A stretch of DNA of 52,582 nucleotides from Mariprofundales bacterium (GTDB lineage Bacteria; Pseudomonadota; Zetaproteobacteria; Mariprofundales; J009). A model generated the notes under the pieces. It was not told the DNA's origin, did no database searches, and saw only the letters and a list, made by a program, of their open reading frames with translations. Positions 1-52,582 of this stretch are shown here, piece after piece (within the stretch, counting starts at the first letter, position 1; each line of letters opens with the position of its first letter). Location: positions 1-52,582 of the forward strand of contig JAUZRF010000087.1 in the NCBI GenBank assembly GCA_030950645.1, read 5' to 3'. The translations under genes were made by a program, and so were the position numbers.

Positions 1-36
1 ACTAGCGTTGCCAGCATCATCTTTTTCTAATATCAC

Positions 37-1911
37 TTAATATATTCTTTTTGTTTTCTTTTTTCCTTTTTCGCAAATAGAAAATGTTGCTTCGAGATCA
101 AGTAGTGCTTTATTCTTCCACTGCTCTGAATCCTTCACATACAAATGTATGCCTTGCTTTTCACTCAAAGGCTTTTTTGGGGTGATATATGCTTTCAGGT
201 TTGCGTTCCAACTGCCCAATTCTCCATGATCGTGTTCCTGATCTCTAATAATACTAAGAATATGCTGGGAATAGGAAAAACCCTTTATGTGGTCTAAAAC
301 CAAATCATCCCCTTCTACCGTTAATGAAATATAAGGGTTTTCTACCTTTAGTTGATCTATATACTTATCTGGCAAGTAATTTTTATGGATTGTAAATTTA
401 TTTTTAGTGCCCAAAGGCCTAAAAGAGAGAATTACACAGCCACTCGCGTAAAAATCTATATAGTTGTCTCTAATACAAGCTATCACTTTTCTCTCCTGTA
501 TTAATTGGCTAAGCTCTTTACCTATTATTGATGATAAAAAATCTTTTGTTTTATCCACAGCGACGGAATTAGTGATGCCTCGTTTAAATTTTTTTGATAT
601 TGTTAATTCTCTCAAAGTGAATTCCTCTCCATTTTTTATTCTTACAACATTCTTAAAATGATGCTCAAAATCATCCCCCTGTAAGGTGTGAATGGGGATT
701 AACTTATCAGGCTTTATCGATTGTGTTAGTTGTTTGAGGTCATTCAAATATGCGTGGCCACTGGTATGTACCTGAATCCAATTTTCATTATATTCCTCTG
801 GTATTTGCATCATATCTTTATCTTTTTTAAGATACCCCTTCCACATGGTATAGATAAACTTATGGGAATGATTTTTCCCAATTTTTGCAGCTATTTTTTT
901 AATCATCGATGCAGAGAGACGAAGCACCATTTTATTGGGTTGCGCAATAATATCTCCTGCAAAAATACTTCGTGCTTTGGCTTCAAAAAGAAAACGCTTC
1001 ATTCCAAGTTCTTTTAGCGTATGATGCTGTCCATGAACAAACAAAACGCGCAAATGGTCGCCATGATGGGGTGGTAACCCTTTGCAAAATGCTTTACACT
1101 TTAATAGTAAATAATACTGATATAAATCAATCACCAAAGTTTTTCCAGCCCGCTTACATGCGCGATAGAGCGAAACAGTTCGGTCTACATTGCTTCCTGA
1201 ACCAACAATAAAAGAGCAGCCACACTGGGAAAAGTTTTTAATAAAGCCTTCTTCGACTGCTGCTTCGCTATCGTAGCCGACAAAATGGTTTCCTCCCATC
1301 GTTGTTCCTTCCATGAGCATGCAATCAACATGACCAACTTTTTTAGGAAGGTTCCTAAAAGTATCTCCTTTCCGACCGTGGGCGCGAAGATCTCCAGTAT
1401 AAACAATTTTCATTCCATTAATTTCGATTAAAAATGAACACGCTCCAAATGCAGAGTGGTCAATCAGATAGGGCGTGATACAGAATTTTCCTAGAAAAAA
1501 CGGTTCATTTAGTGAAAATAGTGTACAGCGCTTAATGATTTCGGTCTGTTTCAAGTTTTCTGGATAGAAGATATTGCCCACCTCAATAAGAGCCTTGCTT
1601 TCGCCACTCATGTAAATTGGTACTGATGGGTGAACATAGTTCAACAGTCCATAATGATCAGGATGTGCATGGGAAAGAAGCACGCCAACGATTGGAATAT
1701 CGGATATTCCATCATACAATCCAAGGATATCAATTAAGATTCCATTCGTAATACTAGGATTATTGAGCAACTTAGGATTTATTACGCTTCCGCCGCTATT
1801 CATCAAGGGCATACCTAGATCAAAAAGAACTCTTTCAGAAGGGGTCTTGATCTCAATGCAGCTACCTCCTATTTCATCTGTTCCTCTGTGTACGATAACT
1901 TTTATTTCCAT
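37..1911 (-). CDS. beta-CASP metallo-beta-lactamase fold (RNase J-like) hydrolase with extra C-terminal domain
   Basis: 624-aa ORF; motifs HRGTDEIGGSCIEI, SHAHPDHYGL, YTGDLRAHGRKG, MEGTTMGG, HTSGHA and IPIHT are typical of MBL/beta-CASP RNases; about 170 aa follow the core. Confidence 0.8.
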   Translation of the reverse strand: MEIKVIVHRGTDEIGGSCIEIKTPSERVLFDLGMPLMNSGGSVINPKLLNNPSITNGILIDILGLYDGISDIPIVGVLLSHAHPDHYGLLNYVHPSVPIYMSGESKALIEVGNIFYPENLKQTEIIKRCTLFSLNEPFFLGKFCITPYLIDHSAFGACSFLIEINGMKIVYTGDLRAHGRKGDTFRNLPKKVGHVDCMLMEGTTMGGNHFVGYDSEAAVEEGFIKNFSQCGCSFIVGSGSNVDRTVSLYRACKRAGKTLVIDLYQYYLLLKCKAFCKGLPPHHGDHLRVLFVHGQHHTLKELGMKRFLFEAKARSIFAGDIIAQPNKMVLRLSASMIKKIAAKIGKNHSHKFIYTMWKGYLKKDKDMMQIPEEYNENWIQVHTSGHAYLNDLKQLTQSIKPDKLIPIHTLQGDDFEHHFKNVVRIKNGEEFTLRELTISKKFKRGITNSVAVDKTKDFLSSIIGKELSQLIQERKVIACIRDNYIDFYASGCVILSFRPLGTKNKFTIHKNYLPDKYIDQLKVENPYISLTVEGDDLVLDHIKGFSYSQHILSIIRDQEHDHGELGSWNANLKAYITPKKPLSEKQGIHLYVKDSEQWKNKALLDLEATFSICEKGKKKTKRIY

Positions 1912-2171
1912 TGTTCTGATTTTTTTATAATATTCAAAAAACTCCTTATTTAATCACTGTGTTAAAAGACAACTCAAAAATAGCAATTCCCTGGCATAAA
2001 GTCAATGTTCACCTTTCATTATCCACGAAAAAATCCTTTAAAATTATGGACAAAGACAATCAGATCCAATGATAGCTAAGGGCTGCTTGACCCCCTCTAA
2101 AAATTAACATTTCAACCTATTGCTAGGGTATCCACAATGATAAATAATCCATTTTTTAGGGTGCTGGGTGG

Positions 2172-2726
2172 TTAGATATTACTTTTTTTGAGACTGCTTA
2201 GAGCACGAAAACGAACATCTGAATCAGTATCTTGAGCTAATATTTTAAAAATCCAGTCAGGAAGAGCCCTATTGTCAGCTAAAGCATATCTTATTTCTGG
2301 ATCTGGATGATGAATGAGTTTGTGAATTTTATTGCGATCCTCGCTATTGCCCTTTCGTACTATTACCCGATTTGCAAAGAGTTTCAAAACCGACATGTTC
2401 TTAGAGGATAACAGGGAATCATAAAGATCATCTTTCATGTAACATGTTTCATCACTATAATACATAAGGTCATCTATAATGCACGGGTCCATCTGAGAAA
2501 ATAGGGCCTCAATTGTTTTTTTGCTGAGACTTCCATTTCTTATAAGAAGCCCTCTAACATTTGCTGATGGGTGCAAAGCTAATTTGTTAATTGTTTGGGT
2601 ATAATCTGCTGATTCTTGCTCGGATGAATCTAGCACTGCTGAATCTAGCAATTCCCTTACGATGCAAGTGAGGGTACGAGAACCAATAGGAAAATTTTCT
2701 CCATCAATATTTAAATATGTTTTCAT
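2172..2726 (-). CDS. LRV/HEAT-like repeat protein, paralog 1
   Basis: MKTYLNIDGENFPIG start; HPDPEIRYALADNRALPDWIFKILAQDTDSDVRFRAL repeats; paralogous to the next two ORFs. Confidence 0.75.
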   Translation of the reverse strand: MKTYLNIDGENFPIGSRTLTCIVRELLDSAVLDSSEQESADYTQTINKLALHPSANVRGLLIRNGSLSKKTIEALFSQMDPCIIDDLMYYSDETCYMKDDLYDSLLSSKNMSVLKLFANRVIVRKGNSEDRNKIHKLIHHPDPEIRYALADNRALPDWIFKILAQDTDSDVRFRALSSLKKSNI

Positions 2727-2748
2727 GTTAAACTCCTAATCGCTAATA

Positions 2749-3285
2749 TCACCAATCTTGATCCCATGTTTTTTGATGAAGATCCATTGATGCAATCGAA
2801 CGAACATCTGGGTCATCATCTTCGGCTAATAGATTTAAGATCCATGGCGGACTTGATCTATTTTCGGCTAAAGAACCTCGAATGTCTGGATCTGAATGGT
2901 TTACCAGTTTTTTAAGATTATCTTTATTAACAGCATCAAAATCATCTTCTGTTAATTGATTTGCAAGCTTTTTTAAAATTAAGTTGTCGTCAGAAGATAA
3001 AAGTATATTGTAATAATGGCTCTTTATGGATTGGCTTATATTTCTATTAGCTATAAGGGATTCTATAATATATTCGTCGCCGGATGCAAAAAAAGATTCA
3101 ACTATTTTTTCGCTAATATTCTCGTTTTTCGCAACCTCTATTCTAACCTTTCTTGATGGGTGCGAAGCGAGCAAATCAAATGCTTGCATGTTATCTGAGG
3201 TATCTGCCATTGCAGATATGACTTCCGCTAAATCATGACAACCAAGGGGAAAATTTCCCCCGTCAATATTAAGGCTTACTTGCAT
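2749..3285 (-). CDS. LRV/HEAT-like repeat protein, paralog 2
   Basis: Start trimmed to MQVSLNIDGGNFPLG behind a GGAG Shine-Dalgarno; HSDPDIRGSLAENRSSPPWILNLLAEDDDPDVRS. Confidence 0.75.
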   Translation of the reverse strand: MQVSLNIDGGNFPLGCHDLAEVISAMADTSDNMQAFDLLASHPSRKVRIEVAKNENISEKIVESFFASGDEYIIESLIANRNISQSIKSHYYNILLSSDDNLILKKLANQLTEDDFDAVNKDNLKKLVNHSDPDIRGSLAENRSSPPWILNLLAEDDDPDVRSIASMDLHQKTWDQDW

Positions 3286-3536
3286 GTTAATCTCCAAAAA
3301 TTTGATATTAGGTATCCTGAATTCAAGTGATACTTGTAATTGTCAGGTTAAGTTACTTTTGAGCGCTTCATCACACCTTAAATGATTACTCAGATCATGC
3401 CTGCTATTTTAGTCGCTGCGTGGAAAGTCCGTACATGAATCTGGTTAAACCCTATGCTTTTTTAGAAGTTAAAATAATTAAAACCATCTGGCAATAATAA
3501 GTTTTAAGCGGTGTGCTGTCGCTATATGTTTATATA

Positions 3537-4076
3537 TTATTCTAATGCATATAACGCACGAAAACGGACATCTGGATCAGGATCTTGAGTCAATAGCTTT
3601 AAGAGCTTTGGCGGGCATGCATAGTTGTCAGCCAAAGCATATCTAACATCTGGATTTGGATGATCGATTAATTTTCTGATGTCGGCATATAATTTACTAT
3701 TAAACCAATATTCTGTCATCATATTGGAAATCGTTGATAAAATAAAGCTGTCTTTAGAGGAGCATAGGCGCTGATAGTGTTGCATTGTTATATGTGTAAT
3801 CTCATGCTCCCCCCTTAAATTACAACAACCTATATGGTTGCCTATAAGGCAACTTATAATATGTGACTCACCAGATGAAAAAAGAGTTTCAAATGTTTGT
3901 TTGTCAATATTCTTCTTACTTGCGATCCCGATTCGAACATTTAATGATGGATGTAATGCTAGTCGATTGAATAGTTTGCCATTTCCTGGTGCATCAAGCA
4001 TAGAATTTATAACATAATCCAGTGTGTGACAACCAAGAGGGATCTTTTCCCCATCAATATTTAGGCATACTTTCAT
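3537..4076 (-). CDS. LRV/HEAT-like repeat protein, paralog 3
   Basis: Start trimmed to MKVCLNIDGEKIPLG behind GGAG; HPNPDVRYALADNYACPPKLLKLLTQDPDPDVRFRAL. Confidence 0.75.
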   Translation of the reverse strand: MKVCLNIDGEKIPLGCHTLDYVINSMLDAPGNGKLFNRLALHPSLNVRIGIASKKNIDKQTFETLFSSGESHIISCLIGNHIGCCNLRGEHEITHITMQHYQRLCSSKDSFILSTISNMMTEYWFNSKLYADIRKLIDHPNPDVRYALADNYACPPKLLKLLTQDPDPDVRFRALYALE

Positions 4077-4194
4077 GCTTATCTCCAAAATCTAATTTTG
4101 GGAGCATAAATTTATCCCCCCTATATATATACGATTGAGCATCTTTTGAGTTAAGTGTTATTATAAATAAGTGTGTTTGTTTGACACACCTAAA

Positions 4195-4344
4195 CACATT
4201 GCATCCAATGAAAACATTGCGTGGATAAAAGAACATGGCTGCCGTTATTTGGTAGTCAGCCGTAAGCGCCACAAAGAGTGGGATGACTCCCCTCAAATAA
4301 AGGTAAACATAACAATGACGGAGGAAACCTTGCGAGGAAGATGA
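4195..4344 (+). pseudogene. Transposase C-terminal-side fragment (IS1634/IS4-like)
   Basis: Open frame reads HIASNENIAWIKEHGCRYLVVSRKRHKEWDDSPQIKVNITMTEETLRGR*, resembling the ENIAWLKEHGYRYLVVSRKR motif of IS1634-type transposases; no complete gene. Confidence 0.65.
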
Positions 4345-4396
4345 TGCATCAGGAATTGATAGTTAATCTGTTCTGATTTGCGAACGCGCTATTGAG

Positions 4397-4476
4397 GAGC
4401 CGTGTGCGTAAATAGCGCAAGCACAGTTCTGTGAGGGGATTGGGGACAAACACGAGCCAATCAATTAGAGTCCCCA
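4397..4476 (+). ncRNA. Group II intron 3' remnant (domain V-like hairpin plus possible domain VI)
   Basis: GAGCCGTGTGCGTAAATAGCGCAAGCACAGTTC resembles canonical D5 (GAGCCGTATGCGATGAAAGTCGCACGTACGGTTC) with one lower-stem mismatch, followed by GTGAGGGG and a GGGGAC...GTCCCC stem. Confidence 0.55.
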
Positions 4477-4580
4477 GGGTAGTGCACTCTGGGTCAGTTC
4501 TTTGAGCAGTACTAAATATTAAAGGAGGGGGTGGATCAGTTTTTTGAGCAAAGTCGGGTCAATTTTGGTGAGCGCCCAAG

Positions 4581-4670
4581 TAGCGGCGTTGAAAAATGCT
4601 CATTGACAGTAGTAAACTTAAGCTTTTTCTCTTTGCTATCAGAAAAATCAGAAGCAATCTGAGCAGCTAC
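4581..4670 (-). repeat. Truncated copy of the GTAACTACTCAG MITE-like element
   Basis: tagcggcgttgaaaaatgctcattgacagtagtaaac...gaagcaatctgagcagctac; lacks one terminus. Confidence 0.85.
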
Positions 4671-4713
4671 CCTATTTGACTCATTCTATCCCAGTGCCAT
4701 CGTTGCCGATATG

Positions 4714-4866
4714 GTAACTACTCAGATCACTCTCGGTTTTCCTGATAGCGGCGTTGAAAAATGCGCATTTACAGTAGTAAATTCCGCTTTTTCGCCTTGC
4801 TGTCAGGAAAACCATAAGCAATCTGAGCAGTTACAGCCATTTTTTGGTAGGGTGCTGAGTAGTTAC
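4714..4866 (-). mobile_element. MITE-like element, near-full copy
   Basis: GTAACTACTCAG ... CTGAGTAGTTAC termini with long imperfect inverted repeat; ends 7 bp before the recJ ATG. Confidence 0.9.
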
Positions 4867-4873
4867 TACTTTT

Positions 4874-6595
4874 ATGGATAAATCCTCTGTGATATCCGTA
4901 CGGGAAAATCGGTTGGCGTGGCGTGGTGATCGCCCATTAATAGCCTCATTGGCTGCGGAGACCTATTGCGATCCCAGTCAGGTTTGGCAGCAGATTGTGC
5001 GCAACCGTGGCCTGGAAGATAGGCCGGAGTGGTTCACACCCCAGCTCGCGCATTTGCCGGATCCATCGGGTATGCGGGATGCAGATAGGGCTGCCGAGCG
5101 TCTTAGCGTGGCGATTCGAGAGCAGGAGATGGTGCATATATTCGGGGATTTTGATGCGGATGGGGTCAATGCCACCGCGATCCTGATTGAGGGGTTAGAG
5201 GCAGCGGGATTAACGGTGAGTTGGAATGTTCCCCATCGTTCTGAGCAGGGGCATGGTATCGACTTACAACAGGTGGCAATACAGGCGGCAGCGGGTTGCA
5301 AGCTTGGTATTAGCTGCGATACTGGGATTAGCTGTGTTGAGGCGGCGGCCAGTGCCAAAGCGTTAGGGATGGATTTAATCATCACCGATCATCATCTCCC
5401 TCCGGCACAGTTGCCCGATGCGTTTGCGATACTCAATCCTGCACGAGAAGATTGTGGCTTTGCTGGCCGCAAGCTGTGTGGTTGCGGGGTCGCTTTTTAT
5501 CTTCTGCTCGCATTGTGGAAGCGGTTGCGGGCGGATGGTTGTGTGCCGAATTATGATCTCAAGCAACTTCTTGACCGGGTCGCGGTTGCCACCATCGCCG
5601 ACATGATGGAGTTGACCGGTATCAATCGCATTTTGGTGTACCATGGCTTGAAGCGGTTGGGTCAAGTACCTTCGGTGGGCATGGCCGCATTGCTGCAATT
5701 GGCGGGTGTGGCGGATCATGAGCAACCGATGGTGGTGAAAACCGTCTCTTTTCAGATTGCACCGCGCATCAATGCCGCCAGTCGGATGGGGCACGGAGAG
5801 GTGGCGGTGCGCTTGCTTATCAACCGATCGACTGAAGAGGCAATGGCGATGGCCAAGACCCTTGATGGACTAAATAAAGAGCGTCGGGTAGTGGAGGCGG
5901 CCACCACAAAACAGGCCGCTTCTCGCATGCAGAGCGGCGCGGTGTTGGCGGCCTTTGATCCAGATTGGCATCCGGGAGTAGTTGGGTTGGCTGCGGGTAA
6001 ACTGGCACGCCGATTTCATCAGCCTGCTGCAATCGGTTATCTCGGTGAGGATGGCAATATTCACCTCTCTTTACGCGGAGTAACTGGGTTTCATATCGCG
6101 AGATTGCTCGATACCTGTTCCCCTCTACTTTTGCGGCACGGAGGTCATGCTGGGGCGGGTGGCTGTGCCTTACCACAGAAGAATTGGGGGAAGTTTCTCA
6201 GTGCCTTTGCCAATGCGATTAGCGCACAACTGGCTACCGGTGCGATTCAGTCACCAGCGATGGAGATTGACGCCGCCCTGACCATGGCTGCAACCCACGC
6301 CGGACTGGCAGATCGTATTGCACGATTTGCTCCGAATGGGAAAGGCAATCCCCCTTGTCGCTTGCTGCTGATGGAGAGCGAAATCGTGTCGGTCAAGGTG
6401 GTGCGTGGTGGGGCGTTATCGATCAAACTGCGTGATCACACTGCGTTCATCTCTGCCATCGCCTTTCATCCTGGACCGTTGGTCGAGTTGTTGGTGGTGG
6501 GGGCGAAGCTGGCACTGATTGGAGAGCTGCAACGGGATCAGTGGCGTGGAGGAGATGCGGTGCAGTTGGTGATTGAGGATGCTTGGATTGGTTGA
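4874..6595 (+). CDS. recJ: Single-stranded-DNA-specific exonuclease RecJ
   Basis: DHH/DHHA1 motifs HIFGDFDADGVNATAIL, ITDHHLP, LLRHGGHAGAGG. Confidence 0.95.
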   Translation: MDKSSVISVRENRLAWRGDRPLIASLAAETYCDPSQVWQQIVRNRGLEDRPEWFTPQLAHLPDPSGMRDADRAAERLSVAIREQEMVHIFGDFDADGVNATAILIEGLEAAGLTVSWNVPHRSEQGHGIDLQQVAIQAAAGCKLGISCDTGISCVEAAASAKALGMDLIITDHHLPPAQLPDAFAILNPAREDCGFAGRKLCGCGVAFYLLLALWKRLRADGCVPNYDLKQLLDRVAVATIADMMELTGINRILVYHGLKRLGQVPSVGMAALLQLAGVADHEQPMVVKTVSFQIAPRINAASRMGHGEVAVRLLINRSTEEAMAMAKTLDGLNKERRVVEAATTKQAASRMQSGAVLAAFDPDWHPGVVGLAAGKLARRFHQPAAIGYLGEDGNIHLSLRGVTGFHIARLLDTCSPLLLRHGGHAGAGGCALPQKNWGKFLSAFANAISAQLATGAIQSPAMEIDAALTMAATHAGLADRIARFAPNGKGNPPCRLLLMESEIVSVKVVRGGALSIKLRDHTAFISAIAFHPGPLVELLVVGAKLALIGELQRDQWRGGDAVQLVIEDAWIG

Positions 6596-7715
6596 TCCCT
6601 CTGCGGCGACACTCGCTTGTCTGCGGCTGACGCTAACGCCACAGATTGGTGCCATGATTGGTCATCGTTTGATCGATGCGGCGGGGAGTGCGCTGGAGTT
6701 ATGGCAGATGGATGCTACCGCGTGGCGGGCGATTGAGGGGGTAGGGCCAAAGTTGGCGCGCGCCCTATGCGAGGCTGCGGCGCAAGATGTAACACCAATA
6801 CTTGAGGAGTGTCATCGCCACAACATTACAATAGTGGGTTTGGAGGATGTGGGGTATCCCGCTGCATTGGCAGCATGTGAGGATGCGCCATTGGTGTTAT
6901 TTATGCGTGGCGATCCGGCCGCGCTTACCCACTCGCGCCTATTGGCGGTAGTAGGTGCGCGTCGCGCCAGTCGCGAAGGGATGGCGATTGCCCGGCGCTG
7001 GAGTGAAGCGTGGTCGCAGCAGCAGGTGGCGATTGTCAGTGGCATGGCTCAGGGGATTGATAGCGCGGCGCATGGTGGATCTCTCAAAGGGTCGGCACCG
7101 GGCATCGCGGTGCTGGGTTGTGGTCTATTGCAAGCCAACAGTGTCACCCAGCAGCGCCAAATTGCGGCCTTGTGTGATCAGAACGGTGAACAAGGTGGTG
7201 GCTGTGTGATCAGTGAATTTTCTCCGCAAATATCTGCCCGTGCGGAATATTTCCCTCGTCGCAACCGTATCATTGCCGGTCTGGCGCTAGCTACGGTCGT
7301 GATTGAAGCGGATCTGCGCTCGGGCTCGCTCATCACTGCCCGTCGTGCGTTGGGGTATGGCCGTGGGCTGTTCGCTGTGCCGGGTAGTGTGCTGCACGAT
7401 GGCCATCGTGGTTGCCACCATCTGATTCGCCAAGGGGAGGCGGAGCTGGCCGAGTCACCCCAACAGGTGATGGATGCGTTGGGCTGGCAGCGTAGTGTGG
7501 TGCCGTCTGGGTCTGAGCATCAAGCGGCCACCACCAACCCGGTTGAAATCGCGATTTGCCAAGCTTTGCGCCGTGAAATTCTTCATATTGATGCCTTGAG
7601 TGAGGTTTGTGGCTTGACCGTGCCCAAGCTTTCCCCAGCCTTGCTCGCCCTTGAGCTACAGGGGGTCATCGAACGACTACCCGGTAGCCGCTACACTTTA
7701 AGCCATCCCTCATAG
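6579..7715 (+). CDS. dprA: DNA processing protein DprA/Smf
   Basis: VVGARRASREG, SGMAQGIDSAAH, SEFSP, FPRRNRIIAGLA; start overlaps the recJ end. Confidence 0.93.
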   Translation: MLGLVDPSAATLACLRLTLTPQIGAMIGHRLIDAAGSALELWQMDATAWRAIEGVGPKLARALCEAAAQDVTPILEECHRHNITIVGLEDVGYPAALAACEDAPLVLFMRGDPAALTHSRLLAVVGARRASREGMAIARRWSEAWSQQQVAIVSGMAQGIDSAAHGGSLKGSAPGIAVLGCGLLQANSVTQQRQIAALCDQNGEQGGGCVISEFSPQISARAEYFPRRNRIIAGLALATVVIEADLRSGSLITARRALGYGRGLFAVPGSVLHDGHRGCHHLIRQGEAELAESPQQVMDALGWQRSVVPSGSEHQAATTNPVEIAICQALRREILHIDALSEVCGLTVPKLSPALLALELQGVIERLPGSRYTLSHPS

Positions 7716-7750
7716 AGGGCGCTTGGCTTCCATCTGGAGAGTTCTCCCCT

Positions 7751-10033
7751 ATGCGCGCAGTCGTTGTTGTTGAGTCACCTGCAAAGTCAAAAACCATTGA
7801 AAAATATCTAGGAAAAGGCTACAAGGTGCTAGCCTCCTATGGCCATGTTCGCGCCTTTCCCAAGAAAGACGGTTCGGTTGATCCCGAACAGGATTTTGCC
7901 ATCAAGTATGAGATTATTGCCGATAAAAAGAAGCGGCTTGATGCCATTGGCACCGCGCTGAAAAAGGCCGATACCCTCATTCTGGCTAGCGATCCGGATC
8001 GCGAAGGGGAGGCAATCGCCTGGCATGTGGCCGAGGTGATGCGCGAACGCGGCCTGCTTGAGGATAAAGAGGTGCAGCGGGTGACCTTTCATGAGATTAC
8101 CAAAAAGGCGATCACCGCAGCCTTTGATCAGCCCCACCAGGTGAATGATCATCTGGTCGATGCGCAACAAGCGCGCAGTGCCCTTGATTATCTGGTTGGG
8201 TTTACCCTCTCTCCGTTGTTGTGGCGCAAGATTCGCAGTGGCCTCTCTGCCGGTCGGGTGCAGTCGGTAGCGTTACGGCTGATCTGCGAGCGAGAAGCGC
8301 ATATCCGTAGCTTTCAGCCTAAGGAGTACTGGACGCTCGACACCGGTTGCAAGGGCAAGGAGGGCGACTTTGCGGCGCGCCTTCACGCCGAGGGTGGCAA
8401 GGCACTGACCAAGTTTGCGATTCATGATGCCACTGGCGCCAAAAAGATGGCCAAACGCATCGAGAAAGCCGGTTTTACGGTGGCCAAGGTGACGAAGAAA
8501 CAGGCCAAGCAGAATCCGGCGCCACCATTCATCACCTCCACCCTGCAGATGGATGCGGCGCGCAAGTTGGGATTTACTGCCCGCAAAACCATGCAATTGG
8601 CGCAAAAGCTCTACGAAGGTATTGAGGTTGATGGTGAGCGTACCGGTCTCATTACCTACATGCGTACCGATTCAGTCACCCTATCTGAAGATGCGTTGGG
8701 TGAGACCCGTGTCTTCATTGAACAGAAATATGGTGCTGAATTTTTGCCGGATCATGCGCGTCGCTTCAAAAATAAAAGTAAGAATGCCCAAGAGGCGCAT
8801 GAGGCGATTCGTCCTTCGGATGTGCAGCGCACGCCGGATGCACTGAAGGGCACCCTTGATGGCGAGCAGTGGCGGCTCTACACCCTGATCTGGCAGCGTA
8901 CCGTGGCCTGCCAGATGGCGGCAGCCATTCTCGATCAAGTCAGTGTTGATATCGATGGCGACCATCTCACCCTGCGCGCGACCGGCTCCACACTACGCTT
9001 TGCCGGTTTTCGCAAACTTTATATCGAAGGCACCGATGACAACGGTGGCGCCGGCGATGATAAGGATCGCTTGCTGCCACCGCTGACCGAAGGTGAGGCG
9101 ATCACCATTGCTAGCTGCACCCCGAATCAGCATTTTACTGAGCCCAAGCCGAGGTTTTCTGAGGCGACGCTGGTGAAGGAGCTGGAGGGGCACGGCATTG
9201 GCCGTCCCTCTACCTATGCCTCGATTCTCAATGTGTTAAGAGAACGCAACTATGTTGAGATGGAGAAGCGGCGCTTCATGCCGACCGATGTTGGTGAGTG
9301 GGTGAGCAAGTTTCTCACCGCCTCTTTTGATGATATTATCAATACTGGATTTACGGCGGATATTGAGAATAAGCTTGATGCAGTCGCGCGTGGTGAAGCT
9401 GGCTGGAAGCCGTTGCTACGGGATTTTTGGGGTCCCTTTAAGGCGGCGGTTGATCTGGCTGCGGTGGCAGAACGGCCCGTGGAAGCGAGCGCAGAGATAT
9501 GTCCGGAGTGCGGTAAGCCGATGGCGATCAAGCTGGGGCGTTTTGGCAAGTTTCTCGCTTGTACCGGATATCCTGCCTGCAAACACGCGCAACCGATTGG
9601 TAAGGATGGTGAGCCACAGGCGGTAGAAGCGCCGGAGCTCTCCGACCAGAAATGTGAGAAATGCGGCGAGCCGATGGCGATTAAGCATGGCCGTTATGGC
9701 AAGTTCTTGGGTTGCTCGGCCTACCCCAAATGCAAGAATATCCAGCCGATGGAGAAGCCCAAGGATACCGGCATCACCTGTCCAGAATGTGGTAAAGGCA
9801 CCTTTCTTGTGAAGAAGTCGCGCCGTGGTAAGATATTCTACTCCTGCTCCACCTATCCCAAGTGCAAAAATGCGCTTTGGAACCAACCGATTGACCGCGC
9901 CTGTCCTGAATGCAGTGCGCCATTCGTTACGGAAAAGGTGACCAAGCGGAACGGAACGGAACACATTTGTGCCATTGAAGGGTGTGGCTGGAAGGAAAAA
10001 ATAGCCGAAACGAAGGAAGCTGCGACCAACTGA
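7751..10033 (+). CDS. topA: DNA topoisomerase I
   Basis: MRAVVVVESPAKSKTIEKYLGKGYKVLASYGHVR, SAGRVQSVALRLI, TYMRTDS, C-terminal CxxC zinc fingers. Confidence 0.97.
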   Translation: MRAVVVVESPAKSKTIEKYLGKGYKVLASYGHVRAFPKKDGSVDPEQDFAIKYEIIADKKKRLDAIGTALKKADTLILASDPDREGEAIAWHVAEVMRERGLLEDKEVQRVTFHEITKKAITAAFDQPHQVNDHLVDAQQARSALDYLVGFTLSPLLWRKIRSGLSAGRVQSVALRLICEREAHIRSFQPKEYWTLDTGCKGKEGDFAARLHAEGGKALTKFAIHDATGAKKMAKRIEKAGFTVAKVTKKQAKQNPAPPFITSTLQMDAARKLGFTARKTMQLAQKLYEGIEVDGERTGLITYMRTDSVTLSEDALGETRVFIEQKYGAEFLPDHARRFKNKSKNAQEAHEAIRPSDVQRTPDALKGTLDGEQWRLYTLIWQRTVACQMAAAILDQVSVDIDGDHLTLRATGSTLRFAGFRKLYIEGTDDNGGAGDDKDRLLPPLTEGEAITIASCTPNQHFTEPKPRFSEATLVKELEGHGIGRPSTYASILNVLRERNYVEMEKRRFMPTDVGEWVSKFLTASFDDIINTGFTADIENKLDAVARGEAGWKPLLRDFWGPFKAAVDLAAVAERPVEASAEICPECGKPMAIKLGRFGKFLACTGYPACKHAQPIGKDGEPQAVEAPELSDQKCEKCGEPMAIKHGRYGKFLGCSAYPKCKNIQPMEKPKDTGITCPECGKGTFLVKKSRRGKIFYSCSTYPKCKNALWNQPIDRACPECSAPFVTEKVTKRNGTEHICAIEGCGWKEKIAETKEAATN

Positions 10034-10521
10034 TGGTGTTCGCGGAGGATGGGGCACCCCACCTCCGCCTGGCCACGGAGGATGACCTCCCCTCCCTAGC
10101 AGCGATGGCGGAAGCGGCGTTGCCGGAAGCATGGCCGCTGCCGTTGATGGAGGAGGCGTTGCGGCTAGACCATCATCGTATGGTGGTAGCTGAAGCCCAT
10201 GGATCGGTCGGGAGCGATAGGGTGGTTGGTTACTTGTTGGCAAGCTTGGTGGTGCCCGACGCGATTGAATTGCTGCAAGTGGTGGTTGCCCCCAACTGTC
10301 GGCGCAGTGGCATCGCCACGGCGCTGATGCATTGGCTTGGCGCACGGTGCCTGGCAGGTGGCCGCATTTTGCTAGAGGTGCGTGGCTCCAACCGTGCCGC
10401 AGTGCGCCTCTATCGGAGGTTGGGCTTCCGACAGCTTGCTACGCGCCATCACTATTATCGTCCGGCGGCACCATCTACTGCGCGTGAAGATGCGCTAGTT
10501 ATGGCATTTACGCGCCAATAA
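10033..10521 (+). CDS. rimI: Ribosomal-protein-alanine N-acetyltransferase RimI-like (GNAT)
   Basis: VVVAPNCRRSGIATALMHWL, LEVRGSNRAAVRLYRRLGF; ATG overlaps topA stop (TGATG). Confidence 0.85.
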   Translation: MVFAEDGAPHLRLATEDDLPSLAAMAEAALPEAWPLPLMEEALRLDHHRMVVAEAHGSVGSDRVVGYLLASLVVPDAIELLQVVVAPNCRRSGIATALMHWLGARCLAGGRILLEVRGSNRAAVRLYRRLGFRQLATRHHYYRPAAPSTAREDALVMAFTRQ

Positions 10522-10540
10522 TGCGCTGAATTGATGGCGA

Positions 10541-13135
10541 CTATGCGGGGGTAATCTCCAAGTGGTTGTCTGTGCAATCAAGCACCAGTGCGCTACTACC
10601 ATTGGCGATCAGCATGCGCGCTAAGGGGGTCTCTACTTGGCGTTGAATAAAGCGTTTGAGTGGGCGCGCACCATAGATCGCATCGTACCCTTGGCGGGCG
10701 ATCAAGCCCCGTGCGGCCTCGGTCATGGTGAGGGTCACACCTCGGACTTCAAGCCGTTGGATTAACGCCTGCATGAAGAGGTCAACAATCTGCTCCGCCT
10801 CGCGTTGTGTCAGCGGCTTGAACTGCACGATCTCATCGACTCGGTTAAGAAACTCCGGTCGAAAGTGGTCGCGTAGGGTGGCCATGACCTGGTCGCGAGT
10901 GGCATCATCAATCGCACCATCAGCGCGGATTCCTTGCAGGAGATGCTCACTACCTAGGTTGCTGGTCATGATGACGATGGTGTTGCGAAAATCGACCGTG
11001 CGGCCACTGGAGTCGGTGAGCCGTCCATCATCAAGCAGCTGGAGCAGGATGTTCAACACATCGGGATGCGCCTTTTCGATCTCATCGAATAGTAGCACAC
11101 AGTAGGGCTTGCGCCGTACTGCCTCGGTGAGTTGACCTCCTTGGTCGAATCCGATGTAGCCCGGCGGGGCGCCGAGCAGACGCGAGACGGCGTGCTTCTC
11201 CATATACTCACTCATGTCGATGCGCACCATGGCACTATCTGAATCAAACAGTGTGGTCGCGAGGGTGCGTGCCAGCTCGGTTTTTCCTACTCCAGTAGGG
11301 CCAAGGAAGATAAAAGAACCAATGGGTTTGTTTTGGTCAGATATCCCCGCACGGGCGCGCAGTACGGCATCGCTTACCCGTTGCACGGCCTCATCTTGCC
11401 CGATCACTCGCGCATGGAGGGTCTGGTCTAAACGCAAGAGTTTATCGCGCTCCCCCTCAACCAACCGAATGGTCGGTATGCCCGTCCAGCGGGAGACTAC
11501 CCGGGCAATCTCCTCCTCCGTTACCTCTTCTTGTAGCAATGTTTTCTTATCCATGGAGGTGGCTTCGGCCTCTACCAACTGCTGCTCCAGTGTGGGGAGT
11601 GTGCCGTAGCGCAGCTCGGCTACCTTCTCCAGATTGTAGGCGCGTTCCGCCTGCTCGATCTGAAGCTTGGCTTGATCGATCTGTTCGCGCAGCGCCCGTA
11701 CCCGACCGATGTCTGATTTTTCTGCTTCCCAGCGTGCGGTGAGGGCATCGCGTTCGCTTCGTTGATCGGCCAGCTCGAGTTGCAACGCCGTGAGCCGTTG
11801 ATGGCTCGCTTCATCACGCTCTTTTTTGAGTGCCGTCTCCTCGATCTCCAGTCGCATCGTTTTGCGGGTGATCTCATCAAGTTCGGCGGGCATCGAGTCG
11901 ATCTCGGTGCGGATTGAGGCGCAGGCCTCATCGATCAGATCGATCGCCTTGTCGGGCAGGAAGCGGTCGCTGATGTAGCGATCTGATAGCGTTGCGGCTG
12001 CCACCAGTGCCGCATCAAGGATGCGCACGCCGTGGTGCAATTCAAAGCGCTCGCGCAGGCCGCGCAGAATGGAGATCGAGTCCTCCACCCCTGGCGCATC
12101 GACGATCACCGGCTGGAAACGCCGCTCTAGGGCGGCGTCTTTCTCGATATACAAGCGATGCTCATTGAGGGTGGTGGCACCAATGCAGTGCAGCTCACCG
12201 CGTGCCAGCATTGGCTTAAGCATGTTCCCAGCATCTGAGCTGCCCTCAGTCTTGCCAGCACCGACGATGGTGTGCAGCTCATCAATGAACAGCAGGATGC
12301 GGCCATCGGCGGACTTGATCTCCTTTAACACCGCCTTGAGCCGCTCCTCGAACTCGCCGCGATACTTGGCTCCGGCCATCAGTGAGGTCATATCGAGGGC
12401 AAAGATGGTGCGATCCTTCAACCCCTCCGGAACATCGCCATTGACGATGCGTTGCGCCAGCCCCTCGACGATGGCGGTTTTTCCCACTCCGGGCTCGCCG
12501 ATCAGCACCGGATTATTCTTGGTTTTGCGTGATAGGATGCGGATAACGCTGCGGATCTCGCTATCGCGGCCGATCACCGGATCAAGCTTTCCCGCCCGCG
12601 CCTGCTCAACCAGATCGATGCCATACTTGTTCAGGGCATCGTAGTTGGCTTCGGGGTCGTCGGTGGTTACGCGCTGGTTGCCGCGGATCGCAAGCAACGC
12701 CTCCAGTAGCTTGTCTCGCGTCACCCCAAGTTCGGCCAACAGCTTGCCACTATCGCTTGATTGCCCCTCACTCACCAGTGCTAGCAGCAGGTGTTCGACG
12801 GAAATAAAGTCGTCCCCGAGCTGTTTGGCCTCATCCTCGGCGGTGGCAAAGGTGCGTTCTACCCGTTGGGTGACATAGAGACGATCCTGATCACCACTGG
12901 CGGTGACCCGTGGCAGTTTTGCCAGCGTCTCCTGTACGCGCTGCCGGCATGCCTTGATATCTGCGCCGCAGCGGGTGATGAGTTGGGGTGCTAGCCCATT
13001 CTCTTGTGCCAACAACTCGGCGAGCAGGTGTTCGCTGTCGAGCGCCTGGTGCTCTAGCCGAGCACAGAGCGTTTGCGCTGAGGCCAGTGCCTCGCGCACC
13101 TTTTGGGTCATGCGGTTGGGATCAATCATTACCAA
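10541..13135 (-). CDS. clpB: ATP-dependent chaperone ClpB
   Basis: Two AAA modules ([33 protein letters not shown]), coiled-coil middle domain, 864 aa. Confidence 0.97.
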
Positions 13136-13203
13136 TCTCCTTGTGAACTCGCGCCTCGGGAAAACAGTCCGTAGCGGCTCAATTGCTTCTCGTTTCTTAA
13201 CGC

Positions 13204-13240
13204 AGCGATCGGGAAAATGAGGAGTGGTCTGCGTAGTTAC
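13204..13240 (+). repeat. MITE right-end fragment
   Basis: gcgatcgggaaaatgaggagtggtctgcgtagttac matches the cgctatcgggaaaaccgggagtgagctgagtagttac end. Confidence 0.65.
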
Positions 13241-13253
13241 AGTTTATAAGGAG

Positions 13254-13332
13254 GTAACTACTCAGCACCCATTGAAAACATCCCGTAACTGCTCAGATTG
13301 CTTTCGGTTTTCCTGATAGCAAGGTGAAAAGC
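13254..13332 (+). repeat. MITE left-half copy (subtype II)
   Basis: gtaactactcagcacccattgaaaacatcccgtaactgctcagattgctttcggttttcctgatagcaaggtgaaaa. Confidence 0.85.
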
Positions 13333-13362
13333 ATGAAATTCAAGGAGCCGGTCTATGCTGCC

Positions 13363-14112
13363 CTAGGGGGTACTATCCTCCCAGTCATCGTTCGCCCAGT
13401 CGTCTTTTTTCTTGGTGGATGTGCCCATTCGGCCATCAAAAATCAAATATTTTCGATGTTGCCGCCATGCTTCGCGCGTAAACACATAAGGGTCAAGCGC
13501 CATATCATCGCGCAGATTGGCCGCTCCAATGAGGCGATAGCGCTTGTCAATCGCCTTGAGTATGGTGAGTGGGATCGTGATTGCTGGCGCAGCGGATAAC
13601 GATACCCAAAACAACACATCGCTAAGGGTGGAGGTGACGAAGTCTGGCGTGTCCCGATAGGAGTTCGGGCCGAACAATGGGTAGACCACATAGCCGCCCT
13701 GTCCCACGCCCCACACCGCTAAGGTCTGTCCTAGATCTTCATCGTGCTTGATTAAGCCGACGCTGGTGGCGGGATCAAACAAACCGCCAACGCCTAGCGT
13801 GGTATTGAGTAAAAAACGGCCGAAATCTGCACTTCCCTGCTTCCCTTTTCCTTGCAGAAAATCGTTCAATACCACATTCATGTAGGTACTGTTATCGAAG
13901 AAGTTACTGACCATGGTGCGGATTGGGCCAGGTGTGATACGACCATAGCCCTGAGCAGTTGGCTTCAGCGTGACTTTGTCCAAGATGGTGTTGAATTGAT
14001 CAACACCCCGATTGTAGCCTTCGAGTGGGTCATGTTGGTTTTTGGCCGTTGCGCAAGCTGTTACTAATAAGCACAGAATTATCAGCGCTACCTTTTTCAT
14101 CCTAGTTTTCAT
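13363..14112 (-). CDS. mlaA: MlaA/VacJ family lipoprotein
   Basis: Lipobox LLVTACATA; DPLEGYNRGVDQFN; NFFDNSTYMNVVLNDFLQGK; RFLLNTTLGVGGLFD. Confidence 0.92.
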   Translation of the reverse strand: MKTRMKKVALIILCLLVTACATAKNQHDPLEGYNRGVDQFNTILDKVTLKPTAQGYGRITPGPIRTMVSNFFDNSTYMNVVLNDFLQGKGKQGSADFGRFLLNTTLGVGGLFDPATSVGLIKHDEDLGQTLAVWGVGQGGYVVYPLFGPNSYRDTPDFVTSTLSDVLFWVSLSAAPAITIPLTILKAIDKRYRLIGAANLRDDMALDPYVFTREAWRQHRKYLIFDGRMGTSTKKKDDWANDDWEDSTP

Positions 14113-14218
14113 TATGGCCTCAAGGCTGGGCTGTGCCCAAATAATGTCAAAAAACATAACATGTTGGCGGGTCTGATGTCGCGGTTAGCTCGATGGCTGT
14201 TGGGTGTTATGTTTGCCT

Positions 14219-14440
14219 TTATTTGAGGGGAATCATCCCTCGTTCAGCAAGGGCTCCCGAATCCGCACATGACCCCCCTCTTCTGTAGCGGAAGATGGGT
14301 CAAGGAGGAGTGCGGAGCGAAGTGTAGCAAGCTTTTTGAGGCATCTGGAGCGTAAGTAGTCTTGGGCATGTGCGGATTCGGGGTGGGTAATCAGCTGTTC
14401 TAAACGGCCTGCCTCATCGTGGCACACCCCCCTCAAATAA
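14219..14440. repeat. Nested inverted-repeat element
   Basis: Outer IR TTATTTGAGGGG (14219-14230)/CCCCTCAAATAA (14429-14440); inner perfect 16-bp IR CCCGAATCCGCACATG (14256-14271)/CATGTGCGGATTCGGG (14367-14382). Confidence 0.7.
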
Positions 14441-14449
14441 GCCGGAATG

Positions 14450-14601
14450 GTAACTCTCAGCACCCTACCAAAAAATGGCTGTAACTGCTCAGATTGCTTC
14501 CGGTTTTCCTGATAGCAAGGCGAAAAAGCGGAGTGTACTACTGTAAATGAGCATTTTTCAACGCCGCTATCAGGAAAACCGGGAGTGAGCTGAGTAGTTA
14601 C
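14450..14601 (+). mobile_element. MITE-like element, full copy with 8-bp TSD
   Basis: gtaactctcagcaccctacc...gagctgagtagttac flanked on both sides by ccggaatg (14442-14449 and 14602-14609). Confidence 0.93.
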
Positions 14602-14620
14602 CCGGAATGTAACAAGCGCC

Positions 14621-15964
14621 CTATCCGCAGGTGACGCGGTTTTTCCCTTCGTGCTTGCTGCGATAAAGGTTTTCATCTGCCAGTTTCAGGGTGCGTTCGT
14701 AGTCAGGGTGATAGTCGTACAACGCGCCACCGATACTGGCGGTGACATGCAACTCCCCGCCATCCTTCAGCGGCACCGCCAACGCAGCAATCGCTTGCCG
14801 CAGCCGTTCGGCCTGATTGGCCAGCTCTGAAGGTGTCACATTGGTTAGGATGAGCAGCATCTCTTCACCGCCGTAACGAAAGGCGAAATCGGTGGGGCGA
14901 ATGGCGTGTAGCATCGTCTCGCCCACCTTTTTGAGCACCGCATCCCCCGCATCATGGCCATGGGTATCGTTGATCACCTTAAAATCATCCAAATCCAGCA
15001 TCAAAAGGCCAAATCGTTCCTGGTTTTTGGTTGCCACCCTGATCTCATTCTGCAAGATGGCGGCCAGGAAACGGCGGCTAAGCAGTTGGGTTAATACATC
15101 TTTGCTGTTTTGCTCTTCGGCCACATGATCAATCAGACCATCCATGTGCCAAGAGAGGCGGCTGATGCAGTCGTTGGCCTTTTTGAGGATGATCGATTGA
15201 TCTTTTCCCTCTGCTTCAGCCAGTGTGGCCAGTACCTCGTTCAGGCGTACCAGCATCTCCGTCATCTCATGTGTTTCTTTCGAATGTGGGAAATAGAAGG
15301 TGGCCTTGTGCCGCACCCAGAGCGCGAACGGAGAGCAGTGGACATCGCAATGGTGCCCAGAACCATGGAGGCCAATTTCGGTCAGTAGCTCGCGGAACCA
15401 ATCAAATAACTCCGCCCGCATCCGCTCACATTCCACACTGAGGTTAAGACTGGAGGTCTGCATGCGCAGTGAGTGTGCCTCCTTCTCGGCACTGGTGACC
15501 TGCTCCAGATAGGCTTGGTTGATCGCCGTCAGGCAACTATCGAGCAGGGCATCGATAAATTGAATCCCTTCCATCATCTGCTGGCGACCCGCCTCTGCGT
15601 CGAGCGCGGCCACAAAATGGCGAACAGCACCGCTTTTGATAATCATCATGCCACGGTTGACCAGATACATCGGCAACTCAATGCGCGCATGCACGGTACC
15701 GATATGAATCTGGTGTGCTAGAAAATCATCTACCCGCTGCTCAGCGGAGAGTGAAAAGACATCCAACAACCAGCGGCGCATCGATTGGATGAGGCGCTGT
15801 TGTACCATCTCATGGTCAAGAAAGACGGCAGATGGGGGGAAGGCCATCAATTGACGATAGAAGTCCACCGTCAACTCGGCTTCATGCTGTTCGATCACCG
15901 TTAGCACCTGACGACGAATCTCGATCGGGCACTCCCGATAGGTTTTGAGCAAGTTGTCGCGCAT
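14621..15964 (-). CDS. Globin-coupled-sensor diguanylate cyclase (DosC/YddV-like)
   Basis: N-terminal protoglobin-like IHIGTVHARIELPMYLVNRG; C-terminal GGDEF variant FRYGGEEMLLIL; start trimmed to MRDNLLKTY because the upstream ORF extension lies in a MITE. Confidence 0.87.
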   Translation of the reverse strand: MRDNLLKTYRECPIEIRRQVLTVIEQHEAELTVDFYRQLMAFPPSAVFLDHEMVQQRLIQSMRRWLLDVFSLSAEQRVDDFLAHQIHIGTVHARIELPMYLVNRGMMIIKSGAVRHFVAALDAEAGRQQMMEGIQFIDALLDSCLTAINQAYLEQVTSAEKEAHSLRMQTSSLNLSVECERMRAELFDWFRELLTEIGLHGSGHHCDVHCSPFALWVRHKATFYFPHSKETHEMTEMLVRLNEVLATLAEAEGKDQSIILKKANDCISRLSWHMDGLIDHVAEEQNSKDVLTQLLSRRFLAAILQNEIRVATKNQERFGLLMLDLDDFKVINDTHGHDAGDAVLKKVGETMLHAIRPTDFAFRYGGEEMLLILTNVTPSELANQAERLRQAIAALAVPLKDGGELHVTASIGGALYDYHPDYERTLKLADENLYRSKHEGKNRVTCG

Positions 15965-15979
15965 GGTTATCTCCCTTTC

Positions 15980-16134
15980 GTAACTACTCAGCTCACTCCC
16001 GGTTTTCCTGATAGCGGCGTTGAAAAATGCGCATTTACAGTAGTAAACTCCGCTTTTTCGCCTTGCTATCAGAAAAACCGGAAGCAATCTGAGCCGTTAC
16101 AGTCATTTTTGGGTAGGGTGCTGAGTATAGTTAC
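15980..16134 (-). mobile_element. MITE-like element, full copy with near-perfect TSD
   Basis: gtaactactcagctcactcc...ggtgctgagtatagttac; flanks tccctttc / tacctttc (7 of 8 identical). Confidence 0.92.
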
Positions 16135-16219
16135 TACCTTTCTAAAGATTGAAGATTCTAGCTCGTGGTATGGCGATGTCTATTTGACACTCTATGGTCA
16201 ACTGAGTAAACCTGCGGCC

Positions 16220-16615
16220 ATGGCAACCGACGCACCCCGCCCGACATCGCAGCGCCCGAACTCTCCGCATTTGACGGTTTATCGTTGGTCGTGGCCGATG
16301 GCCGCGAGTATCGCGCATCGGGCGAGTGGTGTATTGCTGGTGGGGTTTGTCCCCTTTTATCTCTGGCTGTTGCACGCCATGGTGGGCTCGCAAGCGGGCT
16401 ATGACTACAGCTATCTGGTGCTGCACTCTGCCTTTGGACGGCTGTTGTTGTGGTTGGTGGGCAGTGCGCTGATCTACCATTTTTGCAATGGCATCCGCTT
16501 TTTGCTGCTTGATGCCGGTGTTGGTGAGCAGCGTGAGACCATGATTGCAGTGGCCCGTTGGCCGATCTATGCCACCGGTGCTGGTGCCTTGCTGCTGGCG
16601 ATCGCCCTATTATGA
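16220..16615 (+). CDS. sdhC: Succinate dehydrogenase cytochrome b556 subunit
   Basis: RPNSPHLTVYRWSWPMAASIAHRASGVLL; start trimmed. Confidence 0.93.
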   Translation: MATDAPRPTSQRPNSPHLTVYRWSWPMAASIAHRASGVLLVGFVPFYLWLLHAMVGSQAGYDYSYLVLHSAFGRLLLWLVGSALIYHFCNGIRFLLLDAGVGEQRETMIAVARWPIYATGAGALLLAIALL

Positions 16616-16627
16616 GATCACACTAAG

Positions 16628-16984
16628 ATGAGACCGTATCGTTCAGGCACCGCCCACAATGGGCTGCATGACTGGCATTGGCAGCGCCTGTCGGCGGTAG
16701 TGTTGGCGCTGCTGATTCCACTGCCGTTTCTGCTATTGATCTGTATCTATAGCGGCAATATCGATCAGATCAGCCTGCTGAACCTGCTCGACCACCCCGT
16801 GACCCGCACCTTGCATACCCTGCTCATCGCTGCCCTTACCATTCACGGCTATGTCGGGCTGAAGGTGATCATCGAAGATTATCTGCACTGCTCCTGCGCC
16901 CGCGTGGTGGTGGTTGGTGGTCTGATGACGGTGTTTGCCGCGATTTCGATCTGGTGGCTGGCTTTAATTTGGGGGTGGTTCTAA
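16628..16984 (+). CDS. sdhD: Succinate dehydrogenase membrane anchor subunit
   Basis: Small TM protein between sdhC and sdhA; DWHWQRLSAVVLALLIPLPFLLL. Confidence 0.9.
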   Translation: MRPYRSGTAHNGLHDWHWQRLSAVVLALLIPLPFLLLICIYSGNIDQISLLNLLDHPVTRTLHTLLIAALTIHGYVGLKVIIEDYLHCSCARVVVVGGLMTVFAAISIWWLALIWGWF

Positions 16985-16987
16985 CCG

Positions 16988-18802
16988 ATGGCTTATCTCT
17001 CAACTGACCGCGTCGCCCACCACTTCTACGATGTCGTGATCATTGGCGCTGGTGGCGCAGGCATGCGTTGTGCACTGCAACTGGCCAATGAGGGCCACCG
17101 GGTGGCGGTGTTAAGCAAGGTTCTGCCTACCCGCTCCCATACCGGTGCCGCGCAAGGCGGTATCAATGCGGCTCTGGGCAATGTGGTCTCCGATCACTGG
17201 CTGTGGCACATGTACGATACGGTCAAGGGCTCCGATTATTTGGGCGATCAGGATGCGATCGAATATATGTGTCGCGCGGCGCCGTTGGTGGTCAAGGAGC
17301 TGGAGCATCTCGGTGTGCCGTTTACGCGTCAGGAGGATGGCCGGATCTACCAACGCGCCTTTGGTGGCCAGATGCGCGAGTTTGGTGAAGGTGGGATTGC
17401 TAAGCGCTCCTGCGCGGTTGCAGATCGGACTGGGCATGCCATTTTACACACCCTGTATCAACAGAACCTGCGCGCCAAAACCAAGATTTACGAGGAGTTT
17501 TTCGCCTTGGATTTGATTACCGATGCCGATGGCTGCCACGGTGTCACCGCGTGGGATATTGCCCAAGGAGCGTATCATCTGTTTCAAGCCAAGGCGATTG
17601 TGTTGGCGACTGGAGGGGCGGGACGAATTTTTCAGACCACCACCAATGCCCATATCAATACTGGCGATGGCGGTGCGCTGGCACTCAATGCTGGTTATCA
17701 GTTAGAGGACATGGAGTTTTTTCAATTTCACCCCACCGGTATTGCTGATGTCGGCCCGTTGATCACCGAAGGGGTGCGTGGCGAAGGTGGCTATCTGCTC
17801 AACTCGGAGGGTGAGCGATTTATGGAACGCTATGCCCCCACCGCTAAGGATCTGGCTAGCCGTGATGTGGTGTCGCGTGCCATCGCATTGGAGATTCGTG
17901 CTGGACGGGGCTGTGGTCCGAACAAGGATTACGCACTGCTTAAGCTTGACCATTTGGGTGAGGAGTTGATCCTCTCCAAACTGCCCAATATCCATCAGTT
18001 AGCACTGCGCTTTGGTGGTGTGGATTGCACTAAGGAGTCGATTCCAGTGCAGCCAACCGCCCACTACACCATGGGCGGTATCCCTGCCAATCGGTTTGGT
18101 GAGGTGGTCTCTACCGATCACGACGATGCCGAAACGGTGGTGCCGGGGCTGTTTGCGATCGGTGAAGCTTCCTGCACCTCGGTGCATGGTGCCAATCGCT
18201 TGGGCTGTAACTCCCTGTTGGAGATTATCGTCTTTGGCCGTGCCTGCGGCAACCGAGTGATGCGGCGCCTCAATGCGCACCGCTACCATGTCACCCTACC
18301 GCCGGATTGTTGGCAGCCGGGGGTGGAGCGGGTGGAACGCTGGTTAGGTGGTGATGATTCCGCTACCGATACCCCATCGGCCAACGCGCCATCGGTAGCC
18401 ACCCTGCGTGAGCAGATGCAGAAGACGATGCAACACCATTTCAGCGTCTACCGCACTGCGGAATCGATGGCTGAGGGGGTGGCCAATATTGAGACGCTCT
18501 ATGCTCAGTTGGCGGATGTGCGTATTTCCGACCATAACCGTCTGTTCAATACCGCGTTGATTGAGGCGATGGAGTTGGAGAATTTGATGCAGCTAGCACG
18601 ATCCACTGCTGCCAGTGCGGCGGCGCGTACCGAATCGCGTGGCGCCCACGCCCACGAGGATCATCCCGAGCGTGATGACATCAACTGGCTCAAACACACC
18701 TTGGCGGGGTTGGATGACGATAAAATCGCACTCGATTACAAGCCAGTACGGATGCAACCGATGACGGTTGAATCGTTTCCACCCAAGAAGCGGGTCTATT
18801 AA
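16988..18802 (+). CDS. sdhA: Succinate dehydrogenase flavoprotein subunit
   Basis: [52 protein letters not shown]. Confidence 0.98.
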
Positions 18803-18806
18803 AACC

Positions 18807-19529
18807 ATGGCTGAAATGATTCTACTCGATATCTTCCGTTTTGATCCTGAGAATCAAAACGATGGTGAAAAATCTGAGCGTATTCAACGCTATGAAGTGC
18901 CAATGGGTAAACTAGGCATGAAACTGCTTGATGCCCTCAATCATATCAAATGGCACATCGATTCCACCCTCACCTTCCGCCGTTCTTGTGGTGAGGGGGT
19001 GTGCGGATCGGATGGCATGAATATCAATGGTATCAATGGTCTAGGGTGCATCACCCCCATTGCTGGTTTGGCGCAACCGATTCGTATCTATCCGCTACCC
19101 AACATGCCGATTATCCGTGACCTGGTGGTGGATACTACCCACTTCTTTGATCAATACCGCCAGATCAAACCATGGTTGCGGAGTGATACCCCAATCCCGG
19201 AGCATGAGCGCCTGCAAACACCGGAGCAGCGTGAGCAACTTGATGGCAAATATGAGTGCATTCTTTGCGCCTGTTGCACCACCTCCTGCCCGTCATGGTG
19301 GTGGAATGGTGATCGCTTCTTAGGCCCTGCCGCGCTGCTGCAAGCCGATCGTTGGATCAGCGATTCGCGTGATGAAGCGACTGGTGAACGGCTTGATGCG
19401 CTGGAGGACAGCTTCAAGCTTTACCGCTGTCACCAGATCATGAACTGTGTCCAAGCCTGCCCCAAAGAGCTCAACCCGACGGCGGCGATTAACCACATCA
19501 AGCGGGCGCTGATTACCCGAAAGAGTTAG
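18807..19529 (+). CDS. sdhB: Succinate dehydrogenase iron-sulfur subunit
   Basis: RRSCGEGVCGSDGMNING; CILCACCTTSCPSWWWN; YRCHQIMNCVQACPKELNP; start at MAEMILLD. Confidence 0.98.
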   Translation: MAEMILLDIFRFDPENQNDGEKSERIQRYEVPMGKLGMKLLDALNHIKWHIDSTLTFRRSCGEGVCGSDGMNINGINGLGCITPIAGLAQPIRIYPLPNMPIIRDLVVDTTHFFDQYRQIKPWLRSDTPIPEHERLQTPEQREQLDGKYECILCACCTTSCPSWWWNGDRFLGPAALLQADRWISDSRDEATGERLDALEDSFKLYRCHQIMNCVQACPKELNPTAAINHIKRALITRKS

Positions 19530-19532
19530 ACG

Positions 19533-19754
19533 ATGGGTAAGTCGGTAGTGCTACGCAAGGCGCTGTTTCACCTCCGTCGCCAGGGCATGTGCGAGCTCGA
19601 TGCCTGGCTGGCTCCATTGGAATCGGTGCTGACTGAGCAGCCGCAACTGGCGGATGATGTTGAGGCGCTTCTCACCCAAGAACCCAACCGATTGCTGGCG
19701 ATGATGGAGGGAAAGCTGCCTATTCCCGTTGCGTTGCGTCCATGGCTGTCTTAA
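19533..19754 (+). CDS. sdhE: FAD assembly factor SdhE
   Basis: 73-aa protein (Sdh5 family size and pattern) directly after sdhB. Confidence 0.8.
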   Translation: MGKSVVLRKALFHLRRQGMCELDAWLAPLESVLTEQPQLADDVEALLTQEPNRLLAMMEGKLPIPVALRPWLS

Positions 19755-20623
19755 GCATGCACCGTGGAGGCGCGGAGGCGCGGAGCAACAGAGAAAATCT
19801 TGGTGAAATCGCCATGCCCGCGCAGAGGGGCATGCGATGCTTTGGCCTAGTTGTTCTATTCGCGCTCCTGCTCACCGGCTGCCAGCAGGACAGAACGAAG
19901 GCGCTTGTCCCCGCCGATGCGGTTCCGGCCACCTCCACCACCCTCTATCTTGATCCTCCACAGCTTGATCTGGGTGAGGTGGATGGCAGCAAGCCGATTC
20001 AAGCTACCCTGCTGCTACGCAATATCAGCGATCACGCAACGATGGTGGGATCAGTGCAAAGCTCATGCGGCTGCACCAATGCCCGGCTGGAGAGCACACT
20101 GTTGCCGCCTCAGGGTTTTAGCCCACTCCATGTCACCATCGATCCGTTTGCCAAGCGCGGTGAGGTACACAAACTGGTGACCATCACCGATCAGACCGGA
20201 GCGGTCACCCGCAGCACCATCACCATGCGGGTGCGCCCATCGACCCATGCCATGGGAATCGATCCCATGGGACTCGATCCGGGAGCCCATGCGATGGGAA
20301 TCGATCCCATAGGAGCCCATGCGATGGGCAAGAGGGAAAGCCTGTTCGCAGGAAAGTGTGCCAAGTGCCATGCCGCCCCAGCACGAGGGTTGCGGCAGGG
20401 GAAGGCGATCTACCGTGCAGTTTGTATCATGTGCCACGGCAAGAATGGAAAAGGTGGTTATGCGCCGGCACTCAAGGGTAAGCGTTCTGACGCGCTATTC
20501 GCCATCATCACGCATGGTGCAGGCAATCCCGCCATGCCGGCCTTTGCCCGTGAACACGGTGGACCGCTATCGCCAGCGCAAATCCGTGCGCTTACCTCCT
20601 GGTTATCGCACGGTGCGCATTGA
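19742..20623 (+). CDS. DUF1573 domain / cytochrome c fusion lipoprotein
   Basis: Lipobox LLLTGCQQ; DUF1573 SSCGCT; heme motifs CAKCH and CIMCH; start may be downstream. Confidence 0.8.
   Translation: MAVLSMHRGGAEARSNRENLGEIAMPAQRGMRCFGLVVLFALLLTGCQQDRTKALVPADAVPATSTTLYLDPPQLDLGEVDGSKPIQATLLLRNISDHATMVGSVQSSCGCTNARLESTLLPPQGFSPLHVTIDPFAKRGEVHKLVTITDQTGAVTRSTITMRVRPSTHAMGIDPMGLDPGAHAMGIDPIGAHAMGKRESLFAGKCAKCHAAPARGLRQGKAIYRAVCIMCHGKNGKGGYAPALKGKRSDALFAIITHGAGNPAMPAFAREHGGPLSPAQIRALTSWLSHGAH
20243..20330 (+). repeat. In-frame 42-bp-period repeat with internal palindromes
   Basis: CCCATGC[C/G]ATGGGAATCGATCCCAT occurs twice 42 bp apart plus a third partial unit; encodes HAMGIDPMGLDPGAHAMGIDPIGAHAMG. 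Confidence 0.85.
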
Positions 20624-20694
20624 GTCCCCTAACGCATTGAGCTTACCCCCCCTGTGAGCTAGCCTTCTCCGCATATTGGCGGCGGCGCATCAAC

Positions 20695-20782
20695 GGAAGG
20701 GTGGCAGAGTGGCCGAATGCACCGGTCTTGAAAACCGGCAATGGGAAACCATTCGTGGGTTCAAATCCCACCCCTTCCGCCA
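20695..20782 (+). tRNA. tRNA-Ser (TGA)
   Basis: GGAAGGG acceptor pairs with CCCTTCC, TTCAAATC T-loop, anticodon TGA in ggtcTTGAaaacc, long variable arm, encoded CCA. Confidence 0.95.
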
Positions 20783-20840
20783 TTGCCATGTATATTTTCG
20801 ATCCATGCGCGGAATCCGTTAGCGCCTAGCAACCCTCTTT

Positions 20841-20992
20841 GTAACTACTCAGCACCCATTGAAAACATCCCGTAACTGCTCAGATCGCTTCCGGTTTTTC
20901 TGATAGCAAGGCGAAAAAGCGGAGTTTACTACTGTCAATGCGCATTTTTCAACGCCGCTATCGGGAAAACCGGGAGTGAGCTGAGTAGTTAC
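20841..20992 (+). mobile_element. MITE-like element (subtype II), full copy with perfect 8-bp TSD
   Basis: gtaactactcagcacccattg...gtgagctgagtagttac flanked by ccctcttt (20833-20840 and 20993-21000). Confidence 0.95.
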
Positions 20993-21013
20993 CCCTCTTT
21001 ATGGTTGGAGACC

Positions 21014-22396
21014 CTATTGTCCGGCAACGGTCATTCCTGCGATTGCGATGCTGGGGACAGCGCTGGATCCGAACCAAGTCAGGTCCGCGCCAACATGCGT
21101 CACTTGAGCAAACATCTGCTTAAGGTTTCCGGCGATGGTAATGCCCTGCACCGGGCGTGTGAGTATCCCGTTTTCGATCAGAAATCCGCTGGCACCACGC
21201 GAATAGTCACCAGTGATGCCATTGATGCCGAAGCCGATCAATTCGGTGACCAGCAGGCCGTTGCCGATCTCCGCCACCATCGCCTGTTGGGACAGGGTGC
21301 CGGGCTGCCAGATCAGGTTGGAGGCTCCGATAGCGATATCCCCAGTTAGCCCGCGTTTGGCACTGCCGGTGGGGGGCTGTTGGAGCCGTTTAGCGGCGTA
21401 GCGGTCGGTGAGGAAGCACGCCAATACGCCGTCTGCAATCAGGCGATTGCTGTGGCAACGCGTCCCTTCGCCATCAAATAGGCGGTTGCCTAGCCCCTGC
21501 GGATGGTTGGGGATATCATCAATACAGACGCTATTCGGGAACAGCGATTGCCCTAGTGCATCGGTGAGAAACGAGCGTTGTTGTAGCACCGCGCGACCAT
21601 TGATCGCTGAGGTCAGGTGGCCAAGCAGCGAGGTGGCGGTACGCGGCTCAAACACCACCGTGGTCTTGCCACTTGCCATGGTGCCGGGATTCAATCGCCG
21701 CACTACCCTTTGCGCCGCTTCGTTGGCGATCTGTTCGGGCGAATGGAGATCCGCGGCATGCAGCGCTTGATGCCAGCTATAATCGCGCTGCATCCCCTCA
21801 CCGCTACCTGCGATCACCGACACACTCAGTGAGGCCGAACCCTTGTGGTAAAGGGCAGCGAAGCCGTCGCTGGAGCAGTAGGCCATGTGACTACTACCAA
21901 AGCCCGCATCTGCCCCTTCACTATTGTTGATGGCGTGGTCGTAGGCGAGTGCGGTCTCCTCACAAGCCAACGCTGCTGCCTTGGCCTGCTCTAGGCTCCA
22001 GCCAGCATTCGTATGGTCATGCGTCTGCTGCCAGCCATGCAGTTCAGCTTGCGAGGGGTGGTCGGCACCAATCGGCGGCACAGCATCGGGATCAGGCTCG
22101 GAGATACGCGCCATGGCGATCACCTGCTGCGCCAGTTTATGCAGACCATCGGCAGATAGATCCGAGGTGGATGCGGTAGCGAACGCCATGCCGCAGCCTT
22201 GTTTTTGGTGGTTTTCTGCGGGGGTTGCGACAAAGGCGCGCAGGCCAATGCCGCAGGAATCCTCGCGTTCCACCGACTCCACCGCACCATTGCGTACCGC
22301 AATGGAATCCCCACTGTTGGCAACCGCAATGGCGTCCGCATGGATCGCTCCAGCCTCGGTTGCGATAGCGATAAGTTGCTCGGTTGCGCCATTCAT
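21014..22396 (-). CDS. pmbA: Metalloprotease PmbA/TldE
   Basis: 460-aa TldD/PmbA family; GTRCHSNRLIADGVLACFLTDRYAAKRL; NGITGDYSRGASGFLIENG. Confidence 0.93.
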   Translation of the reverse strand: MNGATEQLIAIATEAGAIHADAIAVANSGDSIAVRNGAVESVEREDSCGIGLRAFVATPAENHQKQGCGMAFATASTSDLSADGLHKLAQQVIAMARISEPDPDAVPPIGADHPSQAELHGWQQTHDHTNAGWSLEQAKAAALACEETALAYDHAINNSEGADAGFGSSHMAYCSSDGFAALYHKGSASLSVSVIAGSGEGMQRDYSWHQALHAADLHSPEQIANEAAQRVVRRLNPGTMASGKTTVVFEPRTATSLLGHLTSAINGRAVLQQRSFLTDALGQSLFPNSVCIDDIPNHPQGLGNRLFDGEGTRCHSNRLIADGVLACFLTDRYAAKRLQQPPTGSAKRGLTGDIAIGASNLIWQPGTLSQQAMVAEIGNGLLVTELIGFGINGITGDYSRGASGFLIENGILTRPVQGITIAGNLKQMFAQVTHVGADLTWFGSSAVPSIAIAGMTVAGQ

Positions 22397-23814
22397 GTCT
22401 GGGTTCCTCCCACGGTTAGTTCATCGATTCGGATGGTGGGAAGCCCAACACCGACCGGCACCGATTGTCCACCCTTGCCGCAGGTGCCGACTCCGGGATC
22501 CAGTGCCAAATCGTTGCCGATCATCGACACCTTGTGCAGCACTTCATGGCCGGAGCCGATCAGTGTCGCCCCTTTGACGGGGTATTGAATGACACCGTTC
22601 TCCACATAGTAGGCTTCTGAGGTGGTGAAGACGAATTTTCCTGAGGTGATATCGACCTGGCCGCCACCGAAATTGACCGCATAGATACCGCGATCCAGCG
22701 AGGCCAGCACATCTTCAGGGGTGTCATTGCCTGCCAGCATGAAGGTGTTGGTCATGCGCGGTTGAATCGGGTGGGCATAGGATTCACGGCGGCCGTTGCC
22801 GGTCGACTGCATGCCCATGAGGCGGGCGTTTTGGCGGTCACAGAGGTAGCCAATCAGAATGCCGTCCTCGATCAGCACCGTGCGCTGGCTTGGCGTGCCT
22901 TCATCGTCAATAGTCAGCGAGCCGCGCCGTTCGGCGATGGAGCCATCGTCCACCACCGTGATGCCGCGCGCCGCCACCTGTTTGCCGAGCTTATCGGCAA
23001 ATACTGAGGTGCCTTTGCGGTTGAAGTCTCCCTCCAGCCCGTGGCCGATCGCCTCGTGGAGCAGAATTCCTGGCCAGCCTGAGCCGAGCACCACGGGCAT
23101 GGTTCCCGCTGGTGCCGCATGCGCGCCTAGGTTGAGTGTCGCGAGCCGCACCGCCTCGCGCACCCATCGCTGCGGCCCATCACCGTCAATGAGGCGCTGC
23201 AACGAGAACCGGCCGCCACCGCCAGCACTGCCGGTCTCTCGTTGGCCGTTTTCCTCAACCACTACCGACACATTGAGGCGCACCAGTGGTCGCACATCGT
23301 GGAGGTGGGCGCCATCCATGCGCACAATGTGGATGTCGGAGAAGGTGGAGGAGATGCTGGCAAAGACCTGCCGCACCCGTGGATCCAGCCCACGTGCCAG
23401 TCCGTCAAGCTGCTCTAGCAACGCTTTGCGTTGGCTAAAATCCACCCCATCGGCGGGATTTACTGCTTGATAGAGGCTGGGAACGGCGATGCCCGCATGA
23501 ATATTGACCGGCGCAGCATTGCCACCATCCCCAGCGATTGCTCGCGCCGACTTCGCGGCTTGCAACAGTGCAGCTGGCTCTAGGCGATCAGTAAAGGCAT
23601 GACCTGCCGCCTCCCCTTTGATCACCCGCGCACCGATCCCCTGGCGACTAGAGGCCGAGATATGTTTTACCCGCCCCTCCTCCAGCGCCAGCGATTCGGA
23701 ACTGGCACTTTGCAGGTAGAGATCGCCGTCATCGGCATCGGCTGGCAGCATGTGAGATAGGGTGTGTTGAAGCGCTTCCTCAGCGATGGGAAGCACGGAA
23801 TGGTATTGACTCAT
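22393..23814 (-). CDS. tldD: Metalloprotease TldD
   Basis: HEAIGHGLEGDFNRKGTSVFADKLG; RMTNTFMLAG; 4-bp overlap with pmbA. Confidence 0.96.
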   Translation of the reverse strand: MSQYHSVLPIAEEALQHTLSHMLPADADDGDLYLQSASSESLALEEGRVKHISASSRQGIGARVIKGEAAGHAFTDRLEPAALLQAAKSARAIAGDGGNAAPVNIHAGIAVPSLYQAVNPADGVDFSQRKALLEQLDGLARGLDPRVRQVFASISSTFSDIHIVRMDGAHLHDVRPLVRLNVSVVVEENGQRETGSAGGGGRFSLQRLIDGDGPQRWVREAVRLATLNLGAHAAPAGTMPVVLGSGWPGILLHEAIGHGLEGDFNRKGTSVFADKLGKQVAARGITVVDDGSIAERRGSLTIDDEGTPSQRTVLIEDGILIGYLCDRQNARLMGMQSTGNGRRESYAHPIQPRMTNTFMLAGNDTPEDVLASLDRGIYAVNFGGGQVDITSGKFVFTTSEAYYVENGVIQYPVKGATLIGSGHEVLHKVSMIGNDLALDPGVGTCGKGGQSVPVGVGLPTIRIDELTVGGTQT

Positions 23815-23847
23815 CGGTTGATGGTAGCCGGTAGCGCGTTGGTGACA

Positions 23848-23973
23848 AGGAGGATCAGCCTGACCGATCTGGATAATCTACCCGACCCCGATGATCTGGC
23901 GCGGGAGATGATCAAGAATATGGCGGCGGGTTTGGAGCGTTTCAGGGCGGTGCGCAATAGCCTTGAACGGTAA
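23848..23973 (+). pseudogene. Possible HsdM (type I restriction methyltransferase) C-terminal remnant
   Basis: VTRRISLTDLDNLPDPDDLAREMIKNMAAGLERFRAVRNSLER* resembles the D-LPDPD-LA-EI--(N/D)L-A-LE-F extreme C-terminus of HsdM proteins. Confidence 0.45.
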
Positions 23974-24094
23974 CAGGATTATGCGCCAGATCTGATTACA
24001 GACATGATCACCCTTTGGTGCTAGGGGTGCATTCATGTAGGTTTCGACCTTTGGCTCGGTAGAGTCAGCAATGCGACGGTAGGGGAGTGGTGCA

Positions 24095-25021
24095 ATGATG
24101 ATGAATTTTGCAGAGAGAGATGGTTGGATCTGGATGGATGGCGAAATGGTGCCGTGGCGTGATGCCAAGGTGCATGTTCTTACCCACACCCTCCATTATG
24201 GGATGGGCGTTTTCGAGGGTGTGCGCGCCTACGAAACGGACAAGGGTGCGGCCATTTTTCGGCTTGATGAGCATACCAATCGGCTATTTCGTTCGGCCAA
24301 AATTATGAATATGCCGATGCCCTTTGATCACGCTACCATCCAGCAGGCACAGATAGACTCCGTGCGTAAAAACGGATTGAAGTCCGCCTATTTGCGTCCG
24401 ATTGTCTTCTATGGCTCCGAAGGAATGGGGCTTCGTGCCGATAATCTCAAGGTACATGTTGCGATAGCTGCCTGGGAGTGGGGAGCATATTTAGGAGAGG
24501 ATGCGATCAATAATGGAATCCGTATTCGCACCTCCTCTTACACCCGTCACCATGTGAATATCTCAATGTGCAAGGCCAAAGCGTGTGGTAACTACATCAA
24601 CTCGATGCTGGCGCTGACCGAGGCGCTACGCGATGGTTATGATGAAACGCTACTGCTCGATGTGGAAGGTTTTGTTGCGGAAGGTAGCGGTGAGAATATC
24701 TTTATTCTGCGTGATAATGTGCTCTACACCCCTGATTTGACCTCGGCACTAGATGGCATTACTCGCGCTACTATCATGCAGTTGGCGACAGAGGGTGGCA
24801 TTAAAGTGGTGGAGAAACGCATTACCCGCGATGAGGTCTATATTGCGGATGAGGCGTTTTTTACCGGCACCGCAGCGGAGGTCACACCGATTCGCGAAGT
24901 GGATGGCAGAACCATCGGTACAGGCAAGCCCGGCGCGATTACCAAGGTGCTGCAAGAGACCTATTTTGACTCGGTACATGGCAAGGACACCGTTCACCAC
25001 CACTGGCTCACGGTGGTATAA
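24095..25021 (+). CDS. ilvE: Branched-chain amino acid aminotransferase
   Basis: HTLHYGMGVFEGVRAY, GYDETLLLDVEGFVAEGSGENIF, FFTGTAAEVTPI. Confidence 0.96.
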   Translation: MMMNFAERDGWIWMDGEMVPWRDAKVHVLTHTLHYGMGVFEGVRAYETDKGAAIFRLDEHTNRLFRSAKIMNMPMPFDHATIQQAQIDSVRKNGLKSAYLRPIVFYGSEGMGLRADNLKVHVAIAAWEWGAYLGEDAINNGIRIRTSSYTRHHVNISMCKAKACGNYINSMLALTEALRDGYDETLLLDVEGFVAEGSGENIFILRDNVLYTPDLTSALDGITRATIMQLATEGGIKVVEKRITRDEVYIADEAFFTGTAAEVTPIREVDGRTIGTGKPGAITKVLQETYFDSVHGKDTVHHHWLTVV

Positions 25022-25036
25022 ATGGCAGTGAATGCG

Positions 25037-25936
25037 CTATTCGGTGACGGTGCCTTTTTTGAGAGAGTCGTGGTGGTGGATCAGCAAACCAATACCGCCG
25101 AGGATGGCTGCTGAGGCCACAATAATGCGGAGCGTGATGGGCTCGGCGAGCAGTATTGCGCCTCCCAATGCCGTGAGTACCGGCACGCAGAGCTGAACCG
25201 TGGCCGCTTGGGTGGCGCGGAGGGCGGGTAGCGCCTCGTACCAGATCACATAGCCCAAACCTGAGGTGATTGCGCCTGAAAGCAGCGCATAGCCGACACC
25301 GTTTGCATCCCACGATGCGCCTGGTGCGGCGATTAGACTCAGTACTACGGCCAGTGGTACCGCGCGTAAGAAATTCCCTGCGGTGGTGTTGATTGGGTTG
25401 CGGCCTTTGTTGGCGTTGGATTTCCCTAGCAGTGAATAGATACCCCACGCCACTCCCGATGTCAGCATCAGGAGTGAGGCTCCCAGTGGTGGCGGTGCCA
25501 ATCCGGGAAGTAGCAGCCCAACCATTCCCGCCAGTGCGATCAGTAGACCAACAATCTGCCACCGCTGCAATCGCTCCCCAGATGCGATGCCGTGGCCGGT
25601 CATGGTGGCGTGAATGGCACCGTAGAGGAGTAGAGCCCCGGTGGCTGCCGACAGGCTCCTGTAGGCAAAAGAGAAGCCCGCTGCATAGACAAAGAGCGCG
25701 CCAGCGGAGCGCCAATCGCCATCGATTTGCGATGCCCCACTGCGCCAGCGTACGATGATCCACAGCATGACCGCACCAGAAAGTAGCCGCAGCGAGGTGA
25801 AGCTGGCGGCATCAATCGCGGTATGTTTTAACGCCTCACGGCACAGCAGCGAGTTGGCGGCGAAAGCAAGCATGGCCAAGGTGGTTAGCACGATGGTGCG
25901 CTTGGAATCATCTAATCGCAATCGCAGACGCTCCAA
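25037..25936 (-). CDS. EamA/DMT family transporter
   Basis: Ten-TM-like ORF; AAILGGIGLLI, LSGAITSGLGYVIWYEAL; TTG start. Confidence 0.85.
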   Translation of the reverse strand: MERLRLRLDDSKRTIVLTTLAMLAFAANSLLCREALKHTAIDAASFTSLRLLSGAVMLWIIVRWRSGASQIDGDWRSAGALFVYAAGFSFAYRSLSAATGALLLYGAIHATMTGHGIASGERLQRWQIVGLLIALAGMVGLLLPGLAPPPLGASLLMLTSGVAWGIYSLLGKSNANKGRNPINTTAGNFLRAVPLAVVLSLIAAPGASWDANGVGYALLSGAITSGLGYVIWYEALPALRATQAATVQLCVPVLTALGGAILLAEPITLRIIVASAAILGGIGLLIHHHDSLKKGTVTE

Positions 25937-26050
25937 CGCAGGTACTCACGGGTCTCTAGCCGTTGTGGATGATCAAGCAGTTCCGCGCCTTGCTCAATCA
26001 CTCGCCCATTGCAGATGAATATCACCATATCGGCGAGACGCCGTGATGTA
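25912..26050 (-). pseudogene. PstB-like ABC ATPase C-terminal remnant
   Basis: Minus-strand translation SRRLADMVIFICNGRVIEQGAELLDHPQRLETREYLRWSVCDCD*. Confidence 0.75.
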
Positions 26051-26147
26051 CAATACTGGCGATCCCTACCCCAGAACCACCGCCGGAAACGGTGATTGTG
26101 ATCTCTGGGTGTAATTGGTGGTAGGCCTTAGCCGCCGTTGATACCAT
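26049..26147 (-). pseudogene. PstS-like phosphate-binding protein N-terminal remnant
   Basis: Minus-strand translation MVSTAAKAYHQLHPEITITVSGGGSGVGIASIVHHG. Confidence 0.75.
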
Positions 26148-26156
26148 GGGAAAAAT

Positions 26157-26225
26157 GTAACTACTCAGCGCACTTCCGGTTTTCCCGATAGCGGCGTTGA
26201 AAAATGCTCATTTACAGTAGTAAAC
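26157..26225 (-). repeat. MITE half copy
   Basis: gtaactactcagcgcacttccggttttcccgatagcggcgttgaaaaatgctcatttacagtagtaaac; stops at the palindrome centre. Confidence 0.88.
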
Positions 26226-26234
26226 ATAGTGAGT

Positions 26235-29200
26235 CTATTGTGGTGTTGTCGCTTCACCAAACCATAGGCTGGGGAGGTTCAACAGGGTGTCGATGACCCC
26301 TGCCGACTTTAGTCCCGCTGCTTTGGCAGTGGAGGCCTCAATGATGGCATCATTAAGTGGGCCATGCAGATGGTAAATTTTGCGAAATAGAGTATGTGCG
26401 GCACCACCCAAGATATCGCGTACGATGGGAATGGCATCAATAATGGCGTCGATATTTTGGAATGGGTGGGCGACCAGATAGACATCGGCATGATCCTTGC
26501 CGATATCCAGACTGCCGGTACCCGCCACATCCATGGCCGAAGAACGCAATGCCATGCGGCGGATCTTCATCACGCCGTGATCCATTGTCCCCTCCAGCTG
26601 TAGGTGACGAAACAGCATCCCTTTTCCTGTTAAATCTTTTCGTTCGCCTACCAGAAAACGCGGCAGATCGATGAGGCTGGTCGCTGCTAAAAAACGGGTC
26701 ATGGTGCCACTTTTTAATAAACGGCCATCATCTACTCGCATGCGAAGCCTGCCTTGCAGCGATTGCCACCAAGGTTGTCGATGATGCAGCTCCCCCTGAC
26801 CAAGAAAGAGCGCATGAATAGAGCCATCAGAGAAAAGGTTGGATAGCTTCATATCTTTCATTAAGCCACCAAATGGGCCGTCTAGGGTGGCAAACCCCGA
26901 CCATTGCCAACCAGTATTGGGCGCCGCTAATTTGTGCATTGTGGCGGATATCATCAGCTTCTGATGGTCTACCGTGGCGGTAAGTTTGTGTACATCCACC
27001 GATTGTGGCGACAAGGTAAACGCGGTAGCCAATGATGTGGTAGTGATGTGATCCATCTCCAGCTTCGCAATGGTGACATGGTTGACCCCATCAAGATTCC
27101 GATGCAATTGGACTCCCTGCGCCAAAAACCCATCTCCCCAGTGAAATTGATCAATGGTTCCATCCGCTAGCCATTTTTGCGTTTGCTGGCGATGACGCCA
27201 TTGATCCACCATGGGGCGTAATGCATCACGATCCAACTTGGAGATAGTAAAATGGATACTGGCGGCCTTGCTGGTTGCTTCAGGAATGGTGAGATGGAAC
27301 GCCCCATCCATTGCCGGTGTGTGTAGGCTAGGGATATCTATCGATAGCAAGCCGTGATGGAAATCTACCTTCGCATGTTGAACGATAAATATTTGGTTTT
27401 TCGATTCAATATCGCGTACAGACCAATGGCTGTTGTCTGGATTAAAGCGAATGCCATTCAGCTTGATTGTTAAGGGGGTTCCCATCTTTTTTTGCCAGCC
27501 TAATAGGTTACGCCAAGATGCATCGCTGGCATGAATTGATCCGCGCCATTGACCATCAAACTGGAGGGTTAACTGGAGTTCGCCATGCGGTTGACTGATA
27601 AATGGCGTAGCAATGGTGTCGGGGTTGGTTAAATCTATCCGAGATTTGGCGGTTAGGCTAGACAGCTTCCAGCCCGATTTGCCCTCCTCAGCTACTGCTT
27701 GGCAGCTACCGTTCAGCTTGCCGATATGGCAGCTCATCTCCTTCATGGTGAGCCTGCCAGGTTGCCACTCCGCGTAGCCATCCTCGAAGCGGGCATGAAT
27801 ACCTGCGAAGGTAAGATTCCATGGCTGTTTCGGACGCAAAATAATCTTGGCTCGACTCGGCCTGTTGGCGGCTGCATTCCAACGGAGGTCAAAGCTGGTG
27901 GTGGCTTGCGACTGTTGCCAAGATACCTGTTGCTGAAGCCCTTGCCATTGAAGGATTTTCCGCACATCCGTATCCCCTTCGCCATGGATAGCTAGCTCAA
28001 GGGTATTCCAAGGGATGTTTAGGGAGCCATGAATGGTTCCTAGCTGGTGAGGCAGTGTCGCAGCAGTAACCTTTGCCCAAAGGTGATGTTCATTGATGCC
28101 CAAGGTGCCTTTTGCGGCAATGAGTACATCTCCGTTGAGACCCAGCGCAATGTCCACATCGGCCATCCCTGCCGACACCTGGTAGCGCATCTGGGCCCAA
28201 TCTGGCGCAGTCGATAACGGGGTCGCCCATGGCAACTGGATCGTGGCATGGGCATTACTGGCAATACCGGATTGCATGCTCGCTAGCCATTTGTGCCATT
28301 GATGCTCACCTAGTGGGCGGAGCCAAGACCATACCAATGGCATCTCTAATTGGTTGCTATGGGCATCCAAGGTTGCCAACCCTGCCTCCCACTCCCCTTT
28401 TGCGGTAATTGTCTGTGAGTCAAAATTCCAATGGGCCTGAGGGAGTTGCACTGCCTTCAGGGAGAGCCCCTTGGCAGTTTGGTGCCAAATAGAGAGTAGA
28501 ACCCCATCAAGGTGATCGATCGGGTAGTGACCCGATCGCAGGTGAATCGTTAGTGGTGCTGCGCCTGTGCGATCAATTGCGCCACGGAGAGACCAGCGCA
28601 AGTGATTGGAGGTTAGCTGAACCGCGCCTTGCATATCGCCACTGATGACTCCGTGAATCCATCTTTTGGGAAGCCAATGCAAGCTCTTCCAGCGGATGGT
28701 CGCTCTCGCGGGCAATAGGTTTGGGCGCAATTGACCTTGGATGGATAGATCCGGCATGGTGAATTGGAAATCGCCCCCGGCAAGGTTTGCTGAAAGTTTT
28801 TGAATCGAAAAAATATGCGACCACCCCGGCTCAGACCAGCGTACCTTAAGGTGCGAAAAGTTGTAGATGATTGCTGGCAAAGTGATCATTGGGGAATCAA
28901 GAAAATGGTGGTTAATCGCCATGGTACCACCGGAAAAGTTGATCCGCTTTGGGGTAAGGTTGCCATGCAGCAGGTCGCGTAGAGAGAGTTGAATATCGAC
29001 CTTGGCTTGCGTAAATTGGAGCATATTGTCGGCGGTGGCGAGGGAGAATGCATCGGAGTGGAGCCATAACCAACCGCTCCAGTGCCAAGATAGGGTCCCG
29101 AGCGTAACTTTGCCCAGCCCCATGCGTTGTGCCACCACCTGTTCGAGTTGGGGTTGTAGGGACTTGGCATCGGGCGCAAAGAGAAAAAATGCCCCGATAG

Positions 29201-29279
29201 GCAGCAGAATCAAGCTCAGCAACAGCGCCAAGAAGATTCGCCAGCAACTGGCCGCACAATGGCATATCCAGTGCTTCAT
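26235..29279 (-). CDS. AsmA-like/YhdP-like (DUF3971-type) large envelope protein
   Basis: 1014 aa, N-terminal TM segment; C-terminal MDVAGTGSLDIGKDHADVYLVAHPFQNIDAIIDAIPIVRDILGG typical of AsmA_2/YhdP proteins. Confidence 0.8.
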   Translation of the reverse strand: MKHWICHCAASCWRIFLALLLSLILLPIGAFFLFAPDAKSLQPQLEQVVAQRMGLGKVTLGTLSWHWSGWLWLHSDAFSLATADNMLQFTQAKVDIQLSLRDLLHGNLTPKRINFSGGTMAINHHFLDSPMITLPAIIYNFSHLKVRWSEPGWSHIFSIQKLSANLAGGDFQFTMPDLSIQGQLRPNLLPARATIRWKSLHWLPKRWIHGVISGDMQGAVQLTSNHLRWSLRGAIDRTGAAPLTIHLRSGHYPIDHLDGVLLSIWHQTAKGLSLKAVQLPQAHWNFDSQTITAKGEWEAGLATLDAHSNQLEMPLVWSWLRPLGEHQWHKWLASMQSGIASNAHATIQLPWATPLSTAPDWAQMRYQVSAGMADVDIALGLNGDVLIAAKGTLGINEHHLWAKVTAATLPHQLGTIHGSLNIPWNTLELAIHGEGDTDVRKILQWQGLQQQVSWQQSQATTSFDLRWNAAANRPSRAKIILRPKQPWNLTFAGIHARFEDGYAEWQPGRLTMKEMSCHIGKLNGSCQAVAEEGKSGWKLSSLTAKSRIDLTNPDTIATPFISQPHGELQLTLQFDGQWRGSIHASDASWRNLLGWQKKMGTPLTIKLNGIRFNPDNSHWSVRDIESKNQIFIVQHAKVDFHHGLLSIDIPSLHTPAMDGAFHLTIPEATSKAASIHFTISKLDRDALRPMVDQWRHRQQTQKWLADGTIDQFHWGDGFLAQGVQLHRNLDGVNHVTIAKLEMDHITTTSLATAFTLSPQSVDVHKLTATVDHQKLMISATMHKLAAPNTGWQWSGFATLDGPFGGLMKDMKLSNLFSDGSIHALFLGQGELHHRQPWWQSLQGRLRMRVDDGRLLKSGTMTRFLAATSLIDLPRFLVGERKDLTGKGMLFRHLQLEGTMDHGVMKIRRMALRSSAMDVAGTGSLDIGKDHADVYLVAHPFQNIDAIIDAIPIVRDILGGAAHTLFRKIYHLHGPLNDAIIEASTAKAAGLKSAGVIDTLLNLPSLWFGEATTPQ

Positions 29280-29306
29280 TGTGCGAAAATCGGTCTTAGA
29301 TTGGGG

Positions 29307-29945
29307 TTAACCGTTTGTTGATTGGTCTTTAGCAATCAGGGCTGCGACCTTTTTATGCAGCGCTTGAAAGAAGCCGTCGATACCTTTGTGGTCGATCACC
29401 CCGCTGAAATCTTGGCGAAAGGTGTTGATCATACTGACACCTTCGATTTTGATATCATAGACCAACCAGCCAGCGCTGCTTTTTTTCAGGAGATAGTCCA
29501 CTGGAGTGATGGTGCTGCCATCCGTTACACGGGATTGTATTCGTGCCTTGTTTCTCCTAAATTCCGCATGATTATAGGCAATGGTTTGGCCATGATAACC
29601 ACTCAGGCGATTGCCGTAGGTGTATTCCATAATTTGACGAAACATGCTGACAAATTCATTCCGATGCGCATCGTCTAATTGTCGCCAAGGCGGCCCCATA
29701 CTGTGCCGCGCCATTTCACGGAAATTAAAGTTGCCCTCAAGGATGGCGCGGATTTGTTGACGATCATGTTCATTTAGATGTTTTTTATCCTGACGATGAT
29801 TGAGTATCTTGATGATGGCTTGCACCGTCGTGGTCACGACTTGCTCAGGCCCTCTGCTGGCAACAGTGGCCGCAGTGGCCGCAGGCATCCAAACTGAGAA
29901 GCTCATTGTGAGTGCGACAATCAGTGCAGAAAATTTATAAATCAT
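29307..29945 (-). CDS. mlaC: MlaC/Ttg2D family phospholipid-binding protein
   Basis: FNFREMARHSMGPPWRQLDDAHRNEFVSMFRQIMEYTY; WLVYDIKIEGVSMINTFRQDF. Confidence 0.93.
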   Translation of the reverse strand: MIYKFSALIVALTMSFSVWMPAATAATVASRGPEQVVTTTVQAIIKILNHRQDKKHLNEHDRQQIRAILEGNFNFREMARHSMGPPWRQLDDAHRNEFVSMFRQIMEYTYGNRLSGYHGQTIAYNHAEFRRNKARIQSRVTDGSTITPVDYLLKKSSAGWLVYDIKIEGVSMINTFRQDFSGVIDHKGIDGFFQALHKKVAALIAKDQSTNG

Positions 29946-29978
29946 GGGTGCTCCTGTATCAATGGCGGAAGAGGGTAA

Positions 29979-30009
29979 CGCTAGCGGCGCAAATGCTGCG
30001 CCGCTAGCG
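29979..30009 (-). terminator. Strong hairpin between htpG and mlaC (possible terminator or processing hairpin)
   Basis: Perfect 13-bp stem CGCTAGCGGCGCA/TGCGCCGCTAGCG with 5-nt loop; no clear U-tract. Confidence 0.4.
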
Positions 30010-30041
30010 GAATAGTTACGCCAATATTGGAGTTGCCGCCC

Positions 30042-31961
30042 CTATTTGGCCAGCATCTCGTTGACACGGCGCACGAAACCGGCGGGATCTTCGGGCAATG
30101 CGCCTTCTGCCAGCACGGCCTGATCCATTAAGATTTGCGACCATGTTTCAATATCGGCGTGGTCAAGCTGAAGGTTCATGCGAATAATGAGTGGATGATC
30201 TGGGTTGATCTCCAAAATCGGCTTCACATCGGGCGCGCTTTGGCCAGCCTGCTTGAGCAGGCGCTCTAGGTTGCCGCTGATATCGAATTGGTCGGAGATC
30301 AGGCAGGCAGGAGACTCGGTGAGGCGGCTGGTTACTCGCACCTCTTTTACCTTGTCGCCCAGTGACTGTTTGATCTTTTCCACCAATGCGCTGGCCTTCT
30401 CCACCTTCTGTTTCTGCTCCTCTTCGCTCTCCTCATCACCAGCAATTTTGGATAGATCGAGCTCACCCTTGGCGATCGATTGCAGTTTTTTCTCATTGTG
30501 TTCGGTTAAGTGGGTAGCCAACCATTCATCAATGCGATCGTGCAGCAAGAGCACCTCGATATCTTTTTTGCGGAAGATTTCCAGATGTGGGCTGTGTTTG
30601 GCTGCATCTAGGCTGTCGGCAGTGATGAAGTAGATGGTATCCTGCCCCTCCTTCATGCGGCCGATGTAGTCCTCTAGCGATACCGTCTGCTCGTCGCTGT
30701 TGGTAGAGGCAAAGCGCAGGAGGCTGGCGATACGCTTGCGGTTGGTGTAATCCTCGACCACGCCCTCCTTCAAACAGCCACCGAATTGATCCCAAAACGC
30801 ACGGTATTGGCTACTATCCTCCTCTTTAGCCAAGGACTCGAGGTGTGCCAACATGCGCTTGGTGGCACCGCCCTTGATCGCAGCCATTGCCGGATTTTGT
30901 TGCAAGATTTCGCGTGATACATTGAGCGGCAGGTCGCTGGAATCAATCACGCCACTGGCAAAGCGCAGCCAACGCGGCAGCAGGTCATCGGTGGCATCCA
31001 TGATGTAAACCCGTTTGACATAGAGTTTAACCCGGCTTTTAGATTCGGCCTGCCAGAGGTCGAAGGGCGCATTTTTAGGGATGTAGAGCAGCAGGGTGTA
31101 TTCGTATTTTCCCTCCAGCTTCTGGTGTAGCCATGAGTGGGCATCATCGAAATCGTGGCCGACATGCTTGTAGAAGGTTTGGTAATCCTCATCGCTAAGC
31201 TCGGATTTCGGCCGTGTCCAGAGTGCGGAGGTTTGGTTGATGGTCTCGAGCTCAGCAACCACTTCCGCATCAACCACATCTTCTGTCGCCGCATCCTCCT
31301 CTACTGGTGGCTTGGATGCCTCCATTTTGATTGGAAATGGAATGTGATCGGCGTACTTGTGGATGATGGAACGCAGCCGGAACGCCTCGTTAAACTCATC
31401 GGCATCTTCACGCAGATGGAGCACCACTTCGGTGCCGCGTGTCGCATCCTCTACCGTTTCTAAGGTGTAGTTGCCATCGCCAGTAGATTCCCAGCACACG
31501 CCGTGTTCCGCCCCCATACCGGCGCGGCGGGTGGTGAGGGTGACGCGATCTGCGACGAGAAATGCGGAGTAGAAGCCAACACCAAATTGGCCGATCATCT
31601 GTGAATCGGAAGCTCGATCGCCGGAGAGGTTTTCACAGAAGGCACGCGTTCCTGAGCGTGCGATGGTGCCAATGTTGTCGATCACCTCATCGCGATTCAT
31701 ACCGATGCCGTTATCCCGTACGGTGATGGTGCGCGCCTCTTTGTCACAACGAATCTCCAGATGTAGATCGGAGTCGCCTTCATAAAGGGTGTCGTCGGTA
31801 GCGGCTTCAAAACGCAACCTGTCGGCAGCATCGGAAGAGTTCGAGATGAGTTCGCGCAAGAAAATCTCGCGATTGGAGTAGAGCGAGTGAATCATCAGGT
31901 CGAGTAGCTGCTTGACCTCGGTTTGAAAGGTGAATTCCTCTTTGCGGCTGTCTTGAGTCAT
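30042..31961 (-). CDS. htpG: Molecular chaperone HtpG
   Basis: FQTEVKQLLDLMIHSLYSNREIFLRELISNSSDAADRLRF; DNGIGM; GQFGVGFYSAFLVAD. Confidence 0.98.
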   Translation of the reverse strand: MTQDSRKEEFTFQTEVKQLLDLMIHSLYSNREIFLRELISNSSDAADRLRFEAATDDTLYEGDSDLHLEIRCDKEARTITVRDNGIGMNRDEVIDNIGTIARSGTRAFCENLSGDRASDSQMIGQFGVGFYSAFLVADRVTLTTRRAGMGAEHGVCWESTGDGNYTLETVEDATRGTEVVLHLREDADEFNEAFRLRSIIHKYADHIPFPIKMEASKPPVEEDAATEDVVDAEVVAELETINQTSALWTRPKSELSDEDYQTFYKHVGHDFDDAHSWLHQKLEGKYEYTLLLYIPKNAPFDLWQAESKSRVKLYVKRVYIMDATDDLLPRWLRFASGVIDSSDLPLNVSREILQQNPAMAAIKGGATKRMLAHLESLAKEEDSSQYRAFWDQFGGCLKEGVVEDYTNRKRIASLLRFASTNSDEQTVSLEDYIGRMKEGQDTIYFITADSLDAAKHSPHLEIFRKKDIEVLLLHDRIDEWLATHLTEHNEKKLQSIAKGELDLSKIAGDEESEEEQKQKVEKASALVEKIKQSLGDKVKEVRVTSRLTESPACLISDQFDISGNLERLLKQAGQSAPDVKPILEINPDHPLIIRMNLQLDHADIETWSQILMDQAVLAEGALPEDPAGFVRRVNEMLAK

Positions 31962-32050
31962 GGGGTATTAATCCTCCGTCATATTTGGTTGACGATCTAT
32001 GTAGGGTACATCTGGATAATTTACAACCCGTGGCGACCTATTCCTGCCTG

Positions 32051-32202
32051 GTAACTACTCAGCTCACTCCCGGTTTTCCTGATAGCGGCGTTGAAAATGC
32101 GCATTTACAGTAGTAAACACCGCTTTTTCGCCTTGCTATCAGGAAAACCGGAAGCAATCTGAGCAGTTACAGCTATTTTTGGGTAGGGTGCTGAGTAGTT
32201 AC
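32051..32202 (-). mobile_element. MITE-like element, full copy
   Basis: gtaactactcagctcactcc...gggtgctgagtagttac. Confidence 0.92.
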
Positions 32203-32203
32203 A

Positions 32204-32313
32204 TTTACTACTGTGATCCTCTTGCAAAACTCATGAGTTTTGCAAGAGGCTTCTCTAAATGATCGTTTTTTAACGCTGTAATCAGGAAAATAAGGCGTGA
32301 GTTGAGTAGTTAC
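32204..32313 (+). repeat. MITE right half interrupted by a perfect palindrome
   Basis: tttactactgt ... aaatgatcgttttttaacgctgtaatcaggaaaataaggcgtgagttgagtagttac. Confidence 0.75.
32218..32249. repeat. 32-bp perfect palindrome
   Basis: CCTCTTGCAAAACTCATGAGTTTTGCAAGAGG equals its reverse complement. Confidence 0.95.
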
Positions 32314-32463
32314 CCTGATCATTCAGTTAGCGTTCTGGGAGACGGGCTGCAAAAGGGTTGGGTGTCTGTTGGTGGTGATGATGTGCGGAGGAATCTCTTC
32401 TGAACTGGATTTTTCACTGCTGAAGGTTATCATGCGTCCGCGTTATTTATTAAGGAGATCTCA

Positions 32464-33342
32464 ATGTCATTACAATACCCTGTTATTTCTGTTACTGGTT
32501 CATCGGGGGCGGGCACCAGTACGGCGAAGATTGCGTTAGAGCATATCTTTCGGCGTGAGAAGGTAACTCCGGCCATTGTCGAGGGCGATTGTTTCCATCG
32601 GTTTGATCGCTTTGAATTTCGGAAGCAGGCGAAAGAACGCGAGGCTGTTGGCAAACGGCTGAGTCATTTCTCTGATGATGCAAACTTGTTCGATAAGATT
32701 GCTGAATTGTTCGATTCTTATGGCCGTACTGGTCGTGGCATGGCGCGTCATTATGTGCACGATGATGGAGAGGCGAAACTCTACGGGGTAGAGCCGGGTT
32801 ACTTTACCGATTGGGAGGCGATTGGCGAAGGGTCTGATCTGTTGTTTTACGAAGGACTTCATGGCGGAGTGGAGCAAGCGAGGCCCTTTGTGAACTTGTT
32901 GATCGGTATTGTTCCTGTGGTGAATTTGGAGTGGATTCAAAAAATTCATCGGGATACTCAAATGCGTGGTTACTCATCTGAGGCGGTGGTGGATAATATT
33001 TTGTCCCGGATGCATGATTATGTTCATTTTATCACGCCACAATTCACGAATACAGATATTAACTTTCAGCGGGTACCGTTGGTTGATACCTCCAATCCGT
33101 TTATTGCTCGTGATGTCCCCACCCCGGATGAGAGCGTGATTGTGATTCGTATCCGTAAGCCGGAGGATTGGGACATTGATTTTCCTTGGTTGATTTCAAT
33201 GCTGCATGGCTCCTTTATGTCTCGCCGTAATACGCTGGTTGTGCCCGCAGCTAAAATGCTGTTGGCGATGGAATTAATTCTTACGCCTATTATGCATGAC
33301 CTCCTAGAGAAGCACCGCGTTGCAGTTGCCGCTCGAGGTTAG
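32464..33342 (+). CDS. prk: Phosphoribulokinase
   Basis: YPVISVTGSSGAGTSTAKIALEHIFRREKVTPAIVEGDCFHRFDR; FYEGLHGG. Confidence 0.93.
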   Translation: MSLQYPVISVTGSSGAGTSTAKIALEHIFRREKVTPAIVEGDCFHRFDRFEFRKQAKEREAVGKRLSHFSDDANLFDKIAELFDSYGRTGRGMARHYVHDDGEAKLYGVEPGYFTDWEAIGEGSDLLFYEGLHGGVEQARPFVNLLIGIVPVVNLEWIQKIHRDTQMRGYSSEAVVDNILSRMHDYVHFITPQFTNTDINFQRVPLVDTSNPFIARDVPTPDESVIVIRIRKPEDWDIDFPWLISMLHGSFMSRRNTLVVPAAKMLLAMELILTPIMHDLLEKHRVAVAARG

Positions 33343-33372
33343 CTTAAAGGGGGCTTTCAGTAGTCCATATTA

Positions 33373-33400
33373 CAAAACGGGGGCTTCGGCTCCCGTTTTG
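33373..33400 (+). terminator. Rho-independent-like hairpin downstream of prk
   Basis: CAAAACGGGGGC-TTCG-GCTCCCGTTTTG. Confidence 0.65.
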
Positions 33401-33410
33401 CGTGGGGTTG

Positions 33411-33424
33411 GTTTCACATGAAAC
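33411..33424. promoter_or_regulatory. parS-like site (variant)
   Basis: GTTTCACATGAAAC, one base from the parS core GTTTCACGTGAAAC, spanning the mnmG start. Confidence 0.6.
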
Positions 33425-35301
33425 ATCCTGATGGCATGGTGGATGTGGTGGTGGTGGGCGCAGGGCATGCCGGGTGCGAGGCGGCAGCAGCTGCGGCGCG
33501 GCGTGGAGCTACCGTTCGCCTCATTAGTGATCAGCTCGATGCGGTTGCCAAGATGTCTTGTAATCCAGCGGTTGGTGGTATCGGCAAAGGGCACCTTGTC
33601 TATGAGGTCGATGCTTTGGGCGGGCTGATGGGGAGGGCGGCTGACCTTGCAGCAATTCAGTACCGTACCCTGAACCAGCGTAAAGGGCCTGCGGTGCAGG
33701 CGACGCGTGCGCAGTGCGATCGCCACAGGTATCACCGAGCGGTTCTTTCTCTGTTGATGGGGGTTCCGTCGCTGCAATTGTATCAAGGATCGGTAACCGG
33801 ATTGCTGTTGGATGATGCGAGCCAACAGGTTTATGGCGTAGTGGATCAGCTTGGGGTTGAGCATGAGGCGCGGGCAGTGGTGATGGCTACTGGAACCTTT
33901 TTGGGCGGCGTGATTCACATTGGTGATAAGCACTGGGGCGGCGGACGGATTGGTGATCAGGCTAGCGACAGGCTTTCCCAAGATCTGTATCGGCATCGCT
34001 TCCCGCTTGCACGCTTAAAAACGGGAACGCCTCCGCGATTGGATCGCCGGAGTATTCGTTGGGATGTGTTGGAGGCTCAGCCGGGGGATGCTTCCTCTCG
34101 ACCTTTTAGTGCGGAGACAACTGCAATTGTAAGCAAGCAAATTGCGTGTGCGATTACATATACCACCGAAGCGGGACATGCGATTATTCGTGAGAACTTG
34201 CATCGGTCACCAATGCGTAGCGGGGTAATCTCGGGAGCGGGGCCGAGGTATTGTCCGAGCATTGAAGATAAAGTGGAGCGGTTTGCCGATCGGGCGCGGC
34301 ATCAGATATTTTTAGAGCCAGAAGGAAAGGATAGTGTCGAGGTCTATCCGAATGGGATATCCACCTCAATGCCGATTGATGTGCAATGGGCATTTTTGCG
34401 CACCATCCCTGGCCTAGAGCAGGTGCGTATGATGCGGCCGGGTTATGCTATCGAGTATGAATATGTGAACCCAAAAGCATTGCGCCACACCTTGGAGTGC
34501 AAGGATGTGTCAGGGCTGTTTCATGCAGGGCAGATCAATGGCACTACAGGATATGAAGAAGCTGCGGCACAAGGGCTGTTGGCGGGTATTAATGCGGCCG
34601 CACTTGCTTGTGGCCTTGATTCCTGGGTGCCTGACCGGAAACAGTGCTACATTGGTGTGATGGTCGATGATTTGGTGGTAAAAGGGGTGAGTGAACCCTA
34701 CCGTATGTTTACCTCAAGGGCTGAACATCGTCTGTATTTGCGGCAGGATAATGCTTGGTGTCGCTTGGCGGGTGTGGCCGAGAAGCTGGGGCTATTGTCG
34801 CAGCGCCGTTTGGCCGAACGGGGGGCGCGATTGGATCAATTGGCCTCGCTTCGAGCGGAGTGGGGTGGTTTGGTGGTTGGGAATGGGCGAAGCTGGAGGG
34901 GACGGTTAGCGTGTCATGGATTGCCAATAGCCTCTCAGGGGATGCGTTTTGCCCCTTATTGCCATCGCCGTGATGTTGATGTGCATCAGGCATTGAAGCT
35001 CTTGGGCGCATGTGGTGATTCATGGATGGCCGATCGCATCCTCATGGACACGGTGCTTTCGGATATTCACTACGATGGCTACCTTGATCAGCAGGCTCTT
35101 GAGCTTACTAGGGTTGCGGCCATGGCGCGGGTGGAGATCCCCACAGCTTTCGATTTTTCAGTGGTTCCGGGGCTTAGTAATGAGTGCCAGCAGGTGCTGG
35201 CCCGTGACCGGCCGGAGACGATCGGGGATGCGGAACGCTTGTCTGGGGTTACTCCCGCCGCTATGGGGGCGCTTCTGCTCTATCTGCGGATGCATCAATG
35301 A
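33418..35301 (+). CDS. mnmG: tRNA uridine 5-carboxymethylaminomethyl modification enzyme MnmG
   Basis: [55 protein letters not shown]. Confidence 0.98.
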
Positions 35302-35876
35302 CCATTGACCCGCGCCAGCTACACTATTGTGCGGAGGTGTTGCGTTTTCGCCGGGCGTTGAATCTTACTTCGGTGGATAATGAGGCAGACTTTATCGATC
35401 GATTTATCGCACCATCCATCGCCCTTCTGCCGTGGCTTCCTGATGGCGCGCTGGTGCTGGATATTGGTAGTGGGATGGGGGTTCCTGGTATTCCATTGTT
35501 GATTGCTCGCGGCGATTTGCATGGGATTCTGGTTGAACGGCGGAAAAAGCGTGCCGAATTCTTGCGGCACATTGTTCGAGAGCTCTCACTTCCATGTGAG
35601 GTGTATGCGGATGATATTGCCAAGTTACCGCCGCTAAATGTGGACGCAGTGGTGGCGCGTGCGGTGGCTGAACCGGCCGTTTTGTTGAATATGAGTCGAG
35701 AGCATGTTTGTGAGGGTGGCATTGCTCTGCTACCTAGCGGAGAGAGTCGCAATGCAGGCGATGTGGATGGGTGGTGCATGCGGGAGCTTGCCGAGCTACA
35801 GTTCGATGATTCGGTGAAGCAGCAGGTTTATTGTTATCAGCGGGTGGTCAACGAGGAGGTTTCACGTGAAACATGA
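35298..35876 (+). CDS. rsmG: 16S rRNA (guanine527-N7)-methyltransferase RsmG
   Basis: [43 protein letters not shown]. Confidence 0.95.
35859..35872. promoter_or_regulatory. parS: parS site
   Basis: Perfect palindrome GTTTCACGTGAAAC at the rsmG/parA junction. Confidence 0.88.
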
Positions 35877-36666
35877 GGATTTAGGGCCGATTATTTCGGT
35901 GGCAAACCAGAAAGGTGGGGTGGGAAAGACCACGACCAGCATCAACCTATCTGCCTCGTTGGCAGCAATGGATTATCGTGTGTTGTTGATCGATCTTGAT
36001 CCGCAGGGCAACAGCACGACAGGGCTTGGTGTCGACAAAAAAAAGATACATGGTTCAACCTACGATCTGTTGCTGAATGAGAGTAAGCTTGAAGAGATCA
36101 TTATTTGTTCGGATTTTGAGGGGCTGATGATTGCGCCGGCGAATGTTGAACTCACTGCGGCGGAGATCGAGTTGATCAAGGTGCCGAAACGGGAGTGGCG
36201 GCTACATAATAGTTTCACCGAGTATCATGGAGAGCCCTTTGATTATGTGATTATTGACTGTCCACCGGCCTTGAACCTGCTTACCATCAATGCGCTTACC
36301 GCATCCGATCGGGTGTTAATTACCCTGCAGGCAGAGTTTTTGGCGCTTGAGGGTATGTCGCAAATATTGGAGACACTGCGCCGGATTCGCAATAAATTGA
36401 ACCCACAGCTTACGCTTGATGGCATCTTGCTGACGATGGTGGATCGAAGAAACAGGATCGCTTTGCAGGTAGAGCAGGAGGTGCGCGAGTATTTTGGTGC
36501 TCAGGTGTACCAGACGGTTATTCCGCGCAATGTGCGCTTGGCAGAGGCTCCTAGTTTTGGGGTGCCGGTGTTGAAACATGATGTGCGGTCTGCGGGGGCA
36601 CAAGCTTATTTGCAGACTGCTGCCGAAATGGTGCAGCGTGAAACTGCACTGCAAGAGGCGCAATAA
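35866..36666 (+). CDS. parA: Chromosome partitioning ATPase ParA
   Basis: ISVANQKGGVGKTTTSINLSASLA; YVIIDCPPALNLLTINAL. Confidence 0.97.
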   Translation: MKHEDLGPIISVANQKGGVGKTTTSINLSASLAAMDYRVLLIDLDPQGNSTTGLGVDKKKIHGSTYDLLLNESKLEEIIICSDFEGLMIAPANVELTAAEIELIKVPKREWRLHNSFTEYHGEPFDYVIIDCPPALNLLTINALTASDRVLITLQAEFLALEGMSQILETLRRIRNKLNPQLTLDGILLTMVDRRNRIALQVEQEVREYFGAQVYQTVIPRNVRLAEAPSFGVPVLKHDVRSAGAQAYLQTAAEMVQRETALQEAQ

Positions 36667-36682
36667 GGATGGGTGAGTAGCG

Positions 36683-37555
36683 ATGGAAAAGAAAAAAAAT
36701 ACAGCTAGAGGGCTGGGGCGAGGCCTCAATGCACTCTTTATGGACGATGAACCCGAGACCAATGTAACGATATCAGTTGAGATCATCCATCCCAACCCGT
36801 ATCAGCCACGGCGAGCCTTTATCCAGCGAGAGCTTGAGGCGCTAACCGAATCCATTCGTCGTAATGGCGTGCTTACTCCGGTTTTGCTGCGTGCGAGACA
36901 AGATGAAACCTATGAGTTGATTGCCGGAGAGCGTCGGTGGCGTGCCGCAAAATTGGCTGGACTGGCTACTATTCCTGCGGTTGTGCGCGAGGTGAGCGAT
37001 GTTGAGGCATTATCGTTTGCCATTGTGGAGAATGAGCAGCGAGATGATTTGTCGGCGATTGAATCGGCGTACGCCTATCAGCGATTAATTGATGAATTTG
37101 GCTTTAGCCAACAGCAGGTAGCGGAGTCGGTAGGGGCCTCGCGGTCGCAGGTGAGCAATTTGCTCCGGTTGCAACAACTGCCGGACACCATCCGCCTTCG
37201 TATTGAGCAACGCGAGCTCACCATGGGGCAAACGCGTCCATTGATTGGTCTGCCTGGTGATACTGCAGAGCGGATTGCAGTCCAATGTGTTAAGGAGGGT
37301 TGGAGTGCGCGCAGGATGGAGCGGGAAGCAAAAAAAGCGGCGCGCCAGAAAAATGCACCGACCATTACTGGTTCCTCGCAGCCACTGACCGACCAAGCGA
37401 GTGTCCTTCAGGAGGAGATTGGGCGTCATATTGGGATAGCAGTCGATGTGCGATGCGATAACCAAGGCGGTGGAAAAATAACGATTCCTTTTGCGCATGC
37501 TGGAGAACTCGAGCTACTCTTATCTCGCCTGCGTCAGCGAGAGCATCTCGCATGA
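36683..37555 (+). CDS. parB: Chromosome partitioning protein ParB
   Basis: RGLGRGLNALF; NPYQPRRAF; YELIAGERRWRAAKLAGL; helix-turn-helix region. Confidence 0.97.
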   Translation: MEKKKNTARGLGRGLNALFMDDEPETNVTISVEIIHPNPYQPRRAFIQRELEALTESIRRNGVLTPVLLRARQDETYELIAGERRWRAAKLAGLATIPAVVREVSDVEALSFAIVENEQRDDLSAIESAYAYQRLIDEFGFSQQQVAESVGASRSQVSNLLRLQQLPDTIRLRIEQRELTMGQTRPLIGLPGDTAERIAVQCVKEGWSARRMEREAKKAARQKNAPTITGSSQPLTDQASVLQEEIGRHIGIAVDVRCDNQGGGKITIPFAHAGELELLLSRLRQREHLA

Positions 37556-37896
37556 CGATGCTGCCGACCATCGTGAATTACCAACGCCATGTCATCATTT
37601 GTGCGGGGAAAACATGTGATTCGACGGGTGATCGCACATTGGTACACTATTTGAAATCCGAGTTGGAGGCGCGAGGTATCGGCAGTGATCGCGTGCGTGT
37701 CAACCGAGCAGGCTGTCTTGGTGTTTGTACCCAAGGTGCCATTATGTGTATCTATCCTGAAGCCGTTTGGTACTGCCGGATCGACCAAGCTTCCATTGAT
37801 CGTATCATTGATACGCATCTGATTGGAGGGGATGTTGTGACAGATCTTGTGATGCATCGTAATCAATACGATGCTCCCATGGGGTCACAACCATGA
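37552..37896 (+). CDS. Thioredoxin-like [2Fe-2S] ferredoxin
   Basis: HVIICAGKTCDSTG...VNRAGCLGVCTQGAIMCIYPEAVWY. Confidence 0.85.
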   Translation: MTMLPTIVNYQRHVIICAGKTCDSTGDRTLVHYLKSELEARGIGSDRVRVNRAGCLGVCTQGAIMCIYPEAVWYCRIDQASIDRIIDTHLIGGDVVTDLVMHRNQYDAPMGSQP

Positions 37897-38927
37897 CTGT
37901 TGTCGCGATGATTGATCAGGAGGCCACGGCTAGGGCGGAGCAGCGGCAAACCCAATTAACCAAGCCGCAAGGGGCATTGGGCAGGCTTGAGGATATTGCG
38001 TGCTGGTTTGCCGGACGACAAGCTCGAGCGGTGCCCAACCAGTTGATCCCAGCGATTATCCTGTTCGCTGCAGATCATGGGGTGACTGCCGAAGGGATCT
38101 CCGCATATCCTTCCGTTGTCACTCAGGAGATGGTAAAGAACTTTGTTGCCAACGGCGCAGCCATCAATGTGTTGGCGCAACAGATTGATGCCAGCCTTGC
38201 GGTAGTGGATGTGGGGATTGCTGGCGACATTACTGCGCTGACGGGGGTGATTCATGCCAAGGTGCAGCATGGCAGTGGAAATATTGCCCGAGAGCCAGCC
38301 ATGTCTGCGGAGGCTTGCTTAAAAGCACAACAGGTGGGGCAGATACAGGTGGATGCCGCGATTGCGCAAGGGTCGACATTGCTGATTGCTGGGGAGATGG
38401 GGATTGGGAATACCACGGCATCTGCGGCGCTAATTTGCGCCCTGCTGGGGATGGATGCGGAGCAGGTAGTCGGTTATGGAACTGGGATTGATGCTACGGT
38501 GCGTCAACACAAGGTATCCGTAGTCCGCCAGGCCCTCCAACGGATTGGAACGCTGTCTGATGGTAACGCGCTCATGGCACAACTTGGTGGCCTGGAGATT
38601 GCGGCCATCTGTGGTTTGTTGATACGGGCCGCTGAGCGTGGCGTTCCGGTGCTGTTGGATGGCTTTATCGTCACGGCTGCAGCGCTGGTAGCTGAGCGTA
38701 TCATGCCAGGAGCCAAGTGTTGGTGGTTGGCTGCGCATCGGTCGCAAGAGGTGGGACATCAACGCGCGTTGGAGTCTCTGCAACTGAAACCTTTACTTGA
38801 TCTTGGCTTGCGGCTTGGTGAGGGGAGCGGTGCCGCCCTTGCGGTTCCCTTACTGCAATCTGCCATTGCATTGCATGCGAATATGGCCACTTTTGATAGT
38901 GCGGGGGTCTCCACAGCTGACCACTAA
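37893..38927 (+). CDS. cobT: Nicotinate-nucleotide--dimethylbenzimidazole phosphoribosyltransferase
   Basis: TKPQGALGRLEDIACWFAGRQ; FAADHGVTAEGISAYPSVVTQEMV; GEMGIGNTTASAAL. Confidence 0.96.
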   Translation: MTVVAMIDQEATARAEQRQTQLTKPQGALGRLEDIACWFAGRQARAVPNQLIPAIILFAADHGVTAEGISAYPSVVTQEMVKNFVANGAAINVLAQQIDASLAVVDVGIAGDITALTGVIHAKVQHGSGNIAREPAMSAEACLKAQQVGQIQVDAAIAQGSTLLIAGEMGIGNTTASAALICALLGMDAEQVVGYGTGIDATVRQHKVSVVRQALQRIGTLSDGNALMAQLGGLEIAAICGLLIRAAERGVPVLLDGFIVTAAALVAERIMPGAKCWWLAAHRSQEVGHQRALESLQLKPLLDLGLRLGEGSGAALAVPLLQSAIALHANMATFDSAGVSTADH

Positions 38928-39540
38928 TGCGCCGCTGGTGGTGGATCTGCTGCGCCATGGCGCAGTGGACGCGGCCGAGTGGGCATTTCGTGGTGGCGGT
39001 ACGGATATTGCTTTGTCTCATGTTGGTTGGCAGCAGATGATGCGGGTGGCGGATCATCTGCCTTGGGATGCGATCGACGAAGTCGCGGCATCACCGATGC
39101 AGCGTTGCTATCAGCCTGCCCAACAATTTTCTGAGCAACATGATGCCGTACCGGTGCATACGATTGAAGCGATGCGTGAGCTCGATTTTGGTGCTTGGGA
39201 GGGCAAAGGGTGGCAAGAGCTGGCACCCGATTATCAATCCGAACTGGATGTTTTTTGGCAACAGCCGCAGGGCTTCACTCCCCCGCAAGGGGAGCCTTTT
39301 GACGACTTCGTGGCGCGGGTGCAGCAAGGTTGGATGCAGTGGACGGGAAACGCAACCGGCCATCGGTTGCTCATTGCCCATGGCGGTGTCATTCGGGTGC
39401 TGTTGGCCTTAATCCTCGGCATGCCGATGGATGGGGTATGGCGCCTGGATCTTCCCTTTGCGAGCTGGAGTCGGGTATCCTTACTCGCAGGGCATGCGCC
39501 AAAGCTGTGTTTTCTGAACCGATTGGTTGAATATCCATGA
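38797..39540 (+). CDS. cobC: Histidine phosphatase family protein, alpha-ribazole phosphatase-like; true start probably near 38930
   Basis: VVDLLRHGAVDAAEW; MRELDFGAWEGKGWQEL; IAHGGVIRVLLALILG; next to cobT. Confidence 0.8.
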   Translation: MILACGLVRGAVPPLRFPYCNLPLHCMRIWPLLIVRGSPQLTTNAPLVVDLLRHGAVDAAEWAFRGGGTDIALSHVGWQQMMRVADHLPWDAIDEVAASPMQRCYQPAQQFSEQHDAVPVHTIEAMRELDFGAWEGKGWQELAPDYQSELDVFWQQPQGFTPPQGEPFDDFVARVQQGWMQWTGNATGHRLLIAHGGVIRVLLALILGMPMDGVWRLDLPFASWSRVSLLAGHAPKLCFLNRLVEYP

Positions 39541-40472
39541 TATTGATGCATGTTGCAGAGAAATTCTTGCGTCAATTGGAGCTGGTACAGCGTTATTCTG
39601 TTCACACGGTTGCCGCCTATCGCCGTGATTTAATCTCGCTGGCTGATCAATTGCCACCGGAGCAATCCATTGCGCAACTCTCCCGAAATCAGGTGCAAGA
39701 TTGGATGGTGCGGTGCCACAGCCAAGGGCTGTCAGCCGCCAGCCTGTCGCGACGCTTATCCGCCTTGCGTTCGCTGCTTGATTGGGCTGAGCGGGAGGGG
39801 GTGGTGAAACAAAATGTAGCCACATCTGTTCCATTGCCAAAACAGCCCAAACGGCTACCACGGGCACTGCCGCCGGATCAGAGTGCTGCCTTATTTACAG
39901 CCAATCCGAATCCGAAGGTAGCGGAACCGTGGCAGGCACGCGACCAGACGATGGTCGCACTGCTTTATGGCTGTGGTCTTAGGGTCTCTGAGTTGGTGGC
40001 ACTAAATATTGGCGATTTGAACCTGTCATCACGGCAACTTCAGGTTGAGGAGGGCAAGGGCAATAAACAGCGTCTGGTACCTATCCCGAAGCAGGCGGTA
40101 GCAATGGTGCGCCATTATCTTCAGCTACGACCATTGAATGCAGCACTGCAACCCGCACTGTTGATCAACCAACGCGGAGGCCGACTGACGAGTCGCAGCG
40201 TTCAGCGTTTGCTAAAAAAAATAGCTCGATCAATAGGCATCGATGATGCAGTGACACCGCATCGGCTGCGGCACTCCTATGCCACCGACATGCTGGTGGG
40301 CGGTGCCGATCTGCGGGCGGTGCAGGAGTTGCTGGGGCATGCGTCGCTTGCTACCACTGAGCGTTATACCCATCTGGATCTGGGTGCTTTGGCGAAGGTG
40401 TACGACCAAGCACATCCAAGAGCGCACAAAAAAATAGGCCATACTACGCATGATGGTGGAGGGGATTCATGA
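39537..40472 (+). CDS. xerC: Tyrosine recombinase XerC
   Basis: LYGCGLRVSELVAL; HRLRHSYATDMLVGGADLRAVQELLGHASLATTERYTH. Confidence 0.88.
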   Translation: MILMHVAEKFLRQLELVQRYSVHTVAAYRRDLISLADQLPPEQSIAQLSRNQVQDWMVRCHSQGLSAASLSRRLSALRSLLDWAEREGVVKQNVATSVPLPKQPKRLPRALPPDQSAALFTANPNPKVAEPWQARDQTMVALLYGCGLRVSELVALNIGDLNLSSRQLQVEEGKGNKQRLVPIPKQAVAMVRHYLQLRPLNAALQPALLINQRGGRLTSRSVQRLLKKIARSIGIDDAVTPHRLRHSYATDMLVGGADLRAVQELLGHASLATTERYTHLDLGALAKVYDQAHPRAHKKIGHTTHDGGGDS

Positions 40473-41434
40473 GCGGTCCAACGGGGGTTATCCTCGCCCA
40501 CCTAGGGACGCCAGAGGCTCCTACCGTCAGTGCCGTGCGGCGCTATTTGGCGGAATTTCTCTCTGATCCCAGGGTGGTGGAGATGCCGCGTCTGCTGTGG
40601 TGGCCTGTGTTATATGGCATCATTCTTACCACCCGGCCAAAACGCTCTGCCGCAGCTTATCAGCGGGTATGGGGTGAGGAGGGCTCGCCGTTGATGGTGA
40701 TGGCGTGTCGTCAGCAGCGGTTGTTGCAGCAAGCTCTTGATCCGAAACAGTGGCAGGTGGCCATCGCCATGCGTTACGGTACTCCTGCTATCGCTACGGT
40801 GATCGACCACCTTTGGCAGCAGGGTTGTCGCAGATTGGTAGTCCTGCCGATGTATCCGCAGTACTCCGCCACCACCACAGCTTCAGTGCATGATGCCCTG
40901 ATCGATGCACTAGCTGGACGGCGCAACTTGCCCGGCTACCACTTTATTCGTGATTATCACGACCATCCGAGCTATATCTCTGCGCTGGCCGCATCGGTGC
41001 GCCAACACTGGCAACGGCATGGACGAGGAGAGCACCTGTTGGTCTCCTTCCATGGCATTCCACAACGCTATGTGGATGCTGGCGACCCCTATCAGCAAGA
41101 GTGTCAACGAACTACGGAGATGTTGGTGCAGGCGCTAAGTTTGAATCAGGGGGAGTGGTCGCAAAGCTACCAGTCGCGATTGGGGCGTGAGCCTTGGTTG
41201 ATGCCCTATACTAACCATACCCTAGAGACTCTGGCCCACCATGGTGTCAAAACGGTGGATGTCATTTGCCCGGGATTTTCCACAGATTGCTTGGAGACGC
41301 TGGATGAGATTATGGTGGAGAATGCGGTGTTATTTACCAAATCCGGTGGCACGGCATTGCGCTATATCCCAGCGTTGAATGACGCACCCAGTCATATCTC
41401 TCTGCTTAAGTCGCTGGTAACCTCGGCTAGCTAA
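40469..41434 (+). CDS. hemH: Ferrochelatase
   Basis: GVILAHLGTPEAPTVSAVRRYLAEFLSDPRVVEMPR; LVSFHGIPQRYVDAGDPYQQEC; VICPGFSTDCLETLDEI. Confidence 0.97.
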   Translation: MSGPTGVILAHLGTPEAPTVSAVRRYLAEFLSDPRVVEMPRLLWWPVLYGIILTTRPKRSAAAYQRVWGEEGSPLMVMACRQQRLLQQALDPKQWQVAIAMRYGTPAIATVIDHLWQQGCRRLVVLPMYPQYSATTTASVHDALIDALAGRRNLPGYHFIRDYHDHPSYISALAASVRQHWQRHGRGEHLLVSFHGIPQRYVDAGDPYQQECQRTTEMLVQALSLNQGEWSQSYQSRLGREPWLMPYTNHTLETLAHHGVKTVDVICPGFSTDCLETLDEIMVENAVLFTKSGGTALRYIPALNDAPSHISLLKSLVTSAS

Positions 41435-41462
41435 CCAGGCACCGTCAAGGTCAGCGATTCGC

Positions 41463-44213
41463 CTACACCTCCTTTTTATTACCAAGCTTTTGAATCACCG
41501 CGTGTAACCGTTTCCCGAGAATGGTGCTGATATTGAAGTTGAGTTGGGACATCACCCTAGGGAAGTATTTAAGATCGGTGCGCAGGCGCTCATAGTCGAA
41601 GCGCAGCACGGAGATATCGGTCAGTGCGCGAACGGAGGCGCTACGCAACGCGTCGTGGACAAATCCAACCTCGCCCACCAAATCTCCACGGCCGAGTTCA
41701 GCGAGTTTGACCGCTTCTCCATTGCTGTGGCGGATGACCTCTACAGTGCCATCAAGAATGACAAACATACAGCGTTCGATCACCCCCTGTTGGATCAAGT
41801 ATTCACCCGCCTTCACTTTTCTTGACTCCGAGATGAGAATGGCTTTGCAAGTTTGGTATTGGCTCATGTCAGCAAACAGCGGGCTATGCTCCAGAGAGCG
41901 TTGTTGCCAAAAGGTCTCCAGCATGCGGTGCAGGCTGACCAAGCGAATGCGTGACATCACGATGGGGGTGATCAGCAGGTTGGTAAAGAGTGCGAACAGC
42001 ATGGTGGCGGCTGCAAGGGCACCGAACTGGGCAATGATGGCGAAATCAGATTTTAATAGCACAGCAAATCCCAACGCCAACGCCAAGGTGCTGGTGACCA
42101 TGGGGGCGGCCTCCTCTGCCACCGTTTGGCGTACTGCATCGGTGAAGCTGGCCGCATTACGGCTCAGATCATTGTAACGCGCTAACAGATGAATGGTATT
42201 ATCAATGGCAATGCCCATGGCGATGACGGCTACCATGGCTGTCCCGGGATTGAGCGGAATACCGAGCATTCCCATGATTCCAAACATTAAAATAATCGGA
42301 ATGACATTAGGGATCAGGGCGATCACCCCCCCCTTGAACGAGGTGAACATCATCGACATGAGCAGAAAAATCGCAATCAATAATACGGAGAATGATTTAA
42401 TTTGACCCGAAATGAGATGCTCAGCCGCGCCATTGATCATCAATCCCTCTCCAAGCAGTCTAACATGAAGGCTTGGGCCGGCGATCGATACAGCGGCTTG
42501 CCGCAGTTCCGCGACATAGCTGTTGAGGGTGGATGAATCGGTAATGTTGTGCCGAACGACGATGATGGCGCGCTTGAAATCATAACTGACCACCGGTCGT
42601 AGCGTGTTACGATGGAGTGTCATCAGGTACTGCGCGGTGAGCGCCTGACTCTTGGGGATATGATAGAAGCGTTGCTCACCATGGTGAAATGCGCGATTGA
42701 CCAGCATGAGATAATCGGCGAGGGATGTGCTGCGGTCAAACACCCCTTGCTGCGCGATGAACTGTTGAATCTCGACCAGTTTTTCAAGATTCTCAGGTTT
42801 CTGAAACGCCAATTGGCGCTTACTTTCCAGCGAGACATAAAACATGCTCATGCCGGAGAGGTCGTGATGGATCAGTGTGCTTTGTGCGATAATCGGATTG
42901 TCTTGTTGAAAGTAAGACATCGGGTCATTGGTTACCTTCAGATTCATCGCTTGCCATAGAAAGACGCCCGAAAGCAGTGCGGCCGCTAGCAGTAGCAGGC
43001 GCGGATAGTGCTGGTTGGCGTGTTGAAACATGCGCACCATAATCCCTGGCAAGCCATGGTGTGCGCTAGCATCTTGATGAATTGCACTTTTTTTGGAGCC
43101 AATCGCGGAGAGGATTACAGGCACCAGCATCATGGTGATGATGCCGTTAGCGGCAATGGCAATGGATGAAGCGATAGCAAATTCACGGATCAACCCCATC
43201 CCGGTGAAGATATTGCTAGCAAAGCCGATAAATGTGGTGGCAATGGTGAGGAGGATAGGGACACCAAGTTCATGTACCATCACCTTGGCTGCCGCGAGGC
43301 GCGGGTGAGGAGTGTCGCTGCGCAGCGCGCGCAAATAACCCGCGACCATATGGGTGTCCTCGGTTGATCCAATCACGATGATGAGGGATGGTAGCATCGC
43401 ACATAGGATGTTGAGGGGTAGATGAAACCAGCCCATAATCCCTAGTGTCCATGATAGGCTTAAGGCGGTAGTGATGAGAGGGATGAGTGCGCCAGTGATG
43501 CTTCGTAGCATCAAGAGAACCACCACCACCAAAATCAAGGCTGAAAGTGGGGCAAGTAGGCCCATGTCGCCAAGGAGCAATTGGCGTAGCTCGGCATTGA
43601 TGCGTGACTCGCCAACCTGAAACAGCCGCTGAAAATTGGCGCGTGCTGGTTCAAGCGCTCGGTTGATCGCCTGGTTGACCGCTGCATCGCTGGTGTGGTC
43701 GGCCTGGGCATCAATGGAGAGAATCAGTGCTGTGGTCAGACCATCGCGGGAGATGATGTTGCCGACAAACAGTGGGTTCGCCAGTGCATGTTGACGAATG
43801 GTGGCAATATTGGCTTGCTGGGTGGGGAGATGATCAATCAGATGACCCGAGGTAACTCCGCTACCATTTGCGGTGTTGTCGGCGCGAATATTGCGTACCG
43901 TAAATAGATCATCAATGTGATCAACCCCAGCAATGTGGCTGAGTCGATCATGCAGGTGTTGAAGTGCGGCCAGTTTGTCTGCGCTCCATAACGCTGGATC
44001 ATGAACATAGACCAGCGTGCGGCTATCGGTACCAAATTCGCGCACCAATTTATCGTAGGCGGGTTTGTCGGGGTTGGTGCTGGAGATTAAGCTGGAGAAT
44101 CCGCTATCGATCTCCAAGCTCGGAAGGCCTATCCCACATAGCACCGTGATCAATATAATCAGAAGTACCGTAATGATGCGGTGGCGCAGCGGGGTAATGA
44201 GAGGATTGGTCAC
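41463..44213 (-). CDS. MMPL/RND-family transporter with C-terminal cyclic-nucleotide-binding domain
   Basis: Two RND/MMPL TM blocks, 916 aa; C-terminal VKAGEYLIQQGVIERCMFVILDGTVEVIRHSNGEAVKLAELGRGDLVGEVGFV. Confidence 0.9.
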   Translation of the reverse strand: MTNPLITPLRHRIITVLLIILITVLCGIGLPSLEIDSGFSSLISSTNPDKPAYDKLVREFGTDSRTLVYVHDPALWSADKLAALQHLHDRLSHIAGVDHIDDLFTVRNIRADNTANGSGVTSGHLIDHLPTQQANIATIRQHALANPLFVGNIISRDGLTTALILSIDAQADHTSDAAVNQAINRALEPARANFQRLFQVGESRINAELRQLLLGDMGLLAPLSALILVVVVLLMLRSITGALIPLITTALSLSWTLGIMGWFHLPLNILCAMLPSLIIVIGSTEDTHMVAGYLRALRSDTPHPRLAAAKVMVHELGVPILLTIATTFIGFASNIFTGMGLIREFAIASSIAIAANGIITMMLVPVILSAIGSKKSAIHQDASAHHGLPGIMVRMFQHANQHYPRLLLLAAALLSGVFLWQAMNLKVTNDPMSYFQQDNPIIAQSTLIHHDLSGMSMFYVSLESKRQLAFQKPENLEKLVEIQQFIAQQGVFDRSTSLADYLMLVNRAFHHGEQRFYHIPKSQALTAQYLMTLHRNTLRPVVSYDFKRAIIVVRHNITDSSTLNSYVAELRQAAVSIAGPSLHVRLLGEGLMINGAAEHLISGQIKSFSVLLIAIFLLMSMMFTSFKGGVIALIPNVIPIILMFGIMGMLGIPLNPGTAMVAVIAMGIAIDNTIHLLARYNDLSRNAASFTDAVRQTVAEEAAPMVTSTLALALGFAVLLKSDFAIIAQFGALAAATMLFALFTNLLITPIVMSRIRLVSLHRMLETFWQQRSLEHSPLFADMSQYQTCKAILISESRKVKAGEYLIQQGVIERCMFVILDGTVEVIRHSNGEAVKLAELGRGDLVGEVGFVHDALRSASVRALTDISVLRFDYERLRTDLKYFPRVMSQLNFNISTILGKRLHAVIQKLGNKKEV

Positions 44214-45088
44214 TGTTGTGGTAGGCGGCTGGTGTGATCGGTAATCTCATCGGGCGCAAATAGGGATGCGGGCACATAATCTTTACCAAAGATACGGCTA
44301 TTGGTATTGATCACAGAGCTGTGGTGGTCACGAAAGGACTCCATCCGCACCATATTTGCCGCCCACATGGTGCGATTGACGCGCTGAATGTCGTGTCGGG
44401 TCATGCGTTTGATCAGTTGACCGTCAGAAAAAAAGTCGACGCGGTCAATCATGAGGTTGGTTTGGCGCACAAAGATGCGGCGCCGGGTGTAGCCGGTGGC
44501 ATCGCTGACGGCTTGGCTCTTCGGCAGGGCGTCAATGACAAACCAGTGCATGTCGTCTTGGTGCCGATCTTTTTTGCGTTGGTAATGATAATCCTTCATC
44601 TGATCGGGCAGCAGATCTTCGATGGCAAAGTCGCTGCCGAGAAATTTTCCATTGCGATCAGAGGAGTGGTAATCAATCAGGCGTCTGCCTAAGGCAGGCA
44701 GAAATATTTGCATGCTGCTATGGCCGTCGGGGTAGTGGATGGCGAGAAGTGCAGTATTGCGAATCGTTTCGGGATCGGTAAAACGGAGTAGTGTTTTTAG
44801 TGTTCCGTCGGCCTCTCTGCGGAAGTAGCGGGTCAGTTTCCGGGCGTCGCGATGACCATCACGGTCAACCAACACCATCGATTGGGTCTCCATAATGAAT
44901 GGATACTGATAGTGTGTAATGATTGAGCGATGCATGATCTCTTTTCCGGTCAGTGGCTCGCTGGCGTACGCTGGGGTGAGGCTGTAGAGCAGTCCCATCA
45001 GCAGCAGGCCGATACGATTCCATTGCCAACAGTGCATCGGTAGATGCGTGAAGGATCTCTTGCGCAGCCCTGTTATACGGCGCATCAA
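44210..45088 (-). CDS. Outer membrane lipoprotein-sorting (LolA-like) protein
   Basis: RYFRREADGTLKTLLRFTDPETIRNTALLAIHYPDGHSSMQIFLPALGRRLI; ATG overlap with MMPL gene. Confidence 0.82.
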   Translation of the reverse strand: MMRRITGLRKRSFTHLPMHCWQWNRIGLLLMGLLYSLTPAYASEPLTGKEIMHRSIITHYQYPFIMETQSMVLVDRDGHRDARKLTRYFRREADGTLKTLLRFTDPETIRNTALLAIHYPDGHSSMQIFLPALGRRLIDYHSSDRNGKFLGSDFAIEDLLPDQMKDYHYQRKKDRHQDDMHWFVIDALPKSQAVSDATGYTRRRIFVRQTNLMIDRVDFFSDGQLIKRMTRHDIQRVNRTMWAANMVRMESFRDHHSSVINTNSRIFGKDYVPASLFAPDEITDHTSRLPQQ

Positions 45089-45670
45089 TTATTTTGCGCG
45101 GGCTGCAATTTCGTCGGCGATGGTATCGCTGAAGCGAGCGAAAAGTTGGCTCATTTCTGTTACAGTATCGGCCACATCGCTGACCTTTTTTGTGCTCTGC
45201 AAGCGGGTGATACGGGTGATTAAGCTGCGGTCGGTAGCACCATCAATCAGTCGCCATTGGGCATCAAGGTGAACAATGCCATCGCTCATGCGTTCAAAAC
45301 GGATCACCTCTATCATCAGTCGCACCGTGGCGGGCTCGTTGGGACGGTAAGGCGCAATGATGATTTGCGAGGTGCCCAAGGCGCGACTCAGGTTGGTGGC
45401 GAGCAGCCGCATCATGTTATTGCGCAGACGCCCGCCCCACTGCGCGTAGTCGGATATCTCCAGCTGGTTATTTTTGAGGTGCGATACGATTTGTGGACGA
45501 TCTAGATATTTAGGCAGTTCGAGCTGGCTCACCTCGATTGAGATCTTCGGGTGCGCCACGATGGCCGGTGATGCTTGCGATGGGGCAGCGGCGGTAAGCA
45601 CATAGTAACGGGTGGGCGTGGTCGAGCAGGCGGTGAGCATGAAGACGATCCAGAGGGGAAACCAGCGCAT
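45089..45670 (-). CDS. pqiC: PqiC/YmbA-type transport auxiliary lipoprotein
   Basis: Lipobox MLTACSTTPTRYYVL; VSQLELPKYLDRPQIVSHLKNNQLEISDYAQWGGRLRNNMMRLLATNL; start trimmed. Confidence 0.88.
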   Translation of the reverse strand: MRWFPLWIVFMLTACSTTPTRYYVLTAAAPSQASPAIVAHPKISIEVSQLELPKYLDRPQIVSHLKNNQLEISDYAQWGGRLRNNMMRLLATNLSRALGTSQIIIAPYRPNEPATVRLMIEVIRFERMSDGIVHLDAQWRLIDGATDRSLITRITRLQSTKKVSDVADTVTEMSQLFARFSDTIADEIAARAK

Positions 45671-45674
45671 AAAA

Positions 45675-47333
45675 TTACTCCTTGCCAAATATGAGAGAGT
45701 TCGGATTGCGCTCAAGCAGATCTAGCAACTCGCGCAGTGCGCGTGCTGCCCCGGAGATGTCGTCACTCAGACGAATAAGTTTGAATTGCAATGGCGCCCC
45801 AGGCTTGGCCATTTTGTTGATCAGTCCCAGCGTTTGTTGCGCCTGCTTAAGCGTGGTTTTTCCGGTATTTAACAGTTGATCAAGGTTGGCCGCTATGGGC
45901 TCAGCATGATCATCAAGTTTACTGGTAATGCTGCGGAAGGATTGGAGCGAGGCGTGAAGATCAAGCATGGATTGCTTGAGCTCGGGGCGTTGCATTACGC
46001 CGTTGATGCTGGATAACATCGTGAGTAATTCTGCACCGATTTTGCCGGTATCTACCCGCGCCAGCTTAGCCATAATCTTTTTGGCAGAGGTGGTAAGTTG
46101 ATCGAAACCGCCTGGAATGGTCGGCATTTCAGGTATGTTCTTGATAGCTCCGACCAAGCGTACGGGGGTGTTGGGATGCATGCCCAACGCCACAAACAGT
46201 CTTCCAGTGAGCATGTTGCCCGTCTCAAGTTGTGCGCGCATCCCTTTTGCCACTAGCTTTTTAAATAGTTGATATGGCGATGCCTTTTCACTTCCGCCAA
46301 TCGGGATGACGCGCTCAGGTTCGATTTCAATCAGCACGGGGATGCGAAAAGTTGCATCGGTCATGTTGAACTCCAGACGCAAGTCGGTGACTTGACCCAC
46401 CTTGATGCCCTTAAACTCAACCGATGCGCCGGGGGCGAGTCCCCGCACCGAGCCGTCAAAAAATGCGACAAACTTCATTTTTCGGGCAAAGCCTTGCTCG
46501 GCAATCTTTTGGTGGCTGTTGTAGAGTGTGAATACCAGCCCATCGATGGAGTCCAATCGTTTTTTGTTTGCACTTGGGGTTTCAAAGGCGATACCACCAT
46601 AGAGCAGAGAGAGGACCGATTCGGTGTGCGCCTTGAAACCGTCGGAGGTCATGGAGAGGTCAAAGCCACTTACATTCCAGAATTTACTATTGCTGTGAAT
46701 CAGCGCATCAAAGGGTTTGCGGACAAAGGCGTGGATAAAGATGCTTTTATTATCGTTGGCCAGCTCGTATCCCAGTACTTCGCCTGCGATCAGCCCTTGG
46801 TAGAAGATTGGCGATCCGGCATCAATGGATCCCAACTGGTTGGCGACCAAGTCTACCCTAGTGCCCGCAGCATCGGCTTTGATCAGTGGTGGTTTTTCCA
46901 GCCCTTTAAAGTTGTGGTGTGAAGCACCCAGACCGGGATCGAGTTCAATGTATGCGCCAGAGACCAGGGTGCTTAACCCAGATACCCCGCGCAATGACAA
47001 TCGCGGTTTTACCACCCAGAACCGTGTGCCCCGTTTGAGTAAGATGCCACTATCCTTCTCCATCCGCGCGGTGAGGGTGATTTGATGAAAGCCCTTGCTA
47101 AATTGTACGGACTCTACTTTCCCCACCTCCACATCTTTGTATTTGATGCGGGTTTTTCCGGGTTCAATCCCCTCGGCCGTTTTGAAGGTGATGGTGATTT
47201 CATCCCCTCGGTCATGGATGGTTTTAAACACCAGCCATCCACCGATGAGCAGCGTGATGATGGGAACCAGCCACACCAGAGAGAAGTTCCGGGTTGGCGT
47301 GATGGTTGGCATGGCTTGCTTGTCCTCACTCAC
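45675..47333 (-). CDS. pqiB: PqiB family MCE-domain protein
   Basis: SLVWLVPIITLLIGGWLVFKTIHDRGDEITITFKTAEGIEPGKTRIKYKDVEVGKV plus further MCE repeats. Confidence 0.93.
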   Translation of the reverse strand: MSEDKQAMPTITPTRNFSLVWLVPIITLLIGGWLVFKTIHDRGDEITITFKTAEGIEPGKTRIKYKDVEVGKVESVQFSKGFHQITLTARMEKDSGILLKRGTRFWVVKPRLSLRGVSGLSTLVSGAYIELDPGLGASHHNFKGLEKPPLIKADAAGTRVDLVANQLGSIDAGSPIFYQGLIAGEVLGYELANDNKSIFIHAFVRKPFDALIHSNSKFWNVSGFDLSMTSDGFKAHTESVLSLLYGGIAFETPSANKKRLDSIDGLVFTLYNSHQKIAEQGFARKMKFVAFFDGSVRGLAPGASVEFKGIKVGQVTDLRLEFNMTDATFRIPVLIEIEPERVIPIGGSEKASPYQLFKKLVAKGMRAQLETGNMLTGRLFVALGMHPNTPVRLVGAIKNIPEMPTIPGGFDQLTTSAKKIMAKLARVDTGKIGAELLTMLSSINGVMQRPELKQSMLDLHASLQSFRSITSKLDDHAEPIAANLDQLLNTGKTTLKQAQQTLGLINKMAKPGAPLQFKLIRLSDDISGAARALRELLDLLERNPNSLIFGKE

Positions 47334-47369
47334 AGGGGTTTGTGCCGGATGGGGATCACGGGTATTGCC

Positions 47370-48629
47370 TCATGGGGTTGGGAGCGTATCCCAAATTAGC
47401 CGAGAATCAAAGCTTTCCGCCGCCATCATGGTGGTGACAACCACGGCAGCAAAAAAGAGTGCGCCAATATTGGGCTCAACCGTGGCAACCACACCCATTT
47501 TCATTAAGGCGGAGAGTAGCGCAATCACGAAGATATCGGTCATTGACCAAGCGCCGACCAAGGTGGCCAGTCGGCATAGGCGGGTGCGATCGACGGGGTA
47601 TTGCGCTTTGCGAAATTGAATAGTGATCAGAATTGATGAGAAGGTGATTAATTTCAGACCGGGGATGAGGATCGATGCAAAGAAGATAATCAGCGACAAG
47701 CCCCACATGCCAGCAGCTGCCAGATGGATCACACCCCCGAGGATGGTGGAGGGTTCGCCTTGGCCAAAGCGAATCACCGTCATGATCGGATAGAGGTTGG
47801 CCGGAATCAATAGTAGTGTTGCTGCGGCCAGTAGCGACCAGGTGCGCTGGATGCTTTCGGGCTTGCGCAGGTGGAGCTGGCCACCGCAATGGGCGCAGGG
47901 TGGATGGTGCTCAAGGGCGGATAACGGTGCTAGCAGCTTGCAGTAGCTGCAGCAGATCAGTCCATTGGCCGCTGCGGAGGAATGGCCAGATTGGAGCGGG
48001 CGTGGTTGGGTTACGGAGGTGCGGAATGGCCAGATGAGGTGGGAGTCGAAACTCGCCTCTGCCGCAGCAGTGAATAGCATCATGAGGACAAAGGCCGCAG
48101 CACCAATGCCGGGGATGATTTCGGCGATATCGAGCAACTTGACCACGGCGACTAGGGAGGCGAGCACGAAGATGCTGACCATGCTCCATGGCGTGATGTG
48201 GTGCAATAGTCGGAAGATCCAGCCACTACCCGGAGCGGTGATCCCCCACTTGCGTGGCAGGAGCAGGTAGAGGTGTCCAATCATCATCAGTAGCGGAAAT
48301 AGCAGGCTGGTGAGTAGCACCAGTAGCCCAAGCAGTGGCATGCCATGCTGCTGTAGTGTCCATATGCTATTGGTCAGATGCACCGTTTCTATCCGTGCAC
48401 CAATCTTGAGCGATAGGAAGGGGTATAGATTGGCGAAGATAAAGCAGATCAGCGCAGCCAGATAAAAAGCGAGCGTGCGATCCAGTGCGCTAGGATCCTT
48501 CTGATAGAGCTTAGCACCGCAGCGACTACAGTGTGCCTTTCCTCCCTCCCCAGTGAGGGGCGTTATTTGGTGTAGCAGGTCGCATTCGGGGCAGGCGATC
48601 AGGGGTGGGGTTGTTGCCGTTGCTGCCAT
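47370..48629 (-). CDS. pqiA: PqiA family integral membrane protein
   Basis: Duplicated paraquat-inducible A modules, each preceded by a CxxC zinc ribbon (CPECDLLHQ..CSRCGAKL; CSYCKLL..CAHCGGQL). Confidence 0.92.
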   Translation of the reverse strand: MAATATTPPLIACPECDLLHQITPLTGEGGKAHCSRCGAKLYQKDPSALDRTLAFYLAALICFIFANLYPFLSLKIGARIETVHLTNSIWTLQQHGMPLLGLLVLLTSLLFPLLMMIGHLYLLLPRKWGITAPGSGWIFRLLHHITPWSMVSIFVLASLVAVVKLLDIAEIIPGIGAAAFVLMMLFTAAAEASFDSHLIWPFRTSVTQPRPLQSGHSSAAANGLICCSYCKLLAPLSALEHHPPCAHCGGQLHLRKPESIQRTWSLLAAATLLLIPANLYPIMTVIRFGQGEPSTILGGVIHLAAAGMWGLSLIIFFASILIPGLKLITFSSILITIQFRKAQYPVDRTRLCRLATLVGAWSMTDIFVIALLSALMKMGVVATVEPNIGALFFAAVVVTTMMAAESFDSRLIWDTLPTP

Positions 48630-48646
48630 GGTTGTGACTTACCGCG

Positions 48647-50488
48647 TTAGCGTAATTGTGAGATATCTCGTACCGCACCGCGATCTGCGCTGGTGGTCAT
48701 GGCGGCGTAGGCTTTGAGTGCTTGAGAGACTTGGCGATGACGACCTATCGGCTTCCAGCCATCCGCGCCTTTGGCCTCCATCGCATCGCGGCGCGTCTTG
48801 AGGGTCTCGTCATCGACCGCCAAATGGATGGTGCGGTTGGGGATGTCGATCTCAATGCGATCCCCCTCCTCGACCAGTCCGATGGTACCACCTTCCGCAG
48901 CTTCTGGTGAGGCGTGGCCGATGGAGAGGCCGGAGGTTCCACCTGAGAATCGTCCATCGGTGATCAGGGCACATGCCTTACCTAACCCCTTTGATTTCAG
49001 ATAGCTGGTTGGGTACAGCATCTCCTGCATGCCGGGGCCACCCTTGGGGCCTTCGTAGCGAATCAGTACTACATCTCCGGCGCGGATTTTGTCATTGAGA
49101 ATCGCATCTACCGCCGCATCTTGGCTCTCAAAGATCCGTGCCGCCCCGGTGAAGGTGAGGATTGAGGTATCGACCCCAGCAGTTTTCACGATGCAGCCGC
49201 GTATCGCGATATTTCCAGAGAGTACCGCCAACCCTCCATCCTGCGAGTAGGCATGCGCCACATCGCGGATGCACCCCTGCTCGCGGTCGAGATCGAGCGT
49301 TGGGTAGCGTTTATCCTGAGAAAATGCCTGCAAGTTTGGCACATTACCGGGTGCGGCGCGGTAGAATTCCGCAGCCTCGGTGTCGCCGCCCGTGATATCC
49401 CATTTGGCCAAGGCATCGGCCAGCTTGCCATCGACGGTGGCGGTGTCGCGATGGAGCAGGCCACCTCGTGCCAATTCGCCCAGAATGGCATAAACCCCGC
49501 CCGCGCGGTGCACATCCTCTAGATGATAGCGCTGGGTTGATGGCGCCACCTTGCACAGGTTGGGGACTTGGCGGGAGAGGCGATCAATATCTGCCATGGT
49601 GAAATCAACCTCTGCCTCTTGGGCGATGGCGAGCAGGTGAAGCACGGTGTTGGTCGAGCCGCCCATGGCGATATCGAGCATCATGGCATTCTCAAATGCT
49701 GCTTTATTGCCAATGGCGCGCGGCAGCAGGGAGGCATCATCCTGCTCGTAGTACTGTTTGGTGATGGTGACGATGCGGCGTGCCGCACGCAGGAACAGAT
49801 TCTTGCGATCCGCGTGGGTGGCAAGCAGTGAGCCGTTGCCGGGCAGCGCCAGCCCCAGTGCCTCAGCCAAGCAGTTCATCGAATTGGCCGTGAACATGCC
49901 CGAACACGAACCGCAGGTGGGACAGGCGCTTCGTTCGTATTCGGCCACGGTGGCATCACTCACCTTGTCATCACCGGCCACGATCATGGCGTCAATCAGA
50001 TCGAGTTTGCGCTCCTCGCCGTCAATCAGCGCCTTACCCGCCTCCATCGGCCCACCGGAGATGAAGATCGCGGGGATGTTGAGCCGCATCGCGGCCATCA
50101 TCATGCCGGGGGTGATTTTGTCGCAGTTGGAGATGCAGATCAGGGCATCCGCGCAGTGGGCGTTGGCCATGTACTCCACCGAATCAGCAATGATCTCGCG
50201 CGATGGCAGCGAGTAGAGCATGCCGCTATGCCCCATGGCGATGCCGTCATCGATGGCGATGGTGTGGAACTCTTTGGCGACGCCGCCCGCAGCCTCAATC
50301 TCGCGCGCCACCATCTGACCCAAGTCCTTGAGATGAACATGGCCGGGCACGAATTGGGTGAAGGAGTTGGCGATGGCGATGATCGGCTTATCAAAATCGC
50401 CATCTTTGGTGCCGGTAGCACGCCATAGCGCGCGGGCGCCAGCCATATTGCGGCCATGGGTAGAGGTGCGGGAACGGTATGCAGGCAT
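48647..50488 (-). CDS. ilvD: Dihydroxy-acid dehydratase
   Basis: [57 protein letters not shown]; start trimmed because the upstream extension runs into a MITE. Confidence 0.97.
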
Positions 50489-50542
50489 GTTTGAAAAGCT
50501 CCTTACTACAACATCGAAAGCGGAACGAATGAGAGTCTGTTC

Positions 50543-50696
50543 GTAACTACTCAGCACCCTACCAGAAAATGGCTGTAACTGCTCAGATTGCTTCCAGTTT
50601 TTCTGATAACAAGGCGAAAAAGCTTAAGTTTACTACTATAAATGAGGATTTTTCAACGCCGCTATCGGGAAAACCGGGAGTGAGCTGAGCAGTTAC
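50543..50696 (+). mobile_element. MITE-like element, full copy
   Basis: gtaactactcagcaccctaccagaaaatgg...gtgagctgagcagttac; flanks gtctgttc/atctgtaa partly alike (5 of 8). Confidence 0.9.
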
Positions 50697-50738
50697 ATCT
50701 GTAACTTGCATCGCGTTATGTTGTCAGGAGTGGCGGGG

Positions 50739-50812
50739 TGGAGCGGGTGAAGGGAATCGAACCCTCGTTCTCAGCTTGGGAAGCTGCTGTACTACCATTG
50801 TACTACACCCGC
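50739..50812 (-). tRNA. tRNA-Gly (CCC)
   Basis: Reverse complement GCGGGTGTAGTACAATGGTAGTAC...GCTTCCCAAGC...GGGTTCGATTCCC...ACCCGCTCCA. Confidence 0.9.
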
Positions 50813-50864
50813 ATGATACGCATATTCACCCTGATGGATGGTATCTTGCAACCTTTACCGACGG

Positions 50865-51019
50865 GTAACTACTCGGCACCCTACCAGAAAATGGCTGTAA
50901 CTGCTCAGATTGCTGCTGATTTTCCTGATAGCAAGGCGAAAAACCTTAAGTTTACTACCGTAAATGTGCATTTTTCACCGCAGTTATCGGGAAAATAAAA
51001 AAGTGATCTGAATTATTAC
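50865..51019 (+). mobile_element. MITE-like element, diverged full copy
   Basis: gtaactactcggcaccctacc...aagtgatctgaattattac; flanks accgacgg/accagcgg (6 of 8). Confidence 0.85.
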
Positions 51020-51079
51020 ACCAGCGGCAAGACTAAGTTTAATCGCCTTGCTTGGCCACCATGCTGAGGAGTCTTGCGG

Positions 51080-51985
51080 CTATTTTTCTGTGCGTAATTC
51101 TACGGATATCTCAGAAAATTCAGATAGTTCATTCAGAACTGGAGCCGGTTTTCCGCCGGTTTGCAACGGGGCGGCTATCAGCGTGATTCCACGGGTACGC
51201 ACGGCGATATTCTTCGCTGTAGTGGTAACCTGATAGACGCTTCCCGCTTGTTGTAGCGATAGATCTCCAGAGGGCGCGGTGCTGGCATAGAGGGTGATCT
51301 TCTCGTTGCCAAAGGGTGGCGACACCTCAAGGTCAAACCGATCCTTGCCCGTCGCGGGGATGGCGTAGGAGGCACCGCCCTGGAAGTAGTTGTTTTTGCG
51401 GTAGGGGTTGGGGAGCAGTTGGATCTGCTGGCCAGCCGCATCATGGTAGATCAAGCGGGCATAAAAAGGCTTGTTTCCACGCAGATAGATGTGGACATGC
51501 TCTCCCCGATGGTAGCGCGGTTTGTCGGTCCAGAGCTGTACGGTAAGGGGTTTGCTGGGGTCATCCATGGTGGTGACTCGGCTTACTTTTTGCATCACCT
51601 TGGGCTCAGGTTTCACCTCGGCCTGAATGCGGATAAAATAGCACTCTCCCATTCCTGGCTCGGTATCCCAGTGCTTGTTCATCTCTTTGATAATGGTCAC
51701 GGTAGCCTTGGCAAAGGCGTATATTAGATCACTCTGCACCTCGGCATCTTTGATCAGCGTTTGGCTTTTGATGTGGGTGGCGGCCTGTTCGCTGGCCATG
51801 CGCTTGGCCTCAGTCAGGGCATCATGCACGGTCTGCTTGCGCGATTTATCGTAGCCCATGCAGGAGGTTCCGTCGCTAATCACCACTGTGGATTGCACCG
51901 AAGTTGATTGCGCGGAGAAGGTCTGCCCAGCGATGGCGGGTATGCTCAAGGTGAGCAGCAGGCAGGTAATGAGGAATCGAATCAT
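51080..51985 (-). CDS. DUF4384-type secreted protein
   Basis: Signal peptide; PLTVQLWTDKPRYHRGEHVHIYLRGNKPFYARLIYHDAAGQQIQLLPNPYRKNNYFQGG. Confidence 0.75.
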   Translation of the reverse strand: MIRFLITCLLLTLSIPAIAGQTFSAQSTSVQSTVVISDGTSCMGYDKSRKQTVHDALTEAKRMASEQAATHIKSQTLIKDAEVQSDLIYAFAKATVTIIKEMNKHWDTEPGMGECYFIRIQAEVKPEPKVMQKVSRVTTMDDPSKPLTVQLWTDKPRYHRGEHVHIYLRGNKPFYARLIYHDAAGQQIQLLPNPYRKNNYFQGGASYAIPATGKDRFDLEVSPPFGNEKITLYASTAPSGDLSLQQAGSVYQVTTTAKNIAVRTRGITLIAAPLQTGGKPAPVLNELSEFSEISVELRTEK

Positions 51986-51994
51986 GAGGTACTC

Positions 51995-52582
51995 CTACAG
52001 CCGTTTGGTCTCAAAGCCAACGATGTTGCGGTCGATGCTGGCAAATGCCACTCCGATTAACCATAGCTCGCCCTGGCCGACATACTTTTCGTAGTAGCGT
52101 TTGGCCTCGATCTGTTGCAATGCACTGCCAGTGTCGGTCATCTCCACCACCTTGAATTCGATGATGAAGATGCGCTCACCCAGCTTCACCGTCAGGTCGA
52201 TGCGCCCCTTGGCGGTGACATCCTCGGCGACCACATCCAGCCCTAGGGCGGCAAAATAGCAGTAGACGATTGAGCAGTAGTAGCCCTCGTAGTTGGCCAT
52301 CTGATTCTTGCGGTACCAGTCGTGCGGAATCGCGGCGAAAAAGGCGTGAAAGCTGGCGCGCAGCGCCGCCATATCGGCCTGCTCCAACGCCCGATATACC
52401 CCTTGTAGGTTGCGCTCCCGAGCCTCGGGCTGCGCCACTAGGGTGTGTAGCATGGCATCGCTCAGACTCATTTTAACCTCCCGATTCGGAAAGCCGAGCT
52501 CAAAGCCATAGCGATTACCCAGCGGCTCTTTTTTGAGGATGGTGAGATAGCCGGTCTGGAACATCAGGGTTTCCACCGCCAT
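51995..52582 (-). CDS. PD-(D/E)XK nuclease-like (DUF1703/PDDEXK_9) C-terminal part; 5' end outside window
   Basis: GRIDLTVKLGERIFIIEFKVVE; ORF runs off the window edge. Confidence 0.75.
   Translation of the reverse strand: MAVETLMFQTGYLTILKKEPLGNRYGFELGFPNREVKMSLSDAMLHTLVAQPEARERNLQGVYRALEQADMAALRASFHAFFAAIPHDWYRKNQMANYEGYYCSIVYCYFAALGLDVVAEDVTAKGRIDLTVKLGERIFIIEFKVVEMTDTGSALQQIEAKRYYEKYVGQGELWLIGVAFASIDRNIVGFETKRL

Follow-up and report, generated by a model that had tools for sequence, protein, structure and literature searches.

The locus poses two questions: which enzyme moves a short palindromic repeat that encodes nothing, and whether the body of this repeat descends from the transposon whose ends it bears. 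The window, i.e. the whole analysed stretch of 52,582 nucleotides, contains the repeat as a dispersed family. The index copy consists of a 31-bp head (20841..20871, + strand), formed by GTAACTACTCAGCACCC and a spacer and representing the outer IS66-like end, and a 121-bp palindromic core (20872..20992, + strand) recognised by profile match and fold. The two copies of an 8-bp target-site duplication, CCCTCTTT, flank it at 20833..20840 and 20993..21000. Further headed copies are located at 14450..14601 (+) with the duplication CCGGAATG/CCGGAATG, at 15980..16134 (-) with a duplication of 7/8, at 50865..51019 (+; diverged, 6/8), and, without a clear duplication, at 4714..4866 (-), 32051..32202 (-) and 50543..50696 (+). 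Profile searches placed fragments at 4580..4670 (-; core positions 1-90), 13187..13240 (+; right end of the core), 13254..13336 (+; head and left part of the core), 26157..26226 (-; core positions 52-121) and 32250..32313 (+; core positions 58-121), the last preceded at 32204-32249 by a foreign CCTCTTGCAAAACTC inverted repeat. For all twelve copies and fragments the coordinates and flanks given in the original prediction were exact, and when the window was searched independently with a profile, the same twelve and none besides were returned.

The predicted palindrome of ~152 bp has to be divided. The length was correct for head and core together; the palindrome itself spans 121 bp, with plus and minus end motifs paired 109 bp apart, and the head is an addition on one side only, visible as extra same-strand end motifs at a distance of 31 or 32 bp. 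It is composed of GTAACTACTCAGCACCC and a spacer of 14 or 15 bp. Among 83 full copies, 36 had no head, 44 had one and three had two. Position 7 of the motif is A in the outer motif of the head and usually G in the inner motif of the core (45/47), while core-only copies bearing duplications carry either A or G. In the index copy the terminal inverted repeats GTAACTACTCAGC/GCTGAGTAGTTAC are complementary in 13 of 13 bases, and the 152-bp copy folds with a z-score of -9.0 on the given strand. Short (121-153 bp), non-coding and bounded by terminal inverted repeats, the element has the form of a MITE.

Tabulation of copy numbers and 8-bp flanks revealed a dispersed family larger than first stated. 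The 12-mer GTAACTRCTCAG occurred 933 times (466 + 467) in the 2.0-Mb draft genome, its reversed control not once. A profile search of 424 kb of sampled contigs yielded 110 non-overlapping copies, 84 of full length, presenting a density of one per 3.9 kb and 3.2 % of the sampled sequence; the extrapolated copy number of the genome is ~515-530. The copies were nearly all intergenic, and every full copy that could be placed was outside the genes called by a simple gene caller. Their distribution over gene orientations, 49 codirectional, 17 divergent and 6 convergent, follows intergenic length. A terminator role had no support, as the orientation classes lacked a convergent excess.

Transposition rather than a passive REP-like origin had been proposed for these copies, and a genome-wide lack of duplications beyond chance was named as the finding that would speak against it. 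Perfect 8-bp duplications were present in 20 of the 83 full copies and duplications of at least 7/8 in 27, against an expectation of ~0.1 computed from mismatched flank pairs. A scan of the same copies for duplication lengths from 3 to 13 gave nothing comparable except 8 bp. The duplications border the outermost motif in core-only and headed copies alike, and in headed copies never the inner motif. Copies with duplications were less diverged (median of 4 versus 6 differences, p = 0.03). In seven other genomes, with the ends set by fixed cap motifs only, 49 of 79 copies had a duplication of at least 7/8, while 0.14 were expected. Duplications far above chance, here and in the other genomes, thus support real transposition, and their fixed length together with multiple precise, separate insertions is what characterises a MITE. 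Joining the flanks of intragenic copies restored a long reading frame nowhere except in an IS66 remnant; this one internal empty site supports insertion.

For the mobiliser, the original prediction pointed to the IS66 family, for which 8-bp target duplications are known, and the search for an insertion sequence with the MITE termini yielded elements of this family. A relative (G039) contains a 1.64-kb element with GTAACTATTCAGC at both ends and an IS66-family transposase between them (Pfam PF03050; NCBIfam NF033517, 303 bits versus a cut-off of 180). The MITE end agrees with both ends of this intact element in 12 of 13 bases, and IS66 fragments in other genomes of the same order also end with GTAACTATTCAGC. 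The genome of the window itself has one IS66 remnant (C51:2130-2387), whose 3' end, GGGTGCTGAGTAGTTAC, matches the reverse-complemented head of the MITE in 17 of 17 bases, the first 17 of the index copy. A MITE is nested in this remnant with the duplication GAAAAAAT, and after subtraction of the MITE and one repeat the reading frame continues along the IS66 TnpC. The ends are thus common to IS66 elements of the same lineage and the duplication has 8 bp. On these sequence comparisons an IS66-capped MITE is nearly certain, and we infer that IS66 TnpC moves it in trans. No target duplication was present at the flanks of the intact element in G039. In the assembly of the window's genome the one remnant is accompanied by no intact IS66 that has such ends, so the family is not proven to be mobile at present. 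Another genome, G001, had at least 14 MITE matches and no IS66 match. In G055, of the same order, ~21 IS66 fragments (L135, L119 and similar) were found mostly at contig ends, with no detectable member of this MITE family.

The hairpin of the MITE is not confined to IS66 ends. BLAST with the window element against six named genomes retrieved the full 152-bp anatomy in G066, a MAG titled Gammaproteobacteria. In an Ectothiorhodospiraceae MAG and in one titled Proteobacteria, the same search detected the inner hairpin as part of palindromes that end differently. Of 299 Pseudomonadota genomes, 14 contained the exact inner pattern AGTTTACN{2,8}GTAAATGAGCATTT (control 0), usually within a larger palindrome. 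The full IS66-capped pattern was present in 11 of the 299, all from the window's own order, and the inner hairpin occurs in families without the IS66-capped form. The conserved innermost part reads AAGGC...GCGNAG-stem-loop-stem-TGAGCATTTT...AACGC. Two cap types coexist in G196 (family f16), GGGCRCCTCT and CAGGCYGTTG. Exact 4-bp duplications flanked 8 of 14 elements with the former (0.3 expected) and 10 of 15 with the latter, there at YTAR targets; the expectation for this cap is as high as 3.1 because the target is specific. The bodies are ~89 % identical between the caps and 92-93 % within one cap type. In 26 of 28 comparisons the nearest neighbour carried the same cap, thus swaps are rare. 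The shared inner hairpin behind different caps means that one hairpin is associated with three or more kinds of end and with duplications of two lengths. Patterns excluding the interior gave MITE variants and single or decayed ends, and no autonomous parent for either the GGGC or the CAGG cap.

Base pairing within the hairpin was evaluated in an alignment of 16 representatives from eight genomes with 46 pairs. Paired cells amounted to 95.1 %, compared with 84.3 % after shuffling and 34-46 % with slid partners. Changes on both sides affected 22 of the 46 pairs and 79 cells against 26.8, and none of 500 shuffles attained any of the covariation measures. Among the resident copies of this genome, 27 both-side changes versus 18 were slightly above independence and mostly shared variants. 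This low compensation indicates that pairing is maintained between subfamilies and not after insertion. It could be accounted for either by selection acting on the mobile lineage or by correction of quasi-palindromes through template switching; we favour selection, in which the hairpin would be kept as a transposition substrate or as a less harmful intergenic insert.

The observed duplications, the terminal match, the nested insertion with its continuous frame, the covariation and the common hairpin under different caps are best read together as a trans-mobilised superfamily of palindromic MITEs that swaps its terminal caps and thereby its transposase partners, a reading to which we assign a probability of roughly 75 %. 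On this reading, the GTAACTAYTCAGC ends would serve as binding sites of TnpC, which would cut out or copy the 121-153 bp unit and integrate it with a stagger of 8 bp, the surviving copies being almost all intergenic. The body is not a shrunken IS66; it is a self-complementary hairpin and belongs to a superfamily spread more widely in the Pseudomonadota, in which the innermost part is conserved and the stems drift with compensatory changes. The caps differ in their transposition signature, 8 bp for the IS66-like cap, 4 bp for GGGCRCCTCT and 4 bp at YTAR for CAGGCYGTTG, and an exchange or capture of caps is the presumed mechanism by which the same hairpin changes its transposase. The head, a 31/32-bp add-on that can be tandem and places an IS66 terminus beyond the end of the core itself, is plausibly an intermediate of cap exchange, caught in progress. 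The distribution of caps suggests that one parasitic hairpin repeatedly switched the transposon carrying it. The odds are about even for the broader proposition that the hairpin is an ancient modular parasite across the Pseudomonadota, exchanging caps for unrelated transposases with its inner structure under lineage-wide selection.

Bacterial MITEs are commonly regarded as derived from a single IS by deletion. An amplified, internally deleted IS66, with an incidental likeness of the hairpins or a single old horizontal transfer, would explain the GTAACTAYTCAGC termini, which share 13-17 identical bases with single-ORF IS66 (TnpC), and the 8-bp duplications. Unlike IS66, the MITE is non-coding and, when a head is present, has the 12-base end repeat twice on one side. 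Its interior shared only 9-13-mers at chance level with the IS66 elements tested; nothing convincing matched beyond the termini, and origin by internal deletion of these elements was rejected. With the exact inner hairpin also present in families without the IS66-capped form, where it has other ends and 4-bp duplications, the plain derivative is unlikely.

Conserved mismatched joints, covarying stems and the variety of caps would also be expected if the hairpin itself were the mobile, REP-like unit, moved by an enzyme of the Y1/RAYT type or by another one that recognises structure, with the GTAAC caps being secondary. The duplications abut the caps exactly, their lengths are specific to the cap, no copy was seen with a duplication abutting a bare hairpin, and Y1 HUH transposases, to our knowledge, leave no target duplications; we therefore consider a mobile bare hairpin very unlikely. 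A host function in RNA processing, termination or mRNA stability, with copies spread mainly by selection for it, is hardly credible. It would fit the very stable fold and the intergenic placement. Against it, there was no excess of copies between convergent genes (6/72 copies versus 6.7 % of the intergenic bases), and compensated changes were not enriched among the resident copies. At gathering scores Rfam identified only two tRNAs in the window and left the element itself unmatched; in 20 related loci no Rfam match was obtained at E-values up to 1. The cap-swapping superfamily remains the preferred reading.

With Correia/NEMIS, ERIC, MITEPsy1 and MITEAba12 the element shares shortness, lack of coding capacity, inverted ends and target duplications, and with the Correia elements also the hundreds of intergenic copies. 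None of these MITEs is known to combine a single structured core with several transposase signatures. MITEPsy1 is IS5-like with 4-bp CTAG/YTAA targets (PMC3189936), and its only resemblance, that of the target, is to the CAGG-capped cousins. REP/REPIN sequences with their RAYT transposases are likewise palindromes of intergenic regions that have conserved mismatches and a high copy number. REPs have 20-40 bp and GTAG/CGTC tags (PMC3733652); unlike these, the MITE has 121-153 bp, 8-bp duplications and GTAAC ends on both sides. An identity as a GTAG/CGTC-tagged REP was rejected on length and ends. MITE-like intergenic repeats of 100-177 bp, among them R6 and R178, were described for Pseudomonas fluorescens (PMC2718517). 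Some repeats of the R6/R178 type could belong to the hairpin superfamily; the comparison was made by description, the sequences being absent from the main text. A 2024 review on MITEs does not mention IS66 (PMC10969869). A literature search that covered few subscription journals found no paper printing these sequences or describing an IS66-linked MITE, and a named MITE may exist in ISfinder. MITE, IS66 and hairpin are each known kinds, while the architecture of exchangeable caps appears to be new. Three points go beyond the original prediction: the head, a body that does not stem from IS66, and the renewed use of the hairpin behind different ends elsewhere. IS66 is named here as the driver of a MITE, a role for which no earlier paper was found. 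The genome presents a very dense case, with a copy about every 4 kb, and the head makes a probable cap exchange visible in the sequence. Since a conserved hairpin occurs with three or more types of end and with duplications of two lengths, the old question of how MITEs outlive their parents can be tested directly.

Several observations concern the surroundings of the copies in the window. The index copy follows a tRNA-Ser gene (20695-20782) downstream at a distance of ~60 bp, and two copies (50543-51019) bracket a tRNA-Gly gene (50739-50812). The window's MnmG has its best named match, at 56 % identity, in a MAG titled Zetaproteobacteria, followed by matches of 45-51 %, and the taxonomic placement is accordingly provisional. 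The ORFs 14233-14676 and 14621-16087 run into the copies 14450-14601 and 15980-16134 and may obtain start codons or extensions of the C-terminus from them. At 32218-32249 one MITE fragment contains a perfect inverted repeat of 15 bp, CCTCTTGCAAAACTC..GAGTTTTGCAAGAGG, which may be one end of a further mobile element; a single CCTCTTGCAAAACTC arm was also found at C102:14909, inside another MITE, and at C29:9661.

The window element had no match among plasmids, and a search of viral contigs for the IS66-capped anatomy gave none. Plasmid matches of the G196 element were nearly all from Pseudomonas, and a Pseudomonas-type element had no match in phages. Three IMG/VR viral contigs (L436, L437, L438) contained the inner hairpin, with non-IS66 caps in L437 and L438, the two that were read. 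Elements with this hairpin may travel on phages or prophages. In L352, L335 and L342, hairpins of the Pseudomonas and Halomonas type have an extra stem inserted near the apex (GATCGGACTCGCGCACGAG), and such extra apical stems suggest a stepwise growth of nested stems.
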